Positions 1 to 64,000 of a stretch of DNA of 64,000 nt are shown in pieces (the stretch's first letter is position 1; the number at the start of each line of letters is the position of its first letter). The translations under genes and the position numbers were made by a program. Below the pieces are notes generated by a model, which had not been told where the DNA came from, did no database searches, and worked only from the letters and a program-made list of their open reading frames with translations. Source of the DNA: a bacterium OL-1 (lineage in GTDB: Bacteria > Actinomycetota > Coriobacteriia > Coriobacteriales > Atopobiaceae); the NCBI GenBank assembly GCA_000752675.2, contig LM994627.1, positions 430,429 through 494,428 of the forward strand, written 5' to 3'.

Positions 1-953
1 ACCAGGCCGGCGAAATCACGGTTACCACCGTCCACATCCCGTCCGACGACCTCAAGGGCCGCATCATCGGTCGAGAAGGTAGGAACATCCGCACGTTCGA
101 GCAGGTCTCCGGTGTCTCCCTCGTCATTGATGACACGCCCGAGACCGTTGTCCTCTCCAGCTTTGACCCCGTCCGTCGCGAGACTGCGCGTGTGGCGCTC
201 GAGAACCTCATCGCTGACGGCCGCATTCACCCCGCCCGCATCGAGGAGCTCTACAAGAAGGCCGAGGACCTGGTCAACGAGCGCGTTCGCGAGGCCGGTG
301 AGCAGGCGGCCTTCGACGCGGGCATCCATGACCTCCACCCAGAGATCGTTAAGACCCTCGGTGCCCTCAAGTACCGCACCTCCTTCGGCCAGAACGTCCT
401 CTCTCACTCCATACAGGTTTCCGCGCTCTGCGGAATCATGGCCTCCGAGCTGGGCTTGGATCCTGCTCCCGCCAAGCGTGCCGGCCTTCTCCACGACATT
501 GGCAAGGCTATCGACCACGAGGTCGAGGGCCCGCATGCCGTCATTGGCGCCGACCTCGCCCGTCGCTACGGCGAGCGCTCCGAGATCGTGCACGCCATCG
601 AGGCACACCATGCCGACGTCGATCCGGACACTGTCCTCGACGTCCTCGTGCAGGCGGCCGATGCCATCTCTGCCGCCCGTCCTGGTGCCCGTCGTGAGTC
701 TGCAGAGACCTACATCAAGCGCCTTGAGAAGCTCGAGGAGATCTCTAACGCCCATGAGGGAGTCGAGCGCACCTACGCCATGCAGGCTGGTCGCGAGCTC
801 CATGTGATGGTCGAGCCCGAGAAGATCTCCGATGCGCAGGCTACCGTCCTCGCCCATGACATTGCCAAGCAGATCGAGGACGAGATGGAGTATCCCGGCC
901 AGGTCCGCGTGGTGGTCATCCGCGAGTCTCGCGCGGTCGACGTCGCTAAGTAA
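1..953 (+). CDS. rny: Ribonuclease Y, C-terminal part (5' end outside window)
   Basis: The reading frame is open from the window edge (first full codon at base 3) and encodes the KH and HD domains of RNase Y, the membrane-anchored endoribonuclease that starts mRNA decay in many Gram-positive bacteria. The KH GxxG region [12 protein letters not shown] lies at about bases 57-92. The HD metal-binding motif [10 protein letters not shown] lies at about 495-524, and a second conserved patch EAHHADVDP follows at about 600-626. The protein ends normally, so only the N-terminal membrane segment and coiled coil are missing. It is followed after 15 bases by an ATPase gene and then spoVS; rny next to spoVS is a common arrangement in several phyla. 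The identification is very secure. Confidence 0.95.
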
Positions 954-968
954 GCGAGGGTCGTCACT

Positions 969-2066
969 GTGGCAGAGGAGCAGGCCCCCAGCGCGGCTGG
1001 TCTGGCTGATTTCGTTGCCCGCATGGGCGGGGAGCGTTCGCTTCGCGTGGAGGAGAACCTTGGCGAGGGCTATGTCCGCCTCCGCGTTGCGGAGGCGGAG
1101 CGTCGCCAAGCCAAGCACGACATTCGTTGTGTCGAGGATATGGTCATTGAGCTTCTCCGCAACTCCCGCGACGCTGGGGCAAAGCGCATCTACCTTGCCA
1201 CCTCACGTGAGGGAGACCTGCGCACCACGACTATCCTGGACGATGGCTCCGGCGTACCCCCGGATATGCAGGAGCGCATCTTCGAGGCGCGCGTGACCTC
1301 CAAGCTCGAGAGCATCCACGTGGACAGGTGGGGCGTCCACGGGCGAGGCATGGCGCTCTACTCGGTGAGGGAGAACGCCGAGTCTGCGCGTGTGGCGTCC
1401 TCGGCCCCCGGGAAGGGCACCTCCATCACGGTTGTCACTAATGCAACCAAGCTCGCCGAGCGTACTGACCAGTCAACCTGGCCTTCGCTCGGCGAGGGTG
1501 AGGACGGCAAGCGCACCTGCGCCCGTGGCCCTCACAACATCGTTCGCACTTGCTGCGAGTTCGCCCTCGAGGAGTACGGGACCTGTGAGGTGTACGTGGG
1601 CTCGCCGGCAGAGATTGCGGCAACCGCCCGCGCTCGCATTACCCCTTCGGTGGATGGCTCTGACCTGCTTTTCATCGACGACCTATCTGCGCTTCCGGTT
1701 TTGGAGCGTCTTCGTGCTGCCGCAGACGCCAGGGAGCTTCTCTCGGTCTGCAAGGGGCTTGGTCTTGAGATGAGCGAGCGCACTGCTCATCGCGTGGTGT
1801 CGGGACAGATTCGACCCCTAAAGAGCGTCGCTTCCCGCATGCTCCGCAAAGCTGATGCCCCAACCGCTCCAAAGCCTGTCGACCTCTATCGGGATAGGCG
1901 GGGCCTCAAGCTTTCCAAGCCAGATGCCGAGGAGTTCTCACGGGTCCTTGCCAAGGACTTCTCGTTCATCGAGGACCGCTACTACGTGTCGCTTGTGCAT
2001 GACCCCAAGGTGAGGGTCGGCAAGGGTCGCATCACCGTGACCTTTGACCTGGAGGATGCGGACTAG
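969..2066 (+). CDS. Stand-alone GHKL (histidine kinase-like) ATPase-domain protein
   Basis: A 365-residue protein starting with GTG, with GAGG about ten bases upstream. The GHKL ATP-binding fold is visible: N box ELLRNSRDAGA at residues 61-71, G1 box DDGSG at 91-95, ATP-lid glycines GVHGRG at 122-127, and a GTSITVV strand at 150-156. No sensor, histidine phospho-acceptor or receiver domain is seen, so it is not an ordinary sensor kinase. The layout is closer to MutL/Hsp90-type or stand-alone ATPases. The C-terminal 200 residues match nothing I recognise. It lies 15 bases after rny and ahead of a promoter for spoVS, so it is probably co-transcribed with rny. ATP binding is well supported, the cellular role is unknown. 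Confidence 0.8.
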   Translation: MAEEQAPSAAGLADFVARMGGERSLRVEENLGEGYVRLRVAEAERRQAKHDIRCVEDMVIELLRNSRDAGAKRIYLATSREGDLRTTTILDDGSGVPPDMQERIFEARVTSKLESIHVDRWGVHGRGMALYSVRENAESARVASSAPGKGTSITVVTNATKLAERTDQSTWPSLGEGEDGKRTCARGPHNIVRTCCEFALEEYGTCEVYVGSPAEIAATARARITPSVDGSDLLFIDDLSALPVLERLRAAADARELLSVCKGLGLEMSERTAHRVVSGQIRPLKSVASRMLRKADAPTAPKPVDLYRDRRGLKLSKPDAEEFSRVLAKDFSFIEDRYYVSLVHDPKVRVGKGRITVTFDLEDAD

Positions 2067-2106
2067 CCAGCTTTGTCATTTGCCACTGTACGAAACACAC
2101 TTTACG

Positions 2107-2135
2107 TTTGCATTAGCTAGCTGGGACATTACAAT
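2107..2135 (+). promoter_or_regulatory. Probable sigma-A type promoter for spoVS-miaB-miaA-hflX
   Basis: A TTTGCA hexamer (2107-2112) and a TACAAT hexamer (2130-2135) are separated by 17 bases in the 147-base gap between the ATPase gene and spoVS. Both are close to the consensus TTGACA/TATAAT. This would start the spoVS to hflX transcription unit about 80 bases before the spoVS ATG. Found by eye only. Confidence 0.5.
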
Positions 2136-2213
2136 CGTTCATATATGCATTTCCACCAAGGACGACTAATCGCACCATACTGACAACCACTGCACCATTG
2201 GAGCATCAGCAGC

Positions 2214-2531
2214 ATGGATTTTCTGAAGGTCTCGAGCAAGTCATCCCCGGCGTCCGTCGCCGGGGCCATAGCCGGCATGGTAAAGGACGGGGTTCCCGTC
2301 AACATGCAGTGCGTTGGAGCGGGTGCGGTCAACCAGGCCGTCAAGGCGCTTGCCATCGCGCGCGGCTTCCTCATTCCAACGGGAGTCGACATCTCCTGCG
2401 CCCCCACGTTCTCTGATATCGACATTGCGGGAGAAAAGCGCACGGCCATTCGCTTTGCCGTCTACGTGCATAGGCTCACTCCCCAGAGCACCTCGGCTGA
2501 CGCTATGGACAACGGGAGCGTGGTCGCGTAA
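2214..2531 (+). CDS. spoVS: SpoVS-family (Alba-like) protein
   Basis: A 105-residue homologue of stage V sporulation protein S. The highly conserved core is present: MDFLKVSSKS at the start, VAGAIAGMV, the GAGAVNQAVKA block at about residues 35-45, and the DIAGEKRTAIRFAV strand near 68-81. The family has an Alba-like fold and is often found in non-sporulating bacteria beside rny, where its function is not settled; nucleic-acid binding is suspected from the fold. TGGAG lies ten bases before the ATG. The gene ends at 2531 and miaB begins at 2532, so the two are translationally coupled. It has about 15 residues beyond the usual end of the family, rich in Ser and Asp. Confidence 0.93.
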   Translation: MDFLKVSSKSSPASVAGAIAGMVKDGVPVNMQCVGAGAVNQAVKALAIARGFLIPTGVDISCAPTFSDIDIAGEKRTAIRFAVYVHRLTPQSTSADAMDNGSVVA

Positions 2532-3905
2532 ATGGCTTCTCCTGACACCCAGGCCCTTGTCGGCAAGACCTACCACATCAAGACCTTTGGCTGCCAGATG
2601 AACATGCATGACTCCGAGAGGGTCTCAGGCCTTCTCGACTCGTGCGGCTGCATCGAGGTTGCAAGCCCCTACGATGCCGATATCGTCGTCTACATGACCT
2701 GCTGCGTTCGCGAGAATGCTGACCAGCGCCTCTATGGCCAGGCATCTGCCATGGTCTCGGCTCCCACGCCACCCTCGGGGAGGCGCATCGTGGCCGTGGG
2801 CGGCTGCATTGCGCAGCGCGACGGCGAGCGCCTCCGCGCGCACATCCCCAACGTCGACGTGGTCTTTGGCACAAGCGCCCTGGCGAGCCTCCCGAGGCTC
2901 CTTTCCGAGGCATTTGGCGAGCAGCCAGGTGCCATAGAGGTGGACACGGAGGAGCCGGGCACAGGATTTTCTACCGACCTGCCCAGCCATCGTGCCGAGC
3001 GCTACCACGCGTGGGTGCCCATCATGAGCGGCTGCAACAACTTCTGTACCTACTGCATCGTTCCGTACGTCCGCGGTCGTGAGCGCAGTCGTACCATCGA
3101 GAGCGTAGTTGCCGAGTGCCGCCTGCTCGTTGCCGATGGCGTGCGCGAGATTTGTCTCCTTGGGCAGAACGTCAACTCCTACGGGAGGAACATCTACGGA
3201 GAGCCTCGCTTTGCCGAGCTCCTGCGTGCGGTGGGTGAGACGGGCATCGAGCGCATCCGCTTCACCTCGAGTAACCCCAAGGATCTCTCCGACGAGACCA
3301 TCGCCGCTATGGCTGAGGTCCCAGGCGTGATGCCACATCTTCACCTGGCGGTGCAGTCGGGCTCCACGCGCGTGCTCAAGGCAATGAACCGCAGCTACAC
3401 GAGGGACGAGTATCTGGCGCTTGTGGGGCGTCTCCGCGCCGCTATCCCCAACATCGCGCTCTCCACCGACATTATTGTCGGCTTCCCCGGCGAGACCGAA
3501 GAGGATTTCCAGGACACGCTCTCGCTTGTGCGCGAGGCAGGGTTCTCCTCCGCCTTCACGTTCATCTACTCCCCGCGGCCTGGTACCCCTGCCGCGAAGA
3601 TGGTTGACAACACGCCTCATGACGTCATCCAGGATCGCTTTGACCGCCTTGCGGAGCAGGTCGCACAACAGGCCCACGACGCCAACCAGGAGGACCTGGG
3701 GCAGCTCGTTGGTGTCCTGGTCGAGGGGCCGTCTAAGCGAGACGATTCTGTCATGGTTGGCCACAGCGAGAAGAACCGCACTGTCCATTTCCCGCTCCCC
3801 GCGGGGATGAGCCCGCAGGATGCGGTGGGCAAGATTGCGCGCGTTCGCGTCAAGGAGGCACGTACCTGGTATCTGCGAGGCACCGTCGAGGGCGACCTTT
3901 CGTGA
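2532..3905 (+). CDS. miaB: tRNA-2-methylthio-N6-dimethylallyladenosine synthase
   Basis: A 457-residue radical-SAM methylthiotransferase that adds the 2-methylthio group to i6A37 of tRNAs reading UNN codons. The N-terminal UPF0004 domain carries cluster cysteines at C21 (FGCQMN), C57 or C58 (MTCC) and C92 (GGCIAQ). The radical-SAM CxxxCxxC motif is GCNNFCTYCIVP with C168, C172 and C175. A C-terminal TRAM domain follows, ending about residue 450. The ATG directly abuts the spoVS stop. The last four bases overlap miaA, which makes the substrate isopentenyladenosine, so consecutive steps of the same pathway are coupled. Full length and intact. Confidence 0.97.
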   Translation: MASPDTQALVGKTYHIKTFGCQMNMHDSERVSGLLDSCGCIEVASPYDADIVVYMTCCVRENADQRLYGQASAMVSAPTPPSGRRIVAVGGCIAQRDGERLRAHIPNVDVVFGTSALASLPRLLSEAFGEQPGAIEVDTEEPGTGFSTDLPSHRAERYHAWVPIMSGCNNFCTYCIVPYVRGRERSRTIESVVAECRLLVADGVREICLLGQNVNSYGRNIYGEPRFAELLRAVGETGIERIRFTSSNPKDLSDETIAAMAEVPGVMPHLHLAVQSGSTRVLKAMNRSYTRDEYLALVGRLRAAIPNIALSTDIIVGFPGETEEDFQDTLSLVREAGFSSAFTFIYSPRPGTPAAKMVDNTPHDVIQDRFDRLAEQVAQQAHDANQEDLGQLVGVLVEGPSKRDDSVMVGHSEKNRTVHFPLPAGMSPQDAVGKIARVRVKEARTWYLRGTVEGDLS

Positions 3906-4870
3906 GCGAACCTGCTGCTTCTGGGCGCGTGGTCTGCATAGTTGGCCCCACTGCCTCTGGTAAGAGCGCACTTTCCGAGCTCGTTGCCCAGAGGCTCGGA
4001 TCATCTGTTGTCTCTGTCGATGCCATGCAGGTATATCGTGGCATGGACGTGGGAACAGCAAAGACACCTGTTGCCGAGAGGCGCGTGCCCCTTCTTATGG
4101 TTGATGTGGCCAACGTGGACGAGGACTATTCGGTCCAGCGCTTCCAGCACGATGCCCGCTCCTGCGTGGATGAGCTTCTTGAGCGCGGCGCTGTTCCTGT
4201 TCTTTGTGGGGGAACGGGCCTCTATCTCGATGCGGTTATCGACGAGATGGACTTTCCGTCTGGTGAGATGGGAGATGACCGTCGGCTGCGCTACGAGCGC
4301 ATTGCGGCAGAGCAGGGTGCCGAGGCGCTGCACGTCCTTCTCGCCAAGCGCGACCCAGATAGTGCAGCGCTCATACATCCCAACAACGTCCGGCGATGCG
4401 TTCGCGCTCTTGAGATGCTGGACGATGGCGTGAGCTATGCTCAAAACCACAGGGGTCTCAAGCGCCACGTGCCGCACTATGCTGCACATATCTGGGCCAT
4501 CTCCATGCCCCGCGAGCTGCTCTACGAGCGAATTGACCAGCGTGTCGACAGGATGTTCGACGACGGCTTGGTTGAGGAGGTCTGTAACCTGAGGGGGCGT
4601 GGACTCGATTGGGCACACACCGCCGGGCAGGCGATTGGCTACAAGGAAGTGCTGGCTGCCCTTGCGGGGGAGTGCAGCCTTGACGAGGCCAGGGATGAGG
4701 TCAAGCGCCGTACGAGACACTATGCCAAGCGGCAGCTCTCGTGGCTCAAGAGAGATGGCCGGGCCCGTTGGATAGACGTTCGCGATATGGGCGAGGAGCA
4801 AGCCTGTGAGCTCATTGTCCGCGATGCGCTGGTACAGTCGGAACCCTGCCAAACCGTCGAGAGAGGTTGA
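3902..4870 (+). CDS. miaA: tRNA dimethylallyltransferase
   Basis: A 322-residue enzyme that transfers the dimethylallyl group from DMAPP to A37 of tRNA, giving the substrate of MiaB. The P-loop GPTASGKS is at residues 15-22, followed by the family motif VVSVDAMQVYRGMD, the GGTGLYLDA motif and the HPNNVRR motif. It starts with GTG inside the miaB stop (GTGA overlap), so translation is probably coupled to miaB. hflX follows after six bases. Length is normal for the family. Confidence 0.97.
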   Translation: MSEPAASGRVVCIVGPTASGKSALSELVAQRLGSSVVSVDAMQVYRGMDVGTAKTPVAERRVPLLMVDVANVDEDYSVQRFQHDARSCVDELLERGAVPVLCGGTGLYLDAVIDEMDFPSGEMGDDRRLRYERIAAEQGAEALHVLLAKRDPDSAALIHPNNVRRCVRALEMLDDGVSYAQNHRGLKRHVPHYAAHIWAISMPRELLYERIDQRVDRMFDDGLVEEVCNLRGRGLDWAHTAGQAIGYKEVLAALAGECSLDEARDEVKRRTRHYAKRQLSWLKRDGRARWIDVRDMGEEQACELIVRDALVQSEPCQTVERG

Positions 4871-4876
4871 GTAGCC

Positions 4877-6217
4877 ATGGCACGCTTTGAGCCCAAGTCG
4901 ACGGCTCCCGTGCGCGAGAAGGCAATTCTCGTGGGCGTTGACTTTGGAAGAAATGCCGAATGGACGCTCGATGAGTCTATGGCGGAGCTTGCTCGCCTTG
5001 CAGAGACGGACGGCGCCGACGTGGTCTTCACGCTTACGCAGCGGCTCGAGGCGCCGGTCCCGCGGACCTTCATCGGCAAGGGCAAGGTGGAGGAACTTAT
5101 CTCCTACGTGCGCAACCTTGATGCTGATGTCGTGATCTTTGATGACGAGCTCACGCCCTCCCAGCAGTCCAACCTCGAGAAGATCGTGGGCGAGCCGGTC
5201 AAGATCATCGACCGCACCGCGCTCATCCTCGACATCTTTGGTGTGCACGCAACCACGCGTGAGGGGCGCCTCCAGGTCCAGCTTGCGCAGCTCCAGTATG
5301 TTCTGCCCAGGCTGCGTGGTATGTGGAGCCACTTGGTGGGCGAGCAGACGCGTGGTGGCATTGGGTCGCGTTTTGGCCAGGGCGAGAGTCAGCTTGAGGT
5401 CGACCGTCGCCTTGTGCGCAAGCGTATCTCAACGCTTCGTGACGAGCTTGCCCGGCTCGAGACAAGGCGAGAGGTGCAGTCCAAGGCCCGTTGGGATTCG
5501 GGTATCTATCGCGTGGCGCTTGCCGGCTACACTAACGCTGGCAAGTCGACGCTCCTTAATGCCCTCACGGGTTCTGACGTCTATGTGCGCGATGAGCTCT
5601 TTGCCACCCTGGATCCCACCACACGCTCAATCGAGCTTGAGGAGGGCCGCAAAGTCACCCTCACCGACACCGTTGGGTTTATCCAAAAGCTGCCCACCAC
5701 GCTCGTGGAAGCATTCAAGTCCACGCTGGCAGAGGTAAGGGCCGCTGACCTTGTGCTGCTTGTGGCTGATGCGTCTGATGCTGGGGCAGAGCGGCAGATA
5801 CGCGCCGTTCAGACGGTTCTCGAGGAAATTGGGGCTAATCAGATTCCCTCTGTGCTTGTCCTCAACAAGTGTGACCTTATCTCTGCCGAGGAGCTTACAA
5901 GTCTCCAGGCAAGACACCCCGATGCCGGGACCATCTCCGCCCGAGAGGGGACAGGCCTTGCGGGGCTGCTCTACCGTGTGGCACGGGAGGCCTCGCGTGG
6001 CGATGCCACGGTTACCGTCTTGGTACCGTTTTCCAAGGGCATCCTTATGAAGTTGGTCCATGAGCGTTGCCAGGTATTACGTGAGGTCTATACCGAGCAG
6101 GGCCTGCTTGCCACTGTGAGCGCATCCGAGAGAATGCGCTCGACCTTGGCCCCATATGTTGTCCCCGATGAAGCCCTAAGTGACATGGACCACCTCTCTG
6201 GCGAGTGGCGCTCGTGA
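4877..6217 (+). CDS. hflX: Ribosome-associated GTPase HflX
   Basis: A 446-residue GTPase of the HflX family, which binds the 50S subunit and rescues or splits stalled ribosomes. The glycine-rich N-terminal domain contains the GKGKVEEL and FDDELTPSQQSNLE motifs and the TREGRLQVQLAQL helix. The GTPase domain begins with G1 GYTNAGKS at residues 217-224, then DTVGFIQKLP (G3) and NKCD (G4). The ATG lies six bases after miaA, and miaA-hflX adjacency is common in bacteria. It ends two bases before the stop of a convergent membrane protein gene. Confidence 0.96.
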   Translation: MARFEPKSTAPVREKAILVGVDFGRNAEWTLDESMAELARLAETDGADVVFTLTQRLEAPVPRTFIGKGKVEELISYVRNLDADVVIFDDELTPSQQSNLEKIVGEPVKIIDRTALILDIFGVHATTREGRLQVQLAQLQYVLPRLRGMWSHLVGEQTRGGIGSRFGQGESQLEVDRRLVRKRISTLRDELARLETRREVQSKARWDSGIYRVALAGYTNAGKSTLLNALTGSDVYVRDELFATLDPTTRSIELEEGRKVTLTDTVGFIQKLPTTLVEAFKSTLAEVRAADLVLLVADASDAGAERQIRAVQTVLEEIGANQIPSVLVLNKCDLISAEELTSLQARHPDAGTISAREGTGLAGLLYRVAREASRGDATVTVLVPFSKGILMKLVHERCQVLREVYTEQGLLATVSASERMRSTLAPYVVPDEALSDMDHLSGEWRS

Positions 6218-6219
6218 AC

Positions 6220-7008
6220 CTATACCACGCCCGTGAGAAGCAGCAGAACGGGCTGGTGCACCACATAGACGAGAAGTGCGTGACGGCCGACAAAGTTGAG
6301 TGGGGGGACGTTGGCGTTAATGGCCCAATCGGAGTATCCACGCTCTTTAAACCATGAGGCCATGGAAGTGCCAGCAAGGTACATGAACACAAAGGGGATG
6401 AGCGGATAGTAGTCTCCCGATGCGAATCCCGGTCCAGGAAGTCCTAGCCATGCAAGCCCCGGAACGCTGTAGATAGCATGGGGGAGAGCAACCGAGAACG
6501 GACCGATGCCAACTGTTCCGGAGGGTATCCCCAGGGCCAGCAGGAAGCAGACGAAGAGGGCAGATGCCGCAATTGGTCCCCTTGGAAGGCAGTTAACCCT
6601 TCCGAGTGCCCATGCCACCAGTGTACAGGCTGACATGCAGTAGATGATGCCAAACGATATCGGAGTATCAACCGCGGCAAGGGCCGTGACTGCATAGATG
6701 GCAAGGGCAACGGCACCGTAGGTGAGGCCACGCCTGAGGTTGCTTCTTGAAAGCGTGCACATGCAGCCTGCTACAAACAGGAAGGTCCACGAGATGCTTG
6801 CCCGCCAGATATCCTGAAGGGGCGAGGCAAACCAAGGTAAGCCCACGCCCGCGAGGAACCGTAGGTCATAGCAGAGGTGGAAGAGTACCATCGAGATGAC
6901 AGAGAATCCCCTCACTGCGTCGAAGATGCCAATCCTTCTCCGTTGGCCCTTGCTGCCTTTGGCAAAGCCTGAACTCTGCATGTCGCCTGCACGGGATGGT
7001 TCTGCCAT
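6220..7008 (-). CDS. DUF1624 family membrane protein (heparan-alpha-glucosaminide N-acetyltransferase-like)
   Basis: A 262-residue polytopic membrane protein with about seven hydrophobic segments. The conserved start of the family is visible: FDAVRGFSVISMVLFHLCYDL at about residues 29-49, with Arg and His equivalent to the catalytic region of HGSNAT/YeiB-like acyltransferases. The C-terminal NFVGRHALLVYVVHQPV motif is also typical. The likely role is transfer of an acyl group across the membrane to a cell-envelope glycan; the substrate is unknown. It begins two bases after the lexA stop on the same strand, so it is probably co-transcribed with lexA and may be mildly SOS-regulated. Assignment to DUF1624 is confident, function is inference. 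Confidence 0.8.
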   Translation of the reverse strand: MAEPSRAGDMQSSGFAKGSKGQRRRIGIFDAVRGFSVISMVLFHLCYDLRFLAGVGLPWFASPLQDIWRASISWTFLFVAGCMCTLSRSNLRRGLTYGAVALAIYAVTALAAVDTPISFGIIYCMSACTLVAWALGRVNCLPRGPIAASALFVCFLLALGIPSGTVGIGPFSVALPHAIYSVPGLAWLGLPGPGFASGDYYPLIPFVFMYLAGTSMASWFKERGYSDWAINANVPPLNFVGRHALLVYVVHQPVLLLLTGVV

Positions 7009-7010
7009 GG

Positions 7011-7673
7011 CTAGGAGAGACTGCGGATGAGTGCCGTCACGCGACCGAGAATGACCGGGTTATCCGCGTAGATGGGGCTCATGTGATCATTCTCGGGTTG
7101 GAGTCGAATGCGGTCCTTCTCGCGATAGAAAGTCTTGACCGTTGCGGAGTCATCGATAAGCGCAACGACTATCTCTCCGTCATGAGCATCATGCTGCTCT
7201 TTCACCACGATATAGTCGCCATCGAAGATACCGGCGTTGATCATCGATTCGCCCCGAACACGCAGAATAAACGAGCTGGCATCGCCCACAATGCTTGTGG
7301 GGAGTGTGAGCGTCTCTTCGACGTTCTGCTCGGCGAGGATGGGGACGCCCGCGGCCACGCGGCCAACGAGAGGCAAAGTAATCGAATTCTTGTCAACGTC
7401 CTCCTGCACGGAGACAAGCTTCTCTTGGGCGCTGCCATCCTCTGACACCTGCTTGTCAGGAACAACTTCAATTGTGCGAGGCTTCTTTGGGTCCCTGCTG
7501 ATGAGGCCCATCTCCTCAAGAACCTTGAGATGCATGTGGACCGTCGACGGCGAGGCAAGGCCTACGGCAGCGCCTATCTCCCTCACCGAGGGGGGATAGC
7601 CGTGCTCGTCCGTGTATGAGCAGATGAAGTCATAGATGGCCCTCTGGCGTTTGCTGAGCTTTCCCTTTGACAT
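7011..7673 (-). CDS. lexA: LexA repressor (SOS regulator)
   Basis: A 220-residue LexA. The N-terminal winged helix-turn-helix includes the PPSVREIGAAVGLASPSTVH region (residues 27-46). The cleavage site is A108-G109 in GRVAAGVP, with the self-cleavage serine S143 (RGESM) and lysine K180 (ATVKTFY). An open frame runs 17 codons further upstream, but the ATG at 7673 has GAGGAG at the right distance and gives the usual family N-terminus. Three LexA-box-like sites lie in the divergent intergenic region, one overlapping its own predicted promoter, so autoregulation is expected. Confidence 0.97.
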   Translation of the reverse strand: MSKGKLSKRQRAIYDFICSYTDEHGYPPSVREIGAAVGLASPSTVHMHLKVLEEMGLISRDPKKPRTIEVVPDKQVSEDGSAQEKLVSVQEDVDKNSITLPLVGRVAAGVPILAEQNVEETLTLPTSIVGDASSFILRVRGESMINAGIFDGDYIVVKEQHDAHDGEIVVALIDDSATVKTFYREKDRIRLQPENDHMSPIYADNPVILGRVTALIRSLS

Positions 7674-7695
7674 GGCGTCTCCTCTCGTTGGGTCA

Positions 7696-7724
7696 ATAGT
7701 ACTCTTGTCCCAGAAAACTTGCAA
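7696..7724 (-). promoter_or_regulatory. Probable lexA promoter
   Basis: Read on the minus strand, TTGCAA (7724-7719) and TACTAT (7701-7696) are 17 bases apart, 23-51 bases upstream of the lexA ATG. The first LexA box (7722-7735) overlaps the -35 hexamer, as expected for autorepression. Confidence 0.5.
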
Positions 7725-7735
7725 ACAAATGTTCG
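7722..7735. promoter_or_regulatory. LexA box 1 (lexA side)
   Basis: CAAACAAATGTTCG differs at one position from CGAACAAATGTTCG, a sequence fitting the Gram-positive LexA consensus CGAAC-N4-GTTCG. It overlaps the predicted lexA -35 element. Confidence 0.8.
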
Positions 7736-7743
7736 AATTAGAC

Positions 7744-7771
7744 TTGACACGAACAAATGTACGTTGATACT
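7744..7771 (+). promoter_or_regulatory. SOS promoter of the LysM (YneA-like) gene
   Basis: A perfect TTGACA -35 (7744-7749) is followed after 16 bases by GATACT (7766-7771). LexA box 2 fills the spacer between the two hexamers and box 3 covers the expected start of transcription, so bound LexA should block polymerase directly. Confidence 0.65.
7750..7763. promoter_or_regulatory. LexA box 2 (between -35 and -10)
   Basis: CGAACAAATGTACG matches CGAAC-N4-GTTCG with one mismatch. Its position immediately after the TTGACA hexamer places it in the promoter spacer. Confidence 0.82.
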
Positions 7772-7773
7772 AG

Positions 7774-7787
7774 AGTACAGATGTTCG
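7774..7787. promoter_or_regulatory. LexA box 3 (weaker)
   Basis: AGTACAGATGTTCG has an intact GTTCG half-site and a degenerate left half with two mismatches. It lies just after the -10 hexamer of the LysM gene promoter. Confidence 0.6.
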
Positions 7788-7868
7788 GTCCCTAGCGCAA
7801 GGCACTAATTTCTGTCCCGCGTGGCAGCTATAAAGGTTCCCGACAAGCACACCAGAGGGGAGCACATA

Positions 7869-8318
7869 ATGACTAACGCTAATCGCATGTATGGTACCGA
7901 GGGCTCTTCGGCTCTCGTCCCTTCGTATCCTTCGCTCATGCTTCTTGAGGGAGGCGCGGGTAAGAAGACCTCTGGAGTTGCTCGTCGTGCCCAAGGCCAG
8001 ACGCCTTATCCTCAGGCAGCCTCTCGTCTAGACGTCTTTACCGTTGTCGTCTGCACGCTGCTTGTTGCTATGGGGCTTTTTGGCGCTCTTGTCGCAGGCA
8101 ATGCCGCCATCGCCTCCCGTAAGGATGCGGCTCTTTCGTCAATTCCCACTCAAGATGTTGTGGTTGAGCCTGGTGATTCCGTTTGGGACCTTGCTTCTCA
8201 GTATCAGGTAGATGGTTACAGTACGGCAGAGCTTGTGCAGTGGATCACCGAGAAGAACTCTCTCACCACGTCTACCCTTCAACCCGGTCAGTCGTTGCTG
8301 GTTCCCGCATCACGCTAA
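7869..8318 (+). CDS. YneA-like LysM protein, probable SOS cell-division inhibitor
   Basis: A 149-residue protein with a cytoplasmic stretch of about 55 residues, one membrane segment (about 56-79), and an extracellular LysM domain at 97-146 (VVVEPGDSVWDLASQY...LQPGQSLLVP). LysM domains bind peptidoglycan. This single-pass plus LysM layout, divergent from lexA and behind LexA boxes, matches Bacillus YneA and related SOS division inhibitors (established for those species). The ATG at 7869 has GAGGGGAG upstream; an earlier in-frame codon lacks a ribosome site. The N-terminal tail is longer than in Bacillus YneA. Function is inferred from architecture and context rather than from sequence identity. 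Confidence 0.75.
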   Translation: MTNANRMYGTEGSSALVPSYPSLMLLEGGAGKKTSGVARRAQGQTPYPQAASRLDVFTVVVCTLLVAMGLFGALVAGNAAIASRKDAALSSIPTQDVVVEPGDSVWDLASQYQVDGYSTAELVQWITEKNSLTTSTLQPGQSLLVPASR

Positions 8319-8445
8319 AGCGATTTACCGGGCTTGCTTGTGGTCAGGTTCAGGAGTCTGCGTAGTCTTGCCGCATCGTTTTCGTTTCCAGTTTGGATTT
8401 TATAGAGTCCTTTGTGGTGGGTTTTTGGACGCTTTGTGTTAAGTT

Positions 8446-8464
8446 CCTAATGGAGTCCATTAGG
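8446..8464. promoter_or_regulatory. 19-bp palindrome overlapping the nrdR ribosome-binding site
   Basis: CCTAATGGA-G-TCCATTAGG is a perfect 9-bp inverted repeat around one central base. Its right arm runs into the AGGAGG Shine-Dalgarno sequence at 8462-8467. It could be a repressor operator, or in RNA a hairpin that hides part of the ribosome site. It does not resemble the NrdR box consensus. Confidence 0.6.
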
Positions 8465-8471
8465 AGGTTTG

Positions 8472-8921
8472 ATGCGCTGTCCAAAATGCGGGTGCGAGGA
8501 GTCGAAGGTTGTCGACTCTAGGCCATCGGAGAGCAACGACGCCATTCGTCGTCGACGCGAGTGCGTCAAATGCGGCTATCGGTTCACGACGTACGAGCGC
8601 CGTGAGGAAATGCCTCTCCTTGTGGTCAAGAAAGATGGGCGCAAGGAGACGTTCGATCGGCAGAAGCTCATGCGTGGGCTCCTGGCTGCTACCGTTAAGC
8701 GGAGCGTGCCAGTCGAGGCGCTGGATAACCTCATCGATGACATCGAATCGGAGTTGAGGGACGAGGGCGTTAATGAGGTTTCCTCGCATGACCTGGGAAG
8801 CATGGTCCTCAAGCGTTTGGTAGACGTAGACAAGGTGGCGTACATTCGCTTCGCGTCGGTCTATAGGGACTTCAAGGACGTTGATGAGTTCAGCGAGGAG
8901 CTGAGGAGCCTCAATAAATGA
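8472..8921 (+). CDS. nrdR: Transcriptional repressor NrdR
   Basis: A 149-residue Zn-ribbon plus ATP-cone regulator of ribonucleotide reductase genes. Zinc cysteines are C3, C6, C31 and C34 (MRCPKCGC and CVKCGYRF), followed by the basic RRRRE patch, and the ATP-cone runs from about residue 49 to 138. The ATG at 8472 is four bases after AGGAGG; the TTG one codon earlier is too close. The stop overlaps the start of dut by four bases (ATGA), linking dNTP pool regulation with dUTP removal. No NrdR boxes were found next to the gene and no nrd genes occur in the window. Confidence 0.97.
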
Positions 8922-9364
8922 TAGATAATAAGGTCGTACTTCCCATCAAGTGTCTTGACCCAACTGTAGAGCTCCCAAGCTACGCTTATGATGGTGATGC
9001 TGGTCTCGATTTGCGTTCAAACGAGGATGTTACGCTTGCGCCCTTTGAGCGTCGTCTTGTCGGAACCGGCCTCGCCGTTGCCATACCTGAGGGGTATGCA
9101 GGCTTTGTCCAGCCCAGGAGTGGACTCGCTCTTCGCGAGGGACTGTCCATGGCAAATACGCCCGGCCTCATAGATGCCCATTATCGTGGCGAGCTCAAGG
9201 TGTGCGCAATCAACCTCGACCCATCCAAGAGCATCCACATCGAGCGCGGCGAGAGAATTGCTCAGCTCGTCATTCAGCAGGTCCCTGTCGTCTCCCTCCT
9301 GGAGGTCGATGAGCTCGATGAGACCGATCGCGGTACCGGTGGTTTTGGCTCGAGTGGCGTCTAG
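8918..9364 (+). CDS. dut: dUTP diphosphatase
   Basis: A 148-residue trimeric-type dUTPase that converts dUTP to dUMP and PPi, preventing uracil incorporation into DNA. All five family motifs are visible: DAGLDLRS (motif 1, about residues 27-34), PRSGLA (motif 2), [13 protein letters not shown] (motif 3 with the catalytic Asp), the GERIAQLVI region (motif 4), and [10 protein letters not shown] at the C-terminus (motif 5). It overlaps nrdR by four bases and is probably translated from the same mRNA. Confidence 0.97.
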
Positions 9365-9452
9365 TCCTACTCATCTATTCGCTCTGTTGCTGCCACACTT
9401 TGTCTGTGGCTTGTGACATAGGCCTTGCTGTTCGGGAAGAAAGGATGAGGAC

Positions 9453-10766
9453 GTGGAGAAGTTCTTCAAGATGGGGGAGAGAGGTTCGTCAACGGGGCAA
9501 GAGGTTCGTGCCGGACTCACTACTTTCCTCGCCATGGCGTACATCATTGCAGTCAACCCCTCGCTGCTCGCTGCAGCTGGCGTTCCCATGAACGCTGCCG
9601 TTACCTCGACCTGCGTTGGGGCCGGCATCATGACCATTTTCATGGGCCTCTTTGCCAACAGGCCCCTTGCCTGCGCCTCCGGCATGGGCATCAATGCAGT
9701 GGTTGCATATACCCTTGCCGCACTTAACGGTGCGGATTGGCAAGTCTCGATGGCTGTCATCTTCGTTGAGGGCTGCGCAATTCTCATTCTGGTTCTCTGC
9801 GGTCTCCGCGAGGCCATTATGGATGCCATTCCCGTCTCGCTTCGTCATGCCATCTCTGTTGGCCTTGGCCTCTTTATCGCAATGATTGGCCTCGCTGATG
9901 GCGGCATCATCGTTGCTAACGAGTCCACCATGGTTTCCTTTGGTGACGTCACAAGTCCCACGTTTCTCGTTGGCCTTATTTCCATTGTTGCCACGGTCAT
10001 TCTTTACTCGATGAACATCAAGGGTTCCATCCTCATTGGCATCATCATCGCCGTGCTTTGTGGTATCCCCCTTGGCGTAACGCAGATGCCCTCGGGCATC
10101 GTCTCTGCCCTTGACTTTTCCTCCTTTGGGGCACCCTTCATGGCGGACTCAACGGGTACCGTTGCCGTCGTAAAGGTCCTCACCACGCCAATCCTTCTCG
10201 TCTTTGCGTTCTCCCTCATGATGTCTGACTTCTTTGACACCATGGGTACCGCTATGGCTGTTGCCAAGCAGGGCGAGTTCCTGAACGAGGACGGAACCGT
10301 CGAGAACATCCGTGAGATCCTGATTGCAGACTCCGCGGCTGCCGCTGTTGGTGGCCTTTTGGGCGCCTCCTCCATCACGACCTTTGTCGAGTCTGCTTCT
10401 GGCGCTGCCGATGGTGGTCGTACGGGTCTTACGTCCGTCTTCACGGGCATTCTCTTCATCCTTGCGGCATTCTTCGCTCCTGTGATCTCGGTTGTGAGCA
10501 GCGCTGCCACCTGCGGCGCCCTTGTTATCGTTGGCTTCCTCATGATGACTGACGTGGTCGACATCGACTGGACCGACCTCCTGGAGGGCTTCCCTGCCTT
10601 CATGGTCATCGCAGGTATCCCCCTTACGTACTCCATCTCCAACGGCATTGGCATGGGCTTTATCGCCTATGTCATCGTTGCTCTGGTTACGGGTCGTGGC
10701 AAGAAGATCAAGCCTCTCATGTGGGTCGCTACCGCAGCGTTTGTCGTCTATTTCCTGCTTTCCTAA
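9453..10766 (+). CDS. NCS2-family purine permease (AzgA/PbuG-like)
   Basis: A 437-residue membrane protein with about 12-14 hydrophobic segments of the AzgA-type branch of nucleobase:cation symporter 2, which imports adenine, guanine or hypoxanthine. Typical motifs are AGLTTFLAMAYIIAVNPSLL near the start, a PLACASGMGINAVVAYT helix, DFFDTMGTAMAVAKQ in the middle, and a GASSITTFVESASGAADGGRTG segment. It starts with GTG preceded by a purine-rich AAGAAAGGA stretch. No purine riboswitch is visible in the 88-base leader. A strong terminator follows. The precise purine cannot be told from sequence. Confidence 0.9.
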   Translation: MEKFFKMGERGSSTGQEVRAGLTTFLAMAYIIAVNPSLLAAAGVPMNAAVTSTCVGAGIMTIFMGLFANRPLACASGMGINAVVAYTLAALNGADWQVSMAVIFVEGCAILILVLCGLREAIMDAIPVSLRHAISVGLGLFIAMIGLADGGIIVANESTMVSFGDVTSPTFLVGLISIVATVILYSMNIKGSILIGIIIAVLCGIPLGVTQMPSGIVSALDFSSFGAPFMADSTGTVAVVKVLTTPILLVFAFSLMMSDFFDTMGTAMAVAKQGEFLNEDGTVENIREILIADSAAAAVGGLLGASSITTFVESASGAADGGRTGLTSVFTGILFILAAFFAPVISVVSSAATCGALVIVGFLMMTDVVDIDWTDLLEGFPAFMVIAGIPLTYSISNGIGMGFIAYVIVALVTGRGKKIKPLMWVATAAFVVYFLLS

Positions 10767-10817
10767 ACTGCTTGCAAGGACATCGCAGAGCATGGATGCA
10801 ACGAAATGATACTCACT

Positions 10818-10853
10818 GGGGACTCGGAGGCATTCCTTCGAGTCCCCGTTTTT
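10818..10853 (+). terminator. Rho-independent terminator after the purine permease
   Basis: GGGGACTCGGAGG (10818-10830) pairs over 13 bp (one G-T) with CCTTCGAGTCCCC (10835-10847) around a CATT loop, followed by GTTTTT. It separates the two permease genes into distinct transcription units. Confidence 0.9.
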
Positions 10854-10947
10854 CAACCTGCCGAAAGTTCACCAACAAGTCATGGAGCGTCTGAATGTTT
10901 ATTCTTCGGACCTTCAAGGCTCTAAGAAAAGGAGTGTGGTCTATCGC

Positions 10948-12261
10948 ATGCAACGACACGAACGAGAGATAATCGGCGTCGATGACAGGGTCTCTGTCTC
11001 GCGCGCCATCCCGCTGGGCATCCAGCACATGATGAGCATGTTTGGCTCGACGGTTCTGGTTCCGGTCCTCACGGGCCTTGATCCAAACGTGGCCATCATG
11101 TGCTCGGGCATCGGAACCATCTGCTACCTCCTGGTAACTAGGAACAAGATTCCCAGCTACCTGGGTAGCTCGTTTGCCTTCATCAGCCCCATTGTGATCA
11201 TTGGCGCCACGCGTGGCCTCAATGCCGCCCTCTCTGGCGTTGTTGTGGCAGGCTTGGTGTTCCTCGCTGTTGCGGGAATCATTAAGCTCGTGGGCACCGG
11301 ATGGCTCGACAGGCTGCTCCCGCCGGTACTTGTCGCCTCCGTCATGGTGGTCATCGGCGTTGGCCTCTCTGCGACTGCTGCCAAGATGGCCTTTCAGACG
11401 ACGGCGGCGGATGGGACTACCGTGTTCTACGGGCTTGGAGCCATCATTGCCGCAATCACCCTGTTTGCGGCTGTCATCTTCTCGAGCATGGGTGGTCTCA
11501 TCGGTACTGTTCCCGTGCTTCTCGCCATCATCCTTGGCTACCTTGTCTCTTTGGCCTGCGGGCTCGTCGACTTCCAGCCGGTCATTGATGCCGCGTGGAT
11601 TGGACTTCCCGCGTTCCAGCATCCCGAGTGGGACTGGGGCGCTATTGCCCTCATTGGGCCCGTCGCTCTCGTCGTGGTGATCGAGCACATTGGTCACCTC
11701 TTGGCGGTTGGCGAGATTGTTGGCAAGGACTATCGCCCAATGCTGCCGCGCTCTCTTGCCGGTGACGGCATTTCAACGGTGATTTCGGGCTTCCTGGGCG
11801 GTCCTCCCACCACGACGTATGCCGAGAACATCGGCGTCATGAGCGTCACGCGCGTCTACTCTACGCAGGTCTTCTGGTACGCTGCCGGGTTTGCATTGGT
11901 TGTTGGCGGCTTCTGTCCCAAGCTTGCGGCGCTCATCCGTTCCATTCCGTCCCCGGTCATGGGTGGTGTGAGCCTTCTGCTCTTTGGACTTATCGCCTCA
12001 AACGGCCTCAGGATGTTTGTCACCAACAAGGTTGACTTTGGCGCCAACCGCAACCTCATGATTGCCTCTGTTGTCATTATCCTGGGCGTTGGCATGGAAA
12101 CCTCCGGCATCTCCATCCCCATCGGCCAGTATGCGCTTCCTGGCATGGCAACCTCCACGCTGGTAGGTATCATCATGAACCTCGTGCTGCCTATGCCGCC
12201 TGCGAAGAAGCCTGCTCATTCGGAAGCAACCCAGGATGGGCCTACTGCACCTCAGTCTTAG
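10948..12261 (+). CDS. NCS2-family uracil/xanthine permease (UraA-like)
   Basis: A 437-residue permease of the UraA/PbuX branch. The N-terminus reads GIQHMMSMFGSTVLVPVLTG, as in UraA, and the NCS2 signature ENIGVMSVTRV is near residue 292 after PPTTTYA. About 14 hydrophobic segments are present. An in-frame ATG at 10882 would add 22 residues but has no ribosome site; AAAGGAG at 10928-10934 favours a start at 10948 or possibly GTG 10936. Uracil is the likelier substrate because of the UraA-like start. No PyrR-type attenuator was recognised upstream. Confidence 0.88.
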   Translation: MQRHEREIIGVDDRVSVSRAIPLGIQHMMSMFGSTVLVPVLTGLDPNVAIMCSGIGTICYLLVTRNKIPSYLGSSFAFISPIVIIGATRGLNAALSGVVVAGLVFLAVAGIIKLVGTGWLDRLLPPVLVASVMVVIGVGLSATAAKMAFQTTAADGTTVFYGLGAIIAAITLFAAVIFSSMGGLIGTVPVLLAIILGYLVSLACGLVDFQPVIDAAWIGLPAFQHPEWDWGAIALIGPVALVVVIEHIGHLLAVGEIVGKDYRPMLPRSLAGDGISTVISGFLGGPPTTTYAENIGVMSVTRVYSTQVFWYAAGFALVVGGFCPKLAALIRSIPSPVMGGVSLLLFGLIASNGLRMFVTNKVDFGANRNLMIASVVIILGVGMETSGISIPIGQYALPGMATSTLVGIIMNLVLPMPPAKKPAHSEATQDGPTAPQS

Positions 12262-12303
12262 TTGCGTCCTTCGGGCGCTCCGATCTTTCCCATATCTGCG
12301 TGT

Positions 12304-12340
12304 ATCCCCACGGCCCTCGGAGCGAGGCTCCCGTGGGGAT
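12304..12340 (+). terminator. Hairpin terminator after the uracil permease
   Basis: ATCCCCACGG (12304-12313) pairs with CCGTGGGGAT (12331-12340), and an inner CCTCG/CGAGG stem extends it. It is followed only by TCTC rather than a clean U-run, so it is a strong hairpin with a weak tail. Confidence 0.65.
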
Positions 12341-12366
12341 TCTCATATGTTAGTGAGAAAGTCGTA

Positions 12367-12391
12367 TATACCACCCATCAGGTGGGGTATA
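12367..12391. promoter_or_regulatory. Operator-like inverted repeat upstream of thioredoxin reductase
   Basis: TATACC (12367-12372) and GGTATA (12386-12391) form an inverted repeat across 25 bp with C-rich and G-rich inner tracts. The half-sites resemble those bound by CsoR/CstR repressors, but the 13-base spacing is wider than in the known sites. It sits 76 bases before the trxB start. Confidence 0.35.
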
Positions 12392-12466
12392 GCAGGGGAG
12401 AGCAAAGCAAAACTGTAGGCCAGGGGAGTGCCGCATACTCTGCACGCCTTGCCGGATTGGATGCAA

Positions 12467-13423
12467 ATGGAAAGCAATAACCAGCAGCTAAAAGACCTCG
12501 TCATTGTTGGTGGTGGTCCCGCAGGTCTCACTGCGTCAATCTATGCGCAGCGCTCGCTCTTGGACGCAGTGACCTTGGAGCAGGAGGCCTTTGGTGGGCA
12601 GACCATCTTGACGAGTGAGATTGACAACTACCCGGGGCTCCCGCACACGGACGGGTACACGCTCTCAGAGGCCATGCGTTCTCAGGCAACAGACCTTGGG
12701 GCCGAGGTTCGCATGGAGCAGGTCACGGGCATTTCTCGCGATGACAAGAGCGGGCTCTTCACGCTTGTCACGCCAGATGGTGACCTTGTTGCCAAGTCCG
12801 TCATTCTCGCCGGGGGTGCCACGCCACGCCACGCCGGCTTCCAGGGCGAGGAGAAGTTCGCCTCTCATGGAGTTTCGTACTGCGCTACCTGCGATGGCAT
12901 GTTTTACCGAGGAAAGCGCGTCTACGTTGTGGGCGGTGGAAACTCTGCGGCCGAGGAGGCCTTGTTCCTCACGCGCTTTGCAAACGAGGTCATCTTGATC
13001 GTGCGCAAGGATCACCTGCGTGCGCAAGCTGTGGTTGCCCGCGAGCTCGAGGAGAACAAGAAAGTAACCGTTAGGTACCTTACGAGTATTGTCTCGCTAG
13101 AGGGCGGGGAGCTTCCCAGCACCATCACGTTTAGGAACAATGAGACCGGTGAGACTACGTCCGAGAGCTACGACGAGGGCTCTTTTGGCGTCTTCGTCTT
13201 TGTGGGGCGCGTGCCCGCAAGCCAACTCGTAGAAGGCCTTGTCGAGCTTGACCCGTCTGGATACGTGATAACCGACGAGCGCATGGCGACAAAGACTCCG
13301 GGGCTTTATGCCGCGGGAGACGTTCGCAAGACTCCGCTGCGCCAGATCGTGACGGCTGCAGCCGACGGTGCCATAGCGGCAAACAGTGCTGCAGCGTATC
13401 TCGGGAGACCCGTCGAGGGCTAA
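12467..13423 (+). CDS. trxB: Thioredoxin reductase
   Basis: A 318-residue low-molecular-weight thioredoxin reductase that passes electrons from NADPH via FAD to thioredoxin. The FAD motif VGGGPAGLT is near residues 12-20, the redox-active CATC disulfide is C139/C142 followed by DG, the NAD(P) Rossmann motif VVGGGNSAAEEA follows, and the second FAD motif is GLYAAGDVR. Starts at 12428 (GTG) and 12461 (ATG) are possible; 12467 gives the usual N-terminus, and none has a strong ribosome site. No thioredoxin gene is adjacent. Confidence 0.93.
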   Translation: MESNNQQLKDLVIVGGGPAGLTASIYAQRSLLDAVTLEQEAFGGQTILTSEIDNYPGLPHTDGYTLSEAMRSQATDLGAEVRMEQVTGISRDDKSGLFTLVTPDGDLVAKSVILAGGATPRHAGFQGEEKFASHGVSYCATCDGMFYRGKRVYVVGGGNSAAEEALFLTRFANEVILIVRKDHLRAQAVVARELEENKKVTVRYLTSIVSLEGGELPSTITFRNNETGETTSESYDEGSFGVFVFVGRVPASQLVEGLVELDPSGYVITDERMATKTPGLYAAGDVRKTPLRQIVTAAADGAIAANSAAAYLGRPVEG

Positions 13424-13453
13424 GGCGCTGGTCTTGGCAGAGTAGCTGCTCGT

Positions 13454-13503
13454 GGGGCGCGTTCTAGGTGGCTGAGAGGGCCGCTTGTGACGCGCCTCTT
13501 TTT
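13454..13503 (+). terminator. Terminator after trxB
   Basis: GGGGCGCGT (13454-13462) pairs with ACGCGCCTC (13490-13498), with an inner GTGGC/GCCGC stem, followed by TTTTT (13499-13503). Confidence 0.8.
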
Positions 13504-13655
13504 ATGTCTAGCTCGTCCAACATATAACCGCGATAATATATCTTATGTAAAGTTGAGATAAGCGTCAGCGTATGAGGCAGCTACCTGAGTAGCAAGACGT
13601 ACTTGAATGTGCAACACTTTCAGCTAAGGTCCCCCACTTAGAAGGAGCCTGGAGC

Positions 13656-14336
13656 ATGGTTGCACAGCAGAGACGTTCAATGGTGCTTGTGCTTGCAATT
13701 GGGTTTTGCTGCCTCGCTGGCGCTATCGTTGCTCTGGTCGTAGTCTCCAAGAGACCTTCTAACGCTTCGAACAATGCTCACCTAGACTACGTCACCGGAA
13801 CCGTCGTCTCTGTAGAGCCTGCGGAACATGCTTTGTCTATCCATCCTGAAGCTATGGGTAGTGACGCGCCCTTCTCAGAGGACCCTATTCGCTTTATTTT
13901 TCGGAACAACGATGAGCTCTACGACTCTGACCTTGGCCATAGGGTAACCATAGGCTACTTCCATAACTCAGTTGGCGTAGAAGGTGCCCGAGATGGATAC
14001 TGCTTCGAGTTTAAAGGCTTGGACTCTCCATCTGCGCGCGACCCAATGCTCGCCAACGCGAGGGACCTGTCTTCGTCGGCCGTGTATTCCTGCGAAGGAA
14101 CCATTGACTCGCTTGATGCCGAGAATGGCGTGGTAACGCTGCTGGTTGACTCTACTTCGTCCAACGCGCAAGATCTTGGGCTTGTGGCTGGCTCCATGTG
14201 CTCGTTTGACCTCTCGGCGTGGACCATGCGCGAATCCCTCACTGACTATAGCGTTGGCGACACCATTGGCGTTTGGTTCTCGGAGCTCACTACAGATGAC
14301 GGTACGTACAGGGCTTGGTGTGCCCAGCCCATCTAG
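13656..14336 (+). CDS. Membrane-anchored hypothetical protein
   Basis: A 226-residue protein with a single N-terminal hydrophobic segment (about residues 9-30, MVLVLAIGFCCLAGAIVALV) and an exported domain of about 190 residues. The segment has two cysteines but no proper lipobox, so a signal anchor is more likely than a lipoprotein. Two similar parts are suggested by the repeated pattern of a beta-rich stretch: YVTGTVVSVEPAEHALSIHP near 45-64 and YSCEGTIDSLDAENGVVTLL near 147-166. These may be OB-like or DUF-type beta domains. AGAAGGAG precedes the ATG. It lies alone between terminators. I do not recognise the family. Confidence 0.7.
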   Translation: MVAQQRRSMVLVLAIGFCCLAGAIVALVVVSKRPSNASNNAHLDYVTGTVVSVEPAEHALSIHPEAMGSDAPFSEDPIRFIFRNNDELYDSDLGHRVTIGYFHNSVGVEGARDGYCFEFKGLDSPSARDPMLANARDLSSSAVYSCEGTIDSLDAENGVVTLLVDSTSSNAQDLGLVAGSMCSFDLSAWTMRESLTDYSVGDTIGVWFSELTTDDGTYRAWCAQPI

Positions 14337-14382
14337 AGCTCTCCCCTCCCATAACATAACGGCGAAATTGCCCAAATATCCC

Positions 14383-15996
14383 TTACCGTGTATTTGACGG
14401 CGTCCATTGCGTGTCGACGCTCGCGCGCGTCATCTGCTGCAGCTTGAGGCTTGCATCGCTCTCCGTGTCGGTATCCATGATGATGAGCAGATTGTCCAAA
14501 GCCATGATGCGCGTGTTCCCCGTGGGGACGATCTCTTGTCCCGCACGCTCAACCGTCACCACGCGCACGTTGTCTGGCCAGGGGATGTCGCGGATGAGCA
14601 TATTCTCGATGCGTGCGCCCGCGCCTACCGCATAGGTATGGAGGATCTTCTCGCCAGCTTCGCCGTTGACCATGGGGTCGTCGGGCGTCACGCCCAGGAG
14701 TTTGGCAAGCAGGTGTTCATAGAAGGGGTCGACGCGCAGGACGTTTGCCGTGACGTATGCAAGGATTGCCACGATGGAGACGGAGAGCAACGAGTCGAGC
14801 GACCCCGTGAGCTCAAAGACGAGCACCACGGCGGTCACGGGGGCCCTCACAACGCCTGAGAAGCAGCCTGCCACACCCAGTGCCACAAAGTTCACGACAT
14901 AGGCCTGAGGAAGGCCCAAGGCGTTGATGGCAATGACCCCAAAGAGTCCGCCCACAAGAGACCCCATGGCAACTAGCGGGAAGAGCGTGCCACCTGGTGC
15001 CCCAGAGGCAAAGCAGATGGTCGTGAAGAGGTACTTGCCAACGAGAAGGCCCATGATGGTCCACCAGGTGAGGCCGCCCGTTTGCTGGATGGTCTCAACA
15101 ATGGCATCGCCACCGCACATGAGCTGGGGAAACGTGAACGCTACTACACCAGCAAGCGCAAACGGGATGGCAAGGCGCGCATACGGCAGGTGACGCTGGA
15201 TCTTGTCATAGCAGCGCTGGGCAAAGAACATGCCGCTGTTGTGAAGGGCTCCCAGGACGCCGCAGGCAAGGCCGAGAACAATGACGAGCGCGTAGTCGAT
15301 GTGTGGAAGGTCGGCCGCAAAGGAGAGGCTGAGAACCGGCCGCACCCCCAGCACCTGCGAGACGAGAAAGTCCGAGACGACCGACGCCGTCATGACCGAG
15401 ATGATAAGCGGTGCGCTGAACTGCTTGTGGATCTCCTCGACTGCAAAGAGTACGCCCGTAAGCGGTGCGTGGAAGGCTGCGGACATGCCTGCCGCGGCCC
15501 CACAGGTGACGAGCAGACGCTCCTCTCCCCTCCCACGCTTAAGGGCGCGGGCGACTGCCTTGCCGGACATACCTCCAAGCTGGACGGATGGTCCTTCTCG
15601 CCCTAACGAGAGTCCGGCAAAGGCGCAGAGCGTACCCTCGACGAACTTCGCCGCGATAACACGGTGCCAGGGCATGTCGATGCGCCCAATAACCTCGGCG
15701 TCAACCTGGGGAATGCCGCTCCCCTGCGTATAGGGCTCCCACAGCAGGAGCTTCGAAACCACAACGAGCAAAACGGCGAGAATGGCGAACCATGCGGCAA
15801 CGAGGATGGCATGACCGGCAAAGGCGCTCGTAATGGAGCGCAGGCCCTTCTCGGCAAGGGAGAGGGCGAGGCGATAGAGGGTCACGACGCCGCCGCCGAG
15901 AAGCCCCGCGAGCGCACCCTCACCCACTAGGTTGACTTGGAACCTCCGCGAGAGGCGACGCCCCACCGAGAGCTTGCGCGCCGCACGCTCAGTCAT
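14383..15996 (-). CDS. CLC-family chloride/proton exchanger with C-terminal TrkA-C domain
   Basis: A 537-residue CLC protein. Selectivity motifs are GSGIP (about residues 92-96), GREGP (132-136, gating Glu 134) and ASGAPGGTLFP near 333. The proton glutamate of exchangers is retained at about E188 (FAVEEIHKQF), so H+/Cl- antiport is more likely than a channel. The last 90 residues look like an RCK/TrkA-C regulatory domain (GAGARIENMLIRDIPWPDN...TRIMALDNLLII), which commonly binds small ligands. The ATG at 15996 was preferred over an in-frame GTG at 16017 because of the upstream GGTGG. Confidence 0.92.
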   Translation of the reverse strand: MTERAARKLSVGRRLSRRFQVNLVGEGALAGLLGGGVVTLYRLALSLAEKGLRSITSAFAGHAILVAAWFAILAVLLVVVSKLLLWEPYTQGSGIPQVDAEVIGRIDMPWHRVIAAKFVEGTLCAFAGLSLGREGPSVQLGGMSGKAVARALKRGRGEERLLVTCGAAAGMSAAFHAPLTGVLFAVEEIHKQFSAPLIISVMTASVVSDFLVSQVLGVRPVLSLSFAADLPHIDYALVIVLGLACGVLGALHNSGMFFAQRCYDKIQRHLPYARLAIPFALAGVVAFTFPQLMCGGDAIVETIQQTGGLTWWTIMGLLVGKYLFTTICFASGAPGGTLFPLVAMGSLVGGLFGVIAINALGLPQAYVVNFVALGVAGCFSGVVRAPVTAVVLVFELTGSLDSLLSVSIVAILAYVTANVLRVDPFYEHLLAKLLGVTPDDPMVNGEAGEKILHTYAVGAGARIENMLIRDIPWPDNVRVVTVERAGQEIVPTGNTRIMALDNLLIIMDTDTESDASLKLQQMTRASVDTQWTPSNTR

Positions 15997-16085
15997 GCAC
16001 CAACCACCGCTTTCCACGCAAACATGTCTAAAGAAGTACTCAACAGCTTACTCCAATGCGAGAGGAGCATGTCGCGGCCAGATAC

Positions 16086-16115
16086 AGAAACGCGCCCCTG
16101 CACTGCAGGGGCGCG
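16086..16115 (-). terminator. Terminator after the NlpC/P60 gene
   Basis: CGCGCCCCTGCA (16091-16102) and TGCAGGGGCGCG (16104-16115) form a perfect 12-bp inverted repeat around one base. Read on the minus strand it is followed by TTTCT, consistent with termination of the NlpC/P60 transcript. Confidence 0.75.
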
Positions 16116-16141
16116 CAAGCATCAATGACGTGCAGGTGAGA

Positions 16142-17350
16142 CTAGTAGGAACCGCCACCGTAGAAGCCGTAGATGGGACCAACGATAACGCCCGAGGACG
16201 GGTTGGCGGCGTGGACGATCTGGCCGTTGCCAATGTAGATGCCCACATGGCTGCCGCCGTACTCAAAGACGAGGTCGCCATAGGAGAGCTGGTCCGTGCT
16301 CGTCTTCCAGCCGCCGCTGGCCTTGATCGAGTTGATCATGGCATACGTGGTACGCCCACGGGCGTAGCCGTAGACATAGCAGACAAGGCCAGAGCAGTCG
16401 AACGCGTTGGGACCAGAGGCACCGTAGACGTAGGGGTGGCCGACAAGCGCCAGAGCAGCAGACACACCGCCGCCAGAAGGCACGTTAGTGGTGCTGGAGC
16501 TGCTGTTGGAGCTCGAGTTGCTGCTCGAACTGGAGCTGTTGGAGCTGGAGCTTGAGCTGTTGGAGGAGCTGCTGCTGTTTGAGCTGTTGCTCGTGTTGCT
16601 CGAGGTGTTGCTGGTAGTGGAGTTGTCCGTGGTCGTAGTCTGAGTGGTGTCACCGCTGTTGGAGTTGATGGTCTCCTGTGTCTGGATGGCCTGGACAACG
16701 GTGGTCACTGAGTTGGATTCCTCGGACTCTGCGGCCGCGGCAGCCTCAGCGGCAAGCTGGGCCTGTACCTCCTCGTTCAGGGAGTCGTAATAGGCCTGTG
16801 CCTCGGCTACCTGGTTCTGGTAGTCGGACGTCTGCGACTGGAGGCTGTCAACCTGGGCCTGCTGGTCGGCCTGCTGCTGCTCGAGGTCGCTCTTCTGCTG
16901 CTCGAGCTGGTTGGAGAGCGCCTGCACCTCAGAGATGGCGGCTGCATCTGCCTCAGAGACCTTGTCGAGGTAGTAGATGTTGGACGAGAGCTCCTCGAAT
17001 GAGGCAGACGAGAGGATGAGGTCGAGCGCGCTCGAGGAACCCGACTTGTACGAGCTCTTCATGCGGGTGCCCAGCTCCTGGCGCTTCTCGTCCAGCTGGG
17101 TCTGGGTGTCGGAGATCTGCTGCTCGGTGTCTGCGATGCTAAAGGTGGTCTGCTCGAGCTCAGAGGTGGCAGAGGAAAGCTGGTCCTGCAGGGAGGAGAG
17201 CGTTGAGCCCAGCGAGTCAAGCTTTGCAGAGGCGGCAGAAAGATCATCCTCGGGGCTTGCCATGGCAACGGTGGGCGCAACGGTGAGCGCGCAGGGCGTG
17301 GCGAGGGCAAGAACCAATCCGGCAGTGATGATGCATCTTGCGTGGGTCAT
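16142..17350 (-). CDS. Secreted coiled-coil NlpC/P60 peptidoglycan endopeptidase
   Basis: A 402-residue cell-wall hydrolase. After a signal peptide of about 33 residues (cut near VAMA-SPEDD) comes a long coiled coil (about 35-200) rich in Gln, Ser and Leu, a low-complexity linker at about 235-300 made almost only of Ser, Asn and Thr, and the C-terminal NlpC/P60 domain. The catalytic Cys is C319 (FDCSGL), the His H368 (GSHVGIYIG) and the third polar residue H380 (IVHAAN). The layout resembles RipA/PcsB-type septal hydrolases, in which the coiled coil controls activity. The ATG at 17350 has AAAGGA upstream; a start ten codons earlier lacks one. Gene-internal repeats encode the linker. Confidence 0.92.
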   Translation of the reverse strand: MTHARCIITAGLVLALATPCALTVAPTVAMASPEDDLSAASAKLDSLGSTLSSLQDQLSSATSELEQTTFSIADTEQQISDTQTQLDEKRQELGTRMKSSYKSGSSSALDLILSSASFEELSSNIYYLDKVSEADAAAISEVQALSNQLEQQKSDLEQQQADQQAQVDSLQSQTSDYQNQVAEAQAYYDSLNEEVQAQLAAEAAAAAESEESNSVTTVVQAIQTQETINSNSGDTTQTTTTDNSTTSNTSSNTSNSSNSSSSSNSSSSSSNSSSSSSNSSSNSSSSTTNVPSGGGVSAALALVGHPYVYGASGPNAFDCSGLVCYVYGYARGRTTYAMINSIKASGGWKTSTDQLSYGDLVFEYGGSHVGIYIGNGQIVHAANPSSGVIVGPIYGFYGGGSY

Positions 17351-17443
17351 TGCGTAGTCCTTTCGACGCTTGTTGAACATTCTACGTCAGGCGCCGGTAA
17401 AGGGCACGGCTTTCCATACGATGGGCAGAAGGCTCTAATGCAA

Positions 17444-17475
17444 CTTGGCCGCCCCTCGTGAAGGAAGCGGCCAAG
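17444..17475 (-). terminator. Possible terminator after apt
   Basis: CTTGGCCGC (17444-17452) and GCGGCCAAG (17467-17475) form a 9-bp stem 26-57 bases beyond the apt stop. The following bases on the minus strand are TTGCATT, so the U-run is poor. Confidence 0.5.
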
Positions 17476-17500
17476 AACGTCGTGATGATATACGACTTCC

Positions 17501-18037
17501 CTACTTGACGGGAATGAGCGTGTAGACCTCGCAATCGGGGTACTCCTTGGCAATGACGTCACGGGGATTCAGGAACGTGAGCTCGAGGATGAACGAGAAG
17601 CCCTCGATACGCGCACCGGACTGCTCGACGAGCTTTGCCGTTGCTGCCGCCGTACCACCCGTGGCAACAAGGTCGTCAACAATGAGGACCACGTCGTCGG
17701 GCTTCAGGGCGTCCTTGTGGATCTGCAGCTCGTCGATGCCGTACTCAAGCGAGTAGGACTGGGAGTAGACCTCGCGGGGAAGCTTGCCGGGCTTGCGTGC
17801 CGGGACAAAGCCCGCGCCCAGCTTGTATGCGACGGGAGCGCCAACGAGGAAGCCGCGGGCCTCGGCGCCAACGACCTTGGTGATGCCACGGCCCAGGAAG
17901 TGGTCGGCGATGTCGTCAACGAGGTGCACAAGGCCTTCGGGATCGGCGAACAGCGGCGTGATGTCCTTAAAGATGACCCCCTTCTCCGGGTAGTCGGGGA
18001 TGCTCACGATGCGGCTCTCGTAGTCGAAATCAGACAC
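17501..18037 (-). CDS. apt: Adenine phosphoribosyltransferase
   Basis: A 178-residue enzyme that salvages adenine to AMP using PRPP. The PRPP-binding motif VVLIVDDLVATGGTA spans residues 116-130, and the family motifs IPDYPEKGVIFKDITPL (13-29) and GAEARGFLVG (58-67) are intact. The frame is open further upstream, but the GTG at 18037 has AAAGGA at good spacing and gives the normal N-terminus. It is the last gene of the series pgsA to apt. It may supply AMP from purines taken up by the AzgA-like permease at 9453. Confidence 0.95.
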   Translation of the reverse strand: MSDFDYESRIVSIPDYPEKGVIFKDITPLFADPEGLVHLVDDIADHFLGRGITKVVGAEARGFLVGAPVAYKLGAGFVPARKPGKLPREVYSQSYSLEYGIDELQIHKDALKPDDVVLIVDDLVATGGTAAATAKLVEQSGARIEGFSFILELTFLNPRDVIAKEYPDCEVYTLIPVK

Positions 18038-18092
18038 GTGCAGTTCCTTTCCTCGGTAATTGTTGTAGCTATGGCAGGGAGGGGCCCGTGGG

Positions 18093-18830
18093 CTAGCTCT
18101 CCATGTCCTTGAATGACTGGTGGACAAGTCTGCGGATGAGCTCGGTGCGCACCACGTCTGTAAGGGCGAGCATGCGTGAGAAGGCCTGCTCGAAGCGTTC
18201 GCGCGTCTCGTCCGTGACCTCGGTCTCCACCCCGCCGCCCTTCTTGGCGTAGACCACCAGCGCCTGCTCGAACATGGCAGACTCACGGTTTGCCGAATTC
18301 ACGTACTGGCGCAGGTTCTTGGGGCCAATCCCATAGTGCCGCAGCTCGTCGCAGGTGCGAATGAGGCCAATGTCATGGCCATCCACAAGGTCGCGCCCAT
18401 GGGGAGATCGCTTGAGCGTAATGACACCTGCCTCGGAGAGCTGTCGCACGAAGCTCACGGGGACGCCAGAAACCTCGGGCATGCGGTCGATGGGATGGAA
18501 CTTCTCGACCAGCTCCTCGTCCACGGGGCCTACGAGTGAGGCCTCGACTGCAGATTCTGTGGCAGATGCGGGCGGCTCGCCGGCGTCTTGGCGGTCAAGC
18601 TCGTCCTTGATGACAGAGAGTGGCAGGAACCTATTCTTCTGCAGGTAGAGGATGGTTTCCAGCCGCTTGATATCACGCTGCGAGTAGAGGCGGTATCCCC
18701 CGGGGGTGCGGGACGGGTTGAGAAGTCCCTCGTCCTCGAGGTAGCGGACCTTCGATATGGTGAGGTCGGGATAGAGGCTCTGGAGCCGCTTCACGACCTT
18801 GCCGATGGTTAGGTATCCGGCGTCAGGCAT
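18093..18830 (-). CDS. MerR-family regulator, FtsR-like
   Basis: A 245-residue regulator with an N-terminal MerR helix-turn-helix: LTIGKVVKRL...ISKVRYLEDEGLLNP and GYRLYSQRDIKRLETILYLQ, residues about 7-75. The C-terminal 170 residues lack metal-binding cysteines. MerR proteins of this shape lying directly after a GarA-like FHA gene correspond to FtsR (Rv1828 type) of actinobacteria, an activator of ftsZ in Corynebacterium; this is family knowledge applied by synteny. It starts three bases after the FHA gene stop, so the pair is co-translated. The FtsR identity is likely but not proved. Confidence 0.82.
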   Translation of the reverse strand: MPDAGYLTIGKVVKRLQSLYPDLTISKVRYLEDEGLLNPSRTPGGYRLYSQRDIKRLETILYLQKNRFLPLSVIKDELDRQDAGEPPASATESAVEASLVGPVDEELVEKFHPIDRMPEVSGVPVSFVRQLSEAGVITLKRSPHGRDLVDGHDIGLIRTCDELRHYGIGPKNLRQYVNSANRESAMFEQALVVYAKKGGGVETEVTDETRERFEQAFSRMLALTDVVRTELIRRLVHQSFKDMES

Positions 18831-18833
18831 GGC

Positions 18834-19268
18834 CTAGCCCTCGGCATCGATTCTACGCGGGCGTGCATTGGTGTGGAACACCATGCGGAACGTGCCAATC
18901 TGGATGGTGGAGCCGTCCTTGAGGGAGGCCTTGCTCACAATGGCGCCATCGACCCACGTGCCGTTGAGCGAGCCAAGATCCTCGACCGTGGCCCTCCCCT
19001 GCGGGCAGGCAGAGAGGTCCATCTTTGCATGGTGGCGCGAGACGGTCATGTCGTTCAGGAAGACGCTGTTGCGCGGGTCGCGGCCAAGAGTGATGATGGG
19101 CGCGTCGAGCTCGAACGTCTCACCAATCTGGGGACCCTTGACAATGGTCAGCGTGGGGTGGGCCGGCTTCTCCTGGGCCATGAGGTCTGGAACGGTAGCA
19201 TCTGCAGAGGGCATGCGGAAAATCTCCGTTGCCCCCATGTCGGTGGCGTGGTTGTTGGTGGGCTGCAT
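18834..19268 (-). CDS. GarA-like FHA-domain protein
   Basis: A 144-residue protein with a C-terminal forkhead-associated domain that binds phosphothreonine. Key residues are GR at 62-63, SRHH at 77-80 and NG at 102-103. The N-terminal tail contains GATEIFRM (12-19), which resembles the phosphorylated ETTSVFR motif of mycobacterial GarA (OdhI), the phospho-switch that binds 2-oxoglutarate-metabolising enzymes. That suggests phosphorylation at T14 by a PknB-type kinase and self-binding of the tail; both are inference. The FHA-MerR gene pair is conserved in actinobacteria. The ATG follows GGGGAGA. Confidence 0.85.
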   Translation of the reverse strand: MQPTNNHATDMGATEIFRMPSADATVPDLMAQEKPAHPTLTIVKGPQIGETFELDAPIITLGRDPRNSVFLNDMTVSRHHAKMDLSACPQGRATVEDLGSLNGTWVDGAIVSKASLKDGSTIQIGTFRMVFHTNARPRRIDAEG

Positions 19269-19310
19269 CGATTCTCCCCTCGAGTAAACCTTACTCTCTC
19301 ATGATACCGC

Positions 19311-19688
19311 TTACCTGCAGGCCACGCAGTCCATCTCGACGAGCGCACCAAGAGGAAGGGCAGACACCGCAACCACCGAGCGCGAGGGCGCGGGCTGCGG
19401 GAAGCGCTGTGCAAAGACCTCGTCCATCGTCTCAAAATCCTCGATGCGGGCCAGGTAGACGGTGGTCTGCGCAACATCCGAGAGCGAGCAGCCCACCTCG
19501 GCGAGAATGGCCTCGATGATGTCGATGACGCGCGACGTCTGCGTTGCGACAGAGGCGCCTACGATGGTCTTGCCGTCTGGTCCCACGGGGAGCTGGCCCG
19601 ATGTGTAGACAAACCTTCCAGCCGTCGTGCCCTGCGAGCAGGAGCCGTAGGCATCTGGCGCCTGGGCCGCGTTAATCGCGTACTTCAT
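19311..19688 (-). CDS. ridA: RidA-family enamine/imine deaminase
   Basis: A 125-residue YjgF/YER057c/UK114 protein. RidA hydrolyses reactive enamine and imine intermediates such as 2-aminoacrylate made by PLP enzymes. The key arginine is R103 in PSRSVVAV, with the conserved E118 in LVEMDCVA and the N-terminal YTSGQLPVGPDG segment. Length is typical. It lies ten bases after the GcvT-like gene on the same strand. Whether it acts on 2-aminoacrylate or belongs to another RidA subgroup cannot be settled by eye. Confidence 0.92.
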   Translation of the reverse strand: MKYAINAAQAPDAYGSCSQGTTAGRFVYTSGQLPVGPDGKTIVGASVATQTSRVIDIIEAILAEVGCSLSDVAQTTVYLARIEDFETMDEVFAQRFPQPAPSRSVVAVSALPLGALVEMDCVACR

Positions 19689-19697
19689 CTGACCTCC

Positions 19698-20591
19698 CTA
19701 CCCTTCAAGGATTCCGCGTGCGCCGACAAAGTCATTCCCACGACGAAGAAGCCCCCACGCGCGCAGGTCCTGCTCCGCTATCTCCACCACGTCTGTGGAG
19801 TCGAGCCTCTGCGCCCAGGGGAGTTGCGACCAGGTGCCCAAAACGGCGGTGCGGCCCACGGGCTCGACCCAGGTAAACGAGAGGAGGCTTCGCCACATCA
19901 CGCGTGCGGCTGTCTTTGGGACGAGAAGCACGTAGGCGGGCACGCCCCCGGCAATGTCCACCGGCATGCCCACAAGGAGCGCGGGAATGTGGCCGTCAAG
20001 CGTCACGCTCTCGACGGCACCTCGCGCGGGAAGCGCACGGGCCGCAGAAGGAAGGTAGTCTGCCAGGAGCTCGTTTGCCCGGGCGCCCATGATGAGCAGT
20101 GGCACGAGCATGCCGCTTGCCTCCTCGACGGAGGTTCCCTCATAGGGCGCGTTTCCGTTGCTGCTCACCTGCGAGAGGAACGTGAGCCAACCTGCCACCA
20201 CAGACCCCCTGCGCGTGGGGTCGAGCAGCACGTACTCATGCGTTCCCGTGCGTGCGAGAAGCGCGACCGAGGTTATGGCTCCGTCACCCGTGAGCGCCGG
20301 TTCGAAGGCACACTGGCCAACGCGCAGCTTGCGCGCGCAGAACGCCGCCTCGCAGAGCTCCTGCGGGTGTGCACCAGAGACCAGCCGGTACGTTGCGCCG
20401 GTAAGATCTGAGATCACCGCCCCCTCAAGAGCAAGGTCTAGTGGCTGCTCGCGCGCATACGATGCGGGATAGGCAAGTCCGGTGTCCTCGGCGCGATCAA
20501 AGCTCACACCAAGGGTAAGGTGCTCCTCGTATAGTTCTCCTCGCACCGTTCGGGATGCACGACCGCTTCCCTGCTCACGCTCGTCTGCCAC
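19698..20591 (-). CDS. Predicted GcvT/YgfZ-fold (folate-binding-like) protein, stand-alone
   Basis: A 297-residue protein with no obvious close family, but its course matches aminomethyltransferase (GcvT) proteins. It shows AVISDLTGATYRLVSGAHPQ where GcvT has its 'DxSHxxKxxVxGPDA' segment, then LRVGQCAFEPALTGDGAI, EYVLLDP, a LIMGARANELL stretch where GcvT has 'xGPxA', and GMPVDIAGGVPAYVLLVP near 'RTGYTGEDGFEL'. The glycine-rich catalytic and folate residues are poorly conserved, so it may have lost enzyme activity. The GTG at 20591 is preceded by AGAAGGAGG. It lies between dacA and ridA, and no other glycine-cleavage gene is in the window. Fold assignment is moderate, function unknown. Confidence 0.55.
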   Translation of the reverse strand: MADEREQGSGRASRTVRGELYEEHLTLGVSFDRAEDTGLAYPASYAREQPLDLALEGAVISDLTGATYRLVSGAHPQELCEAAFCARKLRVGQCAFEPALTGDGAITSVALLARTGTHEYVLLDPTRRGSVVAGWLTFLSQVSSNGNAPYEGTSVEEASGMLVPLLIMGARANELLADYLPSAARALPARGAVESVTLDGHIPALLVGMPVDIAGGVPAYVLLVPKTAARVMWRSLLSFTWVEPVGRTAVLGTWSQLPWAQRLDSTDVVEIAEQDLRAWGLLRRGNDFVGARGILEG

Positions 20592-20641
20592 AAGAGCCTC
20601 CTTCTGGTGCCACTCTGTACGAGCACCGTTTGCATTGCCTA

Positions 20642-21790
20642 CTATGCGGCATACCCATAGAGGGGCAGCGTGAACACGTTCACGCGAGGAATGTTGTCCA
20701 AGGTGAGGCAAGCCGTGTAGTGGACGCTTCCCGCCGTCCTGCCATCTTGCGTCCAGGTTGTTGACCCAACGAGCTGCCCGTCTTCAACCAAGAGATTGTG
20801 CTGGAGCATGGTCGTGCTAAAGGAGAGGCTCCCGCCCTGCGGCCACGTGATGGCGGTTTCGTCGTCTGTGGGTGTGACCTCGTAGGTCATGGCGAAGTTG
20901 TCGGCATAGGGCCTCACGCCCACGATCCACGAGCTCTTGGCTACAGGGGTCTGCTTGAAGTTGGCGTATGCCCAGTTGAGAAGCGACACTGTGTCGGTAA
21001 AGCGGCCGGAGCTGGTCTGTGCGCCAAGGACGCAGGTGAAGAGCTCCACACCATTGCGCTGGCAGGCGCCAAGGAAGGCGGCACTGCCCGCAACGTAGCC
21101 GGTCTTGATGCCGCGAATCCCCTTGTAGGTCCCAAGGAGCTCGTCTGTCGAGTAGAACGTCTTCTGCGTCCCGGCCACGCTCACGGTTACCGAGCGCGTG
21201 TGCACGGTGCCGGCGATGAACGGGTACTCCGAGAGGGCCTCCCTGCCCATGAGGGCAAGATCAGAGACGGTGGAGTAGTGCCCGTCCTCGTCCAGACCAT
21301 GCGGGTTCATGAAGTGGGTGTTGGTCATGCCCAGCTCTTGGGCCTTCTCGTTCATGAGCTCGACAAAGGCTTCCTCCGAGCCTGCGACGTTAATTGCAAT
21401 GTTCTCCGCTGCGTCGTTTGCCGAGTAGATGAGCATCACGCGGAGAAGCTCGCGCAGCGTTGGGGTGTCACCCTCCACAAAGCCCGCGGTCTGGGAATCG
21501 GCGCCCAGGTCCGTTGCATGAATCTGGCAGGGAGTGTCAAGGTCAATGCCTGAGTCGAGGGCAACCATGGCAGTCATGACCTTCGTGATGGACGCCATGG
21601 GCATCTGTGTGTCCGCGTTCTTCTCGTAAAGCACGTTACCGGCAGAATCCTCGACGATGGCGCACTGCGCCTCGCTCAGGACGGGGTCGGAGATATCCGT
21701 ATCGTCGGCGCGCGCCACCTGAGGCAGCGCAAGGAGCAGAGCAAGGACAAGAAGCGCCGCCACAGCGGTCTGCTTTCGTTGAGAGGTCAC
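20642..21790 (-). CDS. D-alanyl-D-alanine carboxypeptidase (DacA-type PBP)
   Basis: A 382-residue secreted low-molecular-weight penicillin-binding protein that trims the terminal D-Ala of peptidoglycan stem peptides. The signal peptide ends about VARA-DD (residue 28). The catalytic SxxK is S67-K70 (ASITK), SxN is S123-N125 (YSANDAAEN), and KTG is 229-231 (GIKTGY). A C-terminal beta domain follows. The GTG start overlaps the pgsA stop (GTGA), so the two are coupled. The last residues (FTLPLYGYAA) do not show a clear amphipathic anchor helix. Confidence 0.93.
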   Translation of the reverse strand: MTSQRKQTAVAALLVLALLLALPQVARADDTDISDPVLSEAQCAIVEDSAGNVLYEKNADTQMPMASITKVMTAMVALDSGIDLDTPCQIHATDLGADSQTAGFVEGDTPTLRELLRVMLIYSANDAAENIAINVAGSEEAFVELMNEKAQELGMTNTHFMNPHGLDEDGHYSTVSDLALMGREALSEYPFIAGTVHTRSVTVSVAGTQKTFYSTDELLGTYKGIRGIKTGYVAGSAAFLGACQRNGVELFTCVLGAQTSSGRFTDTVSLLNWAYANFKQTPVAKSSWIVGVRPYADNFAMTYEVTPTDDETAITWPQGGSLSFSTTMLQHNLLVEDGQLVGSTTWTQDGRTAGSVHYTACLTLDNIPRVNVFTLPLYGYAA

Positions 21791-22524
21791 TTGCCCTTCT
21801 CCCCTTCCTGTTCAGAAAGCGCCTCGCGGCGAATCCGAATGCCCTCACGGGTGTAGATGACGGCGGTGGTTATCGAGCACACCAGGCCGGCATAGACAAA
21901 GAAGATGCCAAGAGCGGCAGGCTGTGCGTTGAGGCCGGGGAGCCAGGAAACGTTGGCAAGGCCAAGACCAGGCACAACGGGGGCACCAAGCAGAAGGTCG
22001 CAGAAGCCAAACATGAGAAGTGCCGTGGTGACCTTGCCGATGTAGACCACGTCAACGGGACGACGGCGGTACTTCTGCAGGACGAGGGCGCCAATTCCCA
22101 GGTAGCAGTCTCGGCCTATGACGAGCACCGCGACCCACGCGGGCAGCTCGCCGGTAAGCACGATGGCCAAGACGCCGGTGAAGAGCAGCACGCGGTCCAT
22201 GATGGGGTCCATGACCTTGCCAAGCCAGCTTACGGTTTGGGTTCGGCGGGCTACCTGCCCATCCAGGAAGTCCGTCACGGCCGCGATTGCATAGAAGCAA
22301 AGAGCCAGCACGCGATTGGTTCCCTGAACAAAGAGCACAAGAAAGGCAATCGTGAGCGCAAGGCGGCATGCCGTGATGACGTTAGCAACGGTGAGAATCT
22401 TGAACGAGGGGTTTTCTGGCGTCCCTACCGGCGCGGTGGCGGTACCCGCCCGCTGGGCGGACTCGGCATCTGAGTCGGTCGCGCTCCTGATCTGGGAACC
22501 CAAGTTCTCGAGTGTTCTTGCCAC
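21787..22524 (-). CDS. pgsA: CDP-alcohol phosphatidyltransferase (probable PgsA)
   Basis: A 245-residue integral membrane enzyme with the CDP-OH-P signature DGxxARx8GxxxDxxxD, seen as DGQVARR...GKVMDPIMD around residues 87-109. The likely reaction is CDP-diacylglycerol plus glycerol-3-phosphate to phosphatidylglycerol phosphate, although other CDP-alcohol transferases share the motif. About 45 residues before the first membrane segment form a polar tail that PgsA normally lacks. The GTG at 22524 has AGAAGG eight bases upstream; a TTG seven codons earlier is less likely. gpsA and plsY elsewhere in the window supply the same pathway. Confidence 0.82.
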   Translation of the reverse strand: MARTLENLGSQIRSATDSDAESAQRAGTATAPVGTPENPSFKILTVANVITACRLALTIAFLVLFVQGTNRVLALCFYAIAAVTDFLDGQVARRTQTVSWLGKVMDPIMDRVLLFTGVLAIVLTGELPAWVAVLVIGRDCYLGIGALVLQKYRRRPVDVVYIGKVTTALLMFGFCDLLLGAPVVPGLGLANVSWLPGLNAQPAALGIFFVYAGLVCSITTAVIYTREGIRIRREALSEQEGEKGK

Positions 22525-22553
22525 AGCATTGCCCTTCTGGCGCAATCCAATCC

Positions 22554-22578
22554 GGCAACCCGCACGTGGGCGGTTGCC
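22554..22578. repeat. Short inverted repeat upstream of pgsA
   Basis: GGCAACC (22554-22560) and GGTTGCC (22572-22578) form a 7-bp stem with an 11-base interior, 30 bases before the pgsA start. It may be the terminator of the M20 peptidase transcript or part of the pgsA leader; there is no U-run. Confidence 0.4.
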
Positions 22579-22680
22579 CCCGAAATCCTCATACTACCCC
22601 AAAAGCATGCGCACTCCGCCCTTTGGCCATCGACCCCAAAACCTGACCAGACCCAAATGCCCATGCGCAAATGTGCCTGT

Positions 22681-24075
22681 CTAGAGGACGGTCCTCTCCA
22701 GAAGACGCACCAGCACGCGAATGCCCTGCGCGTACGTGCGGCGAGAAATGCGCTCGTTCACGCCATGGACGCCCGTCGCCTCCTCCTCCGGAGTTGGCCT
22801 AAAGGGGATGACGCGAAGGATAGAGTCGCAGACCGCCTCATAGCGAATGGCATCGGTACCACCGCAGACAAAGGATGGCACCACATCGACGTCAGGGTAG
22901 TAGTGCTCGAGCGCCTCCGACACCTCTGCGTAGCCTGCGCCGCTCGTTGAATCCATCCTTCCCGCAGGCGTGTAGTGAACGGCAGTTGCGGTGACGCCAG
23001 TGCCATCCAGAGCGCCCTCGACCCAGGCAAGCACGTCGTCTGCCGTTGTTCCCGGCAAGAGGCGGTAGTTGATGGTCGCACTTGCGTCGCCCGGCATCAC
23101 GTTTGGCGCGGCAGAGCCACCCTCGAGCATGTCGACGGCCATCGTGGTTACCACAAAGGGATAGAGGCCGCGCCTGGCGGCGGCAAGGGAGGCTATCTTC
23201 TCGGCGTTGGCGTCCACGTCCTGGACGAGCGTGCGAAGTGGCTCCTCGGTGATGTGCGGCGCAAGCGCACGAAAGGTGTCGCGCACGATGGGAGTGAGCT
23301 CGGGCGCCGGTCGCGACTCCACGAGGTGCGAGATGGCCACGCTTAGGCGCTCGAGCGAGGTGCCTCCAAAGGGGTTGGAGGAGTGCCCGCCTTCTCCGTG
23401 AGCGTCCAGCCGCAGGTCAAGGTAGCCCTTCTGCGAGATGCACACATCGGTAAGCACGCGCCCGGGTGCACCCCACAGGGCGCCGTCAAACATGGTTGTC
23501 GTACCTTCGTCGAGGAGCCATTCGGCACGGACGCCGCGCTCCTCAAGGATGGCTGCAAGCTTGGTTGCGCCTGCGCTTGCGGTCTCCTCGTCGGCGCCGA
23601 AGGCGAGGACTACGGTGCGACGCGGACGGTCCCCACGAGCAAGAAGGTACTCAAGCGCCTCGAGCTCCCCCATGAGCATGTCCTTGATGTCGAGCGCTCC
23701 CCTGCCCCAGATGAAGGTCTCGTCAAGATCCCCGGCGAAGGCGTCGTGCAGCCAGTCCTTCTCCGTGCCGGGGACTACCGGAACAACGTCTTGGTGAGCG
23801 AGGAGCAGCGCACAGGGAAGCGAGGGGTCTGTTCCCAGGCAGGTGATGAGAAGGTTTCTCCCCACCTCCTCGAAGGTGGATGCCGCCATGATGTGCGGAA
23901 ACGAGGAGCACACGAGCGCGTGCAGGCGCTCGAAGGGTATGTCCTCGGTCTTCTCGCCATGGTCTATGGTCTTGCAGGAAATCGCGCGCGCAAGACGCTC
24001 GCAGGCCCCGGTGTAGTCGAAGTCTGGGTAGTCTTCCTCGCTTGTGTAATGTGCGTATACATTGATACCGCTCAT
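22681..24075 (-). CDS. M20-family metallopeptidase
   Basis: A 464-residue zinc peptidase of the ArgE/DapE/CPS1 type. Metal and catalytic residues are visible: LLAHQDVVP (H94, D96), WGRGALDIKD (D129) and the Glu pair in GADEETASAG (E163-E164). A dimerisation domain lies between about 230 and 340. The length and the CPS1-like first motif point to a peptidase or acyl-amino-acid hydrolase rather than DapE; the substrate is unknown. AGAAGGGAAACC precedes the ATG at 24075. It is divergent from the DUF1292 gene, with 169 bases between them. Confidence 0.88.
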   Translation of the reverse strand: MSGINVYAHYTSEEDYPDFDYTGACERLARAISCKTIDHGEKTEDIPFERLHALVCSSFPHIMAASTFEEVGRNLLITCLGTDPSLPCALLLAHQDVVPVVPGTEKDWLHDAFAGDLDETFIWGRGALDIKDMLMGELEALEYLLARGDRPRRTVVLAFGADEETASAGATKLAAILEERGVRAEWLLDEGTTTMFDGALWGAPGRVLTDVCISQKGYLDLRLDAHGEGGHSSNPFGGTSLERLSVAISHLVESRPAPELTPIVRDTFRALAPHITEEPLRTLVQDVDANAEKIASLAAARRGLYPFVVTTMAVDMLEGGSAAPNVMPGDASATINYRLLPGTTADDVLAWVEGALDGTGVTATAVHYTPAGRMDSTSGAGYAEVSEALEHYYPDVDVVPSFVCGGTDAIRYEAVCDSILRVIPFRPTPEEEATGVHGVNERISRRTYAQGIRVLVRLLERTVL

Positions 24076-24244
24076 GGTTTCCCTTCTACCGCCCACGGCT
24101 TGTCAAAGTTCTCTTTTCCATGGTAGACGGCGTAATTTGGGCTACTCACCGAGAAGGCGACGCTTTCACGTTCAGGAAACGATTATGCAGATAAACTCAG
24201 TCTATGGGCGCAGGAAACGCCCGGTCCCAAAAGAAGGAGTAGCC

Positions 24245-24586
24245 ATGGCGGAAGACGAGGAGTACTTCGAGGACGCCGAGCTCGACTTTGACGAGCCGGA
24301 GGGAGACGATGACTATGACTTCGGGGACCAAGGTGGCTGGGTCGACGACGACCCCGAGACCATAACTCTCGAATACGATGACGGCACCTCGGAGAAGTGT
24401 GATGTACTGGGGATTTTCCCGTATGACGGCAGGGAGTACATTGCGCTTGCGCCAGAGGGCAACCAGGAGTCGCTCTACCTCTACGGGTACGTCGAGCATG
24501 ATGACGGCACCAACGACATCGTGCCCATCGAGGATGACGCCGAGTTTGACGCCGTGGCCGCAGAGTACCAGTTGCTCATGGAGTAA
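24245..24586 (+). CDS. DUF1292 (YrzB-like) acidic protein
   Basis: A 113-residue very acidic protein. The first 35 residues are mostly Asp, Glu and Tyr. The DUF1292 core follows: ITLEYDDGTSEKCDVLGIFPYDGREYIAL and LYLYGYVEHDDGTNDIVPIEDDAEFDAV. The family is widespread in Firmicutes and related Gram-positives, and its function is unknown. AAGAAGGAG lies at correct spacing before the ATG. It converges on serA across a shared hairpin. Confidence 0.85.
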   Translation: MAEDEEYFEDAELDFDEPEGDDDYDFGDQGGWVDDDPETITLEYDDGTSEKCDVLGIFPYDGREYIALAPEGNQESLYLYGYVEHDDGTNDIVPIEDDAEFDAVAAEYQLLME

Positions 24587-24628
24587 CGCCGTTGGATCGC
24601 GCTCCACGCATAGCGCATTGCAAAGAGA

Positions 24629-24664
24629 AACCGCCCCATTCAGATGCATCTGGATGGGGCGGTT
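24629..24664 (-). terminator. Shared terminator hairpin between DUF1292 gene and serA
   Basis: A near-perfect 36-base inverted repeat (two 18-base arms, one G-T pair) with a GGTTTCTCTTT tail on the minus strand. It should end serA transcription and may also act on the convergent gene. Confidence 0.8.
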
Positions 24665-24692
24665 GCATGACGGGACCTTGCGCGAGGCAGGG

Positions 24693-25859
24693 TTACGCGC
24701 GAATCACACGGATGCGCCGGACGCCCTCGGCCTGAGCGAGGTGATCAATGACGTCCGTTGGCACCTCGCCTGCAATGTCGATGAGCGTGTAGGCCATCGT
24801 GCCGCGGCTCTTGTTTGCCATGTTCTCGATGTTGATGCCGCTGTCGGCCAGGTACTGCGAGAACTTGCCAATCATGCCCTGCACGTTCTGGTGGATGATG
24901 GCCAGGCGCTCGCCGGCGGCAATGGGGCCAAGGTCAACGGCACCAAAGTTCACAGAGTGCGTGATGTTGCCGTTCTCGATGAAGTCACGCAGTTCCTCTG
25001 CGGCCATGACGGCACAGTTCTCCTCCGCCTCGGTGGTGGAGGCACCCAGGTGCGGCAGGACGATCGCGTTCTTCATGTCGGCCGAGATGGGATTGGGGAA
25101 GTCCGTTACGTAGCGGGCAATGTGACCATTGGCAAGGGCGGCGGCCATGGCCTGCTCGTCCACGATGGTGTTGCGGGCAAAGTTGAGCACCACGGCACCG
25201 GGCTTCATCTGCGAGATGAGCTCGGCGTTGATCATGTTCTTGGTAGAGTCCATGGCGGGCACGTGGATGGTGATGTAGTCGCAGTCAGCGACAAGGCGGG
25301 AGAGGTCGTCGGCGTGCTCGATGCGGCGGTCGAGGTTCCACGCAGCGGAGACCGAGAGGTACGGGTCATAGCCCACGGCCTGCATGCCAAAGCGGGTGGC
25401 GGTGTTGGCCACGGCGGCACCAATGGCGCCAAGGCCAATGACGCCCAAGCGCTTGCCAGCAAGCTCGTGGCCGGCAAACTGCTTCTTGGCCTTCTCGGCG
25501 TGCTTGGCGAGATCAGGGTCGTCGGCGTTGTCGCGCACCCACTCGATACCGCCTACGATGTCGCGGCTGGCAAGAAGCAGCCCCGCAAAGACGAGCTCCT
25601 TCACGGCGTTTGCATTGGCACCGGGCGTATTGAAGACAACGATGCCCTCGTCAGCGCAGCGGTCGAGCGGAATGTTGTTCACGCCGGCACCGGCACGTGC
25701 GATGGCGAGAAGGCCCTTGGGGAACTGAGTCTCGTGGAGGCTCGCGCTCCTCACCATGATGGCGTCGGCGTCCTCGAGGGCGTCGGTGAGCTCGTAGTTG
25801 GCCCCAAGGCGGTCGGTGCCTGCCTTGGCGATGTTGTTCATGCAGTGAACCTTGTACAT
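24693..25859 (-). CDS. serA: D-3-phosphoglycerate dehydrogenase
   Basis: A 388-residue NAD-dependent enzyme for the first step of serine synthesis (3-phosphoglycerate to phosphohydroxypyruvate). The Rossmann motif GLGAIGAAVA, the catalytic Arg/Glu regions and the His in HLGASTTEAEENCA are present. The C-terminal 75 residues (HQNVQGMIGKFSQYLADSGINIENM) form an ACT domain likely to bind serine for feedback inhibition. It lacks the extra intervening domain of long SerA forms. The ATG at 25859 follows AAGGAGC. It lies downstream of serC in one operon. Confidence 0.95.
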   Translation of the reverse strand: MYKVHCMNNIAKAGTDRLGANYELTDALEDADAIMVRSASLHETQFPKGLLAIARAGAGVNNIPLDRCADEGIVVFNTPGANANAVKELVFAGLLLASRDIVGGIEWVRDNADDPDLAKHAEKAKKQFAGHELAGKRLGVIGLGAIGAAVANTATRFGMQAVGYDPYLSVSAAWNLDRRIEHADDLSRLVADCDYITIHVPAMDSTKNMINAELISQMKPGAVVLNFARNTIVDEQAMAAALANGHIARYVTDFPNPISADMKNAIVLPHLGASTTEAEENCAVMAAEELRDFIENGNITHSVNFGAVDLGPIAAGERLAIIHQNVQGMIGKFSQYLADSGINIENMANKSRGTMAYTLIDIAGEVPTDVIDHLAQAEGVRRIRVIRA

Positions 25860-25913
25860 GTGGATGGCTCCTTGGGTCTTGTGGAATGGTGGCAAAAGCG
25901 CTGGCGAGATGGT

Positions 25914-27002
25914 CTAGGCCTTCTTGTGGGAGCGCTCGAAGCCATCCATGAAGTTCACGAGCGCCTCGACGCCCGCCTTGGGCATGGCGTTGTAGATGGA
26001 AGCGCGCATGCCACCAACGGTGCGGTGGCCCTTGAGGTTCACGAGACCGGCCTCTGCCGCCTGGGCGACAAACTCGGCGTCGAGGTCCTTGTCGCCCGTG
26101 ACGAAGGGCACGTTCATAAGAGAGCGGCTCTCCGCATCGGTCACCGTGGGGTGGAAGAGCTCAGAAGCGTCAAGGTAGTCGTAGAGGATCTTGGCCTTCT
26201 CGGCGTTCTTCTCGTGCATGGCCGCAAGGCCACCGTTCTCGAGCAGCCACTGGAACACCAGGCCGCACATGTAGATGCCCCAGCAGTTGGGAGTGTTATA
26301 GAGCGAGCCCTTGTCGGCCTGCGTCTTGAAGCGCAGCATTGTGGGAACGCCGGGCAGGTCATCGGGGATGAGGTCCTCGCGCACAATCACAATCTGCACG
26401 CCGGCGGGACCAACGTTCTTCTGGACACCCGCGTGGATGCACCCAAACTTGGTCACGTCAACATGCTCGGAGAGGAACATCGAGCTCTGGTCGGCAACAA
26501 GCGTGTGGCCCTTCGTGTTGGGCAGGGTGTGGTATTGCGTGCCGTAGATGGTGTTGTTCTGACAGATATAGAGGTAGTCGGTGTCCTCGCGGATGGGAAG
26601 GTCCGAGCAGTCGGGAATGTAGGTGAAGCTCTTGTCTGCCGAGCTTGCAACCACATTGGGGTCACCTAGGATCTGGGCCTCCTGATAGGCCTTCTTTGCC
26701 CAGTTGCCCGTGATCACGAAGTCTGCCTTGCGGTGCGGTGCCAGGTTGATGAAAGTGGTCGCAAAGAGCAGTGAATCACCACCCTGCAGGAAGAGGACCT
26801 TGTAGTTCTCAGGAATACCCATAAGGGTGCGGATGTCGGCCTCGGCCTTGTCGATGATGCCCTGGAAGACCTTGGACCTGTGGCTCATCTCCATGACGGA
26901 CATGCCGGAACCCTGGTAGTCGAGGATCTCAGAACCCGCGCGAGAGAGCACCTCCTCCGGAAGTACGGCGGGGCCGGCGGAGAAGTTGTACACGCGTGCC
27001 AT
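25914..27002 (-). CDS. serC: Phosphoserine aminotransferase
   Basis: A 362-residue PLP enzyme for the second step of serine synthesis. The N-terminal YNFSAGPAVLPEEVL is diagnostic, and the PLP lysine is K195 in HAGVQKNVGPAG. The frame is open far upstream, but the ATG at 27002 has GGAGT and gives the family N-terminus. It is followed after 54 bases by serA. The third enzyme, SerB, is not evident; the divergent HAD gene at 27247 is a different HAD type. The 244 bases before the start hold divergent promoters but no recognised riboswitch. Confidence 0.96.
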   Translation of the reverse strand: MARVYNFSAGPAVLPEEVLSRAGSEILDYQGSGMSVMEMSHRSKVFQGIIDKAEADIRTLMGIPENYKVLFLQGGDSLLFATTFINLAPHRKADFVITGNWAKKAYQEAQILGDPNVVASSADKSFTYIPDCSDLPIREDTDYLYICQNNTIYGTQYHTLPNTKGHTLVADQSSMFLSEHVDVTKFGCIHAGVQKNVGPAGVQIVIVREDLIPDDLPGVPTMLRFKTQADKGSLYNTPNCWGIYMCGLVFQWLLENGGLAAMHEKNAEKAKILYDYLDASELFHPTVTDAESRSLMNVPFVTGDKDLDAEFVAQAAEAGLVNLKGHRTVGGMRASIYNAMPKAGVEALVNFMDGFERSHKKA

Positions 27003-27246
27003 GTAGATCACTCCAAATTCTGGTGCATCGCGGTTTCCCGGCTGCAGCCGCGCAGGCGCTCGGCTCGTAGTCGGCTCGTGTTTCAACATGATAGCCGGCG
27101 AATGACGAGAGTTTTCATCCGTTACGCTTTGATAACCTAGGCGCCCGGTGGGAATTTGTGCGGGGGTGTTGCCTCGCAACCATCGAACGCTGCCCCTGCA
27201 CCAGCTGCTAGACTTGGACCAACGGCTTCGAGCAAGGAGGCGTTCC

Positions 27247-28026
27247 ATGGGACAGGCGGCAGGAAGCGGCGAGCCTGATGCTCGCCCGGGCGTAGACGTG
27301 GTCTTCTTTGACATCGACGATACCCTGTACGACCAGGCAAAGCCCTTTGCCTATGCGGTGAGGCGCGTCTGCGGTGACCTTCCCGGCGCAACTGACGCAG
27401 CCCTCTACGATGCGAGCCGCAGGCACAGCGGCCCCATCTTTGCTGCCTTCTCGGCGCGGCACGCCCCTACTACGGAGGAGTATGCCCTGCGTATGCAGCA
27501 GACCCTTGCCGACTTTGGCGTTTCCATCGACCACAAGACCGCTGTGGAGGCGCAGCGCGTCTACGCTGACGAGTCGGGCGTGGCCATGTCGCTCTCCCCT
27601 GCCATGGCATCCTGCCTGGATGCGTGCCGCTCGCGAGCCCGTCTGGGCGTGGGCGTGATCTCCAATGGCCGCAAGGAGCTCCAGGCTGAGAAGCTCGGCA
27701 TTCTCGGCATAGCACGGTGGGTCTCTCCCGGGGCCGTCTTTGTCTCACAGGCCGTGGGCTTGGCAAAGCCCGACCCGGCGCTCTTTGACTACGCATGCGA
27801 CCACCTTGGCACAACGCCCGGTCGCTGCATCTATGTTGGTGATGCCTGGGACACGGACGTCGTGGGTGCATGTGCGGCGGGGATGCCGTGCGTATGGCTC
27901 AACCGTCGTGGGCGCATGCGGCCGCAGGACGCAAGGGGGGTCTCCCCAACTTGGGAGGTTGGGAGCGAGGAGGAGCTCCGTGCGCTAATCGGCAGCGAGT
28001 CCTTTTGGCGGTTCTCGCACACATAA
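27247..28026 (+). CDS. HAD-family hydrolase (YjjG/pyrimidine nucleotidase-like)
   Basis: A 259-residue HAD subfamily IA phosphatase. Motif I is FFDIDDTLYDQ (nucleophile Asp near residue 21), motif II VGVISNGRKE, motif III lysine in GLAKPDPALF, and motif IV GDAWDTDVVGA. An alpha-helical cap sits between motifs I and II. FDIDDTLYD is typical of YjjG-type nucleotide phosphatases. The ATG at 27247 follows AAGGAGG. It is divergent from serC, so a phosphoserine phosphatase role is conceivable, but the sequence does not look like SerB. Confidence 0.82.
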   Translation: MGQAAGSGEPDARPGVDVVFFDIDDTLYDQAKPFAYAVRRVCGDLPGATDAALYDASRRHSGPIFAAFSARHAPTTEEYALRMQQTLADFGVSIDHKTAVEAQRVYADESGVAMSLSPAMASCLDACRSRARLGVGVISNGRKELQAEKLGILGIARWVSPGAVFVSQAVGLAKPDPALFDYACDHLGTTPGRCIYVGDAWDTDVVGACAAGMPCVWLNRRGRMRPQDARGVSPTWEVGSEEELRALIGSESFWRFSHT

Positions 28027-28067
28027 GGCGCACTATGATGGGCACACGCTAAGAGAGAGGGCAGGAA

Positions 28068-30122
28068 ATGGATTCAAGGCTTGAACCACTGTTCACTCCG
28101 TGGAGCATCGGCGGCTGCGAGATCAAGAACCGCATCGTCATGACGTCCATGGGCGGTACCAACATCTTTGGGTGGATGGAGAGAAACCACTTCGACCGGG
28201 ACGGTGCCCGCTTCCTCCTGGAGCGCGCGCAGAACAACGTGGGGCTACTGCTTCCCGGCTGCCAGCCCGTCTACAACCCCATCGGCGGCCAGTGGCTAGA
28301 TCAGAACCTCACCATGTACGAGGAGCTCAAGCCCTTCATGGAGGAGCTGCACGCCACGGGAGCCAAGATGTTCGTGCAGCTCACGGCTGGCTTTGGGCGA
28401 AGCTTCACGGTGTCTGACTCCATGGAGGAGCTCTACACCAACCCGCTGCTGCGCGCGCTGTCAAAGCCCTTCCTGGACCTGGACAAGATCTGCGCCACAG
28501 CGTCCCCCTCGCCCAACCGTTGGTCGGACAAGGTCCCCTCACGCGAGATGACCATCGGTGAGATCGACCGGCTTGTGGAGGCGTTTGCCACCTGTGCAAA
28601 GATGCTGCGTGACGCCGGCGTGGACGGCGTGGAGGTGCACGCCGTCCACGAGGGCTACCTTCTCGACCAGTTCACCCTCCCCTACGTGAACCACCGCAAC
28701 GACATCTACGGCGGCTCGCGCGAGAACCGCTACCGCTTCCCGGTGCGCATTGTCCACGCAATCCACGACGCAGCAGGCGAGGACTTCCCTGTGTCGCTTC
28801 GCTACTCGGTGGTGAGCCGCACCAAGGGCTTCCGCGAGGGGGCGCTCCCCGGCGAGGACTACGTCGAGGTGGGGCGCACCATGGAAGAGTCCGAGTGGGC
28901 CGCACGCTACCTCACCGACGAGGGCTACGCAATGCTCAACTGCGACAACGGCACCTACGACGCCTGGTACTGGGCTCACCCGCCCATCTACATGCCCGAG
29001 AACTGCAACCTTTCAGACGTCGAGCACATCAAGGGATACGTGGACGTGCCGGTTGTCTGTGCCGGCCGCATGGACCCCTATGTGGGCGCACAGGCCGTGG
29101 CCGAGGGCAAGCTTGACGCCGTGGGCTTTGCTCGCCAGTTCCTGGCCGACGGCGAGTGGGTCACCAAGCTCGTCGAGGGGCGCGAGAAGGACATTCGCCC
29201 CTGCATCTGCTGCCATAACGGCTGCTTCAACATGTGCCACTACAAGGGGCACGCAAACACGCAGACTCTCGAGGACTCGCTGCATCTCTCGCGTTGCGCG
29301 GTGAACCCCGAGACCATGCAGTACGAGAAGCACCACATCCGCCCCACCACCACGCCCCGGCGCGTCGCCGTGGTTGGTGGCGGCATTGGTGGCATGGAGA
29401 CCGCGCGCGTGCTTGCGCTTCGCGGCCACTGGCCCGTCATCTACGAGCAGTCAGACCATCTGGGCGGCGTCTTCCGCGAGGCCGCATCCGCGAGCTTCAA
29501 GGGCAAGCTCCGCGACCTTCTCGCCTGGTATGAGCGGCAGATGAAGGAGCTTGGCGTCGAGATCCACTACAACCGCGAGGTCATCGACGTGCAGGAGCTT
29601 GACGAGGACTACGCGATCGTGGCAACCGGCGCAACGCCCAAGCGCCTGCCCGTCCAGGGCTTCGAGCGTGCGATGGATGCCTTGGACTACCTCGATGGGG
29701 CTAAGGTTGGCCAGCGCGTGGTGGTCATTGGCGGCGGCCTCACCGGCTGCGAGGTGGCGCTCGAGCTCTACCTCTCCGGCAAGGAGCCCGTCATCGTTGA
29801 GATGAAGGATGACCTGGTGGCGCAGGACGGCGTTTGCCTTGCCAACTCGAGCTACCTGCGTGAGTTCTTCGCCTGGAAGAAGGTTCCCGTCTACCTGGAG
29901 TCCACGGTGCGCGCCATTGGCGAGGGCTGGGTGCAAATCTCGCACAAGGACGGCACGCTCGAGCGAATAGCGTGCGACTCGGTAGTAAGCGCTGTTGGCT
30001 ACGCGCCCGATCCCATTTCGCAGCCAGACGGCCGCCATGTGCAGCTTGTTGGCGACTGCGCCGGCGTAGGCAACCTGCGCTCGGTCATCTGGCGCGCCTA
30101 CGAGGCCGCCTCGCGCGTTTAG
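28068..30122 (+). CDS. NADH:flavin oxidoreductase of the Fe-S old yellow enzyme family (FadH/BaiCD-like)
   Basis: A 684-residue flavoenzyme with an N-terminal FMN TIM barrel (1 to about 370; VHEGYLLDQFTLPYVNHRND and YGGSRENRYRFPV), a 4Fe-4S site, and a C-terminal FAD/NAD reductase part with Rossmann motifs VAVVGGGIGGMETARV (near 434) and VVVIGGGLTGCEVAL. Cluster ligands are C379, C382, C386 and C410. The gap before the last Cys (23 residues) is about twice the usual, with an extra C390 and H391 inside. Relatives reduce enoyl-CoAs, enones or bile acids. It lies 35 bases ahead of aconitase X genes, suggesting one pathway; the substrate is unknown. Confidence 0.88.
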   Translation: MDSRLEPLFTPWSIGGCEIKNRIVMTSMGGTNIFGWMERNHFDRDGARFLLERAQNNVGLLLPGCQPVYNPIGGQWLDQNLTMYEELKPFMEELHATGAKMFVQLTAGFGRSFTVSDSMEELYTNPLLRALSKPFLDLDKICATASPSPNRWSDKVPSREMTIGEIDRLVEAFATCAKMLRDAGVDGVEVHAVHEGYLLDQFTLPYVNHRNDIYGGSRENRYRFPVRIVHAIHDAAGEDFPVSLRYSVVSRTKGFREGALPGEDYVEVGRTMEESEWAARYLTDEGYAMLNCDNGTYDAWYWAHPPIYMPENCNLSDVEHIKGYVDVPVVCAGRMDPYVGAQAVAEGKLDAVGFARQFLADGEWVTKLVEGREKDIRPCICCHNGCFNMCHYKGHANTQTLEDSLHLSRCAVNPETMQYEKHHIRPTTTPRRVAVVGGGIGGMETARVLALRGHWPVIYEQSDHLGGVFREAASASFKGKLRDLLAWYERQMKELGVEIHYNREVIDVQELDEDYAIVATGATPKRLPVQGFERAMDALDYLDGAKVGQRVVVIGGGLTGCEVALELYLSGKEPVIVEMKDDLVAQDGVCLANSSYLREFFAWKKVPVYLESTVRAIGEGWVQISHKDGTLERIACDSVVSAVGYAPDPISQPDGRHVQLVGDCAGVGNLRSVIWRAYEAASRV

Positions 30123-30157
30123 TTGGGGGAATCACGAGAAGGAAGGGAGGCCAGCCC

Positions 30158-31429
30158 ATGGAGCTGACCCAGGAGGAGCGTGACATCCTCGACGGCAAGC
30201 AAGGAGAGACGCTTGCCAAGGTGATGAGAACGCTCGTTGAGTACGGAGAGGCGTTTGGTGCTTCGCGCATGGTCAAGGTGACGGCGCCTGGTCACCTGGT
30301 GACCAGCTTTGGCATTTCGATCCTCGAGGCGAACTTCCGCCTCATGGACGAGCTCATCAAGGCAGGGCTTAAGGCCAAGGAGCCCTTCACCGTTGACCCG
30401 CGCCCCATCGACAACGCAGACGTTCCCGCAAGCGTGGTCCAGAAGGTCGTGGGCGCGGTCACCTACAGCAAGCAGGACGCCTACGAGCGCCAGCTGCGTG
30501 CCGTTGGTCTCAAGGACGAGAACGCCTTCACCTGCGCCTGCTACCTGCCCGAGGTTGGCAACGCCCCAAAGCGCGGCGACGTGCTGAGCTGGGCAGAGTC
30601 CTCTGCCGTGGTTTATGCCAACTCTGTCCTTGGCGCGCGCTGCAACCGGAATAGCGGATTCATCGACCTCTTTGGCAACATTGTGGGCGAAGTCCCGGAG
30701 TTTGGCCTTCTCACCGATGAGGGACGCAAGGCCACATGGGTCGTGGACGTGGAGTGCACCAAGAAGCCCCAGGCGCAGGTGCTGGGCTCTGCCATTGGCA
30801 TGAAGGTGATGGATGAGGTTCCCTACATCCGTGGGCTTGACCAGTGGCTGGGCTGCACGCTTGACGATGCGGCGAAGGGCTATCTCAAGGACATGGGGGC
30901 GGCCACAGCATCAAATGGCGCCGTGGGCCTCTACCACGTGGCAGGCATCACGCCCGAGGCGGCGGACCTGGGCGAGTCCCTCATCGCTGAGGGCGCGAAG
31001 CACTATGTGATCGACGACGCGGAACTTGAGCGAGTGAAGGCGAGCTACCCCAACATCTGGAAGAAGCCCAACGCTCGCTCACGCCTGGCCTTCATCGGCT
31101 GCCCGCACTGCTCGCTTGATCAGCTCAAGGACTGGGCGCATCGCATTCCCGAGGCCCTCGCCCGCGAGGGACGCACGCGTGTTGCGGTGCCCACGGTTGT
31201 CTCGAGCGCACCCGATGTCCTTGCAGCCTTCGACGGGACTCCCGAGAAGCGCAAGCTCCTGGCCACAGGCGCCAAGCTCACCTACATCTGCCCGCTCATG
31301 TATATGGACAATCCCGCCACGGACTTGCCGGTAGTGACGTGCTCCAACAAGCTGCGCACGTATACGAGCGCGCGCTACTTTGACGAGGACGACCTGCTCC
31401 GCATTATCGCGAGGGGAAGGATTGACTAA
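30158..31429 (+). CDS. Aconitase X catalytic (large) subunit, DUF521
   Basis: A 423-residue subunit of aconitase X, a hydro-lyase family that includes cis-3-hydroxy-L-proline dehydratase and archaeal mevalonate-5-phosphate dehydratase. Typical motifs are LTQEERDILDGKQGE at the start, GASRMVKVTAPGHLVTSFG, FTCACYLPEVGN, ESSAVVYANSVLGARCNRNSG and FIGCPHCSLDQL, with cysteines for a cluster or metal site. The ATG follows GGGAGG. It overlaps the small subunit by one base, so this is the two-subunit bacterial form. The substrate is unknown; no proline racemase or hydroxyproline gene is nearby. Confidence 0.9.
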   Translation: MELTQEERDILDGKQGETLAKVMRTLVEYGEAFGASRMVKVTAPGHLVTSFGISILEANFRLMDELIKAGLKAKEPFTVDPRPIDNADVPASVVQKVVGAVTYSKQDAYERQLRAVGLKDENAFTCACYLPEVGNAPKRGDVLSWAESSAVVYANSVLGARCNRNSGFIDLFGNIVGEVPEFGLLTDEGRKATWVVDVECTKKPQAQVLGSAIGMKVMDEVPYIRGLDQWLGCTLDDAAKGYLKDMGAATASNGAVGLYHVAGITPEAADLGESLIAEGAKHYVIDDAELERVKASYPNIWKKPNARSRLAFIGCPHCSLDQLKDWAHRIPEALAREGRTRVAVPTVVSSAPDVLAAFDGTPEKRKLLATGAKLTYICPLMYMDNPATDLPVVTCSNKLRTYTSARYFDEDDLLRIIARGRID

Positions 31430-31878
31430 TGGCTGAGAAGACCTTCAGGGGGCGTGTTGTTGTCGGCGGAGCTGTGAGCGCAAAGGCGCTGGTAAGCCAT
31501 GGCGGCTTCAACACGCTGGCAAGCTACCAGCAGCCGCTCATCCTAAAGAACGTGAAGGCACCCTGCTCTGATCAGAACAACCCCGACCTCTACAAGAAGC
31601 CGCTCCAGGGAGCGGCCATCTGCCTGCCGCAGACCATCGGCTCTACCACGGGTGGCATGGTCCTCATGTGCGCGTGCGATATGGGCGCAGGTCCGGCCTG
31701 TATGCTCTTCTCTAAGCCCATTGACCCCCTTGCCGCAGCGGGAGCCATTCTCGCCAAGAACTGGACGGAGCACCCGTTTGTCGTGGTTGACCAGTTGGGC
31801 GACGAGTTTCTCGACTACATGCATGACGGCATGGACGTGAGCGTTGCCGAGGACGGTACCGTCACCGTTGCTGGGTGA
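31429..31878 (+). CDS. Aconitase X swivel (small) subunit, DUF126
   Basis: A 149-residue partner of the preceding gene. It contains the DUF126 swivel domain, with GGFNTLASYQQPLILKNVKAPCSDQNNPDLY and the loop LPQTIGSTTGGMVLM that closes over the substrate. Its ATG shares one base with the large-subunit stop (TAATG), giving strict co-translation. In other lineages the two domains are fused. It ends the operon ahead of the tandem stem-loop repeats. Confidence 0.9.
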   Translation: MAEKTFRGRVVVGGAVSAKALVSHGGFNTLASYQQPLILKNVKAPCSDQNNPDLYKKPLQGAAICLPQTIGSTTGGMVLMCACDMGAGPACMLFSKPIDPLAAAGAILAKNWTEHPFVVVDQLGDEFLDYMHDGMDVSVAEDGTVTVAG

Positions 31879-31904
31879 CGCTGTCGCTCCTGCGAAAATG
31901 CGCC

Positions 31905-32051
31905 TTCGGGCGAGAATTTGGCGCCTGAGCAGCAGTTTTAGCAGTAATCGTGTGTGAAGAGGTCCCTCGGGCGTCATTTTGGCGCCCGAGGGCTTGTCTC
32001 GTAGGGAATCCCGTCGGGAGCCCACATTTAGACGTCATGTTGGCGCCTAAA
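31905..32051. repeat. Three tandem covarying stem-loops with 61-nt period
   Basis: Each unit is 25 nt: an 8-base arm, a 9-base loop ending TTGG, and an 8-base arm beginning CGCC. Units lie at 31905-31929, 31966-31990 and 32027-32051, separated by two unrelated 36-base linkers, so the period is exactly 61. The middle unit extends to 10 bp (31964-31992). Between units 2 and 3, pairs 1:25, 3:23 and 4:22 change on both sides and keep pairing. The region lies between convergent acnX and recQ genes. No unit has a U-run, so they are not standard terminators. Confidence 0.75.
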
Positions 32052-32064
32052 CGCGCATTTCGTC

Positions 32065-33684
32065 CTACCGATTGACCTCCTCGAGAAAGGCGTCACCGTA
32101 GCGTTGGAGCTTGGCACGCCCCACGCCGGGGACCTCGAGCAGCTCCTCAACGTTTGCGGGACGGCGCCGCACCATGGCCCGCAGCGTTGCGTCCGAGAAG
32201 ATCATGTAGGGCAAAACATGGTACTCGTCCGCAAGCTGCTTGCGCAGCGCGCGCAGGCGCTGGAAGAGTCGCTCGTCCTCGTCGGTGACTTCGGTCTCGC
32301 TGGGCAGCTCGCGAGTACGGTAGCTGCCTTTGGCGCCCAAGGCGCCAAAGGCCCTGCGAGGACGTGTGGCCCGCAGATACTCGTCGGCGGAGGTGCCAAG
32401 GCACACGGAGCAGCCACCGCACCCGGAAGAGCCATCGCCTTCCCCTAGCGACGAGGCATCCTGGCCAAAGTAGCGAAGCACCCGTGCTCGAAGGCACGAT
32501 TCACCCATCGCATAGCCAATCATTGCCGAGAGGAGCCGCTCCCTGTTGCGCAGCAGCATCTTCCTCTCGGCCTGCGGGGTCTCTGGCGGGAACTCGGTGT
32601 TGTCAATGAAGAAGTGGCACGTGCGTATGTCACCGCGGCTCCACAGGAGGTAGCACTCGGCAGGCTCGCCGTCACGACCGGCACGTCCCGCCTCCTGGTA
32701 GTATTCCTCAAGCGAGAGGGGCAGCCCGCAGTTCACGACAAAGCGCACGTCTGACTTGTCGATGCCCATACCAAACGCGTTGGTGGCTACCATGACGCGT
32801 GCTTCGTCGCGCACAAAGGCTTCTTGTGAGGCGCCGCGCTCAGCGTTCTCCATACCAGCGTGGTAGCTCACCGCGGTGATTCCCCCGGCACGCAGAGCTT
32901 CCGCAAGCTCGTCCACCTTCTTGCGCGTGGTCGCATAGACAATGCCGGACCACGTGGGATGTGCCGCAAGGTAGCCCAGCAGCCAGCGCGTGCGGTCCTT
33001 GGGCGTAAGCTCAAAGGACGAGAGGCGCAGGTTGGGTCGGTCGAAGCCGTTTACCTGGATGGCTGGGTGGCGCAAGTCGAGCAGGCGCGAGACGTCCTGG
33101 CGCACCCGTGCCGTTGCGGTTGCCGTGAGCGCGCAGACAACGGGCCTCCATGGGAGCTGGTTGACAAAGGCGGGAATGCCGCGATAGGCCGGGCGAAAGT
33201 CCTGTCCCCACTGGCTTACGCAGTGCGCCTCGTCAACGGCTACAAGTGGCACGCGCACCTGTTGAGCAAAGGCAATGAAGCGCTGGTCAGAAAGGCGTTC
33301 CGGTGCAACGTACATGATGTCATACCATCCGGCCATGGCCCGCGCCATCACAACCTCCTGCTGACGTGGCGTGAGCGTGGAGTTGAGGTAGGAACCCCGG
33401 ATGCCCGCCTCCTTGAGCGAGCGCACCTGGTCGCCCATGAGTGAGATGAGCGGCGATACCACAAGCGTAAGCCCGCCGAGAAGTACCGCCGGAATCTGGT
33501 AGCAGATGGACTTGCCGGCTCCCGTAGGCATGACGGCAAGCACGTCGCGACCAGAGAGGATCGACGAGATGACCTCCTCCTGGCCGGGCCGGAAGGAGTC
33601 ATAGCCAAAATAGGTGCGCAGGGCTTCTCGGGCGCGAGCCATTGCCTCTCCTTGCCTGTCTGTGTCGTCGTCGCCCGCCACCAT
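32065..33684 (-). CDS. recQ: ATP-dependent DNA helicase RecQ
   Basis: A 539-residue RecQ-family 3'-5' helicase. Motif 0 is FGYDSFRPGQEEVI, the Walker A is MPTGAGKSICYQ, the Walker B is VDEAHC, and motif VI is QEAGRAGRDG. The RecQ zinc site uses the cysteines in SCLRARVLRYFG and CGGCSVC. A C-terminal HRDC domain ends with LLEVPGVGRAKLQRYGDAF. Two starts are plausible: ATG 33684 with GGAGG four bases before, and ATG 33642 with AGGAG. It is divergent from the MATE gene. Confidence 0.93.
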   Translation of the reverse strand: MVAGDDDTDRQGEAMARAREALRTYFGYDSFRPGQEEVISSILSGRDVLAVMPTGAGKSICYQIPAVLLGGLTLVVSPLISLMGDQVRSLKEAGIRGSYLNSTLTPRQQEVVMARAMAGWYDIMYVAPERLSDQRFIAFAQQVRVPLVAVDEAHCVSQWGQDFRPAYRGIPAFVNQLPWRPVVCALTATATARVRQDVSRLLDLRHPAIQVNGFDRPNLRLSSFELTPKDRTRWLLGYLAAHPTWSGIVYATTRKKVDELAEALRAGGITAVSYHAGMENAERGASQEAFVRDEARVMVATNAFGMGIDKSDVRFVVNCGLPLSLEEYYQEAGRAGRDGEPAECYLLWSRGDIRTCHFFIDNTEFPPETPQAERKMLLRNRERLLSAMIGYAMGESCLRARVLRYFGQDASSLGEGDGSSGCGGCSVCLGTSADEYLRATRPRRAFGALGAKGSYRTRELPSETEVTDEDERLFQRLRALRKQLADEYHVLPYMIFSDATLRAMVRRRPANVEELLEVPGVGRAKLQRYGDAFLEEVNR

Positions 33685-33764
33685 TAATCCTCCCGTATGT
33701 CTACTTAAAGATAATGCCGCTCACCGATTGGTCGGCGCCGCCCACAGGTACTACCATACAACCC

Positions 33765-35135
33765 ATGGGAAGTGCGGAAGACACAGCAGCGGCAAAGTAT
33801 CGGCAGATGACGGGGGAGCCCGTACGGCCCCTCATCCTCACGCTTGCCGCTCCCTCAATTGTTTCTAACCTTGTTACCAGCATCTACAACCTCTGCGACA
33901 CCTTCTTCGTGGGATCGCTTGGAACCTCCGCCGAGGGCGCCATTGGCATATCGTTCGTGGTCATGACCGCCATCCAAGCTGTTGGCTTTGGTATGGGACA
34001 GGGCACGGGCAACGCAATCTCGCGCTACCTTGGCGCAAAGGACCGTGATCGCGCCTGCATCATGGCAACCAACGGCTTGGCAACCACGCTTCTTCTCGGC
34101 ACGCTCATCGCCATTGTGGGCAACATCCTCATCGAGCCCATCTGCCTGGTGGCGGGTTCGACCGAGACCATCCTCCCCTACGCCAAGACCTTCGTGGGCA
34201 TCATTCTTCTAGGCGCACCCTTCATGTGCAGCTCGCTCATGCTCAACATGCAGTTGCGCTTCGAGGGAGAGGCGCTCCATTCCATGATTGCCATCATAAC
34301 AGGCACCCTCATCAACATTGGCCTTGAGCCGCTCCTCATCTATGGGGCTGGTCTGGGCATAGCGGGCAGCGCCATTTCTACGGTAATCTGCCAGTTTATC
34401 AGCTTTTGCATTCTCGTCTGGCAGATTCAGCACGTGGGGATAACGCCTCTTTCCTCTAAGTGGCTGAGAAGGCCCACCCGCGCCATGGTCACCAAGATCG
34501 TGAACGGCGGTCTTCCCTCCTTTGTGCGCCAGTGCATGCTCGGCGTGGCTACCACGCTCCTCAACGAGGCGGCCCGCCCTTTTGGCGACGCGGCGATAGC
34601 CGCGCTCGCTGTGGTCCAGCGCATCACGAGCATTGGGAACTACGTTCAGATTGGCATTGGCCAGGGCTTCCAGCCGGTGGTTGGCTACAACTACGGGGCC
34701 AAGCTCTACGAGCGCATTAGGGCTGGCTACCGCTTTGCCGTACGCACGGCGTTTGTTGCAGTGGCATTTCTGGGCGTTGTGACCTTCGCCCTGGCGCCGC
34801 AGCTCGTGGGGCTCTTCTCGAATGACACCGAGGTCGTGAGCATAGGAACGCTCGCCCTGCGCGTGGAGAGCTTCACGCTTCCCCTCACGGGCACCGCTAT
34901 GATCACCAACTTCTTGCTGCAGACCACCGGGCGTATGTGGCGTGCGACCATCCTGGGAGCCTGCAGGCTTGGCCTTGTGCTTGGTCCCGTGGTGCTGGTT
35001 CTTCCGCCCATGCTGGGGCTTCTCGGCGTCCAGCTGGCGCAGCCCGTGACCGACGTCATCACGTTTCTGGTGACGATTCCCATGGCGTGGTCGATTCTGC
35101 GCGAGCTTGCACAGGAGGAGCGAGAGGGGCGCTGA
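33765..35135 (+). CDS. MATE-family multidrug/Na+ antiporter
   Basis: A 456-residue protein with 12 predicted membrane helices in two similar halves. The N-terminal PVRPLILTLAAPSIVSNLVTSIYNLCDTFFVG is typical of MATE exporters, which push cationic drugs out using Na+ or H+ gradients. A mid-protein GNYVQIGIGQGFQPVVGYNYGA motif is also characteristic. The frame is open upstream, but ATG 33765 gives the normal cytoplasmic tail; the ribosome site is weak. Substrates cannot be inferred. Confidence 0.9.
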   Translation: MGSAEDTAAAKYRQMTGEPVRPLILTLAAPSIVSNLVTSIYNLCDTFFVGSLGTSAEGAIGISFVVMTAIQAVGFGMGQGTGNAISRYLGAKDRDRACIMATNGLATTLLLGTLIAIVGNILIEPICLVAGSTETILPYAKTFVGIILLGAPFMCSSLMLNMQLRFEGEALHSMIAIITGTLINIGLEPLLIYGAGLGIAGSAISTVICQFISFCILVWQIQHVGITPLSSKWLRRPTRAMVTKIVNGGLPSFVRQCMLGVATTLLNEAARPFGDAAIAALAVVQRITSIGNYVQIGIGQGFQPVVGYNYGAKLYERIRAGYRFAVRTAFVAVAFLGVVTFALAPQLVGLFSNDTEVVSIGTLALRVESFTLPLTGTAMITNFLLQTTGRMWRATILGACRLGLVLGPVVLVLPPMLGLLGVQLAQPVTDVITFLVTIPMAWSILRELAQEEREGR

Positions 35136-35221
35136 CGCTCCACCGCCCAGAAATGCGACTATCATGAGCCGCTGTGGATAGTTTCGCGCACCGCGCGCAT
35201 GACATATGGAGGCATCTGGCA

Positions 35222-36424
35222 ATGGAAACCTTTGATGAGCTGTACTACACGAAGCCTTACCTGCGCGAGTTTGATGGCAAGGTCGTGTCGTGCGAGGCGG
35301 CTGATGGCGGCTTTGCCATCGTTCTAGACCAGACCGCGTTCTACCCCACAGGTGGAGGCCAGCCGGGTGACCGCGGAACGCTGCGCGTTGGCACGGGTGA
35401 CGATATCCTCGTTGCACACGTGCGCGAGGCGGTCCCGGGCAATGGCGCGGGCGAAGTCATCCATCTCACGGACGTCGCGCTTCCGGTTGGCGCCAGCGTG
35501 CACGGGTCGCTTGACTGGACCTGGCGTCGTGACAACATGGAGGCGCACACCGGCGAGCACATTGTCTCGGGCATCGTGCACGCGCTCTTTGGCTACAACA
35601 ACGTGGGCTTTCACATGGGCGAGCGTTGCATCGAGGTCGACTTTGACGGCGTCCTGACGCTCGATGACGTGCTGGACGTCGAGCGACGTGCCAACGCGGC
35701 CATCCGTGAGGACGTGAGCGTGGAGGCACTTCTCCCCTCTCCTGCCGAGCTTGCCGCGATGGACTACCGCAGCAAGAAGGACCACGACGGCCAGATTCGT
35801 GTGGTGAGGATCGATGGCGTGGACTCCTGCGCCTGCTGTGGGACACACGTCTCGTCCACCGGACAGGTGGGGCTCATCAAGATTCTGCGCACAGCCACCA
35901 AGAAGAAGCGGACGCGCCTGGAACTTCTCTGTGGGCGCCGCGCGCTTGAGGCCTGTGAGGACGCCATGGCAGCCTTTCGCGAGACGAGCAACTTCCTCAC
36001 GGTTGCGGACGAGGAGGTGCCCGAGGCGGTGCAACGTCTCTCTGCTGAGAAGGACGACCTCAAGCACCAGCTCAAGCAGGCGGGCCGCAAGCAGATTGAC
36101 CAATATGTTGCTGGCCTGGCACCTGTTGACGCGCTTGCCATCTGCAATCTCCCGGGACTGGACATCGAGGACCTCCGTTACCTATGTGAGCGCGTGCTCG
36201 AGGCGACGGACGCCACGGTATGTTCGGCTCTCTCGCCCGTGGCCGGAGATAGTACGCACCTGGCGTACGTCATGGCGTCTTCCGACAAGGACCTGAGGCC
36301 CGCGTGCAAGGAGCTCAACTCCAGGCTCGACGGCCGTGGCGGCGGAAAGGCCCAGATGGTCCAGGGTAGCTGGACTGCTGCGAACGATGCCGCAGAGGCG
36401 GCCATTCGTGAGGTGCTCGGATAG
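35222..36424 (+). CDS. Alanyl-tRNA editing protein (AlaX-type with DHHA1 domain)
   Basis: A 400-residue trans-editing hydrolase that clears Ser or Gly mischarged on tRNA-Ala. The first 90 residues resemble the C-terminal AlaRS barrel (DQTAFYPTGGGQPGDRG). The editing site zinc motifs are H109-xxx-H113 (AHTGEHIV) and C205-xxx-H209 (CCGTHVSS). A short coiled coil and a DHHA1-like end with GRGGGKAQMVQG follow, making this the long AlaX form. GGAGG at 35208-35212 supports the ATG at 35222. Confidence 0.88.
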   Translation: METFDELYYTKPYLREFDGKVVSCEAADGGFAIVLDQTAFYPTGGGQPGDRGTLRVGTGDDILVAHVREAVPGNGAGEVIHLTDVALPVGASVHGSLDWTWRRDNMEAHTGEHIVSGIVHALFGYNNVGFHMGERCIEVDFDGVLTLDDVLDVERRANAAIREDVSVEALLPSPAELAAMDYRSKKDHDGQIRVVRIDGVDSCACCGTHVSSTGQVGLIKILRTATKKKRTRLELLCGRRALEACEDAMAAFRETSNFLTVADEEVPEAVQRLSAEKDDLKHQLKQAGRKQIDQYVAGLAPVDALAICNLPGLDIEDLRYLCERVLEATDATVCSALSPVAGDSTHLAYVMASSDKDLRPACKELNSRLDGRGGGKAQMVQGSWTAANDAAEAAIREVLG

Positions 36425-36454
36425 GCACTGCTGCTGCTTGCCGTCGCGCTTGGG

Positions 36455-37297
36455 CTAAAGCATCTCCAGGAAGGTCCGTGCGGCCACGCCCATCTCGTCT
36501 TTGCTGTGATGTACTAGGAACATGCTGCGCCAGGCAGGCGTCTCTAGGTGCCGCACGTCCAGCCTGCTGTTGCTCCCCTCGAGCGCAAGGCTTGGGAGCA
36601 TTGAAATACCCAAGCCCGCCTCGACCATAGCGAGTATGGCCGCAGTGTTTGAGGTAACGCATCGAATGTTGGAGTGATGGAGTTCACGCTGAAGCAGCGG
36701 CGCAGTCTCGGTGTCTGCCACAAACAGCTCGTCTATCAGGGACTCAATGGATACGGGACCAGAGGCCGAGAAATGCCCTGGGGGAGCCACAATTACGATC
36801 TCGTCGCGCTCGAAGAGGCTGCACTCAAGGCCCTCCCCCCGCATGCGATGCGGAACGAAGGCAAGGTCCACCTGGTCTTTCTCCATGAGGCTTGCTGCTT
36901 CGCCGTACGTGGTCTCCATGATGTCAACCCTGACTCCGGGGTGGGCGCTCACGAACTCTCCCAATGGCTTTGCCAGGCGCAGGGCAACGATGCTTGATGG
37001 CGCAGCAATGGCTATGGAGCCAGCATCCAAGCCATGCAGGGATTCCACGTGTTGGAACAGTTCGTCGTAGCTGCGGCACATCCTGCTTGCATCATTCAGG
37101 AGCTCGCGTCCCTCGCTCGTAAGGATGAGCGCCGCTCCGCGTCGATGGAAGAGCTGCAGGCTCCAGTCGGCTTCCAGGCTCGCAACCATGCGGCTTACCG
37201 TTGACTGAGTGCAACCCATCTCCTCTGCAGCACGCGTGAAGCTGCCCACTTGGGCGCTTGTCACGAATGCCTGAAACTTGCGGATGTTTCCCTCCAC
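36455..37297 (-). CDS. LysR-family transcriptional regulator
   Basis: A 280-residue LysR regulator. The winged helix-turn-helix is at residues 3-60 (FTRAAEEMGCTQSTVSRMVASLE), followed by a periplasmic-binding-protein-like effector domain (ALRLAKPLGEFVSAHPGVRVDI). The GTG at 37297 has a GGGGGA ribosome site; the frame is open upstream but not LysR-like. It lies downstream of the amidohydrolase and permease genes on the same strand and may control them, with a small metabolite as co-inducer. Confidence 0.88.
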   Translation of the reverse strand: MEGNIRKFQAFVTSAQVGSFTRAAEEMGCTQSTVSRMVASLEADWSLQLFHRRGAALILTSEGRELLNDASRMCRSYDELFQHVESLHGLDAGSIAIAAPSSIVALRLAKPLGEFVSAHPGVRVDIMETTYGEAASLMEKDQVDLAFVPHRMRGEGLECSLFERDEIVIVAPPGHFSASGPVSIESLIDELFVADTETAPLLQRELHHSNIRCVTSNTAAILAMVEAGLGISMLPSLALEGSNSRLDVRHLETPAWRSMFLVHHSKDEMGVAARTFLEML

Positions 37298-37456
37298 GCT
37301 GTCCCCCGAGTTGCCGTACCTACCCTGCCTGTTATCGCGTCGCTCGCGACGCCTGCAAGATTCTATGGCTGAGAGGCGCAAGCCGTCTGCGTGATTAGGC
37401 CAACGGAGGACGAGTGGCTCTCGGGAGGGCAAGAAGAGGGGTTCTCACATCAATGA

Positions 37457-37480
37457 GGGCTGGACCCGTGGGCCCAGCCC
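37457..37480 (-). terminator. Possible terminator after the amidohydrolase
   Basis: GGGCTGG (37457-37463) and CCAGCCC (37474-37480) form a 7-bp stem, with inner CCC/GGG pairing, about 48 bases beyond the stop of the amidohydrolase. No U-run follows on the minus strand. Confidence 0.45.
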
Positions 37481-37527
37481 CCAGTAACTCTCAACGCTTT
37501 GGAAGCACCAGACCTCGAGAGCACCTG

Positions 37528-38775
37528 CTACAGGGCGCCCTTGATCATCTGATCGCCCTCCTTCATGATGACCTCCATGTTGTCGGGCGTGAGGTCGCGA
37601 ATGTTGGCAAGCGGGTCGCCGTTGACAACGAGCAGGTCGGCGTACTTGCCCTTCTCGAGCGAGCCGAACTCGTCCTCGTGGTGGACCATCTTGGCGCCGT
37701 TGAGCGTAGCGGCAACGATGGCGTCCATAGCGGGAATGTCGCAATGCTCGACCCACGCGTAAACCTCGTCCAGCGTGGTGTAGCCATACGGCGTCGAGAA
37801 GCTGAAGGAGTCGGAGCCCACGGTGAGCGTGACACCCAGCTTGTACGCACGGTTGAGGTTGGCGTACGAGCGCGCGATGCCCTTCTCGGCGTTGTCCTTG
37901 CCGGGCCACTTGTCCAGCTCGGGAGTCCACTCCGGCGGGTACGTTGCGTACCAGCTGGGCAGAAAGCCAACGGTGGGCGTGAAGAAGGTGCCCTGCTGGG
38001 CCATGAGGTCCATGGTCTTGTCGTCAAGCTCGAAGCCGTGGATGAGCTGCTCGCAGCCAAAGCGCACCGAGTCATACGCAGCCGAGATGGAGTTGTAGGA
38101 GTGCGACCACACGGGGATGCCGATCATTGCGCACTCATCGCACACGGCCTTGATCTCCTCGGAGCTATACAGTTGGGCGCGACCGGAGTCCCAGCGCCAG
38201 ATGCCACCGCCCGTTGCCCAGATTTTGATGGCATCGGGGTTCTCGCGTAGGCGCATGCGGATGGCGTGGCGAAGCTCCCATGGGCCGTCTACCTGGTCGC
38301 CCCATGGGTGGCCGGTCTTGGACATCTCGAAGGGAAGCTTGTGGCAATCACCGTGGCCAGCGGTGCGGCAGAAGCCCAGACCGGTCGCGAAAATACGCGG
38401 CCCCTTCATGACGCCCATGTTCACCAGGTCGCGGATGGCGATGCCGTTACGGCCGATCTCGCAAACGGTGGTGAGGCCGTGGGTCACGGCGTCATAGGCC
38501 TGCTTGACCGCGCACGCCTGCTTTTGGGCAACGGTCTCGATGACCCAGTCGTTGTCGTTGTCGGTGAGGTTGCCCGAAAAGTGAATGTGCGTGTCGATGA
38601 TGCCCGGCATGATGGTGCGTCCGGAGATGTCACGCACCTCGTAGCCCTCGGGAATCTCGGTGGCGGGACCGGCATAGGCAATCTTCTTGTCATCAACCAG
38701 GACAAGGCTGTCCTCTACCGGTGAGGCACCCGTACCGTCGACGAGCTTGCCACCCTTGAATGCGATCTTGCTCAT
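37528..38775 (-). CDS. Metal-dependent amidohydrolase (prolidase/imidazolonepropionase-like)
   Basis: A 415-residue member of the amidohydrolase superfamily. The HxH metal motif is in PGIIDTHIHFSGN (near residues 57-69). Further metal ligands are the Lys in AIKIWATGGG, His in WSHSYNS, His in LIHGFELDD and Asp in VGSDSFSF. The C-terminal GSLEKGKYADLLVVNGDPL is typical. It resembles the Xaa-Arg/Xaa-Pro dipeptidase (Sgx9260-type) group, but the substrate is not certain. An APC permease gene lies upstream with 84 bases between, suggesting uptake and hydrolysis of one compound. Confidence 0.85.
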   Translation of the reverse strand: MSKIAFKGGKLVDGTGASPVEDSLVLVDDKKIAYAGPATEIPEGYEVRDISGRTIMPGIIDTHIHFSGNLTDNDNDWVIETVAQKQACAVKQAYDAVTHGLTTVCEIGRNGIAIRDLVNMGVMKGPRIFATGLGFCRTAGHGDCHKLPFEMSKTGHPWGDQVDGPWELRHAIRMRLRENPDAIKIWATGGGIWRWDSGRAQLYSSEEIKAVCDECAMIGIPVWSHSYNSISAAYDSVRFGCEQLIHGFELDDKTMDLMAQQGTFFTPTVGFLPSWYATYPPEWTPELDKWPGKDNAEKGIARSYANLNRAYKLGVTLTVGSDSFSFSTPYGYTTLDEVYAWVEHCDIPAMDAIVAATLNGAKMVHHEDEFGSLEKGKYADLLVVNGDPLANIRDLTPDNMEVIMKEGDQMIKGAL

Positions 38776-38859
38776 ACCAAAACCTCCAATTCGTGCGAGC
38801 CTTGCAGTGCCTGTATCGCTAGTCGCGCCGTGGGCGCGCTGTAGCCTTGCTGTGACCGG

Positions 38860-40320
38860 CTAGCTAGTACGCGCCGCGTCAACGTTGGCGTGCCTGTTGC
38901 CAAAGATCGCCAGAATCAGGATGCCGATGAGGACCCAAGCGGCGATGATGGCCCACTCCACGCCATTAAGGGCGGCGGGGCTAAACGGCAGAACCATCAG
39001 TGCGATCACGATGGCTCCCGCGGCAATTGCGCAGCCAATGCCCACCTTGCCGCCGTTGACCTTGTACGGGCGCGGCAGATCAGGCTCGGTCTTGCGCAGA
39101 CGCATGCAGGCGCACGCCGCCATGGTGCAGGCAAAGATGAAGCCCAGAGAGGCAACGTTCGTGAGCGGGACCAGCATGTTCCTGCCAAGGAAGGGGCCCA
39201 CCAACGTAAGGACAGCCATCACGATGTTGCCGTTCTTGGGGGCACCGGACTTGGGGTCAATCTCAGCGAAGGACTTTGGAAGCATCTCCTTGCGTCCCAT
39301 GGCAAGCATCAGGCGCGTGGAGGCGCCAAAGAAGGAGTTCATGGGGCCAAGGGGTCCCAGTGTCGCGATGATGAGCATCGCAATGTAGAAGAAGATGTTA
39401 ATGCGCTCCAGAACCGCCAGGGCAGGGACTGAGGAGCGCACGAACTCATGCCAGTCGATGATGGTGCCAAACGAGTAGATGCAGATGAGATAGAACACGC
39501 CAGAGGCGAGAAGCGCGATGGCAGGAACGAGACCAAACTTCTTCCAGTCAAGGTTTGCCGAGGCCTCCTCGGCCTGCTGCGGGATGGTGTCAAAGCCAGC
39601 GTAGAAGAAGGGCGTCATGACCAGGACAGCCACGATGCCGCCAAGCGTTGAGGTGGCTTCGGTTGCGGAGCCGCCAGCGGCGTCAGTCACCTCGGAGAAC
39701 ACGGGAAGCGCGTTGGAGGGCGAGCCGGTTGCAAAGGAGATGACCATGGCCAGCACCATACCTGCGAGAAGCGCCTTGGTGAGGAAGCTGGAGAGCTTTG
39801 CCGCAGCACCTGCCCCGCGGAAGTTGAGGACGATCACCAGCACAGCAAAGCCCAGCGAGATGATGGTGGGCCACAGGTACACGTCTGCACCCATGATGGT
39901 GTAGAGCTTCACCGAACGAAGCCACGCAAGTGCTGGGATCTCTGCGAAGCGGTCGGTGAGCAGCGTGGATATGGCGATGGCCTCCCAGGGGCATAGTGGG
40001 GCGTTCCCCAGAAGTAGCATCCAGCCCGTGAGGAAGCCCATCTTGCGACCAAAGGTGCGGTCCACGTACTCGATGATGCCGCCCGAAATGGGGATTGCCG
40101 CGGTAAGTTCGCCAAAGCACATGCCAATGGGCACGAGGAAAATCGCGCCGATGGCGAAGGCGATCATCGCGGGGATAGGGCCTCCGCCCAGCACCATCCA
40201 GTCGCCCACTAGCAAAACCCATCCGGTGCCGATGATGGCACCAAATCCGATGGTGAAGAAGTTGAAGAGCGTGAGCTCCTTCTTCATTCCGCCGGAGGTG
40301 GAGGTGTTGTTGTCTGCCAT
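38860..40320 (-). CDS. APC-superfamily amino acid permease
   Basis: A 486-residue permease with about 12 membrane helices. The APC hallmark GFGAIIGTGWVLLVGDWM near residues 24-41 forms the substrate-binding unwound helix. AAIPISGGIIEYVDRTFG and FFYAGFDTIPQQAEEA are also characteristic. The substrate is probably an amino acid or amine, perhaps the product or substrate of the adjacent amidohydrolase. ATG 40320 follows GAGGAGGGGG. The 290 bases before it contain no gene; a short hairpin at 40415-40429 is the only structure I see. Confidence 0.87.
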   Translation of the reverse strand: MADNNTSTSGGMKKELTLFNFFTIGFGAIIGTGWVLLVGDWMVLGGGPIPAMIAFAIGAIFLVPIGMCFGELTAAIPISGGIIEYVDRTFGRKMGFLTGWMLLLGNAPLCPWEAIAISTLLTDRFAEIPALAWLRSVKLYTIMGADVYLWPTIISLGFAVLVIVLNFRGAGAAAKLSSFLTKALLAGMVLAMVISFATGSPSNALPVFSEVTDAAGGSATEATSTLGGIVAVLVMTPFFYAGFDTIPQQAEEASANLDWKKFGLVPAIALLASGVFYLICIYSFGTIIDWHEFVRSSVPALAVLERINIFFYIAMLIIATLGPLGPMNSFFGASTRLMLAMGRKEMLPKSFAEIDPKSGAPKNGNIVMAVLTLVGPFLGRNMLVPLTNVASLGFIFACTMAACACMRLRKTEPDLPRPYKVNGGKVGIGCAIAAGAIVIALMVLPFSPAALNGVEWAIIAAWVLIGILILAIFGNRHANVDAARTS

Positions 40321-40610
40321 TCCCCCTCCTCTCAGATCCATAAACACTCAGGTCGTGCGACCACGGAAGATATTCGTTCCGAAGCGCTTTCCAGGAGAAG
40401 AGGAATGGGTTGAGCCCGCCGCGAGCGGGGTTCGAACGCGCGCCAGCGGGGATGCTGACGCCAATCAAAACGCGGTAAGCGAATTGACCTCATGCAGAAG
40501 TTGAATGATACCCGGAACCAGCGATGGCCACAGGGCATGGCTCACGAAGCGCAAGAGTGTAAGCGGGACTGCCCCTTGGAAACCCGTGCGGTCAAGAAAT
40601 TGTAAGGCGG

Positions 40611-41261
40611 CTACCCGAGAAGAACGCGCCCAAGCTCATCGACCGTGTCTACCACCGTTGTGGCACCAGCGCTGAGAAGCTCTTCTCGGGATCCGTAGCC
40701 ATAGGTGACGCCCACGAATCCCACCGAGGCAGCCTGTGCGCCCCGCGCGTCCTGGGCCCGGTCTCCCACCATGGTGACCATGTTCCTCTCGTCACGCATA
40801 CCCAGACGAACGAGAGCCTCGTTGATCACATCTGCCTTTGCGGTGCGCTTCTCGTCAAGCGTCGCCCCTACCACCTGGTCAAAGAGACCCGTCATCCCAA
40901 AGTGGTCAAGGATTCTTTGCACGAACGGCTCGGGTTTGGACGAAGCCACGCAGGTGAGGATGCCCGCCGCCCTCAGTGTGCCGAGAAGTTCAATAATCCC
41001 CTGGTACGGGTGGTTCTCAAAGAGGCCCACGGTTGTGTAGCGTTCACGATAGAGTTCGAGCGCCCGCAGTGCCTCCTCGTGTGACATGCCGGAGAAGTCC
41101 ATGAACTCCTGAACGAGCGGTGGACCAATGAAGACCGTGAGGGCAGAAGGGTCCGGCACCTCTCGTCCCATCTTCTCGAGGGCGTACTGGACGGACCTTA
41201 CGATTCCCTCCCCGGATGCGGTGAGTGTCCCGTCGAGGTCAAAGAGCACCGCCTTGGGCAT
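40611..41261 (-). CDS. HAD-family phosphatase (phosphoglycolate phosphatase-like)
   Basis: A 216-residue HAD subfamily IA hydrolase: motif I LFDLDGTLTASGEG (Asp 8 nucleophile, Asp 10), motif II CVASSKPEPF, Lys in KRTAKADVI, and motif IV MVGDRAQDARGA. The FIGPPLVQEF cap sequence is that of Gph/PpaX-type proteins that dephosphorylate phosphoglycolate or split pyrophosphate. AGAGGAG lies before ATG 41261. The gene lies 55 bases beyond a large inverted repeat (41316-41394), which is probably in its leader or promoter. Confidence 0.87.
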   Translation of the reverse strand: MPKAVLFDLDGTLTASGEGIVRSVQYALEKMGREVPDPSALTVFIGPPLVQEFMDFSGMSHEEALRALELYRERYTTVGLFENHPYQGIIELLGTLRAAGILTCVASSKPEPFVQRILDHFGMTGLFDQVVGATLDEKRTAKADVINEALVRLGMRDERNMVTMVGDRAQDARGAQAASVGFVGVTYGYGSREELLSAGATTVVDTVDELGRVLLG

Positions 41262-41315
41262 ATTCACTCCTCTGCCTATCAGTCGTACCAAGAAGCCATA
41301 TAACGCCGCTCACTA

Positions 41316-41394
41316 GAGTTTAGCTCCTGTTCTTAAACGGCTCCTACATTTGCCCAGGTCGCTGGAAACCGTTATAAGAAATGGAGCTAAACTC
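41316..41394. repeat. 79-bp imperfect inverted-repeat element
   Basis: A 25-base left arm (41316-41340) and a 26-base right arm (41369-41394) are complementary except for two adjacent mismatches and one extra T, around a 28-base centre. The outermost 12 bases, GAGTTTAGCTCC, are perfect. The element lies between the hypA terminator and the HAD phosphatase start. It could be a miniature inverted-repeat element or a structured leader. No target-site duplication is obvious. Confidence 0.75.
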
Positions 41395-41440
41395 CGCAGC
41401 GAGAAGTTCCGCAGCGAACGGCCTCGCGCGGCGAGGAGGG

Positions 41441-41473
41441 CAAAAGCGGCCCCGGCGCAAACCCGGGGCCGCT
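41441..41473 (-). terminator. Rho-independent terminator after hypA
   Basis: AGCGGCCCCGG (41445-41455) pairs perfectly over 11 bp with CCGGGGCCGCT (41463-41473) around a 7-base loop. On the minus strand it is followed by TTTTGCC. It ends the hypB-flavoprotein-hypA operon. Confidence 0.88.
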
Positions 41474-41476
41474 CGC

Positions 41477-41821
41477 CTATACAGCCTGAATGTCCTTCAC
41501 CATCACGTCCCGACCGGTCACGAGGTGGGTGTTGTGACCTCCGCAGGCGGGACAGGCCTTTCCGTACTCGGTGGTGCGGTAGGTCTTCTTGCAGTCGCGG
41601 CAGTACGAGATGCCCGCAACGATAATCATGTTGAGCTCGCACTCCTGCATGTGCTCGGTGCGAAGTTTTGCCCACTCGAAGCAGTCGCGGAAGTAGCTGG
41701 GCACGATGGTGCTGACCTCCCCCACCTCGAGGTCAACGCGCACCACCTTGCTCACGCCGTTCTTGCGAGCGGCCTCCTCGACCATGTCGATCACGCGCAC
41801 GACAATGCCCAGCTCGTGCAT
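41477..41821 (-). CDS. hypA: Hydrogenase/urease nickel incorporation protein HypA
   Basis: A 114-residue nickel metallochaperone. The N-terminal MHELG supplies the Ni-binding His2, and the zinc site is made by CRDCKK and CPACGG (about residues 74-95). It delivers nickel with HypB to NiFe hydrogenase, or in some bacteria to urease. Its ATG overlaps or abuts the end of the 968-residue flavoprotein gene, so the two are co-translated. No nickel enzyme gene is in the window. Confidence 0.95.
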   Translation of the reverse strand: MHELGIVVRVIDMVEEAARKNGVSKVVRVDLEVGEVSTIVPSYFRDCFEWAKLRTEHMQECELNMIIVAGISYCRDCKKTYRTTEYGKACPACGGHNTHLVTGRDVMVKDIQAV

Positions 41822-44728
41822 CTACGCGTTCTCCTCACGCGACTCGTCACTCGAGTTGCCCGTGTAGGGGTGCGTGCGGTTGAACCCCTGGTGGGTGCGG
41901 TTGTACTCGCGGCGCTTCTCGCGCATGGTCTTGGCTTCCTCCGAGCCGGAGTTTGCCACGATCTTCACTGCACGCTTGATCGCATAGCTAGCGAGCCCAC
42001 CCACCTTGTCCTCGGCCACGCGCATGTCGGTCATCTCGGGGCGGTCCCGGTAGAGGTGGATGGCGTCGAACTTGCAGCGGGTGGTGCAGATGCCGCAGCC
42101 AATGCACTTGTTGGGGTCGACAACGGACGCGCCGCAGCTCAGGCAGCGCTTGGTCTCGATGGCCACCTGCTCGGCCGTGAGCGTACGGTGCGTGTCGCGG
42201 AAGCGGTCGGCACCCTCGGGGTCCATGCCCTCCTCCTGGCGGCCCGCATTGTCGTACGAGTCGATAAGAAGGTCGTCCTTGTCGAGCTCAAGGTAGTTGT
42301 GGCGGTCGCGGCCAATGGTCATGCTCGCACCCTCCTGCACGCGGCGGTGCAGCGACTCGGCGGCATAGTGGCCAGCGGCAATGGCGTCAATCACGAACTT
42401 GGGACCAGTGAGGACGTCACCGCCCACAAAGATGTCCTTGTCTGCCGTCTGGAACGTGAGGGCATCTGCCTGCGGGTAGTTGCCGTGATGGAAGGTGACC
42501 GAACGGCCGTCGAGAAGGCCGCCCCACTCGATGGCCTGCCCAATGGCAAAGACCACCTGGGTGCAGGGCACGGTGATAGTCTCATCCTCGTTGTAGAGCG
42601 GCGAGAAGCGCTTGGTCTTGGGGTCGATGACCTGCGTGCAGCGCTTGAAGACGACGCCCTTCACATGACCGGACTCGTCGACGAGCACTTCCTTGGGGCC
42701 CCATCCGTTCTGAACGGCTACGCCATCCTCGAGCGTCTCGGCAATCTCTGCGTTGGTGGCGGGCATCTCGTCGCGCTGCTCGAGCGAGACCATCGTGACG
42801 GTAGCGGCACCACGGCGCTTGGCGTTACGCGCGCAGTCGACGGCCACATTGCCGCCGCCAACCACCACGACGTCACCGGACATGGCAGGGTTACCCTTGG
42901 CCATGGAGTCCTCGAGGTAGTGCACGGCAACGTCCGTGCCCTCGGCTGTGTCACCGGGGACGCCGGGACGCCTACCACCCTGGCAGCCCACGGCCACGAA
43001 GAACGCCTGGAAGCCCTGCTCGCGCAGCTGGTCAAGCGTCACGTCGCGGCCAACCTCAACGCCACAGCGAATCTCGACGCCCAGGCTCTTGATAATCTCG
43101 ACCTCGGCGAGGAGCACGTCTTTCTCGAGCTTGTAGGACGGGATGCCGTACATCATCATGCCGCCAGGCTGCTCGTGCTTCTCGAACACCACGGGCGAGT
43201 AGCCGAGAAGCGCAAGGTAGTACGCGCAGGAGAGACCAGCGGGACCAGCGCCGATGATTGCGATTTTCTGGTCGAAGTGGTCGTGGACAGAAGGCACCGC
43301 GCGGTTGGGGACGGCGTGCTCGGCCTGCGCAAGGTCATAGTCGGCGACGAACTTCTTTACCGCGTCGATGGAGACGGGCTGGTCAATGGTGCCGCGCGTG
43401 CAGGCGTCCTCGCAGCGCTTGTTGCAGATGCGGCCGCACACGGCGGGGAACGGGTTCATGGTGCGGATGAGCTCTACGGCCTCCTGGTACTTGCCCTCCT
43501 TGGCCTTCTGGAGGTAGGCCTGCACGGGCACGTGTGCCGGGCAGGCAGCCTTGCAGGGCGCAGAGCCCGTGGGCCAGGTGTTGTGCATGCGGGCGGTGTC
43601 GCGGTAGTTCTCGTCCCAGGCGTACTTGCCCCAGTGGATTGCGTCGGGGAGGATGGCGAGCGGGTACTTGGGCTGCTCGCCGTTGGCGCGGCAGAGCTTC
43701 TGGCCAAGCTTCACGGCGCCAGCTGGGCACGACTCCACGCAGAGGCCGCAGGCAACGCAGTTCTCGGGCGTGACCTTGGCCGTATACGAGCTGCGCGACA
43801 TGTTGGGGGTGTTGAAGAGCATGCTTGTGCGCAGCGCGTTGCAGATCTTCACGTCGCAGTTGCAGATGTCAAAGATCTTGTTCTCACCGTCGATATTGGT
43901 GATCTGGTGGACAAAGCCGTTGTCCTCGGCACGCTTGAGGATCTCCAGCGCCTCCTCGGTGGTGATGTAGTGCGCGCGCCCCGTTTCGACGGTGTAGTCG
44001 GCCATGTCACCAACTTGGATGCACCAGTCATCGGGGTCGTCGGCGCAGCCCTCCCCAAGCGTCGTGCGAGAGTAGCGGCAAGAGCAGATGCCCGCAGCGA
44101 TGTGTCCCTCGTACTTCTTGAGCCAGTAGGAGATGCGCTCGAGCTTGACGGCCTCGTTCTGGAAGTTGACGGCCTCCTCGACGGGAATTACGTGCATGCC
44201 AATGCCGTCACCGCCGGGCGGAACCATCTGGGTGATGCCCGCCAGTGGAATAAAGGTCATACGCTCGAAGAAGTTGGCGACCGGGGGATTCTTGTCGATG
44301 CGATCCTTGCTCGAGTTGAAGAGCTCGGCAGAGCCAGGGACAAAGAAGGGCAGGCGCCAGCGCTTGATGCGCGGGGCGTCAGCGATGGGACCGTCGTCGT
44401 TGTAGTGGTCGCCGTAGTCGTACTCAAGGATACCGATGACGCTCATCTCATCAAGAAGCTCCTGCAGGTGTGCGGGCTCAATCTCGGGTGCCAGGGTCAT
44501 CATCTGGTCAAAGTCGTAGAACTGGCGGAGCTTCATGCGGTTGCCAAGGTCGACCATCTCGTCGGTGAGGACCTCCTTGAGGCCCCAGTACTCGGGATCG
44601 TCTGTCTTGACGCCGCCGACCTTGTGCTTCACGACGTCGGTGATCTTGCGGCCGAGCTTTGCCACGGCAGCGTTGCGCTGGGCCTCGTTCTGATAGATGG
44701 AGCGGGGCTGTTCAAACTGTTCTGGCAT
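41822..44728 (-). CDS. 968-residue Fe-S flavoprotein: novel N-domain + ferredoxin + GltD-like + ferredoxin
   Basis: Four parts can be seen. Residues 1-315 hold paired cysteine motifs (GICSCRYSRTTLGEGC, C214-C228; DICNCDVKIC, C289-C296) I cannot assign. Residues 324-334 carry a 4Fe-4S motif CVACGLCVESCP. Residues 385-845 form a glutamate-synthase-small-subunit-like (GltD) reductase with C392/C396, C431-C443 clusters, FAD motif IAIIGAGPAGLSCAYYLA (489-506) and NADPH motif VVVGGGNVAVDCARNA. The end carries CIGCGICTTRC. It probably passes electrons from NAD(P)H through FAD to Fe-S partners. It lies between hypB and hypA, so a link to a hydrogenase is likely (inference). Confidence 0.85.
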   Translation of the reverse strand: MPEQFEQPRSIYQNEAQRNAAVAKLGRKITDVVKHKVGGVKTDDPEYWGLKEVLTDEMVDLGNRMKLRQFYDFDQMMTLAPEIEPAHLQELLDEMSVIGILEYDYGDHYNDDGPIADAPRIKRWRLPFFVPGSAELFNSSKDRIDKNPPVANFFERMTFIPLAGITQMVPPGGDGIGMHVIPVEEAVNFQNEAVKLERISYWLKKYEGHIAAGICSCRYSRTTLGEGCADDPDDWCIQVGDMADYTVETGRAHYITTEEALEILKRAEDNGFVHQITNIDGENKIFDICNCDVKICNALRTSMLFNTPNMSRSSYTAKVTPENCVACGLCVESCPAGAVKLGQKLCRANGEQPKYPLAILPDAIHWGKYAWDENYRDTARMHNTWPTGSAPCKAACPAHVPVQAYLQKAKEGKYQEAVELIRTMNPFPAVCGRICNKRCEDACTRGTIDQPVSIDAVKKFVADYDLAQAEHAVPNRAVPSVHDHFDQKIAIIGAGPAGLSCAYYLALLGYSPVVFEKHEQPGGMMMYGIPSYKLEKDVLLAEVEIIKSLGVEIRCGVEVGRDVTLDQLREQGFQAFFVAVGCQGGRRPGVPGDTAEGTDVAVHYLEDSMAKGNPAMSGDVVVVGGGNVAVDCARNAKRRGAATVTMVSLEQRDEMPATNAEIAETLEDGVAVQNGWGPKEVLVDESGHVKGVVFKRCTQVIDPKTKRFSPLYNEDETITVPCTQVVFAIGQAIEWGGLLDGRSVTFHHGNYPQADALTFQTADKDIFVGGDVLTGPKFVIDAIAAGHYAAESLHRRVQEGASMTIGRDRHNYLELDKDDLLIDSYDNAGRQEEGMDPEGADRFRDTHRTLTAEQVAIETKRCLSCGASVVDPNKCIGCGICTTRCKFDAIHLYRDRPEMTDMRVAEDKVGGLASYAIKRAVKIVANSGSEEAKTMREKRREYNRTHQGFNRTHPYTGNSSDESREENA

Positions 44729-44731
44729 CTC

Positions 44732-45403
44732 TTACGCCCTCCAGAGGTCGATTTCGTGGCGAACCCAATCGGCGAGCTGGTCCATGCCCTCGCCCGTCTT
44801 GGCAGATATCTTGATGAGCTGACAGTTGGGATTGCGCTGGCGCAGATAGGTCTCGAAGGTGTCGATGTCAAAGTCAAAGTACGGCAGCACGTCAATCTTG
44901 TTGAGAAGCACGACGTCGGCCTTCTCGAACATGAGGGGGTACTTGAGGGGCTTGTCGTCACCCTCGGGAACTGAGAGGATCACAGCATTCTTGGACGCGC
45001 CGGTATCGAACTCGGCGGGGCACACGAGGTTGCCCACATTCTCGAGGAAGACAAGGTCAAGCCCCGTGGCATCAAGGGAGTCGATGCCCGTGCGCGTCAT
45101 TCCGGCATCCAGATGGCACATGCCGCCAGTGTGGAGCTGGATAGCGCGGGCTCCCGTCTGGCTGATGATGCGGTCGGTGTCAACGGCTCCGTCGATGTCC
45201 GCCTCCATCACGCCAATGCGATAGGTGTCCTTGAGCAGGTTGATGAGACGTGTGAGCGTCGTGGTCTTGCCCGAACCTGGGGAGCTCATGACGTTGAGGA
45301 GGAACTGCTCGCGTGACCTGAGGTCTTCTCGTACGCGGTCTGCCTCAGCGTCATTGTCGGCAAAGACACTCTCTTTGAGCTCGATTACTTTGACTTCCTC
45401 CAT
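44732..45403 (-). CDS. hypB: Hydrogenase nickel incorporation GTPase HypB
   Basis: A 223-residue SIMIBI-class GTPase that drives nickel transfer. The G1 loop is SSPGSGKTTTL, G3 region ENVGNLVCPAEFDTG (with the Cys that helps bind metal), and G4 NKIDVLPYF. The His-rich N-terminal nickel store of many HypBs is absent. ATG 45403 follows AGGAGAGGAAG; the frame is open 40 codons upstream but lacks family features. It is the first gene of the operon. The large flavoprotein gene starts three bases after its stop. Confidence 0.95.
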   Translation of the reverse strand: MEEVKVIELKESVFADNDAEADRVREDLRSREQFLLNVMSSPGSGKTTTLTRLINLLKDTYRIGVMEADIDGAVDTDRIISQTGARAIQLHTGGMCHLDAGMTRTGIDSLDATGLDLVFLENVGNLVCPAEFDTGASKNAVILSVPEGDDKPLKYPLMFEKADVVLLNKIDVLPYFDFDIDTFETYLRQRNPNCQLIKISAKTGEGMDQLADWVRHEIDLWRA

Positions 45404-45545
45404 GCGCTTCCTCTCCTGTGCGATCATGCACGCAAGACAGACGCCCCTCACGCCCCTTTTGCCATGAAGAACGTGACCCGCCCGAATGGACGCGCCTTTG
45501 TCATGCCGTGACATCTCTATCACATCTGAACATATCCTAACAGGT

Positions 45546-45648
45546 GTGTGCGGTTAGACGCACGCCCATAGGAAAGGTTTCGCCTATGCGGCGAGGCTAC
45601 CGACCCGGCACGATGCCGGACAGAGGCGTCATAAGATTGGTGCGCCTC
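45546..45648 (+). promoter_or_regulatory. Structured leader (four consecutive hairpins) before the HD-domain gene
   Basis: Four adjacent stems are predicted: GTGTGCG/CGCACGC (45546-45565), CATAGG/CCTATG (45567-45588), CCGGCA/TGCCGG (45605-45619) and GAGGCG/CGCCTC (45623-45648). The last ends 28 bases before the ATG. This density suggests a cis-regulatory RNA, but it matches no riboswitch consensus I know. The divergent hypB promoter must lie in the same region. Confidence 0.4.
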
Positions 45649-45676
45649 AACGGGTAACGCGAGAAAGGCATTGAAG

Positions 45677-46195
45677 ATGAGAATGAAACCCCAGGACCAC
45701 ACGCCCCTTGAACTTGCGATGTTCGATTACGACAAGGGAGACCCCAAGCGCATCCAGCACTTTGTGAAGGTGCGCGCCCTTGCCCGCACCATTGGCATGG
45801 CAGAGGGGCTTGACGAGGAGACCCTGCATGCGCTCGAGGCGGCGGCAATTGTCCACGACAGCGGCATCCATGAGTCCGAGCGTATCTACCACGACACCTG
45901 AGGCAAGCATCAGGAGGAGCTTGGCCCCGGCGTTGCACGCCCGCTGCTTGAAGCCACCGGCTACGAGCCAGCAGAGGTTGACCGCGTGTGCTGGCTCATA
46001 GCACACCATCACAGCTACGCGGACATCCACGACATGGACCTTCAGGTTCTGGTCGAGGCGGACTTCCTGGTGAACATCTACGAGGACGCCATGGAGAGGC
46101 CCGAGGCCAGGCGACACATGGCGGAGTCTGCGGCGGGCAAGGCCTTCAAGACCAAGACGGGCCTCGCTATGCTCCGTGACCAGTTCCTCTCGTAG
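45677..46195 (+). pseudogene. HD-domain phosphohydrolase with one in-frame TGA (pseudogene, or Sec/readthrough)
   Basis: The frame from ATG 45677 encodes a small HD-domain protein in two parts joined in the same frame across TGA 45899-45901 (codon 75). Before it: KGDPKRIQHFVKVRALARTIG and AAAIVHDSGIHESERIYHDT. After it: GKHQEELGPGVARPLLEATG, VCWLIAHHHSY and DLQVLVEADFLVNIYED, to a normal end. Nothing else is damaged, and codon use is unchanged. In related proteins as I recall them the disputed position is a small residue in a YGSxxGK-type loop. Recent nonsense mutation, selenocysteine or readthrough are all possible. GAAAGG precedes the ATG. Confidence 0.75.
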
Positions 46196-46210
46196 CCGGG
46201 AGCCCGCAGG

Positions 46211-47014
46211 TTAGGCTACCGAGAAGCTCCAGATGGCTCGTGCTTGCTCGCAGATAATTGAGAGGTCCCAGTGCCAGAGACTGCGGGCGCGGCTGTTTGA
46301 GTCGTGCACGAGGGCCTTGCCCTCGTCGTCGAGGCCCTCTATGGCTATGTAGTGCCCAACCTTGGTAAAGATGCCAGGCGCCATGTTGCAGATGATGGGA
46401 TGACCGGCTTCGAGCTCTGCCGCGAGCGCCTCAGGGGTGTTGGCGACTGACGTGCTAGCGAGCCCGAGCTTCTCGGCGCCCTCAGACATGAGAAGCCACG
46501 AAGAGCCGTCGCCATCCGTCGAGTAGCCGTTCTCGGTAGCAAAGTCGGCCATCTCGGTGGAGCCGTAGGTCGTGTCGCCGGTGAGGTCGATGTAGACCAT
46601 CGAGAGCGACGTGGGGCCGCAACCCTGCTTCTCCAGGGTCCCATTGCTGTACGGGTAGTCCTTGTACTGCGGGTCAATCTGGTAGAGGTAGGGCATGGAG
46701 CCCTGGTGCCACTCGTCTTTGGGTGTGGACTGTGGCGCCTGCGTGACCGGCACGACCTCCTCGTCATAGGCAACGGCGCGCTGCGTACCGGTGGTGTCGA
46801 TTGCGGTTACCTCGGTTTCTCCGGGTTGCTCGGCCTTTGGCGAGACGAGGGCGACCACCGCAGCAATCACTGCTGCGGCGGCAACCCCCAGTGCGGCGGC
46901 GAGAATGACGTCTCGCCGTGTAAGGCGTCTGACGCGGCGACGGAGGCGCAGAGCGGCGTGGCGGAGCGATCTTCTCGCGTGCCTTGGACGATATGAGTCA
47001 TCCTCCTGCTGCAT
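46211..47014 (-). CDS. Membrane-anchored C39-like cysteine peptidase
   Basis: A 267-residue protein with a very basic cytoplasmic start (Arg-rich, residues 9-34), one membrane segment (about 36-58) and an exported papain-like domain of the Peptidase_C39_2 type. The active site is Q130/C132 (KQGCGPTSLSM), H221 (VGHYIAIEG) and D238 (VHDSNS). Such proteins are found in Gram-positive envelopes, mostly uncharacterised. It is followed upstream (same strand) by the thioesterase gene after five bases. Confidence 0.82.
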   Translation of the reverse strand: MQQEDDSYRPRHARRSLRHAALRLRRRVRRLTRRDVILAAALGVAAAAVIAAVVALVSPKAEQPGETEVTAIDTTGTQRAVAYDEEVVPVTQAPQSTPKDEWHQGSMPYLYQIDPQYKDYPYSNGTLEKQGCGPTSLSMVYIDLTGDTTYGSTEMADFATENGYSTDGDGSSWLLMSEGAEKLGLASTSVANTPEALAAELEAGHPIICNMAPGIFTKVGHYIAIEGLDDEGKALVHDSNSRARSLWHWDLSIICEQARAIWSFSVA

Positions 47015-47019
47015 GGTGG

Positions 47020-47517
47020 CTAGAACCCCTCTGCAGCACGGGTCTTGCGAAAGATGATGCGCTTGAGGGCGTCTTGGTTCTCGCGGCGTTCCTCGTCTGT
47101 CTCGAGCGAGAGGCCGTACTCGACGGGTGTGGGCTTACCCTTCTCGTCCACGCAGACCTCGGTGAGGTAGGCAACGTTGATGAGACGGCGCTCCCCGGTA
47201 TGGACGTCCTCGGCGTACGAATCCACGCGCACCTCCATTGAGGTGTGGCCAACGTAGGTCACCGCTGCGACAATGACCACCACGTCGTTGAGGAAGGCCG
47301 GATGCTTGAAGGTGAGCTGGTCGACGCAGGCGGTGGTGACGTCCCCGCCGCAGTGGCGGCGTGCCGCGATGCCGGCGGTCTCGTCGATCCACTCCATGAG
47401 ACGGCCGCCAAAGAGACGGTTGACGCCGTTGATGTCCTCGTAGCGTACGGACTTGATCGACTCGGTGAGCGAGTCGGAGACGCTCTTCTTTCCCTTGGAA
47501 TAGGTCCTCTCAGCCAT
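47020..47517 (-). CDS. Hotdog-fold acyl-CoA thioesterase (YkhA/BFIT type)
   Basis: A 165-residue acyl-CoA thioesterase. NRLFGGRLMEWIDETAGIAARRHCGGDVTTACVD is the hotdog core with the catalytic Asp (WIDE) and Thr region, and FKHPAFLNDVVVIVAAVTYVGHTSMEV completes it. It hydrolyses acyl-CoA to free acid and CoA; chain-length preference cannot be read from sequence. It starts eight bases after the isochorismatase-like gene. Confidence 0.85.
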   Translation of the reverse strand: MAERTYSKGKKSVSDSLTESIKSVRYEDINGVNRLFGGRLMEWIDETAGIAARRHCGGDVTTACVDQLTFKHPAFLNDVVVIVAAVTYVGHTSMEVRVDSYAEDVHTGERRLINVAYLTEVCVDEKGKPTPVEYGLSLETDEERRENQDALKRIIFRKTRAAEGF

Positions 47518-47525
47518 GCGTCCCC

Positions 47526-48107
47526 CTAGCTGCGAGCGGGTTCGGTGCCGAGTGCGGCGAGGACTTGATCAGTGGTGGCAACCTTCGTGCCAAAGCAGCG
47601 CTGCATGTGCTCGAGCGCGCCATCTTGGGTGCCCACGAGGAAGGTGCGCGTAGCGTCTGACACCACGACGGAGTCGTAGCCCAGGTTCCAGGCGTCGGCG
47701 AGGGTATGCAGGACGCAGATGTTGGTGTCCTCCCCCACTGCGATGACAGTCTTGACGCCAAGCTCGCGCAGGGTGAGGTCGAGATCCGTCTGGAAGAAGC
47801 CCGAGTAGCGCCGCTTGGGAATCACGAAGTCACGCGTGCCGCTACCCGGTTCGAGGGCGGGGTGCGGGTGGGCCTTGCCCTTCACGCCGTGCTCGCCCCA
47901 GAGCTCAAGCTCTCGGTCCACGCCGGGGATGTGCTGGTCGCAGAGGAAGAGCACGGGAAGGCCGGCACTTCTCGCCGCGCGCGTGACCTGCACGGCCTTG
48001 GAGACGAGTGCCTCTTCTTGGGGATCTGGGTTGTAAAGCGAGTCAGATGCGTCCGTCACGAGAATGTCAACGACAAGTAGAGCAGTCGAGGCTGCGTCGA
48101 TGTTCAT
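47526..48107 (-). CDS. Isochorismatase-family cysteine hydrolase (nicotinamidase-like)
   Basis: A 193-residue hydrolase of the isochorismatase fold. Asp in LLVVDILV, Lys in the region of KRRYSGFFQTDLDLTL and the nucleophile Cys in GEDTNICVLHTLADA complete the triad. HxxxH-type metal ligands of nicotinamidase are suggested by DQHIPG. The substrate could be nicotinamide, N-carbamoyl compounds or a ureide. GGAGG lies before ATG 48107. Confidence 0.83.
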   Translation of the reverse strand: MNIDAASTALLVVDILVTDASDSLYNPDPQEEALVSKAVQVTRAARSAGLPVLFLCDQHIPGVDRELELWGEHGVKGKAHPHPALEPGSGTRDFVIPKRRYSGFFQTDLDLTLRELGVKTVIAVGEDTNICVLHTLADAWNLGYDSVVVSDATRTFLVGTQDGALEHMQRCFGTKVATTDQVLAALGTEPARS

Positions 48108-48217
48108 GATGTCCTCCAGTTTCCGTTGGGGTACGTGCACATGGTACCCTTTGGGAACGGGAGTTTGCCGTCCCACACGGGACGGGCACCTTTTGCATGC
48201 AGGGAGAGGCGAGGTCA

Positions 48218-48418
48218 ATGAGCAATGCACCGCAGGTAGCAGGCTCGACCGAGGAGGAGCGACGCGCGTACGTGAAGGAGCGCTTCCCCTGCATTGCCGA
48301 CTGCGACCAGTGCGGGTTCTGCGCCGCCTACCACGGCAGCGATCCCGAGACGGCCTACGCCGACTATATCGCAGGCAAGGCAGAGTTCCTGGAGGTCTCG
48401 CTGCGCTACCAAAGGTAG
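48218..48418 (+). CDS. Small conserved Cys-rich protein
   Basis: A 66-residue protein with the motif FPCIADCDQCGFCAAYHG (C-x3-C-x2-C-x2-C), a YADYIAGKAEFLEVSLRY C-terminal helix and an acidic/basic start. The four close cysteines suggest a zinc or iron-sulfur site. GAGG precedes ATG 48218; an ATG at 48197 is also in frame. It lies divergent from the isochorismatase-like gene, with 110 bases between, including a GGGTAC/GTACCC inverted repeat. I do not recognise the family. Confidence 0.7.
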   Translation: MSNAPQVAGSTEEERRAYVKERFPCIADCDQCGFCAAYHGSDPETAYADYIAGKAEFLEVSLRYQR

Positions 48419-48462
48419 ATAGGAGCGTGAGCCGCCCCCTGGGGTGTTTTCCCTCCTGGCCC

Positions 48463-48825
48463 CTAGGCGTCCTTTGTTGCCACTATGTCTATTCCGGTTC
48501 CGGCGACATCGGCGAGAATGACGTCGCCAATGTGAACCGGTGCGGTTGCCGTGACGTCCGTGAGGGCTCGCACAACGTCGAAGACTCGGCCCTTGGGGAC
48601 GTCGCCCGCCGTCTTGACCGAGACCATCTTCTCCGTCGCTGAGCCCACAACCGGAACCGTGGTGGTCACCACGCGGACGGGGTGCGTGACCTCGTCACGG
48701 GCGTACTTGTCACCACGCATGCAGGAGTTGCCTGTGACGCTGGTGATGGTGCCGTCATCCGCCAGGGTAACGGTCACGGTACAGCCTCGGGGGCAGCGGA
48801 TGCAGGTAAGCTTTCTTGTCTCCAT
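48463..48825 (-). CDS. DUF1667 protein (glycerol-3-phosphate dehydrogenase operon)
   Basis: A 120-residue protein of the DUF1667 family. The N-terminal LTCIRCPRGCTVTV and GNSCMRGDKYARDEVTHP place four cysteines (CxxCxxxC and C) for a probable Fe-S cluster. The gene is regularly found as the third member of an operon with GlpA/GlpO-like and FAD reductase genes, as here. It probably serves electron transfer or assembly of that complex (inference). It starts one base after the preceding gene stop. Confidence 0.87.
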   Translation of the reverse strand: METRKLTCIRCPRGCTVTVTLADDGTITSVTGNSCMRGDKYARDEVTHPVRVVTTTVPVVGSATEKMVSVKTAGDVPKGRVFDVVRALTDVTATAPVHIGDVILADVAGTGIDIVATKDA

Positions 48826-48826
48826 G

Positions 48827-50101
48827 CTATGCCTCCTCGAGCGTCACGACGATCTTCTCAAGGTCAGGCCTGGCGAGCAGGTCATCGCGCTTGAGCGTGA
48901 CGTCTTCCATCTCGCCTGGGACTAGAATGGGCCGCCGTTTGGAGATGACGCGCTCGTCGCCCAGGTATACGCAGATGCGCTTGTCCTCATAGACGCCGCC
49001 CACACGGAAGCGAACCGTTAGCTTCTCGGGCATGCGCTGGGGGTCGATGGACTGCGGGACTGTGTAGCGCACGCCACCCTCGGCAACAACGGGGATGCCG
49101 GGCATCTCGTCGTGCGCCTGGTGCTGTGCGCAGGCGTCCGCCCACGCGCCCGCTGCGGCGCCGGCAGCCGTTGCCTCCTGCGAAACGTAGTCGACAAGGT
49201 CGTGCACATGCAGCACGTTTCCGCAGGCAATAATGCCGGGCACACTGGTCTCGAGGCTCTCGTTTACCACCGGCCCGCGCGTGACGCGCGAAAGCTCGAC
49301 GCCAGCCGCTCGTGAGAGCTCGTTCTCGGGAAGAAGCCCCACCGAGAGCAGTAGCGTGTCGCACGGGTAGCGCTCCTCGGTGCCCGCAATGGGGTGGCCC
49401 TTCTCGTCCACCTGGGCAATCCACACCGCCTCGACGCGGGTCTTGCCCTCGACGCGCGTTACCGTGTGAGAGAGCAGCAACGGAATGCCAAAGTCATCAA
49501 GGCACTGGACGATGTTTCGCTTGAGACCGCCCGAGTAGGGCATGAGCTCTGCCACGCACGCAACGTGCGCCCCCTCCAACGTCATGCGGCGCGCCATGAT
49601 GAGGCCGATGTCACCGGAGCCAAGGATAACCACCTCGCGGCCGGGCATGAGGCCCTCGATGTTCACCAAGCGCTGGGCTGTACCCGCGGTGTAGATACCT
49701 GCCGGTCTGAAGCCGGGAATGTTGAGCGCGCCTCTCGGCCGCTCGCGGCAGCCCATCGCAAGGACGACGGCGCCTGCCGTAATGCGCTGCATCCCGCGCG
49801 CCTCGCTCACGCAGGTGACCACGTGGTCCGGCGAGACATCCAGGACCATGGTGTCGAGAAGGAACTCCACGCCGGCCTCGCGCGCGAGCTTCTCGTAGCG
49901 CGCGGCGTACTCGGGGCCGGTGAGCTCCTCGTTGAAGGTGATGAGGCCAAAGCCATTGTGGATGCACTGGTTGAGGATGCCGCCGAGCTTCTGGTCGCGC
50001 TCGATTACCAGAACAGAGCGCTTGCCCTCGCCACGCGCAGCCGTTGCCGCGGCGAGTCCGGCGGGTCCACCGCCAATGACAATGACGTCGTAGTCGCTCA
50101 T
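48827..50101 (-). CDS. NAD(P)/FAD-dependent oxidoreductase, GlpA/GlpB partner
   Basis: A 424-residue flavoprotein. The FAD motif DVIVIGGGPAGLAAATAA begins at residue 4, and the NAD motif REVVILGSGDIGLIMARRM is near 155. The region CIHNGFGLITF carries the conserved Cys after the FAD motif. The family pairs with a glycerol-3-phosphate dehydrogenase and DUF1667. The likely role is to take electrons from the dehydrogenase subunit and pass them to NAD or a quinone/thiol acceptor. It overlaps the upstream gene by four bases. Confidence 0.85.
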   Translation of the reverse strand: MSDYDVIVIGGGPAGLAAATAARGEGKRSVLVIERDQKLGGILNQCIHNGFGLITFNEELTGPEYAARYEKLAREAGVEFLLDTMVLDVSPDHVVTCVSEARGMQRITAGAVVLAMGCRERPRGALNIPGFRPAGIYTAGTAQRLVNIEGLMPGREVVILGSGDIGLIMARRMTLEGAHVACVAELMPYSGGLKRNIVQCLDDFGIPLLLSHTVTRVEGKTRVEAVWIAQVDEKGHPIAGTEERYPCDTLLLSVGLLPENELSRAAGVELSRVTRGPVVNESLETSVPGIIACGNVLHVHDLVDYVSQEATAAGAAAGAWADACAQHQAHDEMPGIPVVAEGGVRYTVPQSIDPQRMPEKLTVRFRVGGVYEDKRICVYLGDERVISKRRPILVPGEMEDVTLKRDDLLARPDLEKIVVTLEEA

Positions 50102-51582
50102 GCGCGGGCCTCCTTTGCGATGGTGTCCTTCGCGTGTCCCTCGATGAACTCGGATCCGGGGCCAGACTTGGTGACGTTTTCCATGGTGACGTCAGACAAC
50201 TCGCGCGAGAGAATCTCCATGATCTTTGGTGTACAGAAGCCTGCCTGGCAGCGTCCCATGCAAGCCCCCGTGCGCCGCTTGACGCCGTCGAGGGAGCGTG
50301 CACCAACGGGACGGTGAATGGCGTCGACGATCTGTGCCTCGGTCACATGGCAGCAGCGGCAGATGACCCTGCCATAGAGGGGGTTCCCCTCGCAGAGGCT
50401 CCCCCACTGCTCGAACGAAAGGTCGTTCATGTTAGGAATTCCGCGGCGCGTGTCCACAAACTCACCGGTGGGCTTCTCCTCTAGCCCCAAGATTTTGGTC
50501 ACGATGCCTGCGACCATACGGCCAATGGCCGGGGACGCAGTGAGGCCCGGCGACTCGATAGCGGAGCAGTCCACAAAGCCCGGTGTCGAGGGGTTCTCGC
50601 CAATAAGGAACTCGTGCTCCGCACGGTGCGCGCGCAGGCCGGAGAAGGACGTGATGACCTCGCGGAGAGGAACGTCGGCCACGGTGATGCCGCACTTCTC
50701 AGCCACCTCGGCAAGCCCGGCCGCCGTGGTATCGGTGCCCTCCTTGTCCTGGATGTCCTCCGCCGTTGGACCCACAATAAGGTTCCCGTGGATTGTTGGC
50801 GATACAAGAACGCCCTTGCCCATCTTTGAGGGAAGCGCAAAGACCACGTGGTGAACGTGGTTGCCAGCCGTGGTGTCGAGGAGCATGTACTGGCCGCGCC
50901 GCGGAACGATTTTTAGCTTGTCCTCGCAGACCATGTTGTGAATCTGGTCTGCATAGACGCCTGCAGCATTCACTACGCAACGAGCGAGGATACGGCCGCG
51001 CGGCGTCTCGAGGGCAAAGCCACCGTCCGGCCTGCGCTCGACTGCCGTCACCGGTGCATCAAAGAAAAACTCGACGCCGTTTGCCGCGGCATTCTCGGCA
51101 AGGGCCACGTTTAGCCCAAAGGGGTCTACGATGCCGGCCGTTGGCGCCCAGAGCGCACCGACGGCGTTCTGGGAGATGTTGGGTTCCATGGAGCGAAGCG
51201 TGTCTCGGTCAACAATCTGGAGGTCGGGGACGCCATTGGCCACCCCTCGTGCGAAGAGCTCTCGGAGGCCCTCCATGTCATGCTCGCTTGTGCACACGAC
51301 AAGAGACCCAATGTTCTTGACCGTGAACTGCAGCTTCTTTGCCAGCTCGTACATGAGGGCATTGCCCTCGACGTTGAGGCGGGCCATGAGTGAGCCGGGC
51401 ATGGCGTCGTAGCCGGCGTGCACGATGGCCGAGTTTGCCTTGGACGTGCCGCAGCAGACGTCATCTTCGCGCTCGACAACGCAGACGCTCGCCGTGGTCT
51501 TCGCAAGCTCACGTGCCGTGGCGCAGCCGGAGACACCTGCTCCAATGACCACGACGTCGTAGCGGCGATCCTTATCCTGCAT
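50098..51582 (-). CDS. FAD-dependent glycerol-3-phosphate dehydrogenase-like protein with BFD-type [2Fe-2S] end
   Basis: A 494-residue dehydrogenase of the GlpA/LhgO (DAO) family: FAD motif DVVVIGAGVSGCATARELA near residues 9-27, substrate region SAIVHAGYDAMPGS, and GRGQYMLLDT-type motifs. The C-terminal 90 residues carry CRCCHVTEAQIVDAI and CMGRCQAGFC, a BFD-like [2Fe-2S] ferredoxin domain. It probably oxidises glycerol-3-phosphate or a 2-hydroxyacid. The ATG at 51582 follows GAGGAGGGG. First gene of a three-gene overlapping operon. Confidence 0.85.
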   Translation of the reverse strand: MQDKDRRYDVVVIGAGVSGCATARELAKTTASVCVVEREDDVCCGTSKANSAIVHAGYDAMPGSLMARLNVEGNALMYELAKKLQFTVKNIGSLVVCTSEHDMEGLRELFARGVANGVPDLQIVDRDTLRSMEPNISQNAVGALWAPTAGIVDPFGLNVALAENAAANGVEFFFDAPVTAVERRPDGGFALETPRGRILARCVVNAAGVYADQIHNMVCEDKLKIVPRRGQYMLLDTTAGNHVHHVVFALPSKMGKGVLVSPTIHGNLIVGPTAEDIQDKEGTDTTAAGLAEVAEKCGITVADVPLREVITSFSGLRAHRAEHEFLIGENPSTPGFVDCSAIESPGLTASPAIGRMVAGIVTKILGLEEKPTGEFVDTRRGIPNMNDLSFEQWGSLCEGNPLYGRVICRCCHVTEAQIVDAIHRPVGARSLDGVKRRTGACMGRCQAGFCTPKIMEILSRELSDVTMENVTKSGPGSEFIEGHAKDTIAKEARA

Positions 51583-51840
51583 CGACCCCTCCTCGTTCCC
51601 GGTGGGTGGACGTGGCGAGGCTAGCGTGCGACCATCGCCGGGGCCGATTATCCACCCCGAAGGCCGGAGTGTATTTGCGCGGTGGACGGACGGTAGTGCC
51701 GTCCCGTAGAACGGCATCGAACGACCGCGAAAGGTGATATTCGTTGACGCAGCCGCAAGCCTTGTCAAAGCCCACCTGTTGATGGCGATCGAAGGCGCGT
51801 CTTGGACGCAATCACGTCTAAAAGCCGCGTTCTTCCCGCG

Positions 51841-53703
51841 CTACCGCGTCCCCTCGAACTGACTCTCGTAAAGGCTCGCGTAGAAACCGCCCTGACACAG
51901 CAGCTCGTCGTGCGTGCCGCGCTCGATGATGTGGCCGTCCTTCATCACGAGGATGCAGTCCGCGTCTCGCACGGTGGAGAGGCGGTGCGCCACCACCAGG
52001 GAGGTGCGGCCCTCCATCATGCGATCGAAGGCGTCCTGCACCTGCAGCTCGGTGCGCGTGTCGATGGAGCTCGTTGCCTCGTCGAGCAAAAGGATCGCGG
52101 GGTCTGCAAGCATCACGCGCGCAATGCAGAGGAGCTGCCGCTGGCCTTGTGAGAGGGACCCGCCGTCCTCGCCCAAGAGCGTGTCGTAGCCCTGCGGCAG
52201 CTGCTCGATGAACTTGTGCGCGTGCGCCTTCTTGGCGGCCGCCACAACGTCGTCCATCGTTGCCCCGGGCGTTCCGTAGGCAATGTTCTCGCGAACCGTG
52301 CCCCTGAAGAGCCAGGTGTCCTGAAGCACCATGCCAAAGAGCGAGCGAAGGTCCTCTCGGCGCATGTGGCTGGTGTCGTGGCCGTCAACCAGGATCTGAC
52401 CGGAGTCCACGTCATAGAAGCGCAGCAGCAGGTTGATAAGGGTCGTCTTGCCGCATCCCGTGGGGCCAACCAGGGCTATGGTCTGGCCGGGCTTAGCCAC
52501 AAACAAGATGTCCTGGAGCAGCGGGCGGCCGGGGACGTACGAGAAGTCGACGTGCGAGAACTCCAGAGCGCCCTCGGGGTTCTCGTCCACCTCGGGCTCA
52601 GCGGGATCAGCGCTTTGGGCTGGCGCATCGATGAGCGTGAAGAGGCGCCGCGCCGAGGCGTAGGCAGTCTGGATTTGCGTGACCACATTGGAAATCTCGT
52701 TGAAGGGCTTCATGTACTGGTTGGCATACGAGAGGAACGTCTGCACCTGGCCTACCGTAAGGACGCTCGGCCATCCGGAGATGACGCAGATGCAGCCAAC
52801 AACCGCCACGACGGCATAGGTGATGTTGTTCACCACGCGCGTTGCGGGGTTAGAGAGGGAGCTCGTGAACTGGGCGTGCTCCCCCACCCCCAGCAGGCGC
52901 TGGTTAATCTCATCAAAGCCCGCCTGGGCACGGTCTCCATATGCAAAGGCGCAGACCAGCTTCTGGCTGCCCACCATCTCCTCGACGTAGCCACCAAGCG
53001 AGCCCTGGAGGGCCTGCTGCTCCTTGAAGCTCTTGGCCGAGTAGCGCGCGATGAGCCAAGCCACGAGCATGGAGACGGGCGTCACGATAACCACCACAAG
53101 CCCCACGGGGACAGAGATCGAGAACATGAAGACAAGCGTGCCCACGATGGTTACCACGCCGGTGAAGAGCTGTGTGAGGCCCTGGAGCAGGCCGTCGCCC
53201 ACCTGGTCGGCGTCGTTTACCACGCGGGAGAGCAGGTCTCCGTGCGAGTGTGCGTCGACAAATGAGAGCGGCAGGTCACGGAAGCGCGAGAAGGCATCGA
53301 TGCGCAGGTCGCGGACCGTCTCATACGTGAGCCGGTTGGTGCAGTAGCCAGAGAGCCACTGCGTTACTGCGGCGCCCACAACCACAAGCGCAAGCTCCTG
53401 CAGCAGGGCCACAAGCGTGGCAAAGTCAACGTCTCCAGCCGAGACCATGCAGTCGATTGCGCGGCCAATCACGATGGGCACATAGAGCTGGAGCACCACC
53501 GAGACAGCAGAGGCCACGAAGGAGGCAATCAGAGACAGGCGATACGGGCGGGTGTAGGCTAGCAGTCGCCGCGTGACCTCGGCCGTGGTGAGGCCCGTCT
53601 CGTCAAGGCGGCCCTGGGGGTTGTCGTTGTTGTTGCCAATGTCGCCCTTGACGTTGGCCATGATGGTTCCGGCGCTTGCGCCGGCGGCATACGGGTTTGC
53701 CAT
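51841..53703 (-). CDS. ABC exporter half-transporter, canonical ATPase site
   Basis: A 620-residue type-IV ABC exporter with six membrane helices (about 50-340) and an ATPase domain. The Walker A is GPTGCGKTTLIN, the signature LSQGQRQLL (SQ in place of SG), the Walker B ILLLDEATSSID with the catalytic Glu, and the switch His is in VVAHRLST. An Asn/Asp-rich 40-residue extension precedes the first helix. Its ATG shares one base with the stop of the partner gene, so the two form a heterodimer. Confidence 0.93.
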   Translation of the reverse strand: MANPYAAGASAGTIMANVKGDIGNNNDNPQGRLDETGLTTAEVTRRLLAYTRPYRLSLIASFVASAVSVVLQLYVPIVIGRAIDCMVSAGDVDFATLVALLQELALVVVGAAVTQWLSGYCTNRLTYETVRDLRIDAFSRFRDLPLSFVDAHSHGDLLSRVVNDADQVGDGLLQGLTQLFTGVVTIVGTLVFMFSISVPVGLVVVIVTPVSMLVAWLIARYSAKSFKEQQALQGSLGGYVEEMVGSQKLVCAFAYGDRAQAGFDEINQRLLGVGEHAQFTSSLSNPATRVVNNITYAVVAVVGCICVISGWPSVLTVGQVQTFLSYANQYMKPFNEISNVVTQIQTAYASARRLFTLIDAPAQSADPAEPEVDENPEGALEFSHVDFSYVPGRPLLQDILFVAKPGQTIALVGPTGCGKTTLINLLLRFYDVDSGQILVDGHDTSHMRREDLRSLFGMVLQDTWLFRGTVRENIAYGTPGATMDDVVAAAKKAHAHKFIEQLPQGYDTLLGEDGGSLSQGQRQLLCIARVMLADPAILLLDEATSSIDTRTELQVQDAFDRMMEGRTSLVVAHRLSTVRDADCILVMKDGHIIERGTHDELLCQGGFYASLYESQFEGTR

Positions 53704-55454
53704 TACGCACCCACCTCCTCAGGGCGGAGCTGCGAGAGACAGATCTCGCGGTAGATGGGACAGCTCCTCATAAGCTCGGTGTGAGACCCCAGCCCGGCCA
53801 TGCGTCCGTGGTCAAGGACCAGGATCTGGTCGCAGGACATGACTGCCGAGACGCGCTGCGAGACGATCACGCAGGTAAGCTCCGAACGCAGGCTGCGGAG
53901 CGACTGGCGAAGACTTGCGTCGGTACGGAAGTCAAGTGCCGAGGCGGAGTCATCAAGCACCACGATGCGCGGGTGTCCCACGAGGGCGCGCGCAATGGTG
54001 AGGCGCTGACGCTGGCCTCCAGAGAAGTTCTTGCCGCCTGCCTCGACAACGGCATCAAGCCCCTGGTCCTTGCCCCGTACGAAGTCCGCAGCTTGAGCAA
54101 GCTCAAGCGCACGCCAGAGCTCCTCGTCTGTAGCGTTGGAATCGCGCCAGCAGAGGTTCGAACGGATGGTACCCGAGACCAGCGACGCCTGCTGGGGCAC
54201 TGTAGAGACAAGCTCACGTAGCTGGGTGAAGGGGTACTCTCGCACGTCGTGCCCAAAGACGCGAACCTCGCCGGACGTGGCATCGTAGAGCCTTGGGATG
54301 AGGTTCACAAGCGACGACTTGCCAGAACCCGTGCCGCCAATGATGCCAAGAGATCCACCGGCGCCCAGCCGCAGCGTCACGTTGTCCACCGCAGGCCGGG
54401 GTGCGCCGTCGTAGGTGAAGCATGCGTGGTCGAGGGCGATGGCCACGCCAGAGGTGAGGGTGCCCGGGGCAAGCTCCACCTGTGTGGTGCCCTCGTCAGA
54501 AGTCTGGGGCTCGCAGTCGAGCACCTCCATGATGCGCTTGGCCGAGGCGGTGCCGCGGTTGATGGTGATAACCAGGTTGGCCACGTAGACGATGGACACG
54601 AGCATCTGCGTCATGTAGTTCACGAAGGCAATGACCTCGCCCTGCGTGAGATTGCCCGCGTCAATACGCGCGCCGCCCATCCAGAGGATGGCAACGATGC
54701 CCAGGTCCATCACAAGCAGCGTAGCAGGGTTGAGAAGCGAGGAGAGCTTGCCGATGGTCACGGCCGTTTGCGTCTGCTCGTCAGCCGCCTTGTGGAAACG
54801 CTCGTCTTCGCGTCCCTCCTGCCTGAACGCCCTCACCACGCGGACGCCCGAGAGGTTCTCGCGCGTGACAAGGCTAACCTCGTCGAGCCGCGACTGAAGC
54901 TCGCCGAAGAGCGGTACGGATTTGGACATCACGAGCCAAAAGACAACCGCGATGGCAGGCGTGCATACGAGAAAGACAAGCCCAAGCTGGGCATCGATGA
55001 GCATGGCGCAGACCATGGAGCCAATTGCCAGGATGGGCCAGCGGATGATCTGCCTGATGCCAAGGGCCACCGTGACCTGTACCTGGTTGACGTCGTTCGT
55101 GATACGAGTGACCAGAGAGGGCGTACCTATACGGTCGAGGTCTGCCGGGGCGAGTTGGTTCACCTTGGCGTACAGGTCGTGGCGAATGTCCGTGCCCGAG
55201 CCCTGCGAGACAACGGCAGCCATCTTCTGGCACACGAGCGTGAAGCAGAACCCCACCACCGCAAGGACGATAAGCACCATGCACATGCGAACCACGTAGC
55301 CCTGGTCACGGCTGGTGACGCCCACGTCAATCATACTGGCTACGATGACCGGGGTAATGAGATCAAAGATGACCTCCACGGCCTTGCAGAGCGTGCCAAA
55401 AACAATCTTTCCGCGGTACTTGGGAAAGACGAACCTCCGTAGAATCTCACCCAA
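53703..55454 (-). CDS. ABC exporter half-transporter, degenerate ATPase site
   Basis: A 583-residue partner of the gene downstream. The Walker A is GGTGSGKSSLVN and the signature FSGGQRQRL, but the Walker B reads VVLDDSASALD, with Asp in place of the catalytic Glu. The switch His is replaced by Gln (VSQRVSAV). This asymmetric pattern is typical of heterodimeric exporters such as BmrCD and TM287/288, where one site is inactive. Substrate unknown; probably drugs or lipids. Confidence 0.93.
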   Translation of the reverse strand: MGEILRRFVFPKYRGKIVFGTLCKAVEVIFDLITPVIVASMIDVGVTSRDQGYVVRMCMVLIVLAVVGFCFTLVCQKMAAVVSQGSGTDIRHDLYAKVNQLAPADLDRIGTPSLVTRITNDVNQVQVTVALGIRQIIRWPILAIGSMVCAMLIDAQLGLVFLVCTPAIAVVFWLVMSKSVPLFGELQSRLDEVSLVTRENLSGVRVVRAFRQEGREDERFHKAADEQTQTAVTIGKLSSLLNPATLLVMDLGIVAILWMGGARIDAGNLTQGEVIAFVNYMTQMLVSIVYVANLVITINRGTASAKRIMEVLDCEPQTSDEGTTQVELAPGTLTSGVAIALDHACFTYDGAPRPAVDNVTLRLGAGGSLGIIGGTGSGKSSLVNLIPRLYDATSGEVRVFGHDVREYPFTQLRELVSTVPQQASLVSGTIRSNLCWRDSNATDEELWRALELAQAADFVRGKDQGLDAVVEAGGKNFSGGQRQRLTIARALVGHPRIVVLDDSASALDFRTDASLRQSLRSLRSELTCVIVSQRVSAVMSCDQILVLDHGRMAGLGSHTELMRSCPIYREICLSQLRPEEVGA

Positions 55455-55565
55455 TAGAGCCCCTCCCTCAGACTGTCAGCCTATCCATGATAGGGCTGCC
55501 CAGTTGCGGTGCGCATACGGCTTTTGTCACGCAACCATTCGTATTGTGTATGGCGCCTCGAGGTC

Positions 55566-57386
55566 CTACTCGATACCCAGCTTGTCCGAGAGTTCAAGCC
55601 ACTCGTCCTCGAGAGCCTCGCGCGCAGCCACGGCGTCATCGACCGCCTTCTGGGCGGCAACGAGCTTCTCGTAGTCCGTAGGATCGACCTCTGCAAGCGC
55701 CGCCCGCAGCCGGTCCGGCTCCCCCTCGGTCTTTTCCAGCTTGCGCGTAACGGCATCGAACCGCTTCTTGAGTTCACGTCGTTCCTGGTTGGTGAGTTCG
55801 CCTCCTTGCCCCCCGGAGGGCGCCTGGTCTTCCTGCGCGGAGTGCGCTTCGCGAAACTCCGCTCCGGAAGACGAGGCGCCCATGGCGTCTAGAAGGTCGA
55901 GGAACTCGTCTACGCCGCCCGGGCAGTGGCGCACGCGGCCGTTTAGAAGCGCATATTGGTCGTCGGTCACGCGCTCCATGAGGAAGCGGTCGTGCGAGAC
56001 CATGAGGAGCGTGCCGGGCCAGGTGTCGAGCAGGTCCTCTAGCACGGCGAGCATGTCGGTGTCGAGGTCGTTGCCAGGCTCATCGAGCACCAGCACATTG
56101 GGCTCGTCGAGAAGCACCGTGAGCAGCGCGAGACGCCTGCGCTGTCCGCCAGAGAGGTCATGCACAAAGTTAGTGAGCTCGGAGCGCTCGAAACCAAGTC
56201 GCTCGAGGAGCTGCGTGGGGCTCTGGGGCTTGCCGTCCACATAGTAGGTGCTCTTGTAGCGCGAGAGCACCTCGAGCACGCGCCAGTTCTCCTTCTCAGA
56301 AAGGGTGTCCAGGTGCTGCGACATCCAGCCAAAGCGAACAGACTTGCCAATGCGAACGGTTCCGGAAGTTGGCTGCAATTTGCCTGTCATGACCTTGAGC
56401 AGCGTCGACTTGCCCGCACCGTTGGCACCAAGGATGCCGTAGCGGTCGCCGGGTCCAATGGTCCAGGTGATGTCATCGAGCACGCGCGAGCCATCAGGAT
56501 AAGCAAACGAGACATCCTTCATCTCAATGACCTGCTTGCCCAGCCTGCTCACGGCTAGGCGCTTGAGCTCGATGGGGTTTCTCAGCGGCGGATCGTCGGC
56601 GAGAAGGGCTCGCGCCGCCTCGACGCGGAAGCGCGGCTTGCTCGAGCGTGCCTTGGCACCATGTGCCAGCCAGTTGAGCTCCTTGCGCAGCGTGTTCTGG
56701 CGACGCTCTTCAGTGGCCGCGGCCATGCGGTCACGCTCGACGCGCTGCTGGATGTAGGCGGAGTAGCCGCCGTCGAAAGGCTCGATCTCTCGGTCGTGGA
56801 CCTCCCACATGTGCTCGCAGACCTCATCCAAGAACCAGCGGTCGTGCGTCACCACGAGAAGGGCACCCGTGCCCTCGGGCCAGCGGGCCTTGAGGTGGTC
56901 GGCAAGCCAGCGGATGGCGTGCATGTCCAGGTGGTTGGTGGGCTCGTCCATGAGGATAACGTCCCAGGTGCCCACGAGGAGCCGTGCCAAGTCGCAGCGA
57001 CGTCGCTGACCACCGGAGAGCGTGCCAACGGTGGCATCCCAGTCCACGTCTCCTAGGAGCTCGGAGATAATCTGTCGCACGCGCGGGTCGGAGGCCCACA
57101 TGTAGTCGGGAACGTCCCCCACAACGGCGCGGCCCACGGTCCAATCGTCGTGGAGCTCGTCATCCTGGCCTAGGAACCCCACATGGATGCCGTTTCTCCA
57201 GGTAACGGTTCCCGAGTCAGGCTCCAGCCGATGTGCGATGAGCTCAAGCAGCGTTGACTTGCCGTCTCCGTTCCTGCCCACCACGCCAATGCGTTCGCCT
57301 TCGTTGATGCCTATAGTCTGATCGGCAAGCACAGGCTTGCCCGGCCACTCGTGCGAGAGGTGCTCGCAGCCTATGAGAATCCCCAT
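55566..57386 (-). CDS. ABC-F family ATPase (Uup-like)
   Basis: A 606-residue soluble protein with two ATPase domains and no membrane segments. Walker A motifs are GRNGDGKSTLLE and GANGAGKSTLLK. Signatures are LSGGQRRRCDLARLL and LSGGQRRRLALLTVLL, with Walker B VILMDEPTNHLDM and VLVLDEPGNDLDT. A charged C-terminal coiled coil (about 530-605) resembles Uup. ABC-F proteins bind the ribosome exit site. The start shares one base with the nfo stop. Confidence 0.92.
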   Translation of the reverse strand: MGILIGCEHLSHEWPGKPVLADQTIGINEGERIGVVGRNGDGKSTLLELIAHRLEPDSGTVTWRNGIHVGFLGQDDELHDDWTVGRAVVGDVPDYMWASDPRVRQIISELLGDVDWDATVGTLSGGQRRRCDLARLLVGTWDVILMDEPTNHLDMHAIRWLADHLKARWPEGTGALLVVTHDRWFLDEVCEHMWEVHDREIEPFDGGYSAYIQQRVERDRMAAATEERRQNTLRKELNWLAHGAKARSSKPRFRVEAARALLADDPPLRNPIELKRLAVSRLGKQVIEMKDVSFAYPDGSRVLDDITWTIGPGDRYGILGANGAGKSTLLKVMTGKLQPTSGTVRIGKSVRFGWMSQHLDTLSEKENWRVLEVLSRYKSTYYVDGKPQSPTQLLERLGFERSELTNFVHDLSGGQRRRLALLTVLLDEPNVLVLDEPGNDLDTDMLAVLEDLLDTWPGTLLMVSHDRFLMERVTDDQYALLNGRVRHCPGGVDEFLDLLDAMGASSSGAEFREAHSAQEDQAPSGGQGGELTNQERRELKKRFDAVTRKLEKTEGEPDRLRAALAEVDPTDYEKLVAAQKAVDDAVAAREALEDEWLELSDKLGIE

Positions 57387-58252
57387 TAGTCCTTCCCATC
57401 TCCCCGGGCAAGCCCCCTGAGGAGTGTTATCTCCTGCGCGTAGCCATCAAGCTCGTTGGGCGTCTCGAGAATCATGGGCAGCCCGCACAGTCGCGGGTTT
57501 GTCACCACGGCCTCGAAGGTCGAGAGCCCAAGCGTGCCCTGGCCGATCTTCTCGTGACGGTCTTTGTGGGAGCCAAGCGGGTTCTTTGAGTCGTTCACGT
57601 GTAGGGCTTTCAGGCGGTCAAGCCCAATCACGCGGTCAAACTCTTCAAGTACGCCATCGAGGTCGTTCACAATGTCGTAGCCGGCGTCGGCTACGTGGCA
57701 GGTGTCGAGGCACACGCCGAGAAGGTCGCCCTCACGGGTTCCCTCGATGATGCGAGCTAGCTCCTCGAAGCGCGAGCCCACCTCGGAGCCCTTGCCTGCC
57801 ATGGTCTCCAGCAGGACGGTAGTCTTCTGTCCTCGAACCAACACCTGGTCAAGACCCTCGCAGATAAGGCGAATGCCCTCGTCCACCCCTTGGCCCACAT
57901 GGCTTCCCGGATGGAAGTTGCAGTAGTTTCCTGGCAGCATCTCCATGAGCTGAAGGTCGCCAGCCATGGCCTCGCGGGCAAACTCTATCGTCTGCGGCTT
58001 GGCAGAGCAGAGGTTCATGGTATACGGTGCGTGCGCAACAAGCCGTCCAAAGTCGTTCTCGGCAAGGATGGCGAGAAGCGCCGCCACATCGTCTGGGTCT
58101 GGCGTCTTGGCTCGGCCGCCACGCGGGTTTCTCGTGAAGAAGGCGAAGGTATTTGCCCCAATGCTCAGAGCGGTCTTGCCCATCTGCGCAAATCCGCCCG
58201 CCACCGAGAGATGACAGCCGATGGTTATCTCGCCGTGACGTGCCTCGCTCAT
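57386..58252 (-). CDS. nfo: Endonuclease IV (AP endonuclease)
   Basis: A 288-residue AP endonuclease that cuts DNA at abasic sites. The TIM-barrel metal ligands are visible in VAHAPY, NFHPGSHVGQG, ETMAGKG, CLDTCHVADAG and HVNDSKNPLGSHKDRHE. The ATG at 58252 follows GGAGGACGC and overlaps the coaBC stop (ATGA). Full length. It fits beside dut and recQ as DNA-maintenance functions, although unlinked. Confidence 0.95.
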   Translation of the reverse strand: MSEARHGEITIGCHLSVAGGFAQMGKTALSIGANTFAFFTRNPRGGRAKTPDPDDVAALLAILAENDFGRLVAHAPYTMNLCSAKPQTIEFAREAMAGDLQLMEMLPGNYCNFHPGSHVGQGVDEGIRLICEGLDQVLVRGQKTTVLLETMAGKGSEVGSRFEELARIIEGTREGDLLGVCLDTCHVADAGYDIVNDLDGVLEEFDRVIGLDRLKALHVNDSKNPLGSHKDRHEKIGQGTLGLSTFEAVVTNPRLCGLPMILETPNELDGYAQEITLLRGLARGDGKD

Positions 58253-59481
58253 GCGTCCTCCCCCGCCACGGCCGCGGCAACGCGGTCGCAAATGGCGGCA
58301 GCAACCTGGTCGAGCGGAAGCGTATCGAGTTGCTCCGTGTGGTCAGGCCAGACAAAGGCAATCCGGCTCGTGTCGGCGCCAAAGGTGGAGTCTGCGCGTG
58401 ACACGTCGTTTGCCACGATAAGGTCGCAGCCCTTGTGCTCGAGCTTCTCTCGCGCATTCTTGAGAAGGTCGTTTGTCTCGGCTGCAAAGCCAACCACGAC
58501 GCGGTCTCCCTTGGTGTGAGAAAGCTCAGCGAGGATGTCAGCGGTCTTGATAAGGCGAAGCGTCGAGAGGTCGTCCGTGCCCTTCTTGAGCTTGCGGTCA
58601 GCAGGCGAGGCGGGCGTGTAGTCCGCGACTGCCGCGGCGCATATGGCAGCGTCGGCGTTAGCGAACGCGGTGACGGTGACGTCGCGCATCTGTGCCGCCG
58701 AGACAACCGGAACCACGTAGACCCCCTGCGGCGCGGCGAGCGAGACCGGTCCGGAGACCAGCGTCACCACAGCACCTCGGCGTGAGGCCTCACGGGCGAT
58801 GGCGTATCCCATCTTGCCTGTGGAGGCGTTGGCGATGTAGCGCACGGGGTCGATGGCCTCGTGCGTGGGGCCGGCCGTGACCACAAGCCTCATGCCGGCC
58901 ATGTCCTGCTTGGCCGGGGCAAGCGCCTCAAGTGCAGCGGCCACGATGTCCGAAACTTCTGCAAGCTTGCCCTCACCCACGTCACCGCAGGCGAGAAGGC
59001 CCGTCTGCGGCATCACAAAGCGAATGCCTCGCGAGCGAAGCGTTGCGACGTTTTCCTGCGTTACCGGATTTCTCCACATGTGGACGTTCATGGCAGCTGC
59101 TACAAGCACCGGGCAGTGCGTGGCAAGCAGCGTAGTAGAGAGGCAGTCATCTGCAATTCCCGTTGCCATCTTAGCCAGCACGTTTCCGGTTGCGGGAACA
59201 ACCACCACAAGGTCAGCCCAGTCGACCAGGAAGATGTGCGGAATGGGAGAGTCCGGGTAGGCATAGAGGTCGTCCGCCACGGGATGGCCGGAGAGCGCCT
59301 CGAACGTGGGGGTGCCCACAAAGCGCTCCGCATCTGCCGTCATAGTCACGCGAACGTCGCAGCCCGCGTGCTGCAGACCGCGCATGACCTCTACGGCCTT
59401 GTAGACTGCAATACCTCCCGTGACTGCGAGGACGACACGAGGCGCCGCCGGCTCTGTATCCCTGTGCGTGCTCTCGCTCAC
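58249..59481 (-). CDS. coaBC: Bifunctional phosphopantothenoylcysteine decarboxylase/synthetase
   Basis: A 410-residue CoA biosynthesis enzyme. The N-terminal CoaC flavin domain has TGGIAVYKAVEVMRGL and the PAMN-type motif AAMNVHMWRNP. The CoaB part has VTAGPTHEAIDPVRYIANASTGKMG and the lysine motif KLKKGT. It converts phosphopantothenate and Cys to 4'-phosphopantetheine. GTG 59481 overlaps the stop of the zinc-ribbon gene (GTGA) and is preceded by GGGGAGGG. Confidence 0.95.
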   Translation of the reverse strand: MSESTHRDTEPAAPRVVLAVTGGIAVYKAVEVMRGLQHAGCDVRVTMTADAERFVGTPTFEALSGHPVADDLYAYPDSPIPHIFLVDWADLVVVVPATGNVLAKMATGIADDCLSTTLLATHCPVLVAAAMNVHMWRNPVTQENVATLRSRGIRFVMPQTGLLACGDVGEGKLAEVSDIVAAALEALAPAKQDMAGMRLVVTAGPTHEAIDPVRYIANASTGKMGYAIAREASRRGAVVTLVSGPVSLAAPQGVYVVPVVSAAQMRDVTVTAFANADAAICAAAVADYTPASPADRKLKKGTDDLSTLRLIKTADILAELSHTKGDRVVVGFAAETNDLLKNAREKLEHKGCDLIVANDVSRADSTFGADTSRIAFVWPDHTEQLDTLPLDQVAAAICDRVAAAVAGEDA

Positions 59482-60212
59482 TTGCCCTCCCCCTCGACAT
59501 AGGGATCGTCCACGATGAGGATGCGGTGGCAATAGGGGCACTCGGCAACGTCGTCACCGTGCGTGAGCTCGTGGAACGAGGCGGGCTGGAGCTTCACGCG
59601 GCACACCGAGGGGACGTTGCCCACGAGCTTCTCAACAGCCAGGCCCTTGAAGCGCTTGCGGGCAGCCTCGTAGTCGCCTAGGTGCTTGGCAGAGATCTGC
59701 GCGGCCAAGCTCTTGCGCTCCGCGTCGAGCTGGACGATCTTGCTCCTAATCTGGGCGCTGTCCGTCTCAAACGACTTCTTCTGTGCGGCCTCCTCCTCGT
59801 CGAGGCGCTCAAGCGTGAGCTTGGCATTGCTCTCGGCGCGCTTGGCCTTCTCGAGGTCCTCGTCGAGCTGCGCGCGGGTGTGCTCGAGCTTCTCGACTTT
59901 CTTGGCAAGCCCCGTGAGGTGCGCCTCGTAGTCCTGGATCTGACGATAGCCGGGGCTTCCCGATGCGACCTCGGCCTTGACCTCCTCGGTGCGCGCACGG
60001 TAGTGCTCAAGGTCCTCCTGGTTCTCGGCCACAAAGGTCTCCAGGTCCTTACGCTGGGCGAAGATCTTGGTCTGCTCGCTCTGCACCTTGCGGCGCGCGC
60101 GGGCGATGGCCTGCATCTTCTTCTGCTGGGGCATGGCTGCCAGTGTGGACGCCATGCGAAGCATGTCGAGATCAATCTCTTGGAGCCTGAGGAGCGCCTG
60201 TGCTTCTGTCAT
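59478..60212 (-). CDS. Coiled-coil zinc-ribbon protein (DUF164, CT398-like)
   Basis: A 244-residue protein, nearly all alpha-helical coiled coil (about 5-175), with a C-terminal zinc-ribbon-like end. The family usually has two CxxC pairs. Here the second is intact (CPYCHRIL), but the first is reduced to a single Cys (SVCRVKLQP), so zinc binding may be weak or use another ligand. The family's role is unclear; it has been linked to RNA or flagellar functions elsewhere. It overlaps coaBC by four bases. Confidence 0.82.
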   Translation of the reverse strand: MTEAQALLRLQEIDLDMLRMASTLAAMPQQKKMQAIARARRKVQSEQTKIFAQRKDLETFVAENQEDLEHYRARTEEVKAEVASGSPGYRQIQDYEAHLTGLAKKVEKLEHTRAQLDEDLEKAKRAESNAKLTLERLDEEEAAQKKSFETDSAQIRSKIVQLDAERKSLAAQISAKHLGDYEAARKRFKGLAVEKLVGNVPSVCRVKLQPASFHELTHGDDVAECPYCHRILIVDDPYVEGEGK

Positions 60213-60244
60213 GGGGCTCTCACCTTCCTTGGTGGGTGTGCGTT

Positions 60245-61435
60245 CTACTGATGACGTGCCTTTGTCTGCTTGACGAGCGAGATGAGCTCTGCGGCAAAGG
60301 TCTCGAGGTCCTCCTCGGCAACGCGCTCGTCAAACGAGATGCGAAGAGAGCCAAGGGCCTGGTCGCGGCCTATGCCCATGGACGTGAGCACGTGGCTTGC
60401 GTCAAGGGAACCGGACGAGCAGGCAGAGCCAGCCGAAACCGCATAGCCGCGCTCGTCAAGGCCAAGCACGAGAGATTGCGAGTCAAGGCCCGGGACCATG
60501 ACGCTCACCATGCCGGGAAGGCGTTGCTCGTCGACTGTCGTCGTGGTTGTGGGAACGATGCCCGTGCCCTCCGCGCAGATGCGCTGGTAGAGCTTCTCGG
60601 CGAGGGCCGCCACCTGCGGGCGCACGGTCTCGATGGAGCCGCAGCAGGCACGCGCGACCGCAGCAAAGGCAAGCGTGCCGCGAACGTCCTGCGTTCCCGC
60701 ACGCCTGCCGGACTCCTGGCCGCCGCCAAAGGATTGCGGGGCCAGCGGCACACGACCGCGAACGAGAAGCGCGCCCACCCCCACGGGGCCACCGAGCTTG
60801 TGGGCTGCAAGGCTCACGGCATCTGCCTGCGAAATGTCGAGGGGAATGCGGCCAAACGCCTGCACTGCATCGGTATGGAAGAGCGCTCCGGCAGCATGGG
60901 CCGCTGCGGCAAGCTCTGACACGGGCTGGACCACGCCCGTCTCGTTGTTGGCGCTCATGACCGAGACAAGCGCGCAGTCGGGACCAAGCGCGTCCTCCAG
61001 CGCAGCGCGGGAAACCACGCCATCCCGACCCGGCTTTACGAGCGTCACCTCGAAGCCACGGTCACGGAGTACCCCCGTAACGTCCAGCTCAGAGTCGTGC
61101 TCGATGGCGGAGAGAACCACACGCGTGCGCTTGCGATCGCGTTGGCGGGCGCCGCGCGACAGGCCGAGAAGTGCCAGATTGTTGGACTCGGTGCCGCCTG
61201 ACGTGAATATCACGTCCGACGGCCTAAAGCCACCGCCCACGCACCGGGCGATGTCTCGCCGCGCGCCGTCAAGGGCACGGGCCGCCTCGCGACCGGGCGT
61301 ATGGAGCGAGTTGGGGTTGGCGCCCGCTATGGGCGACTCCTCGTAGGCCCGCTCGGCGGCAAGGGACTCCCTGCGCTCGGGAGCACTGGCGGCGTAGTCA
61401 AGGTATACGGTTGTGCGGGCGGTCACGCTTCTCAC
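60245..61435 (-). CDS. Cysteine desulfurase (NifS/IscS-like)
   Basis: A 396-residue PLP enzyme that takes sulfur from cysteine for Fe-S clusters and thiolated tRNA. The PLP lysine is in SLAAHKLGGPVG, the His in SAIEHDSELD, the Asp-Gln in HTDAVQAFG, and the catalytic Cys in SAGSACSSGSLDASHVL. The long loop with CSSG is IscS/NifS type rather than SufS. GTG 61435 overlaps the rpe stop (GTGA). No IscU-like scaffold gene is adjacent. Confidence 0.92.
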   Translation of the reverse strand: MRSVTARTTVYLDYAASAPERRESLAAERAYEESPIAGANPNSLHTPGREAARALDGARRDIARCVGGGFRPSDVIFTSGGTESNNLALLGLSRGARQRDRKRTRVVLSAIEHDSELDVTGVLRDRGFEVTLVKPGRDGVVSRAALEDALGPDCALVSVMSANNETGVVQPVSELAAAAHAAGALFHTDAVQAFGRIPLDISQADAVSLAAHKLGGPVGVGALLVRGRVPLAPQSFGGGQESGRRAGTQDVRGTLAFAAVARACCGSIETVRPQVAALAEKLYQRICAEGTGIVPTTTTTVDEQRLPGMVSVMVPGLDSQSLVLGLDERGYAVSAGSACSSGSLDASHVLTSMGIGRDQALGSLRISFDERVAEEDLETFAAELISLVKQTKARHQ

Positions 61436-62112
61436 GCTCTCCTCGTGAGACCGGCCTCGCCGGCCTCGGTAATCTTGCGGATGGCCTCGGCGCGGTTTTC
61501 CTTGCCAAAGACGGCGCTGCCAGCAACGAGCAGGCGCGCGCCAGCGGCACAGACGTCAGCGGCGTTCGCGGGCGAGATGCCGCCGTCAACTTCAATGATG
61601 GGGTTCACATGGCGCTCTGCGCACATGGCCTTAACCTGGCAAATTTTGCGAAGCGATCCGGGGATGAACTTCTGGCCGCCAAAGCCGGGGTTCACGGTCA
61701 TCACGAGCACCAGGTCCACGTCCTCGATAATGGCGTCGAGGGCAGAGACGGGCGTGCCAGGGTTGATGGCAATGCCAGCCTTGGCGCCCTTCTCGCGGAT
61801 GAGGTTGGCAAGGCGGTTGGCGTGCGCCGTGGCTTCATAGTGGAAGGTCACGATATCTGCCCCGGCGGAGAGGTACTCGGGAACCATCTGGTCGGGGTTC
61901 GAAATCATGAGGTGGGCGTCGACGGGCGTCTGGGTGGCCGCCTTCACCGCGGAAAGGACGCCAGGTCCAAAGGTGAGGTTAGGCACAAAATGGCCGTCCA
62001 TTGCATCGAAGTGCACGTAGCCCGCGCCCTCAATGGTGGCAAGCTCATCTGCAAGGTGGCCAAGGTCAGCCGAAAGGATGGAGGGTGCCACCTGCACGTT
62101 ATTCTCTAGCAT
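61432..62112 (-). CDS. rpe: Ribulose-phosphate 3-epimerase
   Basis: A 226-residue TIM-barrel enzyme interconverting ribulose-5-phosphate and xylulose-5-phosphate. Motifs are APSILSADLGHL, HFDAMDGHFVPN (metal His and catalytic Asp), DAHLMISNPD, MTVNPGFGGQKF and EVDGGI. AAGGAG lies before the ATG, which overlaps the gpsA stop by seven bases. It is intact and of normal length. Confidence 0.96.
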   Translation of the reverse strand: MLENNVQVAPSILSADLGHLADELATIEGAGYVHFDAMDGHFVPNLTFGPGVLSAVKAATQTPVDAHLMISNPDQMVPEYLSAGADIVTFHYEATAHANRLANLIREKGAKAGIAINPGTPVSALDAIIEDVDLVLVMTVNPGFGGQKFIPGSLRKICQVKAMCAERHVNPIIEVDGGISPANAADVCAAGARLLVAGSAVFGKENRAEAIRKITEAGEAGLTRRA

Positions 62113-63146
62113 TGATTCTCCTTTGATGCTTGCTCTCGCTCTTCCATACCATAGAACTCCGTGCGGGGCGCACGGGTGAGAAGTCCTTCCATCGCGTCAT
62201 CTATGGGCCTACCCTCGAAGAGTACGGAGTGTACGGCAGCCGTGATGGGTACCTCGATGCCGCGCTCTTGCGCAAGCTCGAGGACCGAGACAGAGGCGGG
62301 AACGCCCTCGACCACCATGTGCGTGCGCGTCTGGTAGGACTCGAGCGTCTCGCCTGCCACGAGCGCGCGGCCAAAACTCCTGTTGCGCGAGTGCTCTGAG
62401 GTGCAGGTGACCACAAGGTCGCCCATACCGGCAAGGCCCATGCACGTCATGGGGTTGCCACCCAGGGCCGCCACAACACGACCAATCTCGGCGATGCCAC
62501 GGGTCATGAGGACTGCCAGGGTGTTGTCCCCCATCCCCATGCCGCTTGCAATGCCGCATGCGATGGCCACCACGTTCTTGACAGCACCGCAGCACTCGAC
62601 GCCTCGGACATCATCGCTCACGTAAGCCCTAAAGGTGGGTCCAGCAAGGATGCCCTGGAAGTAGGCAGCGGTGTCTGCGTCCTCAGAGGCAACGACTGCC
62701 GCCGAGACCATGCCTCGGCAGATTTCCTCCGCATGGTTTGGGCCCGAGAGTGCGGCGACGCGAGCGGGGTTACCCAGCTCCTGAGCCGCTACTTCGTGCA
62801 TGAGGAGGTGAGTACCGCACTCCATGCCCTTGGAAAGGACGAGCACACGTACGTCCTTTCCAAGGTGGGGTGCCAGGTTGCGACAGGTCTCGCGCAGAAA
62901 GGCAGAAGGGGTGGCCAGAACCGCAGCATCGACATCGAGTGCAGCCAGGGCAAGGTCGCTTGTGGCGCTCACATTTGCAGCCAGCGTGTAGTCCGGAAGG
63001 TGATTGGGGTTCCTGCGGTCACGGTTCATGGCATTGGCGGCCTGAGACGAACGTGCCCACAGCACGACCTCGTTAACGGCAGGCGCAACGAGGCCCGTCA
63101 TCGCCGTGCCCCAGGAGCCTGCGCCTATGACGGCAACGCGGCTCAC
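62106..63146 (-). CDS. gpsA: Glycerol-3-phosphate dehydrogenase [NAD(P)+]
   Basis: A 346-residue enzyme making glycerol-3-phosphate for phospholipids. The Rossmann motif VAVIGAGSWGTAM is at residues 4-16, the KGME motif follows LVLSKGMECGT, the GPNHAEEI motif is present, and the catalytic lysine is in CGAVKNVVAIACGI. GTG 63146 lies within the plsY stop (GTGA), with GAGGAGGG upstream. plsY uses its product. Confidence 0.96.
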   Translation of the reverse strand: MSRVAVIGAGSWGTAMTGLVAPAVNEVVLWARSSQAANAMNRDRRNPNHLPDYTLAANVSATSDLALAALDVDAAVLATPSAFLRETCRNLAPHLGKDVRVLVLSKGMECGTHLLMHEVAAQELGNPARVAALSGPNHAEEICRGMVSAAVVASEDADTAAYFQGILAGPTFRAYVSDDVRGVECCGAVKNVVAIACGIASGMGMGDNTLAVLMTRGIAEIGRVVAALGGNPMTCMGLAGMGDLVVTCTSEHSRNRSFGRALVAGETLESYQTRTHMVVEGVPASVSVLELAQERGIEVPITAAVHSVLFEGRPIDDAMEGLLTRAPRTEFYGMEEREQASKENQC

Positions 63147-63799
63147 TTTGACTTTCCCTCCTCGTGGTGGAACGAGAAGCGCTTCTCCTCGTGGTGCGCG
63201 AGCTTGCGGATGTTCTCGCGGTGCGCCCACACGACGCAGGCGGCTACGATGACCATGGGCAGCACGGCAACCGGGCTGTACCCTAGGACGGCCGTCCAGA
63301 TGGGAAGCGAGACTGCCGCACACGAGCTGCCCAGCGAGACAAAGCGCGTGGGAACGGCAAAGACAAGGAAGACCGCAAGAAGCCCAAAGGCGATGCGCGG
63401 GTCTAGACCCAGTGCCGCACCAAAGCCAACCGAGATGCCCTTGCCGCCATGAAACCCAAGGTAGGGCGAAAAGACGTGACCAAGCACGCATGCCGCGTAG
63501 ACGCAGGTGAGGGCCCAGTCAAATGGCTGCCCGGGACCAAACGCCTTTGCCTCTGCGAAACTTGAGAACGCAAAGGTGGCAAGCCCGGTGCAGAGCCAGC
63601 CCTTGCCGGCGTCAAGAAGAAGGGTGAGACCTGCAGCCCAGGCACCCACGGATCGCCCCACATTGGTGGCGCCAATGTTTCCCGACCCAGTGTGTCGAAC
63701 GTCAACGCCCTTAGACCGAGCGATGAGCATGCCAAACGGGATGCCGCAGACAAAGTAGGCAATGGCGCATGCGATGAGCGTAGGTATGACGAGTCTCAC
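63143..63799 (-). CDS. plsY: Glycerol-3-phosphate acyltransferase PlsY
   Basis: A 218-residue membrane enzyme that acylates glycerol-3-phosphate with acyl-phosphate. The three motifs are visible: SGNIGATNVGR (motif 1, near residues 38-48), FHGGKGISVGFG (motif 2) and VWAHRENIRKL (motif 3). About six membrane helices. A His/Glu-rich tail ends the protein. GTG 63799 overlaps the der stop by four bases (GTGA), and gpsA follows by the same kind of overlap. Confidence 0.95.
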   Translation of the reverse strand: MRLVIPTLIACAIAYFVCGIPFGMLIARSKGVDVRHTGSGNIGATNVGRSVGAWAAGLTLLLDAGKGWLCTGLATFAFSSFAEAKAFGPGQPFDWALTCVYAACVLGHVFSPYLGFHGGKGISVGFGAALGLDPRIAFGLLAVFLVFAVPTRFVSLGSSCAAVSLPIWTAVLGYSPVAVLPMVIVAACVVWAHRENIRKLAHHEEKRFSFHHEEGKSK

Positions 63800-64000
63800 T
63801 TGTCCCCCTCAGACTTCTTGCGGAAGCGCAGACGGATCGGCGTGCCCACGAGATCGAACCTCTCACGAAGGCGGTTCTCGAAAAAGCGCTTGTAGTTGTC
63901 ATCCACGAGGTCCGGCGCATTGCACCACACGGTGATGACCGGAGGCTTTGAGCCGGTCTGGGTGGCGTACTGCATCTTGAGGCGTCGGCCCTTGTCAGAG
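63796..64000 (-). CDS. der: GTPase Der (EngA), C-terminal fragment
   Basis: The last 67 residues of Der are encoded up to the window edge. They read GRRLKMQYATQTGSKPPVITVW, FFENRLRERFDLVGTPIRLRF and RKKSEGDK, the KH-like domain that ends this ribosome-assembly GTPase. The two GTPase domains lie outside the window. The order der-plsY-gpsA is common in Gram-positive bacteria and actinomycetes. Confidence 0.9.
   Translation of the reverse strand, partial: SDKGRRLKMQYATQTGSKPPVITVWCNAPDLVDDNYKRFFENRLRERFDLVGTPIRLRFRKKSEGDK

Follow-up and report, generated by a model that had tools for sequence, protein, structure and literature searches.

The window analysed here, a 64,000-nt stretch of the genome of the Atopobiaceae bacterium OL-1, carries a long, nearly perfect inverted repeat between a hypA-like gene and a HAD-family phosphatase gene. 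What kind of element is this hairpin, and what does it owe to the genes beside it? The initial annotation had offered two answers, a miniature inverted-repeat element or a leader hairpin controlling the HAD gene. Here, the hairpin is compared with further copies in its own genome, its genus and its family. With slightly less than even confidence, we read it as a long-standing solo copy of a palindromic, REP-like element that is linked to genes of nuclease type.

The hairpin and its setting

The features of the locus are the following.

41310..41400, + strand: class A palindromic element, the 91-bp modelled unit, with the strand set by its asymmetric core
41316..41340, + strand: left arm of 25 nt, GAGTTTAGCTCC followed by TGTTCTTAAACGG
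41347..41362, + strand: core CATTTGCCCAGGTCGC in the centre of the inverted repeat; the family core is YGTTTSCSCAGKTNGC with variants
41369..41394, + strand: right arm of 26 nt, CCGTTATAAGAAATGGAGCTAAACTC
40611..41261, − strand: HAD-family phosphatase gene, downstream of the element, which probably starts at ATG 41261, within an ORF open from TTG 41291
41446..41472, − strand: terminator-like stem behind hypA, GC-rich and followed by T's on the − strand, apart from the element
41477..41821, − strand: hypA-like gene, upstream of the element

The gene at 40611..41261 is presumably a HAD phosphatase, judged from its DLDGT motif, and the gene at 41477..41821 is one that we take to be hypA-like. Read from the sequence, the 79-bp inverted repeat at 41316-41394 has the anatomy that the initial annotation had described, namely arms of 25 and 26 nt around a centre of 28 nt, with perfect pairing of the outer 12 bases and, further in, two mismatches and a bulge of one base. 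Its separateness from the hypA terminator was likewise confirmed, as the terminator-like stem at 41446-41472 is distinct. Both neighbouring genes lie on the − strand, and the element is placed ~55 bp 5' of the likely HAD ATG (41261) and 82 bp 3' of the hypA-like stop (41477). The RNA fold of 41310-41400 reaches −35.1 kcal/mol on the + strand (z −5.47) and −39.5 kcal/mol on the − strand (z −5.50). On either strand 0 of 200 shuffles folded as low, thus the hairpin is far beyond chance, and together with its multi-copy occurrence (see below) this rules out a chance hairpin. Within the window, 41316-41394 is the sole site where an inverted repeat scoring at least 14 coincides with the core motif. 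Two further inverted repeats above the score limit, at 62846 and 55850, are without the core. Window positions 38000-45000 gave no Rfam match up to E 1, and a search for plasmid relatives of the hairpin locus gave no match.

A dispersed family with one core and several arm classes

When its own genome (G000) was searched with the window element by BLAST, 12 rows were obtained for 11 separate places, as one place was matched on both strands. A covariance model built from 11 copies found, in the same genome at E ≤0.1, 38 places (54 rows, of which 16 are the opposite strand of another row). Sixteen copies belong to the class of the window element (class A, arms GAGTTTAGCTCC...; one of them, C2:580631, has a six-base block altered on both arms), 18 to class B with different arms (GTTCTTTAGCGG...CCGATAAAGAAC), and 4 are others. 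The arms measure ~25 nt, exactly 91 nt is the length of 30 of the 38 copies, and the same asymmetric core (CGTTTGCCCAGKTNGC), in one variant or another, lies at the centre of all copies. According to our own gene calls, all 38 are intergenic (neighbouring genes divergent for 6 copies, convergent for 12 and in the same direction for 20), and the solo copies adjoin unrelated genes.

In the 30 copies of 91 nt, 82.9% of arm positions pair in register, versus 29-48% after a shift of the partner arm by 1-6 positions. Pairing across classes is low (49% for class A left with class B right arms, 52% for class B left with class A right arms), therefore both arms changed together between classes A and B. 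Within class A, per-copy covariation was not seen above shuffles: among 11 aligned copies, 7 pairs changed on both sides, against a shuffle mean of 6.6 (271 of 500 shuffles gave at least as many). The class A arms thus behave like conserved recognition sequences and not like freely covarying stems. One hybrid copy (L262, G000:C2:734538-734632) combines a left arm of class A with a right arm of class B around the exact core, and it adjoins an insertion sequence with integrase-core and HTH domains. This single case suggests exchange, i.e. a crossover, at the core.

Age of the solo copies

The window copy is found at the matching place in 7 of the 8 genomes of the genus, with no match there in G004. 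Over these seven genomes the site shows one compensated pair (in G006) and several broken pairs, and the right arm is damaged in G001. We conclude that this is an old copy, which most of the genus has in common and which is now decaying. These results do not support the leader proposed for the HAD gene. A single-copy leader is ruled out by the multiple copies in the genome, and the element is not a single copy conserved in place with covarying arms, since 38 copies exist and covariation does not exceed that of shuffles. More generally, the hairpins could be transcribed and act at each site as leader, terminator or mRNA stabiliser, the HAD leader included, which the strong fold and the presence at the window site in 7/8 genomes would fit. 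We regard this as improbable, because covariation is at shuffle level in class A, the window site has one compensated change beside its broken pairs and damaged arm, Rfam gave no match, and the arms are common by sequence to many unrelated genes.

Twelve other copies of the genome were tested in relatives by means of joined flanks. At seven of these sites, at least one relative has both flanks around an element-sized gap, four gave no clear reading, and one was a clean absence. The absence is in G007:C42, and there the flanking sequence is missing too, which points to a deletion or a larger insertion. Most readable sites are thus old, and solo copies show few traces of having moved recently; the search for empty sites in relatives, proposed with the initial annotation, thus yielded one clean absence against seven sites shared with at least one relative and four not clearly readable. 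Target-site duplications, the other proposed mark of a mobile element, were looked for at the ends of 34 copies, where direct repeats occurred at chance level (one of at least 7 bp, 0.76 expected).

Taxonomic range of the core

The window element was matched in all 8 genomes of its genus. In the family, the covariance model matched 16 of 140 Atopobiaceae genomes, with 11-30 rows in each of the 8 genus genomes (among the best 30 candidates per genome). The degenerate core alone occurs in 88 of the 140, often once or twice; several genera are far above the reversed-pattern control, with 20, 13, 12 and 22 matches versus 0 in G044, G051, G048 and G130. Several other Atopobiaceae genera have the core midway between inverted arms that differ wholly in sequence, and other degenerate-core matches are without arms. 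The exact core was found in 28 of 296 sampled Coriobacteriia genomes, all 28 in the family of the window (reversed control 0). Among the matches listed from named genomes, 29 rows reached an inverted-repeat score of at least 10, and every one of these is a Coriobacteriia record (Olsenella, Tractidigestivibacter, which NCBI places in Atopobiaceae, Parafannyhessea, Atopobium and further Coriobacteriia). Exact-core matches listed from other phyla, which we use to gauge chance, score at most 8; among the listed rows, at least five from Coriobacteriia fall below 10 as well.

Some core palindromes form tandem arrays, with a period of 125 bp in L256 (G048:C1:604969-605234) and of ~103-112 bp in L257 and L258 (G044). 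In Olsenella sp. SIG37 (L165), the palindrome arms TTTTCGGACACAACC recur in several further copies around the same gene. Two other candidates were dropped. Phage-borne copies were considered as the exact core occurs on 21 viral contigs; of the 20 with usable flanks none has inverted arms (scores ≤8), so that these matches look like chance. Integron attC-like sites were considered since the arms vary while the structure stays, and were dropped because the conserved part is the centre and not, as we understand such sites, the base.

Palindromes beside A3-family genes

In two genera, core elements flank related genes of one family, here termed A3, on both sides. The A3-family protein (372 aa) has homologues in 122 of the 140 Atopobiaceae genomes. 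No match was obtained in Pfam for the 25 members scanned, in NCBIfam and PADLOC for three members, or in a PDB sequence search with the family alignment. We read 34 A3-family loci: the 30 best genomes contributed one each and the window's own genome four. Repeats, for the most part palindromic, flank many of them, with arms that vary from gene to gene, and several of these hold a recognisable core variant; a match to the core pattern within the flanks was found at only 6 of 30 loci.

Loci and controls were scored by one procedure, with at least 34 bits required for a repeat shared by both flanks. Such a repeat was scored at 13 of the 34 loci and at 11 of the 32 with valid flanks, compared with none of the 76 controls (20 random regions and 56 window genes). 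The two loci left out of the 32, L283 and L289, lie on short contigs that made the scored flanks overlap, though both show shared repeats by reading; L279 and L286, whose flanks are partly misplaced, are counted as negatives. The remaining 21 of 32 loci are without a strong shared repeat, and among the 11 positives at least one (L284) shows no evident palindrome. A strong hairpin in at least one flank was present at 22 of 34 A3-family loci, 0 of 20 random regions and 4 of 56 window genes (three of these four owing to the window element). Around the gene at C8:51727 of the window's genome (L300), palindromes of a further class (class D) cluster at the matching gene in 6 of the 8 genus genomes, and single copies or arms of class D also occur elsewhere. 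Elsewhere in the window's genome, class F palindromes stand in three copies upstream, and upstream only, of the gene at C9:167824 (L420), with a solo copy on C10.

The AlphaFold2 model from 25 A3-family members reached a pLDDT of 87.8. Its C-terminal part (~187-325) resembles the homing endonuclease I-Bth0305I (3r3p; Z 8.6, rmsd 2.7, 97/97 residues) and Vsr (1cw0; Z 7.8), and more weakly AbaSI (Z 5.6), while the modelled N-terminal half has a weak resemblance to Rv2827c (Z 4.6). Best Z scores of 7-8 are common for models without a clear match, and Foldseek alone gave E ~1; therefore the fold resemblance is supportive and not decisive. Residues E191, D236, N247, D249, G250 and H253 are invariant in the 25 sequences, and we take the acidic and histidine residues among them to belong to the active site. 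From this model, the C-terminal domain probably resembles Vsr/EDxHD-type endonucleases, and the protein is a predicted nuclease.

Class A and class B pairs around a second gene type

In G002, G003 and G005, class A pairs 1.1-1.3 kb apart enclose a gene (L307 type) for a protein of 344-361 aa, and in G004 the class A pair encloses a shortened ORF (207 aa). A paralogue (L418 type), 60% identical to the L307-type protein, is bracketed by class B in one genome (G005). The window's own genome and three relatives have a third paralogue, and this gene is surrounded by short palindromes or repeats of other kinds. The motifs GE-x-DG-xx-K and ER-x-RES are invariant in 7 L307-type and paralogue proteins, and we read them as a PD-(D/E)XK-type nuclease end. 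In PDB the family gave only weak, unrelated matches by sequence, its structure model has a pLDDT of 42, and hhalign returned a probability of 1.5, i.e. no match, between its profile and the modelled A3 family. The presumed nuclease nature of the L307 type therefore rests on these motifs. PADLOC gave weak AbiEi matches for the L307-type protein (best E 0.0036). A nuclease-motif paralogue is also bracketed by 109-144 bp direct repeats in L421 and L422 (G001 and G002, matching G000:C8:141045), and these repeats consist of short hairpins whose sequence differs between species.

Class A pairs also enclose accessory non-nuclease genes at L306 and L309 (Fic in L306), L305 (AAA/DUF4143), and L308, L310, L311 and L313 (alpha/beta hydrolase). 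These genes may be cargo or lie there by chance. Fourteen paired-copy regions were examined, and the 11 interior ORFs scanned (from 11 regions) were Fic, AAA/DUF4143, alpha/beta-hydrolase or without Pfam match, with no transposase among them. As class A pairs stand around such genes too, the bracketing is not exclusive to nuclease genes.

The miniature element of the initial annotation can now be judged. It holds in so far as the hairpin is one of 38 dispersed intergenic copies, and it fails as a classical MITE on target-site duplication, given end repeats at chance; no transposase was among the 11 ORFs scanned between paired copies. Like MITEs, the window family is small, dispersed, non-coding and built as an inverted repeat, and the hybrid copy lies beside an insertion sequence. 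That an ordinary MITE family, moved by a conventional transposase, came to lie near nuclease-type genes by chance is nevertheless unlikely: the 34 copies lack target duplications, the regions scanned hold no cognate transposase, different arm classes have one core in common, which is unexpected of independent transposon ends, and the bracketing of nuclease genes is far above controls.

One complete unit is variable between species.

48417..48462, + strand: empty intergenic site (G000 C10:478845/478890), which in relatives holds a unit of two class A elements around a nuclease-motif gene

The unit of G002 (~1.47 kb) is present at the matching place in G005 and G003, and in G004 with the shortened ORF. 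At the matching site in G000 (window 48417-48462), G001 and G007 it is missing and 44-45 bp are left, and G006 is too diverged to be read there. Gain elsewhere or deletion here could both account for the absence.

Discussion

The hairpin means more than the initial annotation had supposed, for it is a solo member of a system of palindromes that spans the family and is paired with nuclease-type genes. At the level of the sequence, the hairpin belongs to a multi-copy family of ~91 bp with a central asymmetric core, several arm classes, class-specific flanking of genes and one unit that is present or absent. The bracketed proteins are putative nucleases, by the fold model for the A3 family and by the motifs as we know them for the L307 type. 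In the open-licence literature we found no account of Atopobiaceae palindromes or of palindromes bracketing Vsr-like genes.

REPs and REPtrons are the closest comparison. REPs are short intergenic palindromes of many copies, with several families per genome, that bracket a gene and lie mostly between same-direction or convergent genes (PMC3733652). As in REPtrons, palindromes of the gene's own family bracket it and are also dispersed; the gene is not a RAYT here, and the bracketed genes have nuclease motifs instead of being HUH/tyrosine transposase genes. This REPtron-like bracketing links the L307 type to class A, L300 to class D, L420 to class F (upstream only) and, in one genome, the L418 type to class B. 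The window family differs from REPs in its length (~91 bp with arms of ~25 nt, compared with 20-40 bp) and in an asymmetric central core common to families with unrelated arms, and the consensus ends of classes A and B are without a GTAG or CGTC tag.

The genus also harbours RAYT-type transposase genes (Y1_Tnp) at 11 places in 7 of its 8 genomes. Six of these 11 loci were read, and five are bracketed by palindromes of their own, which demonstrates that the procedure finds REPtron-like loci. L426 (G000:C10:281364), L425, L427, L428 and L429 are RAYT-type genes with palindromes of their own and apparently ordinary REPtrons. In principle, these transposases might move the palindromes in trans, and both their presence in most genus genomes and the REP-like intergenic distribution of the family (PMC3733652) agree with this. 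We consider it very improbable, since no class A or B match and no core was found in the six loci read, the palindromes at five of them are different, and G006 has 11 model matches yet no Y1_Tnp match.

The enzymes that the A3 family resembles provide a second comparison. Its modelled C-terminal domain has invariant acidic and histidine residues and aligns with EDxHD homing endonucleases and Vsr, a match that is supportive and not decisive; unlike these enzymes, its genes lie between palindromes in intergenic DNA with no intron seen around, its N-terminal half is different, and cleavage would be a prediction here. In fungal mitochondrial double-hairpin elements, which are organellar, palindromes are mentioned alongside homing endonucleases, and we know of no gene-specific arms or shared core in them.

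A third comparison is AbiEi, the antitoxin of type IV AbiE systems, which binds an 11-bp inverted repeat around 27 bp in its promoter, extending to 23-bp arms (PMC3985639). It is a winged-helix DNA-binding protein whose inverted target arms, 11-23 bp long, stand on either side of a spacer, and the L307 type is a weak sequence match to it. I-Bth0305I forms a dimer on its target, which spans nearly 60 bp (PMC3943268). Taken together, these make it plausible that sequence-specific recognition of the palindrome arms takes place. In contrast to AbiEi, the L307-type protein presumably has a nuclease-type C-terminal part, as we read its motifs, and the repeats here flank the gene on either side and are also scattered through the genome.

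The main and serious alternative follows from this likeness. The palindromes may be operators of AbiEi-like or Vsr-like proteins that regulate themselves, much as AbiEi uses inverted repeats to repress its promoter, with the dispersed copies as a regulon or decoys. The AbiEi sites (PMC3985639) resemble arms of ~25 nt around a 28-nt centre; the AbiEi matches of the L307 type and the Rv2827c resemblance of the A3 N-terminal half, both weak, would fit a DNA-binding regulator of this kind, as would class A arms conserved as sequence and not by per-copy covariation, and most readable sites being common to several species. The setting of the copies argues against it. They also occur downstream of genes, only 6 of 38 are placed between divergent genes, the remaining 12 convergent and 20 same-direction places being poor ones for promoters, solo copies stand beside unrelated genes, and one whole unit comes and goes between species. 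On balance we consider the operator reading doubtful, though it deserves to be taken seriously.

Returning to a mobile element tied to nuclease-type genes, its mechanism might be as follows. The N-terminal half of the bracketed protein would recognise the inverted arms of its own class, and the C-terminal domain would nick or cut at or near the core. As the break is repaired, a new intergenic site might then receive a copy of the palindrome or of the complete unit, so that spread would proceed much as is thought for RAYT transposases with REPs, or for homing endonucleases with their own genes. Solo copies such as that of the window would be non-autonomous or left over and would persist vertically.

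It is tempting to speculate that this is a new class of mobile element, in which Vsr/EDxHD-type nucleases with arm-specific palindromes and a common central cut motif spread themselves and non-autonomous palindromes in Atopobiaceae, i.e. a REPtron rebuilt on an enzyme of the homing-endonuclease type, whose arms and protein would co-evolve like a lock and its key. We put this forward tentatively, as a possibility that we rate well short of even. The palindrome family may be an undescribed kind of small genomic parasite. If this is true, REP-like genome parasites would have arisen a second time with an unrelated enzyme, and a protein family that is present in most Atopobiaceae genomes and has no Pfam match in the members scanned would gain a function. 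The natural pairs of protein and arm class would let recognition be read off directly, and many puzzling intergenic hairpins in Atopobiaceae would be explained.
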